A DNA stretch of 35,795 nucleotides from positions 1-35,795 of the forward strand of contig NZ_CP014607.1 in NCBI RefSeq assembly GCF_001584725.1. Reading direction: 5' to 3'. The DNA is from an endosymbiont 'TC1' of Trimyema compressum. GTDB taxonomy: Bacteria > Bacillota > TC1. This document shows positions 1-35,795 of this stretch, piece by piece (the stretch's first letter is position 1; each line of letters opens with the position of its first letter). The notes under the pieces were generated by a model. It was not told the origin of the DNA, ran no database searches, and saw only the letters and a program-made list of their open reading frames with translations. The translations under genes and the position numbers were made by a program.

Positions 1-44
1 TATTTTGTTTGGTATGCAACACTATTTTGTTTGGTATGCAACAC
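1..44. repeat. 22-bp iterons, left block (2 units)
   Basis: Two head-to-tail copies of a 22-bp unit beginning TATTTTGTTTGGTATGCAAC; a third, cut-off copy follows at 45. The same unit occurs six more times at 284-415. Direct repeats of about 22 bp upstream of a Rep_3 gene are the classic binding sites (iterons) of the initiator. The last six bases of the window (CAACAC) equal the end of this unit, so a part copy probably precedes position 1 on a circular molecule. Confidence 0.8.
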
Positions 45-50
45 TATTTT

Positions 51-275
51 GTTTTGGAAATACACTTATAAATGACACCAAATTATCTGGTAAATGACAC
101 CAAATTGTTTTGGAAATACACTTATAAATGACACCAAATTATCTGGTAAATGACACCAAATTGTTTTGGAAATACACTTATAAATGACACCAAATTATCT
201 GGTAAATGACACCAAATTGTTTTGGAAATACACTTATAAATGACATAAATGACAATAAATGACAATAAATGACAA
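51..275. repeat. 56-bp tandem repeat and TAAATGACA motifs within the origin
   Basis: Three complete 56-bp units (51-106, 107-162, 163-218) and a partial fourth. Each starts GTTTTGGAAATACACTTATA and holds two copies of AAATGACACCAAATT about 28 bp apart. From 238 to 275 the array decays into short TAAATGACA repeats. The unit contains ACCAAA, the complement of the TTTGGT core of the neighbouring 22-bp iterons, so the two arrays may be related binding sites in opposite orientation. Probably part of the rep1 origin or of its copy control. Confidence 0.7.
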
Positions 276-283
276 CACAACAT

Positions 284-415
284 CATTTTGTTTGGTATGC
301 AACACTATTTTGTTTGGTATGCAACACTATTTTGTTTGGTATGCAACACTATTTTGTTTGGTATGCAACACTATTTTGTTTGGTATGCAACACTATTTTG
401 TTTGGTATGCAACAC
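284..415. repeat. 22-bp iterons, right block (6 units)
   Basis: Six consecutive 22-bp units at 284, 306, 328, 350, 372 and 394, identical except for the first base of the first unit; a degenerate seventh follows from 416. They end about 110 bp upstream of the rep1 start. The spacing of two helical turns and the position fit an iteron-type origin served by the adjacent Rep_3 protein. Open frames running through this block only reflect the repeat. Confidence 0.8.
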
Positions 416-526
416 TATTTTGTTTTGGAATTGTTTTGTAAACGACATTAAAAAAAATATTAATGCTGTTGTATACCATGTAATTTTGTGTTAGAATTAG
501 AATTAAAAAAAACAAGGAGGTCGCTC

Positions 527-1261
527 ATGAAAAACGAAAAAAGTAAAACATATAATAATTTTGATACAGTAGTTCAAAGTAATTCAATAATAAAAGCAAC
601 CCATAACCTTACCAGAAACGAATTATTGACGTTTAAAAAACTCATTTCGATGGTAGATACTAAGAACGCTAATAGAAAAATTTACTTCACAAAAGCTGAA
701 TTAGTTGAATACTTATTTCCCCAAATTAAAGGTAAAGGAGTAGATACCTGCAATGAATATTATCTTAGAGCAAAAAACTATTGTAAAAAACTAATGGATA
801 TTATACTTGAATTTAACACAAAAGAGCGAACAACATGCATAGCGTTCTGCTCCAAACTCACCTGGGAAAATTATCAAAACTTAGTAGAATTATTTTTTAC
901 TCCTGACATAATGCCATATATATGCGAGATGAAAAAAAACTTTACCACTTACCAAATTGGAATGATACAAAAAATCAGATCTGCCTATGCTACACGCATT
1001 TATGAATACTGTAAAATGCATTTGCATAAAAGAAAATGGGTATGGGTAGAAAATCTAAATGAATTTAAAAAAATGTTAGGAGCCGAAAAAAAATACAAAA
1101 ATAGATTTAACCAATTTAACGTAGCAATTCTTAAAAAATCCGTAACTGAAATCAATGAAAAAACCGACATCGCTGTCAGCTACAAAAAACTTAGAAACGG
1201 GAAAAATATTGACAGAATAGAGTTTACTGTAAAAAAATCTCTTAACTATATTCCAAAATAG
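527..1261 (+). CDS. Rep_3-family plasmid replication initiator (rep1)
   Basis: Initiator of theta replication that should bind the iterons just upstream and recruit the host replisome. The 244-residue product has the two-winged-helix layout of the Rep_3 (RepB/RepE) family: the first domain shows NLTRNELLTFKKLISMVD near residues 28-45, and the second shows FKKMLGAEKKYKNRFNQFN followed by ILKKSVTEINEKTDIAVSY and a basic end. I chose ATG at 527 because AAGGAGG lies seven bases upstream; a GTG at 488 is in frame but has no ribosome site. It is the only rep here directly preceded by a large iteron array and the only one without a long C-terminal tail. It converges with the minus-strand gene ending at 1368. 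Family assignment is firm; pairing with the arrays is inference. Confidence 0.85.
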   Translation: MKNEKSKTYNNFDTVVQSNSIIKATHNLTRNELLTFKKLISMVDTKNANRKIYFTKAELVEYLFPQIKGKGVDTCNEYYLRAKNYCKKLMDIILEFNTKERTTCIAFCSKLTWENYQNLVELFFTPDIMPYICEMKKNFTTYQIGMIQKIRSAYATRIYEYCKMHLHKRKWVWVENLNEFKKMLGAEKKYKNRFNQFNVAILKKSVTEINEKTDIAVSYKKLRNGKNIDRIEFTVKKSLNYIPK

Positions 1262-1283
1262 CGCCAATTGTTTCCCCACTCTT

Positions 1284-1409
1284 CATTTCTTTTGCAGTTT
1301 AAAAGCATTTAAATACCCCTAGAAGCTTCTCAAATCATTTTTAGGTAATTATCTATACCCTGGAGATTTAAACGTCTCCTGAGGCTGTTTTTTTAATTCC
1401 TAGGTTTTT
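1284..1409 (+). repeat. Dispersed ~110-bp element, copy 1
   Basis: One of five copies (others near 8520, 9087, 23043, 35413), all in the same orientation. Shared parts are TACCCCTAGAAGCTTCTCAA, then TTTTTAGGT, then a GGAGA-N8-TCTCC hairpin followed by GGCTG and a T run. Here it sits between convergent genes and could end rep1 transcription. It runs into the last codons of the minus-strand gene that stops at 1368. Confidence 0.8.
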
Positions 1410-2366
1410 CTCGAGCGTTGGATAGTCTTTCCATTCGACTTCTATGAAAGCTTTATCGAAATCACTATAGTTCAAAGGCCTTTCTCCGCGATAAGACCAA
1501 GAGATATTGGGTATTGCGTTCATATTGTTCTCGAACGGGGTTAGAAGACCTCTATCGAATGTTTGTTTTATTTTTTGTATACTCTTAAATATTTTGCCGT
1601 AAATGGAGTAAATACCAATGATATTCTCACGCTCTTTCTTCCAGTTAATTTTTTTTGAAACGGCTAATTTTCTGATAAAGAAAGCGGCATATCTATACTT
1701 TTTATCATTTATTGAGAAATAATCATCAGGGATATATGCGAACAACTTCTTAGGAATCACCTCGTAGAACTCCTCAGAAAAGGGTATTGTTAAAATTCCT
1801 CTATGCAATGTTATTTCCCCGTCTATGAGTTTCATTTCTTTTATCATAAGCTCTTTTTTCTTTTTTTCTTTAATTTGATAATATTCGTATTCGATCTGGA
1901 TATTATTGAGCAATTGGATGCTGTTTTTCATCTTCTCTAAAAAATTAGAACGGTCGCTTAAGCCTCTGATAAATTGATATTCATTCAAAAATAAAATAAT
2001 TCTTCGGCTTTTCTTAGGTGTTTTTTTTGCCTCGATCAGAATCCAGTCTAGGAGCTTAATTGCATTAATATTAACAGAGAAGCCTTCTTTGATTTTGCTA
2101 TAGTTAGTAACTGTAAGCGTTAAATTAGAATTCTCTAGTTTTACTGAAAATTCATCCATTTCGACATTATAATATACTCCTTTTTCCTTCAGTTGTTTTT
2201 TTTTAAGTATGTTTTTTTCATAACGGCAAGCGTAGTTAAAAGGTGTTTCTGCTTTATTATTTTGCAATAGATTTGCAATAGTATTATCGCTATTTTGAAT
2301 ATAATATACAGCATCAATTAAAGCATTAATGATTTTGTTTTGTGGCAATTTTTGATAAGTGCTCAT
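1368..2366 (-). CDS. Putative replication protein, 332 residues, winged-helix-like
   Basis: I do not recognise a precise family. The product is basic, without signal peptide or membrane segment, and alternates helices and strands in a way that resembles plasmid or phage initiators (for example KKYRYAAFFIRKLAVSKKIN followed by a basic stretch). The start is placed at ATG 2366 because AGAGGA lies seven bases upstream; an in-frame ATG at 2414 has only a weak, too-close site. Two DnaA-box-like sequences lie just upstream (2418-2435) and the primase-helicase gene follows upstream, which supports a replication role. The last 14 or so codons lie inside dispersed element copy 1, so the C terminus may have been replaced by the repeat. 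Function is inferred from context only. Confidence 0.4.
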   Translation of the reverse strand: MSTYQKLPQNKIINALIDAVYYIQNSDNTIANLLQNNKAETPFNYACRYEKNILKKKQLKEKGVYYNVEMDEFSVKLENSNLTLTVTNYSKIKEGFSVNINAIKLLDWILIEAKKTPKKSRRIILFLNEYQFIRGLSDRSNFLEKMKNSIQLLNNIQIEYEYYQIKEKKKKELMIKEMKLIDGEITLHRGILTIPFSEEFYEVIPKKLFAYIPDDYFSINDKKYRYAAFFIRKLAVSKKINWKKERENIIGIYSIYGKIFKSIQKIKQTFDRGLLTPFENNMNAIPNISWSYRGERPLNYSDFDKAFIEVEWKDYPTLEKNLGIKKTASGDV

Positions 2367-2417
2367 GGTCTTTCCTCTATCCCTTTCTATTGGATTCTTA
2401 GTTCTGATTTTCATTCC

Positions 2418-2435
2418 TGTGGATACTGTGGATAA
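2418..2435. promoter_or_regulatory. DnaA-box pair
   Basis: TGTGGATAC (2418-2426) is directly followed by TGTGGATAA (2427-2435). The second is a perfect complement of the consensus DnaA box TTATCCACA. A similar stretch, again followed by a CTCGCG sequence, occurs at 35687. Such boxes are common in plasmid origins. Confidence 0.55.
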
Positions 2436-2491
2436 CTTTTCTTTTTCTCGCGTTTTTTCTTTTCTTTTTATATCTTTTTATATCTTTTAGA

Positions 2492-2520
2492 GCCAAAAAA
2501 AAGGCCTTAATGATGCGGCT
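2492..2520 (-). terminator. Possible weak terminator after the primase-helicase gene
   Basis: Read on the minus strand, AAGCC is followed by a 10-base loop, GGC and then an uninterrupted run of eight T. The stem is short. It lies about 125 bp past the stop of the gene ending at 2645, the expected place. Confidence 0.35.
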
Positions 2521-2644
2521 TATAGTTTAGATGTTGTCAAATTAATGAAAAATCCGAAATTCATATAAATTGCAATTAAAGTGCAATTAAAGTAAAGTGC
2601 AATACTGAACGAGAAATTCAAGCTAATAAACGGATTAAAAATCC

Positions 2645-4594
2645 TTAAAAAGGTTGCAACGTTGAAAATGGCTTTTGTTCGAATACATCATAAGCTGAGT
2701 GATAGTCGAAAAAGCACTTAAAAGGGACTATTCCATGCCTATTTTTCACGCAAGAAACAACAATTTCTCTAGGGGTTGCCTCTAAGGCCTTATTTAGTAA
2801 TTCTTTTTTTTGTGAGCTATCTTTTGCTTCTTTGAAATTTTCTTGTAAAATAACACCTAGCTGAAAACCAAGAAGTACATCTGCTGTATACTCGATACTA
2901 CCGCTTTCCTTGAAACTCTCAGTACCAAGTGTAGTTGAATAATTATCCCTATTTAGGCTAGAAATAAGAAAAATGGTAACTTCTAATTCTGAACTTATTT
3001 CCTTTAGGCCTTGGACATTATCATCTATTCTATTTTTATCGGAGTATGCTTTTTTGTCTGCTTCAGGCATAATTTGCAGGTAATCTACTACAACAAAAGG
3101 CTTTTTGCCATTCATTTTAATACAGTTTTTAATTTCATTTTTTATATATTTTAAATTCTGCTTTCTAGCATTAATATCAAAAACTTGTATGTTGGACCCA
3201 AACTGCTTAAATTTTCTTAGGCCTTCAAAGATAGTTTTATTCATTTTTCCGGAAATAATTTCACTAGACGGAATGGATTTTTTTCTATCAATCAAAAAAG
3301 CTTGTCTAGAAAGACTTTTAGAAAGAAATTGACACTCACCGATCTCAAGGCTAAAAATAAGAATTTGTTTCCCGTTGCTGGCCATTTGCTCACAGATTTG
3401 ATGGACAAAGGTAGTTTTACCTACGCCAGTCGTACCTCCAAGAATATATAAGGATGGGAAAATCCCCCTCAAATTAGCGTCTAAATTGCCGAAACCCGTT
3501 TTGATCTTTTTGCATTCCTTGTGCAGTGAAATCGTTGCCGGATATTTTTCAAAAAATGTTTTCACCTGATTATTCGGATTTTTGATATTTTTTTTCTGAT
3601 AATCTACACTTTTCCGAAATCCTTTTGGGTCAGCTGTATGCCAACTGTTAACATCCTTGTAGTGGGTCGGAATTTCAAGTTTTTTCACGAATTTATCGAA
3701 GGTTTTCATCGTATTATGGGCATTTTTACCTGCTTCGTCATTATCGAAAGCTGTAACGAATTTATATTTTTTTAGAATATTTATGTTTTTTTCTAAGATA
3801 TTGCCTAACTTGCCTAAATGATTAACTCCACCTAAGGAAATTGCCTTCTCCCCTAGTACTTCTAAACTCAAAGCGTCGAATATTCCCTCCGTAACGAACA
3901 GTATTTCACAATTTGCTTTCTCATGCTCATACACATCTTTTAGAGCCTTTTTTTTAAGATAATCAGCGTTAAATAAAGGGATTTTACCTGTACTATTTAG
4001 ATATTTTGCGTTTCCGTTATTACTTAGTACTCTCTTGGTATAAGCTACGACTTCTGGACCTTCCCAAATTGGCAATATAGCGCTTTTCTGGCCTTTCTCG
4101 ACCGTAACGCATAACTTGTATTTTTTTATTAATTTTTCAGTTAAGCCTCTCTTTAAAAAGTAATTAAGGTCTTCTTTTTTTTGTTTCTGGTATATAGTTT
4201 CAACCTCTAGTGTAAAGTCTCTTTTTTTATCCTCTACAACATGGTTTTTTCTAACGGTATTTCTCCTTTTCTCTTGGCTCGTATAGCTTTGATAGCTTTC
4301 TTTTCCGCTATTAAAATAGGGTTCTCCAGCTAGTTCGCATAGTTCTCTATATGCCTGTTCAGGAGTAAGACCACAGACCTCTTCCAGAAACTTATAGGCT
4401 TTTCCGCCTTTACAACATTGGCTGAAACTACAGTAACTATTATTCTCCACGTAGATCGTAAAATGCCCCTTGTGACCGCATACTGGGCAAGGTTCTATCC
4501 CGTATATCCTATTGCCTATTTTCTTCACGCTATACCCTTTTTTTTGGGCTAATTCCAAAAGGCTAATTTTCGCTTCTAGCTCGTTGATTTTCAT
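2645..4594 (-). CDS. Bifunctional primase-helicase (DnaG zinc/TOPRIM plus DnaB-type helicase)
   Basis: Makes primers and unwinds DNA at the fork, like T7 gp4 and Twinkle. The 649-residue protein shows, in order: a zinc ribbon with CPVC at 36-39 and further Cys at 55 and 60-61; a TOPRIM fold with VTEGIFDALSLEVLG and the DNDEAG acidic motif (about 225-310); then a RecA-like helicase with Walker A GGTTGVGKTT (about 385), FSLEI, Walker B VVVDYLQIMP and an ISSLNRDNY segment. All signature motifs are intact, so it should be active. It starts at ATG 4594 with GAAAGGAA upstream. It is the last gene before the long repeat-rich gap at 4595-5839. Having its own primase-helicase makes the element less dependent on host DnaB and DnaG. 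Confidence 0.9.
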   Translation of the reverse strand: MKINELEAKISLLELAQKKGYSVKKIGNRIYGIEPCPVCGHKGHFTIYVENNSYCSFSQCCKGGKAYKFLEEVCGLTPEQAYRELCELAGEPYFNSGKESYQSYTSQEKRRNTVRKNHVVEDKKRDFTLEVETIYQKQKKEDLNYFLKRGLTEKLIKKYKLCVTVEKGQKSAILPIWEGPEVVAYTKRVLSNNGNAKYLNSTGKIPLFNADYLKKKALKDVYEHEKANCEILFVTEGIFDALSLEVLGEKAISLGGVNHLGKLGNILEKNINILKKYKFVTAFDNDEAGKNAHNTMKTFDKFVKKLEIPTHYKDVNSWHTADPKGFRKSVDYQKKNIKNPNNQVKTFFEKYPATISLHKECKKIKTGFGNLDANLRGIFPSLYILGGTTGVGKTTFVHQICEQMASNGKQILIFSLEIGECQFLSKSLSRQAFLIDRKKSIPSSEIISGKMNKTIFEGLRKFKQFGSNIQVFDINARKQNLKYIKNEIKNCIKMNGKKPFVVVDYLQIMPEADKKAYSDKNRIDDNVQGLKEISSELEVTIFLISSLNRDNYSTTLGTESFKESGSIEYTADVLLGFQLGVILQENFKEAKDSSQKKELLNKALEATPREIVVSCVKNRHGIVPFKCFFDYHSAYDVFEQKPFSTLQPF

Positions 4595-5037
4595 ATGCTA
4601 ATTTTCCTTTCTTTTTTGTTTTTTGTTAATGGTGTTTTTTTAATAAACAGGCAAAATAGCGGTTAAAAAAATAATTTTTATTATTCAATTTTCAAAGATC
4701 TGGACAAGAGATATTTGAAAGACTAGGCTGAATCTAGCCTTTTCTGCAAAAATAAAGAAACATCTTTTTTTGCATCATGGGTTTATCACTTTCCCTATTT
4801 CTAAGGGATTACGAAGGTATAACTTAAATAGCGCATTACCATGAACTTTCGCTACTACGGATTATTCTTTGGAGTTTTTTTCTTTTTGACTGGTTTTTCC
4901 AAACATTACCATTTCTGTTTCCACTTCGTCTAAATTTCTTAATTATTTATTATATTTTTTTGATATAAAATATAAAGTTTCATAGATAGGACACCGTGTG
5001 ACTAAGGAGTAACTATCTTTATTCACCATTAACTATA

Positions 5038-5084
5038 GTACTTAAGTATTACTTAAGTACTACTTAAGTACTTAAATACTTAAG
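5038..5084. repeat. Palindromic ACTTAAGTA array, 11-bp spacing
   Basis: ACTTAAGTA occurs at 5040, 5051 and 5062, exactly 11 bp apart, and continues as a degenerate ACTTAAATACTTAAG to 5084. Each unit is nearly self-complementary (TACTTAAGTA). Sites one helical turn apart on the same DNA face suggest cooperative binding of a dimeric regulator. It lies 60 bp from the 21-bp repeats of a possible second origin. Confidence 0.6.
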
Positions 5085-5142
5085 CATTTCAAGCGATAAA
5101 AAACCGCCTATTTATGGGCATTTCAGCTTATGCCGTGTGCGC

Positions 5143-5236
5143 TCAACCCCATGAATTATGTATTGAACCCCATGAATTATGTATTCAACCCCATGAATGT
5201 ATTCAACCCCATGTTCGTTTGTATTCAACCCCATCT
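5143..5236. repeat. Iteron-like ~21-bp repeats (5 units)
   Basis: AACCCCAT occurs at 5145, 5166, 5187, 5205 and 5227, i.e. with spacings of 21, 21, 18 and 22 bp, within the longer unit TATTCAACCCCATGAATTAT. Spacing and number are typical of Rep_3 iterons. No rep gene is adjacent, so the protein that reads them is unknown; the Rep_3 proteins from 24576 and 33972 lack an obvious iteron array of their own and are candidates. Confidence 0.6.
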
Positions 5237-5319
5237 TTGCAATATATATATTGATTGCAACATATATTATTAATTTGGTTGATTACAATTTGAGCAAAAA
5301 AAACTCCTTTTTCTGAAGT

Positions 5320-5607
5320 AGCTCTCTACTGAATCAGACAGGTGCCAGTGACAGCATATGAGTTCAATCTCATCTATTATCTGTTTGACAGGAGTATCTC
5401 AGACCTGTGACTCAATTCTTTTTGCCTTTTGGCCGTCGTGGATAAAAGTAAAGCAATCGTTGCAGTACAGCTACCCCTCAATGGGAAGAATTCTGTCAAG
5501 ACCCACATTCATATCCTTTATTCTAGAGTAAAATTTTACCTAGATAGGTGCCAGGATGGCTTATTTTTTACCATCATTTTATTCTGGACAGGACCGTCAA
5601 AACCTAT
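5320..5607 (+). other. Less AT-rich insert, possible decayed mobile-element fragment
   Basis: This stretch has clearly more G and C and a different word use from its surroundings. It repeats GGTGCCAG at 5342 and 5549 and holds an open frame from TTG 5429 (MAVVDKSKAIVAVQLPLN…) of about 58 codons that runs into the 11-bp repeat array. It may be the start of a transposase-like gene left by an insertion, but I do not recognise the family and see no terminal inverted repeats. Confidence 0.3.
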
Positions 5608-5706
5608 ATGTGTTTTTTATGTGTTTTTTATGTGTTTTTTATGTGTTTTTTATGTGTTTTTTATGTGTTTTTTATGTGTTTTTTATGTGTTTTTTATGTG
5701 TTTTTT
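5608..5706. repeat. 11-bp tandem repeat ATGTGTTTTTT, 9 units
   Basis: Nine perfect copies of ATGTGTTTTTT, 11 bp each, with T runs phased at about one helical turn. Phased A/T tracts bend DNA, so this may be a curved DNA segment of an origin or promoter region. Repeat number is likely to vary by slippage. The rest of 4595-5839 holds no gene that I can support. Confidence 0.75.
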
Positions 5707-5839
5707 TCTAACTTTTTCTGAATAGGCGAAGATAGTAAAACCTATGTTTTGTTGTATAATTTTAAAGGGTAGTTTATCTTCTGTTATTTCATAAACACCT
5801 CCTTTAAATTCACGTGATTCATTGTTAATACCCCCTTAT

Positions 5840-6463
5840 TTATTTTTTTAAAAAAGGCTTTATATCCGCATATAAAACAGAGCCAAAAGCTTTTTTTACT
5901 TCAACGATAATTGACTTTCCTATTAATTCATCCTTCATTTCAAAAGGCACTTTAAACTTATCTTTAAATTTTTTGTATTGTCTGTTCTTTTTCACGGGAT
6001 TAACATACCATTTACGCTCTTCATCCATATATTGAGCATACATCATTTTGCTTTGGTAGTTTTTGCTTCCGTAAGTGAAGTAAATAATAATACCAATACC
6101 ATGATCTTCTACAGCTGTAATTTCCCCTTCTAGTATTTCTCCTGTTTCTTCTTCTGTGAATTTTTCTATAACAGCAACTTCAAAGAGAGAATTAAAATTA
6201 TCATAAGCATAAATATCTTTTTTAATGCCAATGGCTTTCTTTAGTTCCATAAACGGGAGATTAAAGTATTCTTTACACCACGCCTCTACCTTCGCCGACT
6301 TTTCTTCGTTATCAATAAATTCACCATTATTATAGACTTGCTTATTAAATATTATTTCTCTAATTTCTCCTCGTTTTCGGTCTAAGAATACAAAAAGTGC
6401 TTTATTGTTATTATTGCTATAGGTAACCTCTACTAATTCTAGTTCTTTTAATATATTATCCAT
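5840..6463 (-). CDS. Phage protein of unknown function, 207 residues
   Basis: I do not recognise a named family. The protein is charged and soluble, with no membrane segment. Its last 80 residues are rich in short beta strands and lysines (KKFKDKFKVPFEMKDELIGK, then IIVEVKKAF), which could form an OB-like fold. It starts at ATG 6463 with AAGGAG upstream and follows the DUF1351 gene by 20 bp, so the two are co-transcribed. DUF1351 genes in Bacillota phages usually sit beside recombination genes (RecT, ERF, SSB); none of those is recognisable here, so this protein could fill the single-strand DNA-binding role. That is inference from context. Confidence 0.5.
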   Translation of the reverse strand: MDNILKELELVEVTYSNNNNKALFVFLDRKRGEIREIIFNKQVYNNGEFIDNEEKSAKVEAWCKEYFNLPFMELKKAIGIKKDIYAYDNFNSLFEVAVIEKFTEEETGEILEGEITAVEDHGIGIIIYFTYGSKNYQSKMMYAQYMDEERKWYVNPVKKNRQYKKFKDKFKVPFEMKDELIGKSIIVEVKKAFGSVLYADIKPFLKK

Positions 6464-6483
6464 TATCTTCTCCTTTTGTTATT

Positions 6484-7230
6484 TTATTCTATTGTGTAAG
6501 CAAATAAATGCTCTTCTAAGAGGTTTGTAATTTTCTCTAATGCTATTTGTTGTGTTATAGAGATAGACACCTTACAAGGCAATTTAAAGGCGTTGAGCGC
6601 TCTTCTGCATTTTTGAGTCGATTTATCTTGTAAAACTAACGCTAAATTTAGGTGTTCCTGGTAATTTAGTAATAAAAATTGATTATTTGTCATTTTTTCT
6701 AAAACGTCTAAATCATTCTTTATTTTTTCAAAAAACACAACGAGCTCTTCCTCTATTTTTTTCATACTATAAGTTTTATTTAAATATTCATTTTTTATAA
6801 ATTTATCAATTGTTAGCCAAGATATTTTATATATAAGTTGATTTCTCTTATTAAATAATTTTTCTATAGCGTTTTTTTTATTACTTCTCTCTGATTCTTC
6901 TAGGTCTCTCACTTTACTCCTAGCATCTTTCTCTGCCTCTTTAATACCTTGTATCAGTTCTTTTATTTGGCCCTCAAAGTGCAGATAAGGCGATAGGAGA
7001 TCTTGTTTTATTTTTTTCTTGAGGCTATCTATTGCATATATTGTTTTATTTGCATTTGCTAGTATCTTCTTAACTTCTTTTACCGTTTTTTCATTGACTT
7101 CAGAATTGCGAATAAATTTACTAATTGTCTCTATATTTTCTTTCAAAACATCAAAATTACTAATAAATATCTTGTCTTTAGTATAAGTAATATCAGATTT
7201 TTTAAAAAATAATTGTAATTCATTATCCAT
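6484..7230 (-). CDS. DUF1351-family phage protein
   Basis: 248 residues, highly helical. Residues about 50-125 match the DUF1351 pattern: a long coiled coil with KKKIKQDLLSPYLHFEGQIK followed by ELIQGIKEAEKDARSKVRDL. DUF1351 proteins are found in early regions of Bacillota phages next to recombination genes; their biochemical role is unknown. It lies between the metallo-beta-lactamase-fold gene (100 bp upstream) and the 207-residue protein (20 bp downstream), forming a small early operon. ATG at 7230 has AAAGG upstream. The family call is made from the motif pattern and length. Confidence 0.7.
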   Translation of the reverse strand: MDNELQLFFKKSDITYTKDKIFISNFDVLKENIETISKFIRNSEVNEKTVKEVKKILANANKTIYAIDSLKKKIKQDLLSPYLHFEGQIKELIQGIKEAEKDARSKVRDLEESERSNKKNAIEKLFNKRNQLIYKISWLTIDKFIKNEYLNKTYSMKKIEEELVVFFEKIKNDLDVLEKMTNNQFLLLNYQEHLNLALVLQDKSTQKCRRALNAFKLPCKVSISITQQIALEKITNLLEEHLFAYTIE

Positions 7231-7330
7231 ATTACGGGGCCCTTTCTTGTAAATTTTATATAAAAAAAGATAATAATTAAATTATCTCTTAGTTTAGTTA
7301 TTTAATTAGTTTAGTTATTTAATTAAAATA

Positions 7331-7966
7331 TTAATAAAATTGTGTACTCTTATGGAGTTCTATAAATAAGCTATCTTCATTACGTCTATTCAGGTAATAA
7401 AAGGTTTTTGCCTCTTTAATACTTAAGTGTCTTATATTTTCCCGGGAACGATCATATCCACCCTTTTTAATAGCTTCGTTAAAATATTTCTCTAATTTTT
7501 TCTCATCGTAATTGCTTTCTATAAATAGATAATCATAAGGAATTTCAGGAGCATTGTCTAAGCTACTCGTATCCGTTGCATAAATAATATTATCTTGATC
7601 AAGACTTTCCCAAACATAACCATAAGTTAAGACACTATGATAACAGTTAAAGGCTTTAAAGGTATATTTTGAAACCTGATACGGCTTTGAAGAACTAATT
7701 ATATTAATACGTATTCCTTTATCTTTAAGATAGCTATATACTTCATAATTACTAATAATCTTCACATGTGGAAACAACTGGGATATTTTTTTTAAAGCAG
7801 TAAAGTTCAGGTGATCTTGATGAATATGGGTTATAAGTAAATAACGAGTATTATAAAGAGCTTCTTCTGCTTTTTTAAAACTTACGCCAATATCGACCAT
7901 AACATCATCAATAAGAACACAGTTCCCTTCTCTACTTGAGCTTCCTATTATTTCATAATTTACCAT
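7331..7966 (-). CDS. Metallo-beta-lactamase-fold hydrolase, phage type
   Basis: 211 residues. The zinc motif THIHQDH is at 46-52, followed by a C-terminal half with NCYHSV near 125, YATDTSS near 152 and RHLSIKEA near 182, which supply the remaining His and Asp ligands of the fold. The set looks complete, so it is probably active, most likely as a nuclease or phosphodiesterase; such genes are common beside DUF1351 and recombination genes in phages. ATG at 7966 follows GAAGGTGAG. It is the first gene downstream of the strong promoter at 8400-8428, but a hairpin terminator (8009-8040) lies in between. Confidence 0.8.
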   Translation of the reverse strand: MVNYEIIGSSSREGNCVLIDDVMVDIGVSFKKAEEALYNTRYLLITHIHQDHLNFTALKKISQLFPHVKIISNYEVYSYLKDKGIRINIISSSKPYQVSKYTFKAFNCYHSVLTYGYVWESLDQDNIIYATDTSSLDNAPEIPYDYLFIESNYDEKKLEKYFNEAIKKGGYDRSRENIRHLSIKEAKTFYYLNRRNEDSLFIELHKSTQFY

Positions 7967-8008
7967 GACTCACCTTCTTAATATTTGCTTAATATTTGTT
8001 TTTTTGCA

Positions 8009-8040
8009 TTAAAAAAGAGATAGCTCTTAACCGTCTCTTA
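8009..8040 (-). terminator. Rho-independent terminator (minus strand)
   Basis: On the minus strand AAGAGA, a 13-base loop, TCTCTT and then TTTT. The same terminator with the same flanks ends the coiled-coil gene pair at 29771-29800, so this is a duplicated module. Here it closes a transcript that starts near 8393 and holds no gene. Confidence 0.7.
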
Positions 8041-8393
8041 ATTAATAATTTTAACTTTATATGTATTGTAACTTATAAGGTTAAAATGGAAAATCTTTTA
8101 AATTTTTTTTATTTATAAACCCTTTAATAAAGGGCATTGTAGCTTATTATAAAAAACTTTTTTCGGTATTTAGGGTTACTTTTTACTTGTCAACCCCCCT
8201 GCTTGTTCCAAAATTACGTTATATATATTTTAAAAGCCTTTAAAATAGCGGCTTTGAGGCTCTTTTTTTTGATCCAAAATTTTCGTAAATTATATATGTC
8301 TAATAGTTCTGTTGATTGCTCTTTAATGCCTATATAAAGGGATATTTAACTAATGCTTAATGTATATAAATTTATTTTTATTTATACTTCTAG
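8041..8393 (-). ncRNA. Conserved leader or small RNA, copy 1
   Basis: About 350 nt between a consensus promoter and a terminator. From 8088 to 8393 it closely matches 30845-31148, which leads into a coiled-coil membrane protein gene. Conserved minus-strand hairpins: AAAGCC…GGCTTT, GGGTT…AACCC and CCCTTTATTAAAGGG. Differences between the two copies fall mainly in loops and linkers (for example ATT against GTT in the last loop), as expected for a selected RNA structure. No frame is conserved between the copies. In this copy the transcript should end at 8009-8040 without a gene, so it is either a free RNA or a leader whose gene was lost. Confidence 0.5.
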
Positions 8394-8399
8394 GATTCA

Positions 8400-8428
8400 A
8401 ATATAACACATCTTAAAAAAACTGTCAA
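8400..8428 (-). promoter_or_regulatory. Consensus sigma-A promoter of leader copy 1
   Basis: On the minus strand TTGACA, exactly 17 bp, TATATT. The identical arrangement occurs at 31155-31183. Transcription would start near 8393 and run toward lower coordinates. Confidence 0.75.
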
Positions 8429-8519
8429 ACTTTTATAGTATTTTTTTGTATTTACTTCAGCTTTTTCTCTAAATTTCATAACTTTTTGGGTTATAGCGTT
8501 AATTATCTCCTCACCTATT

Positions 8520-8626
8520 CATTTCTTTTGCCGTTTAAAAGCATTTAAATACCCCTAGAAGCTTCTCAAATCATTTTTAGGTAATTATCTATACCCTGGA
8601 GATTTGAACGTCTCCTGGGGCTGTTT
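8520..8626 (+). repeat. Dispersed ~110-bp element, copy 2
   Basis: Matches copy 1 nearly base for base up to the GGAGA…TCTCC hairpin, then ends in GGCTGTTT without the longer tail. About 65 bp on its left (8455-8519, with ACTTTTTGGGTTATAGCGTT) is shared only with the copy at 35413, so these two belong to one larger duplicated segment. It lies just downstream of the coiled-coil gene ending at 8638. Confidence 0.8.
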
Positions 8627-8637
8627 AAAAAACAAAC

Positions 8638-9039
8638 TTACAAATTGTAACTTACAAATCCTAATATAACAGTTATAATCATTGTGATAAATATAGCCTT
8701 TGAAGTATTTCTTTCCGCTGTTAATCTTTTTTCAGCCTCTTTACGCTCTTCACTTAATCTATCCTCAGCTATTTTACGCTCTTCACTTAATCTAGCCTCA
8801 GCTATTTTACGCTCTTCACTTAATCTTCTTTCTTCCGCTCTTAATCTTTTTTCAGCCTCTTTACGCTCTTCACTTAATCTTCTTTCTTCCGCTCTTAACC
8901 TAGCCTCAGCCTCTTTACGCTCTTCACTTAATCTAGCCTCAGCAAATCTTCTGTCTTCATCCATCTTAGCTAGAAATCTTTGCATAAACTTTTCGTGTTC
9001 ATAAAAGACATCCTTTTCAACGTAGTTTTTATTTTCCAT
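8638..9039 (-). CDS. Coiled-coil repeat protein with C-terminal membrane anchor, member 1
   Basis: 133 residues. Residues 1-32 form a conserved head (VEKDVF, EHEKFMQRFLAKMDEDRRF). Residues about 33-108 are 11-residue repeats of the type ARLSEERKEAE, giving a long charged coiled coil. Then comes AERNTSKA and a C-terminal hydrophobic segment (about 112-130) that should anchor it in the membrane. Two paralogues lie at 29811 and 30275, all with the same leader AAGGAGAGATTAAA before the ATG. The number and order of repeats differ, as expected for slippage. No enzyme motif. Head, variable coiled coil and tail anchor is also the plan of Borrelia Bdr proteins, which are likewise carried on phage-plasmids; I infer analogy, not homology. 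Function unknown. Confidence 0.75.
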   Translation of the reverse strand: MENKNYVEKDVFYEHEKFMQRFLAKMDEDRRFAEARLSEERKEAEARLRAEERRLSEERKEAEKRLRAEERRLSEERKIAEARLSEERKIAEDRLSEERKEAEKRLTAERNTSKAIFITMIITVILGFVSYNL

Positions 9040-9086
9040 TTTAATCTCTCCTTAAAATATAATCTAGTTTCTTTATAATCTAGTTT

Positions 9087-9207
9087 CATTTGCCGTTTAA
9101 AAGCATTTAAATACCCCTAGAAGCTTCTCAAATCGTTCTTATGTATTAGTTTATATCCTGGAGATTTGAACGCCTCCTGAGGCTGTTTTTTTAATTCTTA
9201 GGTTTTA
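9087..9207 (+). repeat. Dispersed ~110-bp element, copy 3
   Basis: Same core as copy 1, more diverged in the middle (CGTTCTTATGTATTAGTTTA). It lies between the coiled-coil gene and the AEP primase gene and is followed by a portal-gene-like fragment, as at 35413. The right arm of the hairpin reads CCTCC instead of TCTCC. Confidence 0.8.
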
Positions 9208-9260
9208 GTTTTTTAAAAGTTTGTCTTGTTGATTTAATATTTACTCAAAAACAAAGATTC
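9208..9260 (-). pseudogene. Shrunken portal-gene fragment
   Basis: The segment TTTTTTAAAAGTTTGTCTTG followed by TTGATTTAATATTT matches the first codons of the portal gene (24384-24421) and is fused directly to the dispersed element that normally lies past the portal stop (23043). This is what a deletion of almost the whole portal gene at short TTTTTAAA homology would leave. Non-coding now. Confidence 0.45.
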
Positions 9261-9277
9261 AGCATACTATATATTTT

Positions 9278-10654
9278 TTATTTTTTATATTTATATATCG
9301 TAACACGCGAAACGCTTAGAGCCTTTGCTGCTTCTGTCACTGTAGCCATTGGATGTTCTTCAAGATAGTCCTTGACCATTTTTTCTTTTCTTGGTCTGCC
9401 ATTTTCATTTCGCAATTCTCCATTTAGACGATCAAATTCCTGCATATATATAATTCTTTTTAAGTGATTTATTTGCTTACGGTAATTCCGCCTATTCTTT
9501 TGAATATGAATCCCTGTTAACTCAGAGATAGTCTCAATTGGAAAGGTAATATAGTCATCATTAAACGCCTTAAGGGCTGAAAGAACATCTGCTCTTGTAA
9601 AATGATTATCTTCAGTAGAAGTCAAGCTATCTAAATGATCTATCAGTGAAAAAGCATCGTTCTCAAGTTCTTCTCTACTTAAACCACACTTCTTTGCATA
9701 AATAGCAAGACACATCACACCATAATATCTATGCCCTTCACATATTTCAGATTTAACTTTTTTATGCCACCAGTCATATAGATCACGTTTAACTGTCCAG
9801 TATGCTTTCTTTTCACCTTTTACTATTCTCTTTTCGTACCATTCTGGATACTTTTCTTTTGCTTCTGACAATGACAATGAACGCTTAGAACGCTTTGAAC
9901 TCTTAGAATTAAACTGAGTTACCCTGTTTTCTTGAGTTACCCTGTTTTCTTCCTCCACAAACTCATTTAAATACTCAATAGATACTTTATCTCCGACCAT
10001 ATAAGCCTGTGTTCTAGTACCTTTTTTTGTAATTCCACCCACCAGTCTAAACCCTTGAAAGATAGATTGATACTGTATATTGTCATATAAGCTGGTAACA
10101 AATTCATTCCACAACTTATGTGTGAGTTCGTTTTTTAAATTATTTATTTGAACAATATTTCTTTCAAAGCAAGGGATAGGCTTTAAAAGAACATAATAAA
10201 TGTGCAATCCATTCCCAGAATTCACAATATAAGTTGGTTTAGGTAAATGATTACTAGGACCATTCCCATCCATTTGATAGAATAAATCAACTATATATTG
10301 CTTTTTAGTCATCCCATCCAGATCAATTGCTATAGCATAAATTAACCTGGCATTAGCACTGCGTCTTGACTTTCCAATATAACTAATAGGACTCAATAAT
10401 ATGAAGGATTGACGTTGTAATAATACATCCAGCATATCCAAATCATCAGTAATAGTATAACGTTTAATATTTCTTTTTTGTTTAGTTTCAGAAAGAAGCT
10501 CAATAGCAATAGCATTATACTTACCTTGAGTATAGATACCTTTTCTTTGTAATTCACCTAAAGGAAAGATAGATCTATAGAAATCTTTAGGGTCTATAGC
10601 ATCACAATATGTATTCAAATAATCAGCTTTAAAATCAATAGTATTATTAGACAT
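9278..10654 (-). CDS. AEP-type primase / replication protein with C-terminal HTH
   Basis: 458 residues. The N-terminal half carries the marks of an archaeo-eukaryotic primase (PrimPol-like) domain: AIAIDLDGM (metal-binding acidic pair) near residue 110, then NSGNGLHIYYVL near 143. The middle is helical and charged. The last 25 residues (TVTEAAKALSVSRVTIYKYK) form a helix-turn-helix of the kind used to bind an origin or promoter. ATG 10654 is chosen because GGAGG lies upstream; the frame stays open for another 123 codons, but only because the 18-bp repeats (10672-10995) are a multiple of three. Such genes serve as initiator-primases of plasmids and satellites, and the repeats in front could be the binding sites. 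Dispersed element copy 3 lies past its stop. Confidence 0.75.
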   Translation of the reverse strand: MSNNTIDFKADYLNTYCDAIDPKDFYRSIFPLGELQRKGIYTQGKYNAIAIELLSETKQKRNIKRYTITDDLDMLDVLLQRQSFILLSPISYIGKSRRSANARLIYAIAIDLDGMTKKQYIVDLFYQMDGNGPSNHLPKPTYIVNSGNGLHIYYVLLKPIPCFERNIVQINNLKNELTHKLWNEFVTSLYDNIQYQSIFQGFRLVGGITKKGTRTQAYMVGDKVSIEYLNEFVEEENRVTQENRVTQFNSKSSKRSKRSLSLSEAKEKYPEWYEKRIVKGEKKAYWTVKRDLYDWWHKKVKSEICEGHRYYGVMCLAIYAKKCGLSREELENDAFSLIDHLDSLTSTEDNHFTRADVLSALKAFNDDYITFPIETISELTGIHIQKNRRNYRKQINHLKRIIYMQEFDRLNGELRNENGRPRKEKMVKDYLEEHPMATVTEAAKALSVSRVTIYKYKK

Positions 10655-10671
10655 AAAATATTCCCCCTCCT

Positions 10672-10995
10672 TAATACAAAGATATATATTAATACAAAGA
10701 TATATATTAATACAAAGATATATATTAATACAAAGATATATATTAATACAAAGATATATATTAATACAAAGATATATATTAATACAAAGATATATATTAA
10801 TACAAAGATATATATTAATACAAAGATATATATTAATACAAAGATATATATTAATACAAAGATATATATTAATACAAAGATATATATTAATACAAAGATA
10901 TATATTAATACAAAGATATATATTAATACAAAGATATATATTAATACAAAGATATATATTAATACAAAGATATATATTAATACAAAGATATATAT
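10672..10995. repeat. 18-bp tandem array, 18 perfect units
   Basis: Eighteen head-to-tail copies of an 18-bp unit reading TAATACAAAGATATATAT (plus strand), ending 17 bp upstream of the AEP primase start. All units are identical, which implies recent expansion or homogenisation. It may be an iteron origin or an autoregulatory operator for that protein. In the minus strand it reads as (INIYLC)n in frame with the gene, which I regard as accidental. Confidence 0.85.
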
Positions 10996-11081
10996 TAATT
11001 ATATGTGGGGACATACAGGACATACAGGACGCTTATTTTATCAATGTTTTTTGTACACTTTATATTTATAATACTACATCA

Positions 11082-11280
11082 TTTATTTTTAGAAGTCAAG
11101 CTAAATTTTAGATAAAAACAACCTAATGAAATATGCATTATTATATACAAAATACATATATAATCAATGCAGTATTTGTACACTTTATATGCATTATATA
11201 TGCATTATATGCATTATATATACAGGATGTTTATTTTTAGAAGTCAAGCTAAATTTTAGATAAAAACAACCTAATGAAAT
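11082..11280 (-). promoter_or_regulatory. Duplicated 51-bp promoter-like segment
   Basis: A 51-bp sequence (TTTATTTTTAGAAGTCAAGC…) occurs at 11082-11132 and again at 11230-11280, and TTTGTACAC occurs at 11051, 11176 and 11318. On the minus strand each copy gives AGCTTGACTTCTAAAAATAA, a good -35 with an A/T-rich upstream element, pointing toward the amidase side for the right copy and toward the AEP primase for the left copy; the -10 boxes are less clear. Nothing in 11024-11334 looks coding. Confidence 0.35.
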
Positions 11281-11334
11281 AATATATTATACAAAATACT
11301 TATTTAATCAATGTAGTATTTGTACACCCTTTAC

Positions 11335-11943
11335 TTAGAGCATTTCTTTAGAGCCTGTCTTAATTTCATACTGAACACCTAATGTATTTAATAATGCTCT
11401 TGCATGACTATAGACTAGACTTTCAGAGCTGTCTTTACCCTTTAATGTTTTAGCCTCATATGGATTGGTAACAAAGGCTAATTCAAAAATAAAAGCAGTA
11501 GGTTTAGTTCTACCTATAAAACCAAAATCATTGCCACATTTAACGCCTCTAAAAGGCATTTCAAGTTTGCTATATACTGGTTGAAGTAGTTTAGCTAGTC
11601 TATTTGCCATTTCATTGCTTTTAGTATTGGTATGACAAAGTATTTCCCATCCTCTAGCCTTTTGATTACTTGATGCATTTAAATGATAGTCAATGGCTAA
11701 GGTGTTTTCGCCTGATAGATAGTTATTATTAACAAAAGTTACTGCACCATTAACATCACTATTAGCATCGCTTCCATTAGGCACTTTAATATGCTTAAAA
11801 GGACTTCTGTAATTAAAACAATTATCCAAAACCCAACGAACACGATCTATAAATTCTGAGCAATAATCTCTTTCATTTAATCCATTGCCACAAGCACCAG
11901 GATCACTGCCCCCATGACCACCGCTAATTAATAGTTTACTCAT
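11335..11943 (-). CDS. N-acetylmuramoyl-L-alanine amidase (Amidase_3), endolysin
   Basis: Cuts the bond between muramic acid and the stem peptide to lyse the host wall. The zinc enzyme motifs are complete: SGGHGG with His10, Glu24 in NERDY, His near 87 in DYHLNAS, and a late Glu in FELAFVTNP. The start at 11943 (MSKLLISGG) has GGAGG eight bases upstream. A second start at 12024 in the same frame, also with AAGGAG at good spacing, adds 27 hydrophilic residues (MQMADWKENCNEKSTDSSES…), so two forms may be made. No signal peptide; it lies directly after the holin gene, a standard lysis cassette. It shares ancestry with the first domain of the protein from 12413-13531. Confidence 0.85.
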   Translation of the reverse strand: MSKLLISGGHGGSDPGACGNGLNERDYCSEFIDRVRWVLDNCFNYRSPFKHIKVPNGSDANSDVNGAVTFVNNNYLSGENTLAIDYHLNASSNQKARGWEILCHTNTKSNEMANRLAKLLQPVYSKLEMPFRGVKCGNDFGFIGRTKPTAFIFELAFVTNPYEAKTLKGKDSSESLVYSHARALLNTLGVQYEIKTGSKEML

Positions 11944-12038
11944 ATATTTCACCTCCTTTTTACAACTTTCGCTAGAGTCCGTACTTTTTTCATTGCAATT
12001 TTCTTTCCAATCAGCCATTTGCATTTTATATACTCCTT

Positions 12039-12305
12039 TTAATGTAATTCTTGATAGTCCTGAACTCTTGGGCTATCCTTAAATCCTTTAGTAGTAGGGT
12101 CATTAATAGCGTTTATTAAGCTCGTTCCTATTAGTAATAATACATAAGGATTAGAAATGGCTAATAAAATCAGTTCAAAAAATTTAGAAAAGCTAGTTAT
12201 ATCCTCTACATTAACTCCAAAATAACCCATTACTGGAAGAACAACGGACCATATAACTTGAGTTATGAATACAGGATTTTTTAGCCTTAGTTTTAAATTA
12301 ATCAT
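12039..12305 (-). CDS. Holin, phi-LC3 family
   Basis: 88 residues. RLKNPVFITQVIWSVVLPVM at the start, a second hydrophobic segment with ISNPYVLLLIGTSL, and INDPTTKGFKDS at the end are the hallmarks of phi-LC3-type holins of Bacillota phages. Two membrane segments (about 12-30 and 50-66). It opens the membrane at the end of infection so that the amidase can reach the wall. ATG 12305 has GGAGG; the amidase long-form start lies 14 bp past its stop. Confidence 0.9.
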   Translation of the reverse strand: MINLKLRLKNPVFITQVIWSVVLPVMGYFGVNVEDITSFSKFFELILLAISNPYVLLLIGTSLINAINDPTTKGFKDSPRVQDYQELH

Positions 12306-12412
12306 TTTTCTTACCTCCTTTTTTAAATTAATTAGACTTTTTTATTGAGAAAAAATATCCACATTAGGGGTTAAAACAACCTATTACCTTGAGGAGTGTA
12401 GATAATAAACCC

Positions 12413-13531
12413 TTAAACTTTAATAATATATCTTATACCATCTTCATTTGGAATAAGGGGCATTTTAATTTTGTCCTCAGAGTCCGGTAAATTAATTTTT
12501 GCAACTAAATCAACAAATAGGTTTCTGTCATATTCCTGTCCGTCACAAAGTCTCCATCCAGTAGGTATATCCCCACCCATATATCTTACAATCGTTCCAA
12601 TAGGAGCTATGGTAGATATTGTCTTAGATAAACTTATAAACACCATGCCTATAGAAGCTATGTTTTTCACTTCGAATATTTCATTATTTATTTTTTTTAA
12701 AGTTTCGGTTATGTTTTTTAAAGGACTTGTACAATCGCAAGCTAATTCCCTTTGTATTCTTGCTGCTTCTTCAAAATAATTCACGTTTTTTAAAGCATTT
12801 ATATTGTTTCTTATTTTACCAATAGATACTTCAATCTTTTCTAAAGGCGGTTCTGAAATGGGTTCTATTTTAGGTTCTATTTTAGGTGGTTTAGGTTCTA
12901 TTTTAGGTGGTGGTGGCAGTGTAAAATTAAATTTATCTGTATAGTTATTCTTAATAGAATATTTATTACCAAGTATTAATTTTACTAAAGCCTCCGCATG
13001 TCCATAAACTAAGTATTCTGAACCCACCCACGCATCATTTAAGACTAAAACATCATTAGAATTACTGACACATGCTATCTCACAAATCAGCGCTAGGGGC
13101 TTAACTAACGATATATAGCCTCTTCTATTGCCAACTGAATTACCAATACTGCCAAGACCAGCTCTTTTATAAGCAGGTTGTAAGTGCTCTAAATAAGCCT
13201 TAGCGTAACCTAAAGAGTGATTATCATTATGATGATAAATTTTAGCGCCACTTGTAGTAGCATTGCCGGCAATTCCTAAATGGAAGTCGACAGCAATTGT
13301 ATTCACTACTGATTTTCGTTTATAAAGTTCATTAATTTCTTGTGCGGCATTCGATATCCTAGGTGTTGTTATTCTTATAATTTCAAGCTGTTCCTGATAA
13401 TTAAAACAATTTCTCAAGACCCATTCAACACGATTGACAAACGTAGGTATATAGTTTTTTTCTAAAATACCCTTTCCATTATTACCTCCGTCGTCGCTTG
13501 AAAATGAAGAACTAATATATAAAACATTCAC
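12413..13531 (-). CDS. Inactive amidase-like domain fused to a phage tail-collar domain
   Basis: 372 residues, GTG start with AGGAGG. Residues 1-185 align with the amidase of 11335-11943 without gaps at the start: FVNRVEWVLRNCFNY matches FIDRVRWVLDNCFNY, and VDFHL matches IDYHL. The first zinc histidine is lost (SSFSS for GGHGG, Phe10 for His10) while Glu24, the middle His and the late Glu (CEIAC) remain. Residues about 205-230 are a Pro/Lys linker (PPPPKIEPKPPKIEPK), then a helical part, then a Phage Tail Collar motif (PIGTIVRYMGGDIPTGWRLC, then DGQ) near the end. I infer a tail-fibre or adhesin that uses the dead amidase fold to bind the wall. It lies between tail genes and the holin. Confidence 0.75.
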   Translation of the reverse strand: MNVLYISSSFSSDDGGNNGKGILEKNYIPTFVNRVEWVLRNCFNYQEQLEIIRITTPRISNAAQEINELYKRKSVVNTIAVDFHLGIAGNATTSGAKIYHHNDNHSLGYAKAYLEHLQPAYKRAGLGSIGNSVGNRRGYISLVKPLALICEIACVSNSNDVLVLNDAWVGSEYLVYGHAEALVKLILGNKYSIKNNYTDKFNFTLPPPPKIEPKPPKIEPKIEPISEPPLEKIEVSIGKIRNNINALKNVNYFEEAARIQRELACDCTSPLKNITETLKKINNEIFEVKNIASIGMVFISLSKTISTIAPIGTIVRYMGGDIPTGWRLCDGQEYDRNLFVDLVAKINLPDSEDKIKMPLIPNEDGIRYIIKV

Positions 13532-13549
13532 TTATATTTCACCTCCTTT

Positions 13550-13801
13550 TTAAAATATTAATTTAAAGATTTCTGTTAATATCATAGCGCCTAAACTTGA
13601 TGCTATGGCTATAAAAATAATAAAATAATTCTTTGGTTTTTCTAATTTATTTTTAATTTCCAAAATGTCTTCTATGATATTTTCTTGTTTTGTGGTAATG
13701 GCCGATATTTTAACAAAAACAGTTGTTAGTTGTTTTTGCGTGTCTTCGATAGTAGTAATTTTATCAATAAGTTCTGTTAGTTGTTTTCCATATAAATCCA
13801 T
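13550..13801 (-). CDS. XhlA-like small coiled-coil membrane protein
   Basis: 83 residues: a coiled coil at about 5-55 (IEDTQKQLTTVFVKI, then NIIEDILEIKNKLEKPKN) followed by one C-terminal hydrophobic segment (about 58-80). This is the layout of XhlA-type proteins, which act with holins in Bacillota phages. It lies in the tail-end/lysis region, ahead of the collar fusion gene. ATG 13801 has GGAGGAG. No sequence signature is strong enough to be certain. Confidence 0.55.
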   Translation of the reverse strand: MDLYGKQLTELIDKITTIEDTQKQLTTVFVKISAITTKQENIIEDILEIKNKLEKPKNYFIIFIAIASSLGAMILTEIFKLIF

Positions 13802-13828
13802 TTTATCTCCTCCTTTTTTATAAAAAAA

Positions 13829-14269
13829 CTATAAGCACTTAATAATTACCCCTATATCATTTTTTGATAAATTGGGTATAGTAAACTCAGTATTTGTATG
13901 CTCACAAAGTGCCCAAAGTATAGGGTATTGTTCTTTTTTATAAGTTTTCCCATCACAGAAAAGCCAATTTATAGATAACTTTTTTACTTCTTTATGTATA
14001 TTAATAATAGTGCCAATAGGGAATTTTTTATCAATAGCATCCCTAAGCGTTTTCGAAGGTCCGATTGCTTCAGAAATTTCGAGCTTTATATCCTCTGATA
14101 TTTCTGCTAACTCGTTGATACACTCTATATAATAAATACTTATAGACTCACTAATCTTAGCGACATCTTCAAAATATAATGTTGTTAGATAATTATTAGC
14201 TTGCTGTTTTATGTTTTGAAGTTTCTGTTCAATTGCCTCTAATTTATTTAATTCAAGCTTTTCATCCAT
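13829..14269 (-). CDS. Small tail protein with tail-collar motif
   Basis: 146 residues. The N-terminal two thirds are helical. The last 60 residues read FPIGTIINIHKEVKKLSINW, then LFCDGKTYKKEQYPILWALC, which matches the Phage Tail Collar pattern (PIGTI…W…CDG) also seen at the end of the 372-residue neighbour. It is probably a fibre or baseplate appendage. ATG 14269 has AAGGAG. The two collar proteins probably arose by duplication of their C-terminal parts. Confidence 0.65.
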   Translation of the reverse strand: MDEKLELNKLEAIEQKLQNIKQQANNYLTTLYFEDVAKISESISIYYIECINELAEISEDIKLEISEAIGPSKTLRDAIDKKFPIGTIINIHKEVKKLSINWLFCDGKTYKKEQYPILWALCEHTNTEFTIPNLSKNDIGVIIKCL

Positions 14270-14294
14270 TTTAAAATCTCCTTTTTTTTATATT

Positions 14295-15149
14295 TTATAT
14301 CACTCTTTTTTCTAAAATAATAAAATGATCATCTAAGGCTTTTGCTTTATCTTTTTTTTCAAAAACAATTACATTTTCTTTTTCATTTAAATACAGGCTG
14401 TCTATGGTGAAAAACCTTCTATTGCCCGAATATTTATATTCAGTTATTTCTATTTGAGTAAAGTTATTAACTTTAATTGTATAATTGCCCGGAATATTAT
14501 CAGTATTATTAATAACGGTATATACAGTAACAGCGGCTTTTTTATCTAAATAAAAATATATAAAATTCCTGTCGTTTCTTATATCTGTATGTAGAAACGA
14601 GGCATGTTTACCCTTACAAAATTGATTGATTGGAAAATGCCCTTCTAGCTTAACTGCTGCTTCTGGGAATACTAAAAATATATAAGTCACTTTAAGAATG
14701 CCTAAAATCGACTCTTCTTCCTTTTCTTCAATTTTCATAAAAACCGGTTTGCCTCTAAAAAAATACCCTGGATATTTAGAAATTTCTATTTCTATTTCTT
14801 TATTAAGATCTAATAAAAGTTTATTTAATTGTTGAACTTTTAAATAAGCATCTGATTCTCTTTCCACTTCAGTTTTGCCTGACCCAAAAATATTAATCGT
14901 AACTGTAATCTCTCTATTTTCGTAAATATTAACATCATCAAAATAATAAGATAAATCAACAAAACCTTGTTTAGCTGGGTATTCATGTATTATTTTTTTT
15001 TTAATAACATCAGAAATTGTTACATTAATTAACGACAGTGAGGATGAGTTATTAATATAATCTTCAAATGTGTCTTCATCTATATCTTTTCTGTCCCTTA
15101 TTCTAAAATATCTTTTTGATTGGCCTATTACCGCTTCATTATTATCCAT
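14295..15149 (-). CDS. Distal tail protein (Dit-like)
   Basis: 284 residues. Residues about 45-125 (KKKIIHEYPAKQGFVDLSYY, then REITVTINIFG) match the N-terminal beta-sandwich of Dit-type baseplate proteins of siphoviruses, and the rest is beta-rich. Dit forms the hexameric ring between tail tube and receptor-binding proteins. It begins 1 bp after the stop of the hub gene, so the two are translated together; in many phages Dit precedes the hub, here it follows it. Assigned by pattern and position. Confidence 0.6.
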   Translation of the reverse strand: MDNNEAVIGQSKRYFRIRDRKDIDEDTFEDYINNSSSLSLINVTISDVIKKKIIHEYPAKQGFVDLSYYFDDVNIYENREITVTINIFGSGKTEVERESDAYLKVQQLNKLLLDLNKEIEIEISKYPGYFFRGKPVFMKIEEKEEESILGILKVTYIFLVFPEAAVKLEGHFPINQFCKGKHASFLHTDIRNDRNFIYFYLDKKAAVTVYTVINNTDNIPGNYTIKVNNFTQIEITEYKYSGNRRFFTIDSLYLNEKENVIVFEKKDKAKALDDHFIILEKRVI

Positions 15150-15150
15150 T

Positions 15151-16275
15151 TTATTTCCCCCTATAAATCTTAGCTAGCGTCTTTATGTAGTTAAATTTTA
15201 TGTTTTTTAATTCTATTTTTTTTACGTAAGGTGCTGAGAGATCAAAGTTTATTTTTTTTATGAAAAATTCGGCAGTAGTACCTAAAGCTTCATTAATTAT
15301 TTTTATTTTTCTATTAAGTTTAACTATATTTTTTTGATCAATAAATTCAATATTAAATGACGTTTGAGGTTCTTTAGCTAATGTTAATTGTCTCTTAACC
15401 TCTGATTCAATTACAGCTAAATTATCAATGTCACAAGTTCTGTTAACTCTAAAAGACCCATATTTTTTTATAGAAATAGGATCTGTTGTTTTAGCAACAG
15501 CAGTTACTGTAGTGTTCTGAACTTCCTTTCCGCTTAAATAAATACAATTAGCAAAAGATGAATAATCAAATTCATCGCTGTAGTTATAAACTAGATCTCC
15601 GTATTTAAAAGAAGCTATCGTAGCATCATCCTGTTTATTAAAATAAAATATATGCATATGTGTATTAAAATCATAAATAAAGTTTAGATTTAATTCATAA
15701 AAATGAATACTATCTAAAATAAGCCTGTTTAAGGACTCTTCTTCATTGTAAGATGCACTAAATTGTTTTATTACTTGATCCGTTTTTTGTTTATCAAAAC
15801 TATATCTATTCACATCAAATTCTTCTTGACAGCCTTGTAATGACATTAAAATAGAATCTATAAAGTTTTTTGAAGTATACTTATACTCCCTAATGTTTTT
15901 ATCTTTTATAACATTATTAATTACACATACAGGTCTATATTTAAAGAAAATATGACTAGAGATACAAGTTATTTCCATCCCTATATTAAGGTTTTCGTCA
16001 GCAAAAGATTTTCTATTAAGTAAAATTCCTGTGAATATTTGTTCGTGTCCTTTTTCATTTTCCTCTTCTACAACGATATCTGTCTCTAAGGGTAGTAATT
16101 TTTTAAAAGCTTCGTTGTTTGGATAGATTTTAAAAAGAAAAGAACCTATCTTGTTAGAAGTTATATCAATAACAGCTTCAGTTATATTATTAGTGAGATT
16201 ATATAAATCGGAGGTATGTATCTTAAATTTTCCATAACTATTATTATAACCATAAACATTAAAATTTATTTTCAT
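15151..16275 (-). CDS. Baseplate hub / tail-associated protein (Tal or gp44-like)
   Basis: 374 residues, between the tape-measure gene and the Dit-like gene. The beta-rich product resembles hub proteins of the gpD/gp44/Prophage_tail group: an N-terminal part with TSNKIGSFLFKIYPNNEAF, and a later NTTVTAVAKTTDPISIKKYG segment followed by a helix and KIKIINEALG, the usual order of domain swaps in these trimers. No peptidase motif is visible, so it may be only structural. ATG 16275 with AGGAG. Confidence 0.6.
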   Translation of the reverse strand: MKINFNVYGYNNSYGKFKIHTSDLYNLTNNITEAVIDITSNKIGSFLFKIYPNNEAFKKLLPLETDIVVEEENEKGHEQIFTGILLNRKSFADENLNIGMEITCISSHIFFKYRPVCVINNVIKDKNIREYKYTSKNFIDSILMSLQGCQEEFDVNRYSFDKQKTDQVIKQFSASYNEEESLNRLILDSIHFYELNLNFIYDFNTHMHIFYFNKQDDATIASFKYGDLVYNYSDEFDYSSFANCIYLSGKEVQNTTVTAVAKTTDPISIKKYGSFRVNRTCDIDNLAVIESEVKRQLTLAKEPQTSFNIEFIDQKNIVKLNRKIKIINEALGTTAEFFIKKINFDLSAPYVKKIELKNIKFNYIKTLAKIYRGK

Positions 16276-16284
16276 TGATTTCTC

Positions 16285-18240
16285 CTATAGGCCAAATGAT
16301 TCAATTACATACTCTGTATTATTTTGCTCGTTGATTTTATCTTTTAATCTTGTGACGACCTTCATATCAAGCATATTAATTGTTATTGTCTCAGGCATTT
16401 TAAAGCTATTTAGCATCCCACTTTTTTTTTCTTCAGAACTTAACGGAATAATTTTAGCGCCTTTTGACGTGTTGTAAAGTAATTCCGGTCCTTGCTCACC
16501 TACAACTGCCATACCGCTCTTCAAAGTACCTCCTTTAGCCATATAACCAATATTAGCAATATAACCAACCTTTCCACCAACAAAGGGGATACTATTAACT
16601 AATCCGATAGCAAAATTAAGGCCATTGATTACATTATTAATTAAGCCAATAACCCCATTAATTGCATTTCTAATTATGCCTGCTGCTGCATTGCCAACGC
16701 CTTGAAAAAAGCCAGTAATCTTACCGACTACACTGGAAACAAAACTACATAACCAATTAAAACGATCAACAGCTCCATTTACAGCCCCTTTTATGGCATT
16801 GCTTATCGTACTCCCTAGCCAATTGAAAAATCCGCCAATGGCCATGCAAATATTGTTAACACCATTCCTAAACCAATCAAGATTATTATAGGCCCAAATA
16901 ATGCTAGCCACTAAAGCAGCAATAGCTACAATAATAATGCCAATAGGATTCGCGCTCATAGCAACATTTAAAGCCCACTGTACAGCCGTCATAATAGTGG
17001 TTACAGCGTGTAAGCCTTTAATAAAATTAATAAGAGCGCTTAGCATTGTACAAATATTACCGATAATTAAAAAACCTTTAATACCTGTAATTACAGCCAG
17101 AATAGCTGGTACAAAAGGTATCATAGCTGTTATAAAATCAGCAAACCCTTGAATAAAATTTTTTATTTTTGACTCATTTTCTGTAAAAGCCGTAATTAAT
17201 TTATCTAAAAAAGGAATAATAATAGGGACAACAGCAGCAATTAATTTATTTTTAAACATAGTTAACTTACCGCTCACTCTATCCATCATCATACTAGCTG
17301 TCTCCATCTTGTTAACTTGATCTGCATCCATAATAGAGCCACTAGCTTTAATAGCTTTTATGTTTTTATTAATACCTTCTGCTCCTTGGTTTAAAATCGG
17401 ATTTAATTCTGAATATGATCGTCCAAAAAGTTGTTGTGCTAACATATTTCGCTCAGTCTCATTTTTCATGCCAGCTAATGACGTTAATGTATCGATATAG
17501 ATACTTTCTGAACTCCTAAGATTATTGTTGTTATCTAAGATAGCAATACCCATTTTATTTAAAGCGCTAGTAGCATTATCCCCTTCTTCATCCGTCTTCC
17601 TAATTTGACCAGTTAATTTACTCATACTGGTTTGCAGAACACCTGAATCTATGCCTAATTTCCCAAATAATTTAGAAAATGTTTGGAAATTTTCAATACT
17701 CATAGACGCTTTTTGGGCCTCTGCTTTAACTTCCCTAAAATGATTAATAGTACTTCCAACACCTAAGGCCATACCACCAAATGCGGCAACACATGCACCT
17801 ATTCCAATACTTAAGCGATTAAATTTAGTCTGTGTTTTATTAGCCTCACCTTGCAGTTTATTAAAACTACTAACCCCAGTTGTTTTAAGCTCTTTTAATT
17901 TATGATTAAGGCCATTGATTGAAGATTCTGTTTTATTCATAGCTATTTGTATATTTTTAGCTTGCCTTGATTCTTTTCCCTCGCTGGCTACTACTTGATC
18001 ATATGCTGTTTTAAGGCTAGATAAGTGCTGTTTTTGTATAGCTATCTTCTGCGTGGTTTCGTTAATCCGTGCCGCTGTTATTTTACTTTTCTTGCCAAAA
18101 CCATCAATACCACTAATCGCTTTCTTCGTTTCGGAATCAATTAAATTTAATTCTTGTCTTGCATTTTTTAAACTTTGCGTAAGGGATACTTCTCCAGTTG
18201 TTTTGAAGGCAATAACAATATTTTTTGTTACATCTGACAT
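16285..18240 (-). CDS. Tape-measure protein (short)
   Basis: 651 residues. Residues 1-150 form coiled coils rich in Gln, Lys and Ala, the middle is helical, and residues about 370-470 hold long hydrophobic stretches including the typical SANPIGIIIVAIAALVASI followed by WAYNN. The C-terminal part has GGTLKSGMAVVGEQGPELL, a common tape-measure ending. It sets tail length; at the usual ~1.5 Å per residue this predicts a tail of about 100 nm, which is short for the group. ATG 18240 has AAGGAG. It follows the tail-assembly chaperone gene with its frameshift product, the universal order. Confidence 0.85.
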   Translation of the reverse strand: MSDVTKNIVIAFKTTGEVSLTQSLKNARQELNLIDSETKKAISGIDGFGKKSKITAARINETTQKIAIQKQHLSSLKTAYDQVVASEGKESRQAKNIQIAMNKTESSINGLNHKLKELKTTGVSSFNKLQGEANKTQTKFNRLSIGIGACVAAFGGMALGVGSTINHFREVKAEAQKASMSIENFQTFSKLFGKLGIDSGVLQTSMSKLTGQIRKTDEEGDNATSALNKMGIAILDNNNNLRSSESIYIDTLTSLAGMKNETERNMLAQQLFGRSYSELNPILNQGAEGINKNIKAIKASGSIMDADQVNKMETASMMMDRVSGKLTMFKNKLIAAVVPIIIPFLDKLITAFTENESKIKNFIQGFADFITAMIPFVPAILAVITGIKGFLIIGNICTMLSALINFIKGLHAVTTIMTAVQWALNVAMSANPIGIIIVAIAALVASIIWAYNNLDWFRNGVNNICMAIGGFFNWLGSTISNAIKGAVNGAVDRFNWLCSFVSSVVGKITGFFQGVGNAAAGIIRNAINGVIGLINNVINGLNFAIGLVNSIPFVGGKVGYIANIGYMAKGGTLKSGMAVVGEQGPELLYNTSKGAKIIPLSSEEKKSGMLNSFKMPETITINMLDMKVVTRLKDKINEQNNTEYVIESFGL

Positions 18241-18268
18241 TTTTTACTCCTTTTTTTATTTGTTAAAC

Positions 18269-18927
18269 CTAAATAAAGCCATCTTTAAATTCACTATTAT
18301 TTTTATCGTTTAGCACACCCGGATTTTCTGTTTTAAGATAATTAATAAACATTTTAAACATTATATTAGGCGTTAGCATTAAAAAAGCGTTATAATCTAA
18401 ATTTAATAAACTTAAACCGATATATAGATAGAAAGCCAAATAGTCTCCCTTAGTCGTTACTCTTTTTTTTTATTTTCTGGCTTTTCATTTTCATTTTTAT
18501 TATTAATAAGCTCAATGTCACTTGGATCTATATCGCCAGCAATCATGGTTGTCCAGCACATTTGTAAGGCCGTTTGATCTTTTGAAATAGCATGTGTAAT
18601 TTCCTGAGCCTCATCATAGGTCAAAACAACTCCGGCGCCTGCAAAAAGACCCCAAATAATGGCTAAATTCGCTTTTATAATTCCAGGGAAACCTAAGGAA
18701 GTATTATCATTAGTTCCTTTATTGTGACTCTCAGCAACAGCCTGTATTCTTTCCAAGACCGCTGTAAAAGCATCGAAGTCACCTTCATATAATTCATCAA
18801 CTATCATTACCGACAAATTGTTCCAGTGAATAACCTGCTCTATTTCTTCTCCAAATAAATTAAACTTAACCTTATTTTTATTAATATTGTTTTTATTTTT
18901 TCTTAAAATTTCTTTTAAATTAGCCAT
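18269..18927 (-). CDS. Tail-assembly chaperone GT fusion by -1 frameshift
   Basis: The chaperone gene (stop at 18457) ends in AAT AAA AAA AAA GAG TAA. A -1 slip on the nine-A run (18463-18471) enters a frame open to TAG at 18269-18271 and adds 64 residues: RVTTKGDYLAFYLYIGLSLL, then NLDYNAFLMLTPNIMFKMF and so on. The fused product would have about 219 residues. Position between tail tube and tape measure and the -1 direction match the G/GT system of lambda and most siphoviruses. The T part is expected to bind the tape measure. Confidence 0.8.
18457..18927 (-). CDS. Tail-assembly chaperone, gpG-like
   Basis: 156 residues. It starts 8 bp inside the end of the tail tube gene, so the two are translationally coupled. 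The product is acidic and helical, ends in a Lys/Glu-rich tail (NENEKPENKKKE) and lacks membrane or catalytic motifs, as usual for gpG proteins that coat the tape measure before tube assembly. Its last codons form the slippery run that yields the longer GT product. Confidence 0.75.
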   Translation of the reverse strand: MANLKEILRKNKNNINKNKVKFNLFGEEIEQVIHWNNLSVMIVDELYEGDFDAFTAVLERIQAVAESHNKGTNDNTSLGFPGIIKANLAIIWGLFAGAGVVLTYDEAQEITHAISKDQTALQMCWTTMIAGDIDPSDIELINNKNENEKPENKKKE

Positions 18928-19546
18928 TAGTTTTATCTGCCTTTAAAATAGGAATTTGATCTTCATATAGATAAATATTATTTAACATTTCATCTTCATT
19001 AATTGTTTTAGCAGTTGCCAATTGTGAAACAATAGTTCTAGTTATACCTTCATCACCCACTGGTAGAAATTTAATAGTATAATTGTCTGATTGAAATTTT
19101 ACCTTGTCTTCTGAAGTTTCTAAATCCGAGTCAGAAGGAATAATTTTACAATTCCCAAAATAACACCACTCTTTGTTTCCGTCAGAATAGATACTATTTT
19201 CTAAAGCCATTCCAAACGAAATAGGAGTATCGTTTATCGTTTCTGTTAACAGACCTTTTTCACTTATTTTTTTGCCAGATAATTTAGCCCTTAGTTCAAT
19301 CGGAAGATAATACGTTTCTATCTCTATTTCCCCTCCTGTTGTTTTAGTCGCGGTTAAGATAGGTCTGCCAGAGCCATAGGCTGTTTCCATAGACGACTCC
19401 AATTTAATAGATAATTTAATAATATTGTCTATTAACCATCCATTTGTTAAGTCATATTTTGGTTTGCCTTTTTCTTCTCCCGTTAATTCGTAAAATGCAA
19501 CCTTTCCGCAAGTAATTCTAGCTACCTGTTTATTTTTGTTTTTCAT
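18920..19546 (-). CDS. Major tail tube protein, phi13-like
   Basis: 208 residues. Beta-rich protein with KVAFYELTGEEKGKPKYD at the start, SSMETAYGSGRP and LPIELRAKLSGKK further on; this is the layout of phi13-type major tail proteins. It polymerises into hexameric rings that form the tail tube. ATG 19546 with AAGGAG. It lies after three connector genes and before the chaperones. Confidence 0.75.
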   Translation of the reverse strand: MKNKNKQVARITCGKVAFYELTGEEKGKPKYDLTNGWLIDNIIKLSIKLESSMETAYGSGRPILTATKTTGGEIEIETYYLPIELRAKLSGKKISEKGLLTETINDTPISFGMALENSIYSDGNKEWCYFGNCKIIPSDSDLETSEDKVKFQSDNYTIKFLPVGDEGITRTIVSQLATAKTINEDEMLNNIYLYEDQIPILKADKTNG

Positions 19547-19614
19547 ATTATTTAACTCCTTTTTTATTCTTATTTTTTACTAAATACTGACCAAGATATT
19601 TTAAAAACGCCTGT

Positions 19615-19944
19615 TTATTTTTTTATTGCATTAATATTTTTATCGAATGTAGTTTTAAGTTTATCTATGGTTTTTTGAGCATAGTGAATACCTTTAGTTT
19701 TTCCTTTAAAAGAGCCTTTTTTTGTTTTTCTTAATCCGGTACCTTTCTCTGTAAATAACCAATGTTTTTCCGCGGTGACATACCACGATTTATTTTTTAA
19801 TTGAGCTGTAAAACTAGCTCGCAAGTTACCCGTTCTATGTGGGGCTGTTCTAGCGAGCATTTTAGCTGTTATTATCGCATTTTTATGACAAGCTTCGCGG
19901 GCTAATCTAACCATATTTTTACCAATTTTATCTAAATTATCCAT
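19615..19944 (-). CDS. Tail completion protein, HK97 gp10-like
   Basis: 109 residues. ARTAPHRTGNLRASF near 31-45 followed by WYVTAEKHWLFTEKGTG is the family pattern (TGxLRxS followed by a VExGTG-like end). It acts at the junction of head and tail. ATG 19944 has a G-rich GGGGGG site. It is the second of two genes spaced 13 bp apart. Confidence 0.75.
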   Translation of the reverse strand: MDNLDKIGKNMVRLAREACHKNAIITAKMLARTAPHRTGNLRASFTAQLKNKSWYVTAEKHWLFTEKGTGLRKTKKGSFKGKTKGIHYAQKTIDKLKTTFDKNINAIKK

Positions 19945-19957
19945 AATTAATACCCCC

Positions 19958-20302
19958 CTACATAGTTAATATACTTGTAAATAAATGTAAATAATAATAT
20001 TCGTCAATTTCTTCAATAGAGCTTGATTCAGATTCATTGTTAATTAAAATACTGCTTAAACTAAGATAATTTGAAAACTGCCTTTTAAGTTCTATGTTGT
20101 TTTTATTTTTTTGAATTAATAATATTTCATACTCTGTTAAACTGCCTATAGCTTTGCCGCTCGCATAAATTTTATTGCAATTTAAACTTCTATAAACAAT
20201 ATATGGTGATATTGTCTGGCCGTCTGCAAGGTCTCTAAAAACACTAATTTTCGGGTCAAAATCTTTTAAAATTTTATATAATTCTAAATCATCAGTAATC
20301 AT
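19958..20302 (-). CDS. Tail terminator-like protein (DUF3168-like)
   Basis: 114 residues. The alternating helix-strand pattern with ISPYIVYRSLN near 31-41 and a C-terminal YYYLHLFTSILTM fits tail-terminator proteins, and the position between head-tail joining protein and gp10-like protein fits too. Its ATG overlaps the stop of the previous gene (20302), so translation is coupled. Sequence match is weak; the call rests mainly on gene order. Confidence 0.55.
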   Translation of the reverse strand: MITDDLELYKILKDFDPKISVFRDLADGQTISPYIVYRSLNCNKIYASGKAIGSLTEYEILLIQKNKNNIELKRQFSNYLSLSSILINNESESSSIEEIDEYYYLHLFTSILTM

Positions 20303-20622
20303 TATTTTATCCTTCCTAATACTATATCTATTCTCCTCTCTTTATAGTCTTCATAAATATTTTTTATTTCATATAACGTGTTATTTATACGGACTAAATC
20401 TGTAGCTTTAAGCGTTTTAAAAATCAAGGGAATCCTAACAGACAGGTCAATTGAATAACTTTCCTGCCTTGCTAATTCTTTATCGTTATTAGAAATTCGT
20501 CGTTTTTGAAAAAAACTAGAAAAAAGAACAACCAGATTTGTGTCTTCCAGTTGTCCCATATTATTCTTTGCTTTTTGCATTTCACAAACTTCTAAAATAC
20601 CATCTCTTAGCTCGTTAATCAT
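20302..20622 (-). CDS. Head-tail joining protein (SPP1 gp16 / HK97 adaptor-like)
   Basis: 106 residues. The beta-barrel pattern LVVLFSSFFQKRRIS, SYSIDLSVRIP and TLYEIKNIYEDYKERRIDIV matches the head-tail adaptor family (Phage_H_T_join). It closes the portal channel. It starts 8 bp inside the end of the connector gene. Confidence 0.7.
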   Translation of the reverse strand: MINELRDGILEVCEMQKAKNNMGQLEDTNLVVLFSSFFQKRRISNNDKELARQESYSIDLSVRIPLIFKTLKATDLVRINNTLYEIKNIYEDYKERRIDIVLGRIK

Positions 20623-20944
20623 TAAAATCTCCTGCCATTAAATCTCCCTTTATTTGCCATAAAAAATTAGTAAATATAGGATTTTGCATTGCTTTATCTA
20701 CTAACATGCTTCTATTTTCATAAAGCTGAGCAACTAACATATTAATTAATATATCGGTTCTTTTATCTTGCATAGCCATTAAAAGGATTTTATCTTGCAT
20801 TTCTTTATCTTTTGTTTTCATGTCTATATAGCTATTAAAACTGCTCCTTATGTAGCTTTCAGCAGAATCAATTAAGCGAATGATTAAACTATCTTCGTCA
20901 TTATGGATAACCCTTAAAAATAGCTTCGTTTCTTCTAGTTTCAT
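20615..20944 (-). CDS. Head-tail connector, gp6-like
   Basis: 109 residues, all helical, with EETKLFLRVIHNDEDSLI at the start, IDSAESYIRSSF and LVAQLYENRSM: the standard pattern of gp6/gp15-type connectors that sit under the portal. ATG 20944 follows GGTAAATATAGG, a modest ribosome site. It lies 21 bp after the stop of the putative capsid extension frame. Confidence 0.8.
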   Translation of the reverse strand: MKLEETKLFLRVIHNDEDSLIIRLIDSAESYIRSSFNSYIDMKTKDKEMQDKILLMAMQDKRTDILINMLVAQLYENRSMLVDKAMQNPIFTNFLWQIKGDLMAGDFND

Positions 20945-20965
20945 CCTATATTTACCTTTCTTTTT

Positions 20966-21145
20966 TTATTTTTTTTTATTTTTTGGCGTTGTTAATCCAA
21001 TATAATCTGTTACTGATCTCAAATAACTTTCTCCGTCTTCTTCGACTTTTCCATCTTCTTTGACTTCTCTGTCTACTTCGACTTTTCCATCTTCTTTGAC
21101 TTCTCTGTCTACTTCGACTTTTGGTGAAGAATGCAAATTAATTAC
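20966..21145 (-). CDS. Putative -1 frameshift extension of the capsid protein (59 residues)
   Basis: The capsid gene ends GAG TTT AAA AAA AAG TAA. A_AAA_AAG is a canonical -1 slippery heptamer in the correct phase. After the slip, the frame stays open for 59 codons to TAA at 20966: VINLHSSP, two copies of the 12-residue unit KVEVDREVKEDG, a third partial one, then SYLRSVTDYIGLTTPKNKKK. A minority of capsid subunits would carry this tail, as in T7 (10A/10B) and Listeria phage PSA. No ribosome site precedes the segment; the only start would be a TTG inside it. The repeats are also visible in DNA as 36-bp units. Confidence 0.55.
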   Translation of the reverse strand, partial: VINLHSSPKVEVDREVKEDGKVEVDREVKEDGKVEEDGESYLRSVTDYIGLTTPKNKKK

Positions 21146-22344
21146 TTTTTTTTAAACTCAATTAAAGCTACCCCATTAGTATCAATTACATCTCCATCGG
21201 CCGCAGTTGCAAATAAATAGCCTTGATTATAACCCCCTAATACAGCTGTGTCATAATTTGTAATATCCATTTCTACAGCTATATTAAAATAATAAGCTGT
21301 TTGTAAATCCCCATAAATCATTGTGTTATCAGGAATAATATCAGATATAATAACTGGTACACCTAAGACCTGGCCGTTAAAACTATCTCCATATCCAATT
21401 ATTTGGAAAATAGGTCTATCATTTTTATCACTGATCGTATCTAATTCTCCTAATGTTTTTCTATTAAAATATAAAACTGATTTCTGAGCATAGGGAGCGG
21501 TTAATGTACTTCTAAGTGTTGTTGCTATATTTTTATAGTTAAATTCTATATTTATTTTAGAGTTACTTAAAGCCGGTACAATCCCTTTTGGTTGAGTTTC
21601 CCCTGTTCCGTTAATAATCATATTATCAAAGGCTAGCGCAAGTGATGATGATACTTTTTCAATAATATAATTTTCTAGATTAAACATGGATACCTGTAAT
21701 AATAGCTTTGAAATTTCTACTCTGACAGTTGCTAATTTAGGTTTTAATGTTTTTTTACTAAAAATCGGAGTTTCACTTAAAGTTCTAGGCCCTTCATGAT
21801 CCCCTGCCCATTGCACTACGATATCTGAATTATCATAGATTAAGTCTATATTACCAGGTACATAAGATATCCCCACTCTTGGTAAAATAACTGAAGTATT
21901 TAAAATTTTAGTTATAATTTGATCGTAAATAATAGTTGGAACAACTAATGATCCCTTATTTTTTCCTACATTTCCTTCATTTAGGTTTGTTGCCCTAAAT
22001 TCTCTGTACTCTTCAAAAGGTTTTCTATCACCAGTTGCTATTGATCTAAAACTATTAATAAATAGATCTTTTTCTAGGGTTTGTATTTCAGTTTTGGATA
22101 AAAAATCCATATTTAGATTGCCTTTTCTAAATTCTTGTAATAAATCTGTCATTTTCTTTTCTTTCCCTTCTTTTGTTGTTTTGTTTTTAAGTTCATTTTC
22201 CATATTTTTCTTAATTTTTTCTATTTCTGCCTCTTTTTTTTCTATACTCTCCATAAGGGATTCAACGTCATTTGAGTCTTCTATATTTCCGCTTTCCCTA
22301 ATAGCTTTTAATTGCTCTATTTCTGCCTTTCTTTTTTGATTCAA
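21142..22344 (-). CDS. Major capsid protein, HK97 family (frameshifted start)
   Basis: Forms the icosahedral head. The N-terminal 90 residues are a charged coiled coil (the delta/scaffold domain), then comes the HK97 fold: GSLVVPTIIYDQII, SETPIFSKKTLKPKLATVRV, AFDNMIINGTGETQPKGIVP and VLGVPVIISDII. This frame has only a TTG at 22344 without ribosome site. A good start, ATG 22399 after GGAG, opens MEKTEKELNFEFRTKITEIE in another frame; losing one A from the six-A run at 22332-22337 would join them into the expected capsid N terminus. So either the run slips, the base is an error, or the gene is damaged. The C terminus holds a second slippery site. Confidence 0.85.
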   Translation of the reverse strand: MNQKRKAEIEQLKAIRESGNIEDSNDVESLMESIEKKEAEIEKIKKNMENELKNKTTKEGKEKKMTDLLQEFRKGNLNMDFLSKTEIQTLEKDLFINSFRSIATGDRKPFEEYREFRATNLNEGNVGKNKGSLVVPTIIYDQIITKILNTSVILPRVGISYVPGNIDLIYDNSDIVVQWAGDHEGPRTLSETPIFSKKTLKPKLATVRVEISKLLLQVSMFNLENYIIEKVSSSLALAFDNMIINGTGETQPKGIVPALSNSKINIEFNYKNIATTLRSTLTAPYAQKSVLYFNRKTLGELDTISDKNDRPIFQIIGYGDSFNGQVLGVPVIISDIIPDNTMIYGDLQTAYYFNIAVEMDITNYDTAVLGGYNQGYLFATAADGDVIDTNGVALIEFKKK

Positions 22345-22431
22345 TTTCAGTTATTTTTGTTCTGAATTCAAAATTCAATTCTTTTTCTGTTTTTTCCATA
22401 TTTTTCTCCGTTCGTCTTTCGTTTTTTTGAT

Positions 22432-23025
22432 TTAATTTCTTATTTCTAAAAAACTATTTACTTTGTTTGCTAGATTTTCTTTATCTAATATTAACTGTTT
22501 AAAGGTATCAACCCGCGACCTTAATGCAACATGTGTTTCCTCGTATGCTGGATAAGTAACAATTGAAATATCATATAATTTACCATCCAGCACTGTTCTG
22601 TGAATATTCCCATCTTTATCTAGCTTAAATTCATCATTTTCTGTAGAAAAGGCAAAAGAACATTGACTGATATCACCTCTTTTTACAGAGTTTTTTAAAT
22701 CTTCACACCAGCTGCTATGCGGCGGAAATACAGTAAAATATAAAGCATCTTCTCTTTTTTCTAGTTTTAAGGTTCCACTTTTATTGCGGCCTAAAACATA
22801 ATTAGGGTTGTGATTAAATAAACAACGGACATCATCTCTTTCAATTGCATCTGTAAAAGCATCTTTTTGAATTTTTTCGAAAATCCCTTTGCAAATTTGT
22901 GTCTCCTTGTCATAAATAATTGCCTTCCCTGTGAATACTGGAATCTCAGGTTTATCGCTATCATTTTCCTCTAAATTTCTTAACTTAATTTCAAAATAGC
23001 GTTTTTCTTGTCTAATAGCACCCAT
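22432..23025 (-). CDS. Prohead protease, HK97 (U35) family
   Basis: 197 residues. Contains FTGKAIIYDKET, the histidine segment CLFNHNPNYVLGRNKSGTLK and the serine segment ISQCSFAFS, which supply the catalytic His and Ser of this herpesvirus-assemblin-like fold; YDISIVTYPAYEET follows as usual. It removes the delta domain of the capsid protein during maturation. ATG 23025 with GGGAGG. It lies between portal and capsid. Confidence 0.9.
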   Translation of the reverse strand: MGAIRQEKRYFEIKLRNLEENDSDKPEIPVFTGKAIIYDKETQICKGIFEKIQKDAFTDAIERDDVRCLFNHNPNYVLGRNKSGTLKLEKREDALYFTVFPPHSSWCEDLKNSVKRGDISQCSFAFSTENDEFKLDKDGNIHRTVLDGKLYDISIVTYPAYEETHVALRSRVDTFKQLILDKENLANKVNSFLEIRN

Positions 23026-23042
23026 ATCAACTCACCTCCCTT

Positions 23043-23165
23043 CATTTCTTTTGCTAAAAGCATTAAAATACCCCTAGAAGCTTCTCAAATCGTTTTTAGG
23101 TAATTTAGTATACCTTGGAAATTTGAACGCCTCCTGGGGCTGTTTTTTTAATTCCTAGTTTTTAG
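23043..23165 (+). repeat. Dispersed ~110-bp element, copy 4
   Basis: It separates the prohead protease start from the portal stop, a place where phages normally have only a few bases. It has the shared core (TACCCCTAGAAGCTTCTCAA) but a degraded hairpin (GGAAA…CCTCC). Its last bases (AATTCCTAGTTTTTAG) run directly into the portal stop codon region. Confidence 0.8.
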
Positions 23166-23168
23166 TTT

Positions 23169-24422
23169 TTAAACCGTATTATCTTTTTGCGTCGAATCAT
23201 TTAAGGACTGATCTAGTTTTTTCTGTTTTTTCAATTCCTCTGTAGGTAAGTAATTTTCAAGAATCAATGGCACGTCACCTCCCGTAACTTCATTCATATC
23301 TTCAAGGGCTCTAATCTCATTTTGAGTGATAGCGCCAATCTGGAATAAGCCTGTATAATAAGCGATTCGTTCTGCCATATTTCCTCTCATCTTCTTCTTC
23401 ATGTTAAAGCGGATAAAGCGTTTTCTTAGTTCATCTTTAGTAAATATTTTATAATTCAATTCTTCTTCAATATTCGTTAGAATCGGGGTAATAGTATTTT
23501 CAAAAAATGCCACATCAGATTCCTTGCTAAATGGTTCTAAGCCAATAGTGTGAAGGGGACACCCTAAGGCAGTAACAATATTTCTATTAGTCTTTTCAAT
23601 GAGGATGCTCATATCTAAATCCTTTAAACTTTTAGCATTGAATTCTTTAGCTTTAAGTCCTTTTTGAATAACAAGTGGTGCCCCATGACTGCCCACAATG
23701 CCTTTTCTAAAGGAATCTCCAATAGCTTTTGCCTTATCCATACTTAAGTCTGATTCTACTTCTAATATAAAAGATGGACTGACCATATTGTTTAAATATT
23801 CCTGTAGAAACTTTGTCATCCCTTTATCCATGCCTATCGTGTCCGTTAGTTTTGTTATTGGACTCATTTGTTTACCATCATTATTCAGGGAATCCTTAAA
23901 GTGCAATAAATCCTCTGCTTCTAAAGGATTTAACAACTTTTTTCCGTTAAAATATCTATAGTAAAAGTCACCGTTATCAGAGGTAACTGTATAAGTAATA
24001 CTACCGGTTCTTAGAGGCGCTATAGCTTTAACTGTTCCTACTTCATTTCTAATAATCTTAGCAAAACATTCTCCGTAAATAAGCATTTGATTGACAATGT
24101 ATTTTTTAAATATACTAGGCGTCATACCGCTATTAGGTCTAGTAGAGAGAGCATAAGCTAAAGGAGACGTTACTTCTTTTTCTTTGCCTTTGTCAGTTCT
24201 TAGATAAATGTCTAAAGGTATTTGCCCAATAGTAGAACTCACTTTATTTAAGCAGGCCATAAGCGATGGAATTTCCAAAACATTCCAACCGCCATAACAC
24301 GAAAAGGCAATATCAGTTTTTTGCGTTAGTAATCCAGCTATTATATCCTCACTTGAAATTGTTTTACTGTTATTTCGTTTTTCTTTTTTAAAAGATTGTC
24401 TTAGTTGATTTAATATTTTCAA
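23169..24422 (-). CDS. Portal protein, HK97 family
   Basis: 417 residues. The portal ring through which DNA enters the head. Family marks: GGWNVLEIPSLMACLNKVSS, DIYLRTDKGKEKEV, YALSTRPNSGMTPSIFKKYI, NQMLIYGECFAKIIRNE, and a C-terminal IGAITQNEIRALEDM followed by GGDVPL. I prefer TTG 24422 as start because AAAGGAG lies eight bases before it; ATG 24440 would put this ribosome site inside the gene and has none of its own. The start region is repeated, without the rest of the gene, at 9208 and 35541. Dispersed element copy 4 sits right past the stop. Confidence 0.9.
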   Translation of the reverse strand: MKILNQLRQSFKKEKRNNSKTISSEDIIAGLLTQKTDIAFSCYGGWNVLEIPSLMACLNKVSSTIGQIPLDIYLRTDKGKEKEVTSPLAYALSTRPNSGMTPSIFKKYIVNQMLIYGECFAKIIRNEVGTVKAIAPLRTGSITYTVTSDNGDFYYRYFNGKKLLNPLEAEDLLHFKDSLNNDGKQMSPITKLTDTIGMDKGMTKFLQEYLNNMVSPSFILEVESDLSMDKAKAIGDSFRKGIVGSHGAPLVIQKGLKAKEFNAKSLKDLDMSILIEKTNRNIVTALGCPLHTIGLEPFSKESDVAFFENTITPILTNIEEELNYKIFTKDELRKRFIRFNMKKKMRGNMAERIAYYTGLFQIGAITQNEIRALEDMNEVTGGDVPLILENYLPTEELKKQKKLDQSLNDSTQKDNTV

Positions 24423-24510
24423 ACTTGGTTCTCCTTTCATTTTTTTATATGAAAAATACCCCTAGTATAGCCGACATAGACGACGTAAAATTCCCGGAAT
24501 AGTTATGTAA

Positions 24511-24539
24511 GTTGCTACTATTTTTAATATGGTATATAC
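24511..24539 (+). promoter_or_regulatory. Promoter of rep2
   Basis: TTGCTA, 17 bp, TATACT, followed 36 bp later by the rep2 start. The -10 region TTTTTAATATGGTATATACT and the upstream word TAGCCGACATAGA are repeated (TAGCCGATATAGA) before the small gene starting at 32327, so the two genes probably share a regulator. Confidence 0.65.
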
Positions 24540-24575
24540 TCAAAATCAAATAATAATAAATAGGAGGCTATAAAG

Positions 24576-25580
24576 ATGGATAATGTTACCAATGCACAAA
24601 ATTTAGAAAAAAATAAACCTTATAAAAAATTCAAAAAAAACAATCTAGTAGTCCAGGACAATATGTTAATAACAGCAACTTATAAAATGAATAGGAATGA
24701 ATTATTAGCTTTTAAACAAATAATATCTCAAGTTAACACAAAAAATAAAAGCAAAATTGTTCAAATAACTAAAGGAGATATTATTAAATTTATTTTTCCT
24801 AATGCACAAAAAGTAAAATCTCATAGTATAGATAGTAAATATTATCAGGTTTGTAAGAAATATTATCTCTCTTTAATAGAGACCTCTATAATGATAAACC
24901 AATTATCTAAGAATATTATTTCTGATGTACACTGGGAAAGTGATTCTAACATAGTAACTATAAAATTTTCTGACGATATTATGCCTTTTATTTATGGACT
25001 TAAAAAGAATTTTACTAAATATCAAATAGGCTACCTAGTAAAGCTAAAATCAAAATATTCAATTCTTTTATATGAGTATTATAAAATGCACTCATATAAT
25101 AAAAAAGGTAATTGTAGTTGGAATGAGTCTGTAAACAATATAAGAAATATGCTTAATATTAAAACAAAATACAAAGAATATAGTTTATTCAATCAAGATA
25201 TTCTTAAAAATTCCCAACAACAAATCAATGAGCATACGGATATACATATCGAATATAAAGCCCTCAAAAATACAGCTGATGGTAAAATTGTTACAGATAT
25301 TAAATTCACCGTTACGCAAAAGAAAAAGCCTATTCAACAAACTACAATACCACCAGAAAAACTATCTATTCCAAATGCTGGTCCAGGCAGAGATTTTCTA
25401 GAAGCAATAGCAGCTAAAAAACAAAAAACTGTAGAAGAAATTGTTAAAATTAAATCAATAACCATCACTATAGAAGAAAGCCCTAAAACAGAGAGTCAAC
25501 AACCGGTTAAAACACCAGATAAAGCACCTATTAAAAAGCCTTCTATATGGAATAAGTTTAAATCTATCTTTAAGCATTAA
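24576..25580 (+). CDS. Rep_3-family replication initiator (rep2), with C-terminal tail
   Basis: 334 residues. The Rep_3 core (about 25-245) has TYKMNRNELLAFKQIISQVN, NFTKYQIGYLVKLKSKYSIL and ILKNSQQQINEHTDIHIEY, matching rep1 closely in layout. Residues 246-334 are a Pro/Lys/Glu-rich tail that ends in PSIWNKFKSIFKH, an amphipathic end also seen in rep3 (IRKKFNNIFKYD) and the mini-Rep (ESWFKKLTNSLLGLFK). ATG 24576 has TAGGAGG. It sits on the opposite strand between terminase and portal, an odd place that interrupts the late gene order. No iterons lie next to it. Confidence 0.8.
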   Translation: MDNVTNAQNLEKNKPYKKFKKNNLVVQDNMLITATYKMNRNELLAFKQIISQVNTKNKSKIVQITKGDIIKFIFPNAQKVKSHSIDSKYYQVCKKYYLSLIETSIMINQLSKNIISDVHWESDSNIVTIKFSDDIMPFIYGLKKNFTKYQIGYLVKLKSKYSILLYEYYKMHSYNKKGNCSWNESVNNIRNMLNIKTKYKEYSLFNQDILKNSQQQINEHTDIHIEYKALKNTADGKIVTDIKFTVTQKKKPIQQTTIPPEKLSIPNAGPGRDFLEAIAAKKQKTVEEIVKIKSITITIEESPKTESQQPVKTPDKAPIKKPSIWNKFKSIFKH

Positions 25581-25861
25581 TCTTTGTTTTTATCTCTTTC
25601 TAAGAGTGCTAGTATGGCGTACCCTGCAATATCTTTTAATGTATCATCAATTGATTCAAAGTTAGGGTCGCCTTTTTTTGTCAAGTTTTTTAAGCGCTCA
25701 AATTTATTGTGCAACATAATGATAAAAAATGTCATTCCATACTCTTTATATAAGATATCTAAACAATTTCCATAATCATCTCCTTTCTCATCTAATAAAT
25801 ATCCAATACTCATCGCCTTCAGCATTCTTTTACTTTTAAAAAGATCTCTATTGTTTTTCAT
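25577..25861 (-). CDS. DUF1599 (nucleotide modification associated) protein
   Basis: 94 residues. EYGMTFFIIMLHNKFERLKN near 40-60 and NFESIDDTLKDIAGYAIL near 68-85 match DUF1599 (Nmad1), a small helical domain common in phages and linked by comparative genomics to base-modification systems. No other modification gene is visible here. Its stop overlaps the stop of rep2 by 4 bp (tail to tail). ATG 25861 has AAAGGAGGTAAAGG. Confidence 0.65.
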   Translation of the reverse strand: MKNNRDLFKSKRMLKAMSIGYLLDEKGDDYGNCLDILYKEYGMTFFIIMLHNKFERLKNLTKKGDPNFESIDDTLKDIAGYAILALLERDKNKD

Positions 25862-25882
25862 CCTTTACCTCCTTTAAATAAC

Positions 25883-27571
25883 TTAAATAAATGGGTTTAT
25901 TACATCCTCTTCTAACCATGCTAATTTTTCATCTTCTTTATTTTTAAATTTAATAGCTAAATAAAGGGCATTAAGTGTGGCTATAAAAGGGTCTATTCTT
26001 TCTGTTGATTTAGACTTATCAGGTCTAATATTATCATTAGCATCTTTAACAGCAATAATATTGCCAATTGCCCAACTAAGCAGTTCATTGTTATTGTGAT
26101 ATATTTTTTGATCTAACATAAGTATTTCAAACTCTCTCATTGGGTTACTAAATGTAATTGCGCCTTGAGGAATATCAAAACATTTATAACCATCTTCTTC
26201 CATTACTTCTGATATAGTAGCAGCGCCCCATCTATCAAAGCCTATAAAGCGAATATTTAAGCCTAATTCTCTATAGACATTAAAGAATTTATGAACATAA
26301 TCATAATCAACGGAATTACCGCTACAGATTTCTAGATAACCTTCTTTTTTCCAACTAAGAACTTTCATTCTGTCATATTTTTCTTTATTCTTTATTTGAG
26401 CTTCAGGTATAAAGGATTTATTAATAATATAAAGGTTTTCTTCCTTGTCAAAGGCAACTAAACTAACACTGGTTAAATCAAGTCTATTTGACAGATCAAC
26501 GCCACCATACCAAGTTAAATCTCCTAACTGCTTTGCATCAAAAGTTCCTGTATTATCTTTAAATAATTGATAATCAAAATGTCTTCTATCAGCATTTAAG
26601 AAAATATTACAGTGTTTAGTTATAAAGCTTTTTTTAGCCTCAGTATCTACCATGGCCTTATCTCTGTCTTCTATTAACTTTTCTAAAATAACAGATTTCC
26701 CAATGTTAGGATTTGCCTTAATATACATATCAGGGTCTTTCCATTCCTGTATCTTGTCTAATTCAGCTATATAGACAAATTCTTCATCAGCTATTGTTTT
26801 CTTTTCTAATATCTTTTGAGCATATACATATTCATCCATGCAAAAGCCAGTTGTAATAAACCCTGCTGTTGTAATCATTATCAAATGGGTATTTTTCATT
26901 GTTCCTTGAGATGATTTAATAACATCAAATAGACTTCTTTTTTTATACGCGTGAATTTCATCTAAGATGGCAAAAGAAACGCGCTGACCATCTAATGTAT
27001 CTGATTCACTAGCTAAGGCTCTCATTTCTCCTCTAGATGTTCCCTTTTCTTTATAATTATAATATCTAGCCTTTGAGGTTTTAGAATATTTACTTAAAAC
27101 TGAGTCGAAACTAATCATATCTGCTGCTCTTTTAAAACAAATACCAGCCTGTTCTTTAGTCGTTGCAAGCATAATAATTTCTTGTCCTATTTTCGCTGAT
27201 TTATAGTATTCGTATAAAGCTGCAATAGCTGCAATATCTGTTTTTGCATTACCTCTGGCTAGAAATATAAAGGATTTAGAAAAACGTCTACTATCATCAA
27301 CCTTCTTTTTCCAGGCAAAAATCGAACCAACAATAAATATTTGAAAAGGTTCTAATATATAGGGTTGTTTAGCTAGATCCCCTTTAACGTGCTTTATATG
27401 CTCCTTAGAAAAACTATAAATATCATCTATTAAAGAATAGTCTAAATAAATATCATCTCTTTTTAAGTCCTCTAAGTGTCTACTTATAACTGCTTTCATT
27501 TTATTACATACTTTTATTTTATTTGCTTTAATATTCTTCACATAATTCTTATATTCTTCTGATCCTGTCAT
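25883..27571 (-). CDS. Terminase large subunit (Terminase_1 type)
   Basis: 562 residues. Packaging motor and nuclease. ATPase: FIFLARGNAKTDIAA (Walker A variant, near 103-117) and VSFAILDEIHAYKKRSL (Walker B, near 203-219), with IMITTAGF (coupling motif). Nuclease half: WYGGVDLSNRLDLTSVSLVA (first acidic residue), FIGFDRWGAATIS, and a late acidic segment RPDKSKSTERIDPFIA. All motifs are present. ATG 27571 with AAGGA. It follows the small subunit by 41 bp. Confidence 0.9.
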   Translation of the reverse strand: MTGSEEYKNYVKNIKANKIKVCNKMKAVISRHLEDLKRDDIYLDYSLIDDIYSFSKEHIKHVKGDLAKQPYILEPFQIFIVGSIFAWKKKVDDSRRFSKSFIFLARGNAKTDIAAIAALYEYYKSAKIGQEIIMLATTKEQAGICFKRAADMISFDSVLSKYSKTSKARYYNYKEKGTSRGEMRALASESDTLDGQRVSFAILDEIHAYKKRSLFDVIKSSQGTMKNTHLIMITTAGFITTGFCMDEYVYAQKILEKKTIADEEFVYIAELDKIQEWKDPDMYIKANPNIGKSVILEKLIEDRDKAMVDTEAKKSFITKHCNIFLNADRRHFDYQLFKDNTGTFDAKQLGDLTWYGGVDLSNRLDLTSVSLVAFDKEENLYIINKSFIPEAQIKNKEKYDRMKVLSWKKEGYLEICSGNSVDYDYVHKFFNVYRELGLNIRFIGFDRWGAATISEVMEEDGYKCFDIPQGAITFSNPMREFEILMLDQKIYHNNNELLSWAIGNIIAVKDANDNIRPDKSKSTERIDPFIATLNALYLAIKFKNKEDEKLAWLEEDVINPFI

Positions 27572-27612
27572 ATTTTATACAATCCTTTTCTTTTTTAAGC
27601 CTATATTAAATT

Positions 27613-27971
27613 TTAAAATCCATCTTCCATAATATCCTTAGGTTTAATATCTAATCGTTTCCAAGCAGCAGGTGTTAGGCCTAGTGAATTTGCATATTTA
27701 AGTATTTGTTCACTGGCTTTTTCAGCTACAGCCAACGCAGGATGTTTAACAACATTAGTAATGCCACTATGATTAGTATATTTATAAGTAACACCCGTTT
27801 CGTTAACTTGTTCCATGGCATCTTGAAAGATAGATATCTGTATGCAATAAGCTTCTATAGTACTTAAATCACCTTCTCTGAATAAATCTACCGCTTTCAT
27901 TTTATCTATTGTCTCTTCCCATACTTTTTTTGATTTTCTTTAAAATAACTCGGGGCTTTATAGCACTTCAT
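27613..27971 (-). CDS. Terminase small subunit, P27 family (needs a -1 shift)
   Basis: The uninterrupted frame begins only at ATG 27900 (95 residues, no ribosome site) and ends with KYANSLGLTPAAWKRLDIKP, the P27 signature. The real start is probably ATG 27971 with AAGGAG: MKCYKAPSYFKENQKK. That frame must move by -1 in the seven-A run (27925-27931) to continue as VWEETIDKMKAVDLFREGD, which restores the normal P27 N terminus and length of about 115 residues. The run has the form CAA AAA AAG, i.e. a canonical A_AAA_AAG slippery site. It is therefore either a programmed shift, transcript slippage, or a one-base loss or error. The protein recognises the packaging site. Confidence 0.7.
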
Positions 27972-28045
27972 TTAAATGCTCCTTTCTTTTTCTTTTATAC
28001 TTTTATTTTAGGGCTATGAAACCCTATTAATTATATATCTATTCT

Positions 28046-28381
28046 TTATTTAAACTTTTCGCTCCTATGGAAATTAATATGACATTCTCTGCAAATACTC
28101 ATTAAGTTATTCTTATCAAAAGCTTTAGACTCATCTTCATGTAAACTAATAATATGGTGAACTTCTTCAGCTTTAGCACCACACATTTGGCAAGTAAATA
28201 AATCTCTGATAAATATTTTTTCTCGTAAACGTCGCCATTTTTTACTTCCATAAATTTTATTTTTTAATTTTCTGTATTCCTTATCATTTTGGGTTTTACT
28301 ACTGTTTTTAGGCCTATGTTTTTCGCAATAGTTAGAACCTTTAACAACTAAATCACAGCATTTTAAACATATCTTTTCCAT
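28046..28381 (-). CDS. HNH endonuclease, phage packaging type
   Basis: 111 residues. Two zinc-binding CxxC pairs frame the nuclease: ICLKCC at the start; CQMCG near 74 and CREC near 99. The HNH core is EVHHIISLHEDESKAFDKNN followed by HINFH. In HK97-like cos phages an HNH nuclease beside the terminase genes is needed for cutting at the cohesive ends. ATG 28381 with AAGGAG. It is the first gene of the packaging block. Confidence 0.9.
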   Translation of the reverse strand: MEKICLKCCDLVVKGSNYCEKHRPKNSSKTQNDKEYRKLKNKIYGSKKWRRLREKIFIRDLFTCQMCGAKAEEVHHIISLHEDESKAFDKNNLMSICRECHINFHRSEKFK

Positions 28382-28645
28382 TTATTCTCCTTATTTATAA
28401 TTCTCATATAGTCGATTAATAACGAATCCCATAGTGCATATCATATATATTTTATAGGATCGCGAATCCTAATGTTTTCGTGTAAAAAGGATTAATAACG
28501 CGGTTTAATGCGGGTTACAGCCTCTAAAATTCTAAGTGGGGGGGCTTAAAAGTAAAATATAAGTTAATTTAAAAGTAATATATAGTTAACTTAAAATTAT
28601 ATTTTTTTCATTTTATTTTTGTTTAAAATAATAAACTAATCTGAT
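28382..28645. other. Non-coding gap, probable cohesive-end (cos) region
   Basis: 264 bp with no frame I can support. It is next to the HNH and terminase small genes, where cos sites lie in related phages. It contains an inverted repeat (AGGAT-CGCGA-ATCCT, 28458-28472), a local GC-rich run (CGCGGTTTAATGCGGG, 28499-28514) and seven consecutive G at 28538-28544, all unusual in this AT-rich DNA. Assignment is from gene order only. Confidence 0.4.
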
Positions 28646-29224
28646 CTAATAACTAATAGCTTTGCACCCTTGTTCTTCCCATTGTTTTTTAAAAATAAGC
28701 TTAGATATTTTTTTATTTTTCTCGCCAGTCCATGGATCATTATAATAAAAATAGGACTCATTAAAACCTGTAATAACTATTGTATGAACAGTAAACCCAT
28801 GAAAGCCACTACACCAAGTAACAACTGGCTTATTATCTATAATCTGCTTTTCTATAGCGGAAAGACTAAACCCAGTCATATCTAAAGAACTATTAAGGTA
28901 TTGTTTAAGAAAACTCATTAATGCTGGTGGATTAATTGTCCATCCATGTTTTGTAAAAGGATTTCCAACATATCCGTAATTAGGATTATTATTATCTAGT
29001 GGCATCTCATAAGCTAACTCAACTTTATTAATATTAATGTTATTATAATTAAGCACCATCGTTATAGCAGCGACTTCACATCCCGTTGGTAATTCTGGTA
29101 ATTGGCTTACTATTGGAACGTTTAGAATTATTGGAACTTCCCTTTCTTTTACTGTTAATAAAAAAAGAACCCCTATAACAAGGATTATTATTAGAGGTAT
29201 ATATGTATGTTTGTTTGAGCTCAC
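28646..29224 (-). CDS. Membrane-anchored C39-like peptidase
   Basis: 192 residues. A signal-anchor (about 8-25) is followed by a papain-like domain of the Peptidase_C39_2 type: LPTGCEVAAITMVLNY with catalytic Cys49, FTVHTIVITGFNES with the His, and YYNDPWTG with the third catalytic position. All are present, so it may be active outside the membrane. GTG 29224 with AAGGAAG. Such proteins occur on Bacillota phages and plasmids as cargo; target unknown. It could cut a surface protein, mature a peptide, or exclude other phages. Confidence 0.75.
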   Translation of the reverse strand: MSSNKHTYIPLIIILVIGVLFLLTVKEREVPIILNVPIVSQLPELPTGCEVAAITMVLNYNNININKVELAYEMPLDNNNPNYGYVGNPFTKHGWTINPPALMSFLKQYLNSSLDMTGFSLSAIEKQIIDNKPVVTWCSGFHGFTVHTIVITGFNESYFYYNDPWTGEKNKKISKLIFKKQWEEQGCKAISY

Positions 29225-29302
29225 TTTGCTTCCTTTCTACTTATATTTTTCCTTTAACTATCTATCAGGTTATCTATCGTCTCTTTTAATTAATATCTTC
29301 TA

Positions 29303-29737
29303 CTACTTAAATAAACCTAATAGACTATTTGTAAGCTTTTTAAACCATGATTCAATTGTTTTTTTATTCTCATCTCCTACTGGACTATCTTCTTTTTTTT
29401 CTATCAATAAAATAACGGTAGGATTCTTTGCTGATTTCGCCTTGTCCATAACTATTTTTTTATAGCTTATAACATGTAAATCTAATGGTTTTAGCGTATT
29501 AATTTTAGAAATAATCGGGTCTAAAATCTCCTTCCTAAAGGCCTTGTTATAAGTCTTATAACTAAGTTCACCTGGAATTCTTAAAGCTTCTTTTAAAGTG
29601 GTATAATCCATTTTAAATAGGTATCGGTTACCCTTTGCATGTATAAGCTTCTTACTTATATAATTTAAAGCAAAACTCAAAACAGCATCATTACTTGTTA
29701 TTTTTTTTAATAAAAGCATTTTTTCCTTTTTGTTCAT
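29303..29737 (-). CDS. Mini-Rep: stand-alone C-terminal winged helix of Rep_3
   Basis: 144 residues from ATG 29737, chosen for AGGAGGTGAG upstream. Residues about 45-125 (MDYTTLKEALRIPG, then AFRKEILDPIISKINTLKPL, then DLHVISYKKIV) follow the second winged helix of Rep_3 proteins, the part that binds iterons; the first domain, used for dimer contacts and initiation, is missing. It ends in ESWFKKLTNSLLGLFK, like the tails of rep2 and rep3. I infer a regulator that could compete for iterons or bind Rep proteins to limit copy number. It precedes the C39 gene by 78 bp. Confidence 0.6.
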   Translation of the reverse strand: MNKKEKMLLLKKITSNDAVLSFALNYISKKLIHAKGNRYLFKMDYTTLKEALRIPGELSYKTYNKAFRKEILDPIISKINTLKPLDLHVISYKKIVMDKAKSAKNPTVILLIEKKEDSPVGDENKKTIESWFKKLTNSLLGLFK

Positions 29738-29770
29738 TTTCTCACCTCCTTTATATTTGTTTTTTTGCAT

Positions 29771-29800
29771 TAAAAAAGAGATAGCTCTTAACCGTCTCTT
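29771..29800 (-). terminator. Rho-independent terminator of the coiled-coil gene pair
   Basis: On the minus strand AAGAGA, loop, TCTCTT and a T run, ten bases past the stop at 29811. About 60 bp are shared with 7998-8050. Confidence 0.7.
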
Positions 29801-29810
29801 AATTAATAAT

Positions 29811-30230
29811 TTAACTTAATATGTATTGTAAATTAATGCCGAAATGTCGAATAGCTATCATAATAACACCAGTAACCTCTAATATAATAATTATAACCAT
29901 TGCGATAATCATAGCCTTTGAAGTATTTCTTTCCGCTCTTAACCTTTCCTCAGCCTCTTTACGTTCTTCACTTAATCTAGTCTCAAACTCTTTATCTTTA
30001 CGTTCTTCACTTAATCTAGCCTCAAACTCTTTACGCCTTTCACTTAGCCTAGCCTCAAACTCTTTACGTTCTTCACTTAATCTTCTTTCAGCAAATATTC
30101 TTTTTTCTGCTAATAATCTAGTCTCAGCCTCAGTAAGTCTTATGTATTCATCCATATCAGCTAGAACTCTTTCCCTAAACTTTTCATGTTCAGAAAAGAA
30201 ATCCTTTTCAACGTCGCTCTTATTTCCCAT
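29811..30230 (-). CDS. Coiled-coil repeat protein with membrane anchor, member 2
   Basis: 139 residues. Head VEKDFFSEHEKFRERVLADM; then 11-residue repeats of the form ARLSEERKEFE, one of them interrupted by an extra DKE; then AERNTSKA and a long hydrophobic segment (about 106-128), ending in a 10-residue tail absent from the other members. It follows member 3 by 44 bp and has the same ribosome site AAGGAGAGATTAAA. It is the most diverged of the three. Function unknown; membrane-bound oligomer likely. Confidence 0.75.
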   Translation of the reverse strand: MGNKSDVEKDFFSEHEKFRERVLADMDEYIRLTEAETRLLAEKRIFAERRLSEERKEFEARLSERRKEFEARLSEERKDKEFETRLSEERKEAEERLRAERNTSKAMIIAMVIIIILEVTGVIMIAIRHFGINLQYILS

Positions 30231-30274
30231 TTTAATCTCTCCTTATCACTTATATGTATTGTAACTTTTTAAGG

Positions 30275-30685
30275 TTAAATAGATGGTAATATAATACTTA
30301 TAAACCCTAATATAATAGTTATAAACCCTAATATAATAGTTACAATCATTGTGATAAATATAGCCTTTGAAGTATTTCTTTCTGCTATTAATCTATCCTC
30401 AGCTATTTTACGCTCTTCACTTAACCTAGCCTCAGAATCTTTACGCTCTTCATTTAACCTAGCCTCAGCTATTTTACGTTCTTCACTTAATCTTTTTTCT
30501 TCTGCTAATAACCTAGCCTCAGCCGCTTTACGCTCTTCACTTAACCTAGCCTCAGCCTCTTTACGCTCTTCACTTAATCTTCTTTCAGCAAATCTTCTGT
30601 CTTCATCCATCTTAGCTAGAAATCTTTGCATAAACTTTTCGTGTTCAGAAAAGACATCCTTTTCAACGTAGCTCTTATTTTCCAT
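30275..30685 (-). CDS. Coiled-coil repeat protein with membrane anchor, member 3
   Basis: 136 residues. The head (VEKDVFSEHEKFMQRFLAKM, then DEDRRFAERR) is nearly identical to member 1, followed by seven to eight 11-residue repeats (ARLSEERKAAE type) and AERNTSKAIFITMIV, a membrane anchor that is followed by a short duplication (LGFITIILGFISIIL). It is the first gene of the transcript from the promoter at 31155-31183, behind a ~460-nt leader whose distal part is leader copy 2. ATG 30685 with AAGGAGAGA. Confidence 0.75.
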   Translation of the reverse strand: MENKSYVEKDVFSEHEKFMQRFLAKMDEDRRFAERRLSEERKEAEARLSEERKAAEARLLAEEKRLSEERKIAEARLNEERKDSEARLSEERKIAEDRLIAERNTSKAIFITMIVTIILGFITIILGFISIILPSI

Positions 30686-30844
30686 TTTAATCTCTCCTTA
30701 TCAGTTTTGTTCTAATTATATCATACGAATTACTGTTTTTACATTTTACAATATTCTTACACATAGGTATAATACGGTACAAAAAAAGCAAGAATATTTC
30801 ATCCTGCTCTTCTTGTAAAATGATGGTTAGTATTAAATACTTAA

Positions 30845-31148
30845 TGAAAAATCTTTTAATTTTTTTATTTATAAACCCTTTAACAAAGGGCATTGTAGCT
30901 TATTATAAAAAACTTTTTTCGGTATTTAGGGTTACTTTTTGCTTGTCAACCCCCTGTTTGTTCAGAAATCACGTTATATATATTTTAAAAGCCTTTAAAA
31001 TAGCGGCTTTGAGGCTCTTTTTTTTGTTCAGAGATTTTTGTAAATTATATATGCCTAATAGTTTTGTTTATTGCTCTTTAATGCCTATATAAAGGGATAT
31101 TTAACTAATGCTTGATGTATCGAAATTTATTTTTATTTACATTCTTGC
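30845..31148 (-). ncRNA. Conserved structured leader, copy 2
   Basis: Closely matches 8088-8393. On the minus strand it holds hairpins AAAGCC…GGCTTT, GGGTTGACAAG…CTTTTT-side AACCC and CCCTTTGTTAAAGGG. The first overlaps an AGCCT/AGGCT pairing, so two exclusive folds are possible, as in attenuators. It leads, after about 160 further bases, into the coiled-coil gene pair. Open frames in this stretch (30687-30893 minus, 30820-31092 plus) lack ribosome sites and are not kept in copy 1. Confidence 0.5.
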
Positions 31149-31154
31149 ACTATT

Positions 31155-31183
31155 AATATAACATATCTTAAAAAAACTGTCAA
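31155..31183 (-). promoter_or_regulatory. Consensus promoter of leader copy 2
   Basis: TTGACA, 17 bp, TATATT on the minus strand, identical in plan to 8400-8428. It begins only a few bases past the stop of the HTH gene (31188), so the coiled-coil genes have their own strong start. Confidence 0.75.
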
Positions 31184-31187
31184 CTTT

Positions 31188-31820
31188 TTATAGTATTTTT
31201 TTATATTTACTATATAAAGTAGCATGAGGCAATTTAAAATAAGAGGCAATTTGCCTTACATTCATATTGTATACATATCGACTAATTAGTATTTCTTTGA
31301 TCACGTAAACCTCAGGGTTGAATTCTGTCCAGCTACCTTCACTTTTAATTATAAAATCGTCTACAATATCATTAATATAGTTTCTAGCCTGTTGCTTAAG
31401 AATGGTTAGTGTTTTAAGCTCTTCATCACAATCAATAGAGTTATCTGCTGCAACAGCTTGCTTATCTTGGTATTTTTTCCCTTTATCTTCACATTTCCTT
31501 TCTTTATTTGTTTTTTTAATCGCTTCTGTAATCGCTCCTGTAGATAGTAGCCTACTGACTGATATATCATATGTTTTTTCTTTTGTATTTTCCCTCCTTT
31601 CTGCTTCTTCTATTTTCTCTCTCATTATTTGCAACCATTCTAAAAAAGGAACGATATATTCAATAATTTCTATGCTTTCAGATTCGGTTATAACACAATT
31701 AATTAGGGGCTTATCTTTTTCAGATTCGGTTATAACACAATTAATTAGGGGCTTAACCTCTTTTTCAGATTCCTGTATAGTACTATTTACCTGACTATTT
31801 CTTTTATAATTTTTTCCCAT
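31188..31820 (-). CDS. HTH protein, possible late-gene regulator
   Basis: 210 residues. The C-terminal 75 residues (EVYVIKEILISRYVYNMNVR, then QIASYFKLPHATLYSKYKKI) form a helix-turn-helix like those of sigma-like phage activators (ArpU/RinA type), which also are acidic and helical upstream. Residues 24-51 hold a 14-residue tandem duplication (PLINCVITESEKDK), visible as a 42-bp repeat at 31681-31755. ATG 31820 has AGGAAA, a modest site. It could turn on the late genes; no repressor of classical type is visible in the window. Regulatory role is inferred. Confidence 0.5.
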   Translation of the reverse strand: MGKNYKRNSQVNSTIQESEKEVKPLINCVITESEKDKPLINCVITESESIEIIEYIVPFLEWLQIMREKIEEAERRENTKEKTYDISVSRLLSTGAITEAIKKTNKERKCEDKGKKYQDKQAVAADNSIDCDEELKTLTILKQQARNYINDIVDDFIIKSEGSWTEFNPEVYVIKEILISRYVYNMNVRQIASYFKLPHATLYSKYKKIL

Positions 31821-31862
31821 TGTTATATTTCCTGCTTTCTATAGATTTTTTATTTTAATTTC

Positions 31863-32064
31863 TTAAGATTTAGACCTTGATTTAACCTCCTTTTTTAAGT
31901 TATAATTAAATGCGTACGGAGCTCTTTTGATAAGGTCGTTTTCTTTCGATGGGTTTTGTATAGAAAAAGGGTTTGTTTCTGATGGATATTTAGTTACCTT
32001 GCTTGGGTGGTTATATTGAAATTTTGAATAAGCTCTTTTTTCTTGTAAAAAATAAAGTAAACAT
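31863..32064 (-). pseudogene. Small frame-split gene or remnant, about 66 codons
   Basis: A frame without stop encodes AYSKFQYNHPSKVTKYPSET, then NPFSIQNPSKENDLIKRAPY and ends KKEVKSRSKS at 31863. It has no start codon of its own. ATG 32064 opens MFTLFFTRKK in another frame that would join it if one A were lost from the six-A run at 32036-32041. No good ribosome site. So long a frame with few of the commonest AT-rich words suggests real coding history. Upstream of it lies the terminator of the 68-residue gene. Confidence 0.35.
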
Positions 32065-32102
32065 ATAAATTAAATAATTAAATAGACCTTTAAAAGGGCA
32101 TT

Positions 32103-32142
32103 AAAAAAGGAAGATCATGCTCATTTAAGAACATAGTCTTCC
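32103..32142 (-). terminator. Terminator overlapping the 3' end of the 68-residue gene
   Basis: On the minus strand GGAAGA, loop of about 22 bases holding the stop codon, TCTTCC and TTTTTT. A near copy ends the transporter gene at 32482-32521. Confidence 0.65.
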
Positions 32143-32327
32143 CTATAACAGTAAATAGTATTTATTTTTAACTCATTTCTCCAAAGTATTTTCTGCCACA
32201 TACATTTAAGCAAATCGTGGTTTTTAGTCGTTGCTAAAAAATTGTAATTTAACTCAACCTTATTTTTCTTGTAAATAAAGATATTTTCTATATACTTTAT
32301 AATTTGCGTAAAATTAAGTTTTGCCAT
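32121..32327 (-). CDS. Small hypothetical protein, 68 residues
   Basis: Basic, aromatic-rich protein (FTQIIKYIENIFIYKKNK, KCMWQKILWRNELKINTIYC) that I do not recognise. Its AGGAG site six bases before ATG 32327, its own promoter and its own terminator make it a real, single-gene unit. The promoter is closely related to that of rep2, so it may share control with replication; a small copy-control or antirepressor role is possible but not shown. Confidence 0.6.
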   Translation of the reverse strand: MAKLNFTQIIKYIENIFIYKKNKVELNYNFLATTKNHDLLKCMWQKILWRNELKINTIYCYREDYVLK

Positions 32328-32364
32328 AATTTACTCCTGAATGCAAGCTGTTATTAATATTTTG

Positions 32365-32393
32365 AGTATATACTATATTAAAAATAATAACAA
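32365..32393 (-). promoter_or_regulatory. Promoter of the 68-residue gene, shared with rep2
   Basis: TTGTTA, 17 bp, TATACT on the minus strand, embedded in TTTTTAATATAGTATATACT, and preceded by TAGCCGATATAGA. The same order of words lies before rep2 (24461-24545). A shared operator is likely. Confidence 0.65.
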
Positions 32394-32481
32394 CTATATA
32401 ATCTATATCGGCTACACTCCTTACTCAGAGCGAATCCTAGACACCCTAAAACATATAAAAACAAAAATTCAATAGGGCATT

Positions 32482-32521
32482 AAAAAAGGAAGATTACACT
32501 CAATTAAGAATATAGTCTTCC
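32482..32521 (-). terminator. Terminator after the transporter gene
   Basis: On the minus strand GGAAGA, loop, TCTTCC and TTTTTT, followed by AATGCCC; the same sequence type as at 32103-32142. It is about 60 bp past the stop at 32580. Confidence 0.65.
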
Positions 32522-32579
32522 TTAGTTTTTTATCAACGCTTTTTTAAAAGGAATCCAGCTACAAATACTGGGTCCTTAT

Positions 32580-33965
32580 TTAACTTAAAATACCGCTTGA
32601 GTATATTACTATTAATAGTAATAGTATCGGACTCAATTTTAAAATATAATAAAAAGAATTACTAATTTTTTCATTGCGTGTATATTTTTTTATTTCCCTT
32701 TTAACTCTTTTTTCTTTAATTTTATATCCAACTAAAAACATAGTGCCTATACCAGATAAAGGTAATATAAAATTACATATTATTTTATCCATTACATTAA
32801 TAATTCCGTTTACTTGAGTTTTGCAAATAAATAAATGCAAATTACTTTCATTTAAAAATTGAAATATAGATCCACTTAGACTAGGTATTAACCCTAATAA
32901 ACATAATGCAAATACTACTAAAAAACTAGCTACAGGCCTATTAAATTTACTTTTTTCTTGTAAAGCAGATATCGTTACTTCAATCAGAGGTAACGCCCCT
33001 AGTAGGGCAACAAAAAAAATTGCTCCAAAAAATATAATTAAAAACAATTTATCTATTGAAGAATTATTAAAAAGTACTGGTATTGTTTCAAAGAGTAGAC
33101 CAAATCCACTTTGTTTAAGCGACTCTGTATTATCTGCAGAAAAAAAACTAGAAAAAATAATAAAGCCCATTAAAATTGATATAATTAAATCTAAAAAAGC
33201 GACTTTAAAACAATTTTTTAAAATATTAAATTGCGTACCAGCGTAACTTCCATATGTAACCATTACTCCTGAACCTAAAGTTAATTTAAAAAAGCTCAAG
33301 CCAATAGCATTAATAATGACGGCAAAATTTAATTTAGAAAAATCAGGAAATAAAAGAAATTTAATCGCACTCGATGCTCCAGAAGAAATAAAAGATTTTA
33401 TAATAAGAACTACAATAACTATAAGAAAAATAGGAATTAGAAATTTAATTGCTTTTTCTAATCCATTTTTAATTCCCATAGAACTAATTATACCTACTAT
33501 TACCACAAATAGAACAAACCATATATAGGGTTCAGATGAATTTAAAAAGTTTTCAAAGATATCTGTCGCTGTTTTTAAAGATACATTATCTAAACATCCA
33601 AAAGAAGCCAAGCAAAAATAACGAAGAATCCAACTTGCAAATAATGAATAAAAGGTTAAAACCAAAAGAGAAGCAATTGCACTTAATACGCCATTTATAG
33701 CCCAAGTTTTATTTTTACCAGAATATACATAAGAATTTATAACATTGGAATGCCCTTTTTTCCCTATTAATAATTCTCCAAAAAAAGCTGGAATACCAAT
33801 AAATATCAAACCAATAAAATAAAAAAATATAAATATAGCCCCACCATTTTCAGCTACTGTTGTAGGAAATTTAATTATACTTCCAATTCCAACAGAACCA
33901 CTTAGCATTGCTAAAAGTGTAATTAATTCACTAGAAAACTTTTCACGCTTAGACAATATATTCAT
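32580..33965 (-). CDS. Sodium:neurotransmitter symporter (SNF/NSS) family transporter
   Basis: 461 residues with about eleven to twelve membrane helices. The start matches the family: LSGSVGIGSIIKFPTTVAEN, then GGAIFIFFYFIGLIFIGIPA and GELLIGKKGH; unwound helix 6 region GSGVMVTYGSYAGTQ. Bacterial members (LeuT, MhsT, TnaT) take up amino acids with Na+. The usual GNIWRFP is GSIIKFP here, so substrate may differ. ATG 33965; AAGGATG region gives a modest ribosome site. An uncommon cargo gene for a phage; it lies 6 bp past the rep3 stop, on the same strand, so it may be co-transcribed with rep3 and its dosage tied to replication. Confidence 0.85.
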   Translation of the reverse strand: MNILSKREKFSSELITLLAMLSGSVGIGSIIKFPTTVAENGGAIFIFFYFIGLIFIGIPAFFGELLIGKKGHSNVINSYVYSGKNKTWAINGVLSAIASLLVLTFYSLFASWILRYFCLASFGCLDNVSLKTATDIFENFLNSSEPYIWFVLFVVIVGIISSMGIKNGLEKAIKFLIPIFLIVIVVLIIKSFISSGASSAIKFLLFPDFSKLNFAVIINAIGLSFFKLTLGSGVMVTYGSYAGTQFNILKNCFKVAFLDLIISILMGFIIFSSFFSADNTESLKQSGFGLLFETIPVLFNNSSIDKLFLIIFFGAIFFVALLGALPLIEVTISALQEKSKFNRPVASFLVVFALCLLGLIPSLSGSIFQFLNESNLHLFICKTQVNGIINVMDKIICNFILPLSGIGTMFLVGYKIKEKRVKREIKKYTRNEKISNSFYYILKLSPILLLLIVIYSSGILS

Positions 33966-33971
33966 CCTTTC

Positions 33972-34865
33972 TTATTTTTTCTTACGTTTCAGTATATCAT
34001 ATTTAAAAATATTATTAAATTTTTTTCGAATTCTTTTCGCTGTTTTTTTCACCCTATCCGTAACACTATCCTTAACACTATTCTTAACACTATTCTTAAC
34101 CCTATTCTTAACCCTATTCTTAACACTGAATTCAATAGCTATTACCTCGCAGCCACCTTTAATTGATTTATACTCTATGTTAAAGTTTGTTTTTCTTGTT
34201 TCTAATCCATTTAACATGAATGTTGACTGAAGCTCTTTGATAGCTAGATCTAAGACTCCTTTACGTAGTTCTTTGAATTCTTTATATTTGTTTTGTACTC
34301 CTAGCATTCGTCTGAACTCACTTAAAGATATCGTCCAAGTATAGGCTGTATAATGCACCATCATATTAAAATATTCATATAGTCTAACTGCATATTTGCT
34401 TTTCATATATTTTAGTCTACCCACTTCATATTTTGTAAAATTCTTTTGTAAATTAAATATATATGGCGCAATATCTTCTGAAAATGATATTTTTACTAGA
34501 CTTTCATTTTTTTTCCATTCCACATGAGAACACGGTGCAGTATATATATATTTTTTTTTATCTTTTATTACTACTTCCACTTCTGTTAATCTCATAAAAT
34601 AGTCTTTACATTTTTTATAGTATCCTCCTGAAATATTATTAGCTTTTGTTTTTTCAAGAGAAGGGAATATAAATCTGAGAACATCTGCTTTTTTAAGTGA
34701 AACTTCCCTAAAATTAGGATTATTATTACTTGTATCAATAGCAGAAACTACCATTTTAAAGGCTAAGAGTTCATTTAAATTCATTTTATGTTCAGCCATA
34801 ATTAATGCATTGCTTTGAACGATTTGATGATAGGGTTTTAGTTTTCCCTTACAATATTTCATCAT
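33972..34865 (-). CDS. Rep_3-family replication initiator (rep3), frameshifted N terminus
   Basis: 297 residues. Core: EHKMNLNELLAFKMVVSAID, NFTKYEVGRLKYMKSKYAVR, and FRRMLGVQNKYKEFKELRKG. Residues about 244-280 are short VKNSVK-type repeats (12-bp DNA units at 34052-34127), then IRKKFNNIFKYD. Upstream, ATG 34914 with TAGGAGG is in a stretch nearly identical to rep2 (MDNVTNTQNLEKK against MDNVTNAQNLEKN) but in another frame: an eight-A run (34876-34883) has one A more than rep2. With seven A the two frames join. Otherwise the 21-codon upstream frame overlaps ATG 34865 and could couple translation. Closely related to rep2; likely a duplication. Confidence 0.8.
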   Translation of the reverse strand: MMKYCKGKLKPYHQIVQSNALIMAEHKMNLNELLAFKMVVSAIDTSNNNPNFREVSLKKADVLRFIFPSLEKTKANNISGGYYKKCKDYFMRLTEVEVVIKDKKKYIYTAPCSHVEWKKNESLVKISFSEDIAPYIFNLQKNFTKYEVGRLKYMKSKYAVRLYEYFNMMVHYTAYTWTISLSEFRRMLGVQNKYKEFKELRKGVLDLAIKELQSTFMLNGLETRKTNFNIEYKSIKGGCEVIAIEFSVKNRVKNRVKNSVKNSVKDSVTDRVKKTAKRIRKKFNNIFKYDILKRKKK

Positions 34866-35010
34866 TTTTACTTTGTTTTTTTTCTAAATTTTGTGTATTG
34901 GTAACATTGTCCATCTTTATAGCCTCCTATTTAATTATTATTTGATTTTTTTTCGTTATTAACTTGATATTGTTTTTATTTCCACAATTATCTCAACTCC
35001 TTTATTTTTT

Positions 35011-35038
35011 AATATAATGCTTTTTTCAAAAAAGTCAA
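35011..35038 (-). promoter_or_regulatory. Promoter of rep3
   Basis: TTGACT, 16 bp, TATATT on the minus strand, about 95 bp before ATG 34914. It is unlike the rep2 promoter although the two genes share about 75 bp around their starts, so control of the two has diverged. Confidence 0.55.
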
Positions 35039-35059
35039 TCTTTTTTCTTACAACTCTTC

Positions 35060-35150
35060 TACCGCAGCTTTAACCGTGGATGTAAACCCCCAAAAAACCG
35101 TGGCTGTAACCACACTTCTAGCGTCTGAACACCTCTCTAGAAGCGGATCC
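35060..35150. other. GC-richer patch with direct repeats and hairpin
   Basis: AACCGTGG(A/C)TGTAA occurs twice (35073 and 35096), followed by a hairpin with the 7-bp stem CTTCTAG/CTAGAAG (35115-35143). Composition is clearly different from the surroundings. It may be part of an origin or a site for a plasmid protein. The rest of 34915-35412 shows no gene; TTTGGATAA at 35199 is a weak DnaA-box-like word. Confidence 0.35.
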
Positions 35151-35412
35151 CATAGTCCTTAAAAGATATAAGAAGAAAAGAAGAAGAACACTCCCCTTTG
35201 GATAACTTTTTAAGGTCATTATTATTAAATATTTTCTCCAACGCTCTAAGTTTATCTTTTAAAAGTAATGCCTCTTTTTTTCTTCACGTTAAAGCTTGCG
35301 AAACGAACTTTAGATTTTTCTCTAGCAAGCAAGTCTATACTTCAGCTTTTCCTCTTAATTTCTAAATTTCTTAACTTTTTGGGTTGTAGCGTTAATTATT
35401 TCCTCACCTATT

Positions 35413-35538
35413 CATTTCATTTGCCGTTTAAAAGCATTTAAATACCCCTAGAAGCTTCTCAAATCATTTTTAGGTATTATTTTATATCCTGGAGATTTAA
35501 ACGTCTCCTGAGGCTGTTTTTTTAATTCCTAGGTTTTA
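35413..35538 (+). repeat. Dispersed ~110-bp element, copy 5
   Basis: Best match to copy 1, with the full hairpin GGAGATTTAAACGTCTCC and T run. The left flank (35340-35412) matches that of copy 2 (8455-8519) and the right flank that of copy 3 (9208-9260), so this copy carries the longest version of the segment. Confidence 0.8.
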
Positions 35539-35540
35539 GT

Positions 35541-35620
35541 TTTTTTAAAAGTTTGTCTTAGTTGATTTAATATTTACTCAAAAACAAAGTTTGTCTTAGT
35601 TGATTTAATATTTTAAAGCA
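35541..35620 (-). pseudogene. Shrunken portal-gene fragment, second copy
   Basis: TTTTTTTAAAAGTTTGTCTT followed by AGTTGATTTAATATTT matches the portal start region (24384-24421) and is fused to the dispersed element as at 9208. TTTGTCTTAGTTGATTTAAT occurs a second time at 35590, a 39-bp-spaced local duplication. Non-coding. Confidence 0.45.
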
Positions 35621-35686
35621 TTGGTTTTCTTTTTCTGTTTTTTTGATCTAGTTTTTAGTTTTTAATTTTATGTGTTTTTTATTCCC

Positions 35687-35695
35687 TGTGGATAA
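35687..35695. promoter_or_regulatory. DnaA box near the window end
   Basis: TGTGGATAA, a perfect complement of TTATCCACA, followed by CTCGCGCGCG. With the ends joined it lies about 100 bp from the iterons at 1-44, a normal distance in an iteron origin. A related stretch is at 2418-2435. Confidence 0.55.
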
Positions 35696-35795
35696 CTTTT
35701 CCCTCGCGCGCGTTCTTCTTTTGTTTTAAGTGTTTTAAGTGTTTTAGGGCGGCTAGGATCCTCTCTGGGTAAGGGATTGGAGAATTAAACAACAC

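Follow-up and report, generated by a model that had tools for sequence, protein, structure and literature searches.

Replicon and Gene Content

The window analyzed here, 35,795 bp in length, is a complete contig (C2) of the endosymbiont TC1 genome, which totals 1.62 Mb; the remaining contig is the 1.59 Mb chromosome, and homologs of its proteins suggest a Bacillota genome. C2 contains a full head-tail module, consisting of TerL, portal, S78 protease, HK97-type capsid, connector, and tail genes, and three distinct Rep_3 initiator genes (488-1261, 24576-25580, and 33972-34865) on the same 35.8 kb replicon. Because the head-tail module and the three Rep_3 genes occur together, the contig is best read, from its gene content, as a phage-plasmid. 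Both of its ends fall inside an iteron-like array of 22-nt repeats, suggesting that the molecule is circular. Apart from the capsid gene, the head and tail genes of C2 appear intact. Single-protein searches of phages, plasmids, IMG/VR, and GTDB contigs yielded nothing closely related to the capsid or the terminase. An alignment of five capsid sequences contained no stretch sufficiently conserved to serve as a search query, and a pattern scan of IMG/VR with ACNAAAAAAAGCNTAG was discarded because the unrelated matches were too numerous.

The Capsid Gene and the Slip Site at Its End

The major capsid protein is encoded on the minus strand (0 frame, 21142-22344) and has the HK97 fold (Phage_capsid PF05065, E = 6.8e-36; PHROG_10, major head protein). 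Its assignment as an HK97-type capsid agrees with the neighboring genes, a prohead protease (PF04586) upstream and a connector (PF05135) downstream. The latter is a gp6-like head-tail connector encoded by the next gene (minus strand, 20615-20944; E = 1.2e-9), and this gene order is the same as in L009, a comparator from the same bacterial order. When the capsid was aligned with its relatives (ADGKPVLDEAFVKVTQATA versus ADGDVIDTNGVALIEFKKK), the 0-frame stop coincided with the natural C-terminal end of the relatives' proteins. Judged from this coincidence, the 0-frame stop closes a complete capsid body, to which the predicted tail in the -1 frame is additional.

The 3' end of the minus-strand capsid frame reads GAG TTT AAA AAA AAG TAA. 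As the initial annotation had proposed, this end contains the slippery heptamer A_AAA_AAG in the phase required for a -1 shift (minus strand, 21151-21145); the heptamer lies within an A8 run (21146-21153) with the G at 21145, and the 0-frame stop TAA (21142-21144) follows immediately 3' of it. The heptamer has the X_XXY_YYZ form in 0-frame phase and is located inside the frame overlap. The 0 and -1 frames overlap across the A run alone, with one TAA closing the -1 frame just upstream and the other closing the 0 frame just downstream. Among the 50 ORFs of at least 100 aa on both strands of the contig, in-phase A_AAA_AAG was detected seven times, and only once immediately before a stop.

A_AAA_AAG is very shift-prone where one tRNA decodes both lysine codons (PMC5009743). 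The 34 tRNA genes of the host include two for tRNA-Lys(UUU) and none for a CUU species, so a single tRNA-Lys type reads both AAA and AAG, and slipping at A_AAA_AAG is thereby favored. RNA folding, which had been put forward as a check for a stimulatory hairpin after the site, revealed a weak fold and no clear hairpin (z of -0.9 to -1.3, pseudoknot-free folding), so that a stimulatory hairpin is not supported here. No Shine-Dalgarno-like stimulator was seen at a distance of 10-14 nt upstream of the slip site.

The -1 Frame Extension

Beyond the capsid stop, the -1 frame is open for 59 codons plus a stop (minus strand, 20966-21144); its first codon, GTA, begins from G21145, inside the heptamer. 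It translates as KK-VINLHSSPKVEVDREVKEDGKVEVDREVKEDGKVEEDGESYLRSVTDYIGLTTPKNKKK-stop, ending at 20966, and consists of VINLHSSP, two copies of KVEVDREVKEDG, KVEEDG, and GESYLRSVTDYIGLTTPKNKKK, in this order. The predicted fusion junction is EFKK-VINLHSSPK. Tandem Repeats Finder (TRF) reported a 36-nt tandem repeat of 2.6 copies with 96% match, whose unit is KVEVDREVKEDG (minus strand, 21029-21122), which bears out the roughly two and a half copies of a 12-residue unit first described in this open frame. The C-terminal piece, GESYLRSVTDYIGLTTPKNKKK (minus strand, 20969-21028), had no family match.

No start codon with a Shine-Dalgarno sequence was found to open the -1 frame; the nearest start-like codon, TTG at 21136, has no ribosome site, in agreement with the earlier statement that no site for separate translation exists. 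The third frame is likewise open past the capsid stop, for 53 codons. Openness of the -1 frame is therefore weak evidence, and we rejected it as significant by itself. A Markov model, with the host's genes as its training set, gave the -1 frame a coding score of +5.4 log units and the other two frames -39.5 and -27.2, the -1 frame being the sole downstream frame with a positive score. The frame that continues past the capsid stop is thus coding-like and without an independent start.

No relative of the tail was detected in phages, in its own genome, or in Pfam. The collections likewise yielded no close phage with which the site and the tail could be compared codon by codon; the distant capsids share the design, with other modules attached. 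A Rho_N-type domain was considered on the basis of a by-eye likeness of LRSVTDYIGLTT to LRAIAKDLGITG and was rejected after the profile test failed: the tail scored -1.2 bits with the Rho_N profile, below many shuffles, and had no Pfam match, which places it outside the Rho_N/HeH extension class. The Pfam search gave no beta-sandwich (Ig-like or Cadherin-like) match either, so the tail falls outside that class as well.

Tandem repeats are abundant on C2: three EERK-rich proteins contain 33- and 54-nt units and a Rep gene has a 12-nt unit, besides an 18-nt array and 22-nt arrays. The frame-preserving 36-nt unit of the tail is in keeping with this habit of the replicon. Because tandem arrays occur across the replicon, the repeat in the capsid gene says little in favor of a specialized role in the capsid.

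Capsid Extensions in Other Phages

We compared the gene end with a set of 114 non-redundant capsid genes. Slip heptamers at the gene end were associated with start-less -1 extensions (6 of 10 against 1 of 104; P = 5e-7, a value that is optimistic because the set takes in the TC1 capsid gene itself and some related phages). The +1 frame, used as a control, showed none. The comparator capsid proteins are distant, with 18-34% identity.

The same design was found in a prophage of a genome from the same bacterial order (G006, loci L009 and L112), in which the capsid gene ends ACA AAA AAA GCG TAG and opens 93 codons containing a Cadherin-like domain (PF12733, E = 4.5e-8). In the IMG/VR sequences L193-L196 and L450, the A7GCGTAG site, the Cadherin-like domain, and an immediate downstream hairpin are all nearly invariant. 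The TC1 gene shares with these loci the HK97-type capsid, the poly-A slip site followed by a stop, and the -1 extension, and with L009 also the gp6-like connector as the next gene, although capsid identity to L009 is only 18%. It differs in its module, since theirs is a Cadherin-like domain of about 90 aa with a conserved hairpin directly after the site. L009 (2325-2615), L193-L196, and L450 form a strong frameshift family that is apparently unannotated.

Other poly-A sites open other modules, namely CHB_HEX in the -1 extension of L199 and CBM_X2 in that of L187. Rho_N-type -1 extensions were found in L225, which has exactly the same heptamer (A8G), and in L475 and L481. These three share A7-A8 slip sites with the TC1 gene, and their short extensions of 46-67 aa end in a Rho_N-type domain, whereas the TC1 tail fails to score against that domain. 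Folding revealed no hairpin after the L225 site either, in contrast to the clear hairpin of the L009 group. In siblings of L225, the equivalent small Rho_N-type protein is encoded separately, with a TAATG start; in the relatives L216, L441, and others, a small downstream Rho_N-type gene has its own ATG, which overlaps the capsid stop (TAATG). Taken from these sequences, poly-A slip sites seem to be a recurrent feature of capsid gene ends in Bacillota phages, and the modules behind them (Cadherin-like, CHB_HEX, CBM_X2, and Rho_N) may be interchangeable.

Frameshifted capsid extensions are already known as a kind. Coat or tail proteins of T3, A2, A118, and A500 are extended by -1 shifts (PMC5009743). 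T3/T7 gene 10, Lactobacillus phage A2, and Listeria phages A118 and A500 resemble the reading preferred here for the TC1 locus: a structural gene ends in a slip site, and a -1 shift produces a minority longer form with an added C-terminal module (PMC5009743). Their extensions are mostly Ig-like (that of T7 is not); the one predicted here, known from sequence only, is a charged 12-residue repeat with a short unmatched end. Of the two precedents cited in the initial annotation, T7 10A/10B belongs to this group, and Listeria phage PSA does not serve as a -1 case: in its cps gene the shift is +1, on a proline codon, and involves a pseudoknot (PMC5009743). PSA shares with the predicted TC1 product a capsid protein whose alternative C-terminus is made by frameshifting, and differs in direction, its shift being +1 and not -1 on poly-A.

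Frame Breaks and Assembly Quality

The main capsid ORF starts at a TTG without a ribosome site. The probable true N-terminus lies in another frame than the body (minus strand, 22338-22399), beginning at ATG 22399 with GGAG at 22409-22406, a spacing of 6 nt, and a coding score of +4.7. This segment encodes MEKTEKELNFEFRTKITEIESK, and its end, read on into the main frame (..TEIES / KAEIEQL..), matches KEIESRKAEIRGL of a relative, L004. A +1 frame change is therefore required at an A6 run (minus strand, 22332-22337) to reach the main capsid frame; it is a probable indel, either a sequencing error or real. A programmed shift this near the capsid start would be odd, and the break is read most simply as one of the assembly's uncorrected indels. 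The frame break in the start region (minus strand, 22298-22409) was absent from the initial annotation, as were the indel-rich assembly and the +1 direction of the PSA shift.

The host assembly contains uncorrected indels, many of them in homopolymers. The survey covered about 600 kb of the host chromosome, against which sister-genus proteins were aligned, and 400 kb from the sister genome. Within about 170 kb of aligned conserved host genes, 14 frame-breaking indels were detected, compared with none in the reverse test. The broken genes encode a ClpC-type ATPase, polyphosphate kinase, and pyrimidine-nucleoside phosphorylase (two breaks each), as well as CinA, exonuclease III, PNP, PgeF, and others. 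A frame-tracking model gave 2.9 non-junction frame switches per 10 kb in the host and 0.64 in the sister; together with the 14 versus 0 breaks, this rate indicates that the assembly carries uncorrected indels. Among homopolymer events, -1 switches, corresponding to single-base losses, exceeded +1 switches. The conserved genes cut by indels, often homopolymeric, were seen on the host chromosome (G000:C1, L056-L065 and L086-L105), unlike in the sister genus (G002).

Frames that meet only across a homopolymer form a pattern that an indel would also produce. If the true run at the capsid end were A9, the capsid would be one continuous chain, the tail would be present on every subunit, and no frameshifting would take place. 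The frame breaks and switch rate of the host genes, the excess of single-base losses, and the A6 break near the start of the same gene all point in this direction. However, among the 45 coding A8 runs of the chromosome sample, a single one switches frame. The genes of C2 contain 21 A8, 3 A9, and 1 A10 runs, and these 25 others sit in intact frames; the frame model placed mid-gene switches on C2 at the two capsid runs only. Moreover, none of the 114 non-redundant capsid proteins carries an in-frame tail of at least 20 aa, so that a tail fused to every subunit would be unusual in its own right. On these three counts, the C-terminal shift is possibly, but less likely, an assembly error, and we regard an A9 run as rather improbable.

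Somewhat less probable still is a degenerate or untranslated tail, arising from real indels in the capsid gene of a decaying phage-plasmid or from a -1 frame that is not expressed. Two frame discontinuities in one gene, the openness of more than one frame across the repeat region, and the richness of the replicon in tandem repeats are consistent with this explanation, whereas the intact appearance of the remaining head and tail genes and the coding composition of the -1 frame argue against it. A separate small protein made from TTG 21136 by termination-reinitiation after the capsid stop is very improbable, because that codon is not an ATG and has no Shine-Dalgarno sequence near it, even though L216, L441, and others have a downstream Rho_N-type gene that starts with its own ATG.

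A Programmed -1 Shift as the Preferred Interpretation

We consider programmed -1 frameshifting at the capsid end, or equivalent slipping by RNA polymerase, to be the best explanation of the locus, and a reasonably probable one. The shift had been proposed initially, and that proposal stands in part: the in-phase heptamer, the coding-like frame without a start, the host's tRNA-Lys(UUU), and the comparators speak for it. The assembly indels, the A6 break, and the lack of a clear hairpin speak against it; given these and the absence of a relative of the tail, the shift is not established.

In the proposed mechanism, most ribosomes would stop at the TAA at 21144, the product being the ordinary capsid subunit (about 400 aa or more). 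The others, a minority, would slip back by one base on A_AAA_AAG, with both tRNA-Lys re-pairing with AAA AAA, and would decode 59 further codons, so that their subunit would carry a linker of charged repeats followed by a short terminal segment. Slippage of RNA polymerase on the A8 run would give an identical product. We infer slipping at this site, an accurate A8 count, and entry of the tail into the head. Ig-like capsid extensions have been proposed to act in surface decoration or adhesion, and by analogy the tail would most likely be a module of the same kind. More tentatively, and with some doubt on our part, the number of tandem repeats in this slip-made tail may vary, such that the charged extension on a minority of subunits would change in length by gain or loss of repeats while the normal subunit stayed constant.

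If the programmed -1 shift is real, charged tandem repeats would be another type of module attached to capsids in this way, here in a plasmid-like phage. Such capsid extensions would tend to escape gene callers, and apparent recoding sites in homopolymers need to be checked against assembly error.

Other Features of the Replicon

A gene for a sodium:neurotransmitter symporter (SNF family) is located at 32580-33965 of C2 and is unusual cargo for a phage-plasmid. Three paralogous EERK/LSEE-rich proteins (8638-9039, 29811-30230, and 30275-30685) contain the 33- and 54-nt in-frame tandem repeats and have a membrane-like C-terminal segment. The 12-nt unit lies in the tail of the Rep gene at 33972-34865, and a perfect 11-nt tandem repeat of 9 copies occupies a non-coding stretch at 5607-5706. 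The 18-nt array (10671-10999) consists of 18 perfect copies, is partly open in several frames, and is located directly upstream of a replication-like ORF of 454 aa.
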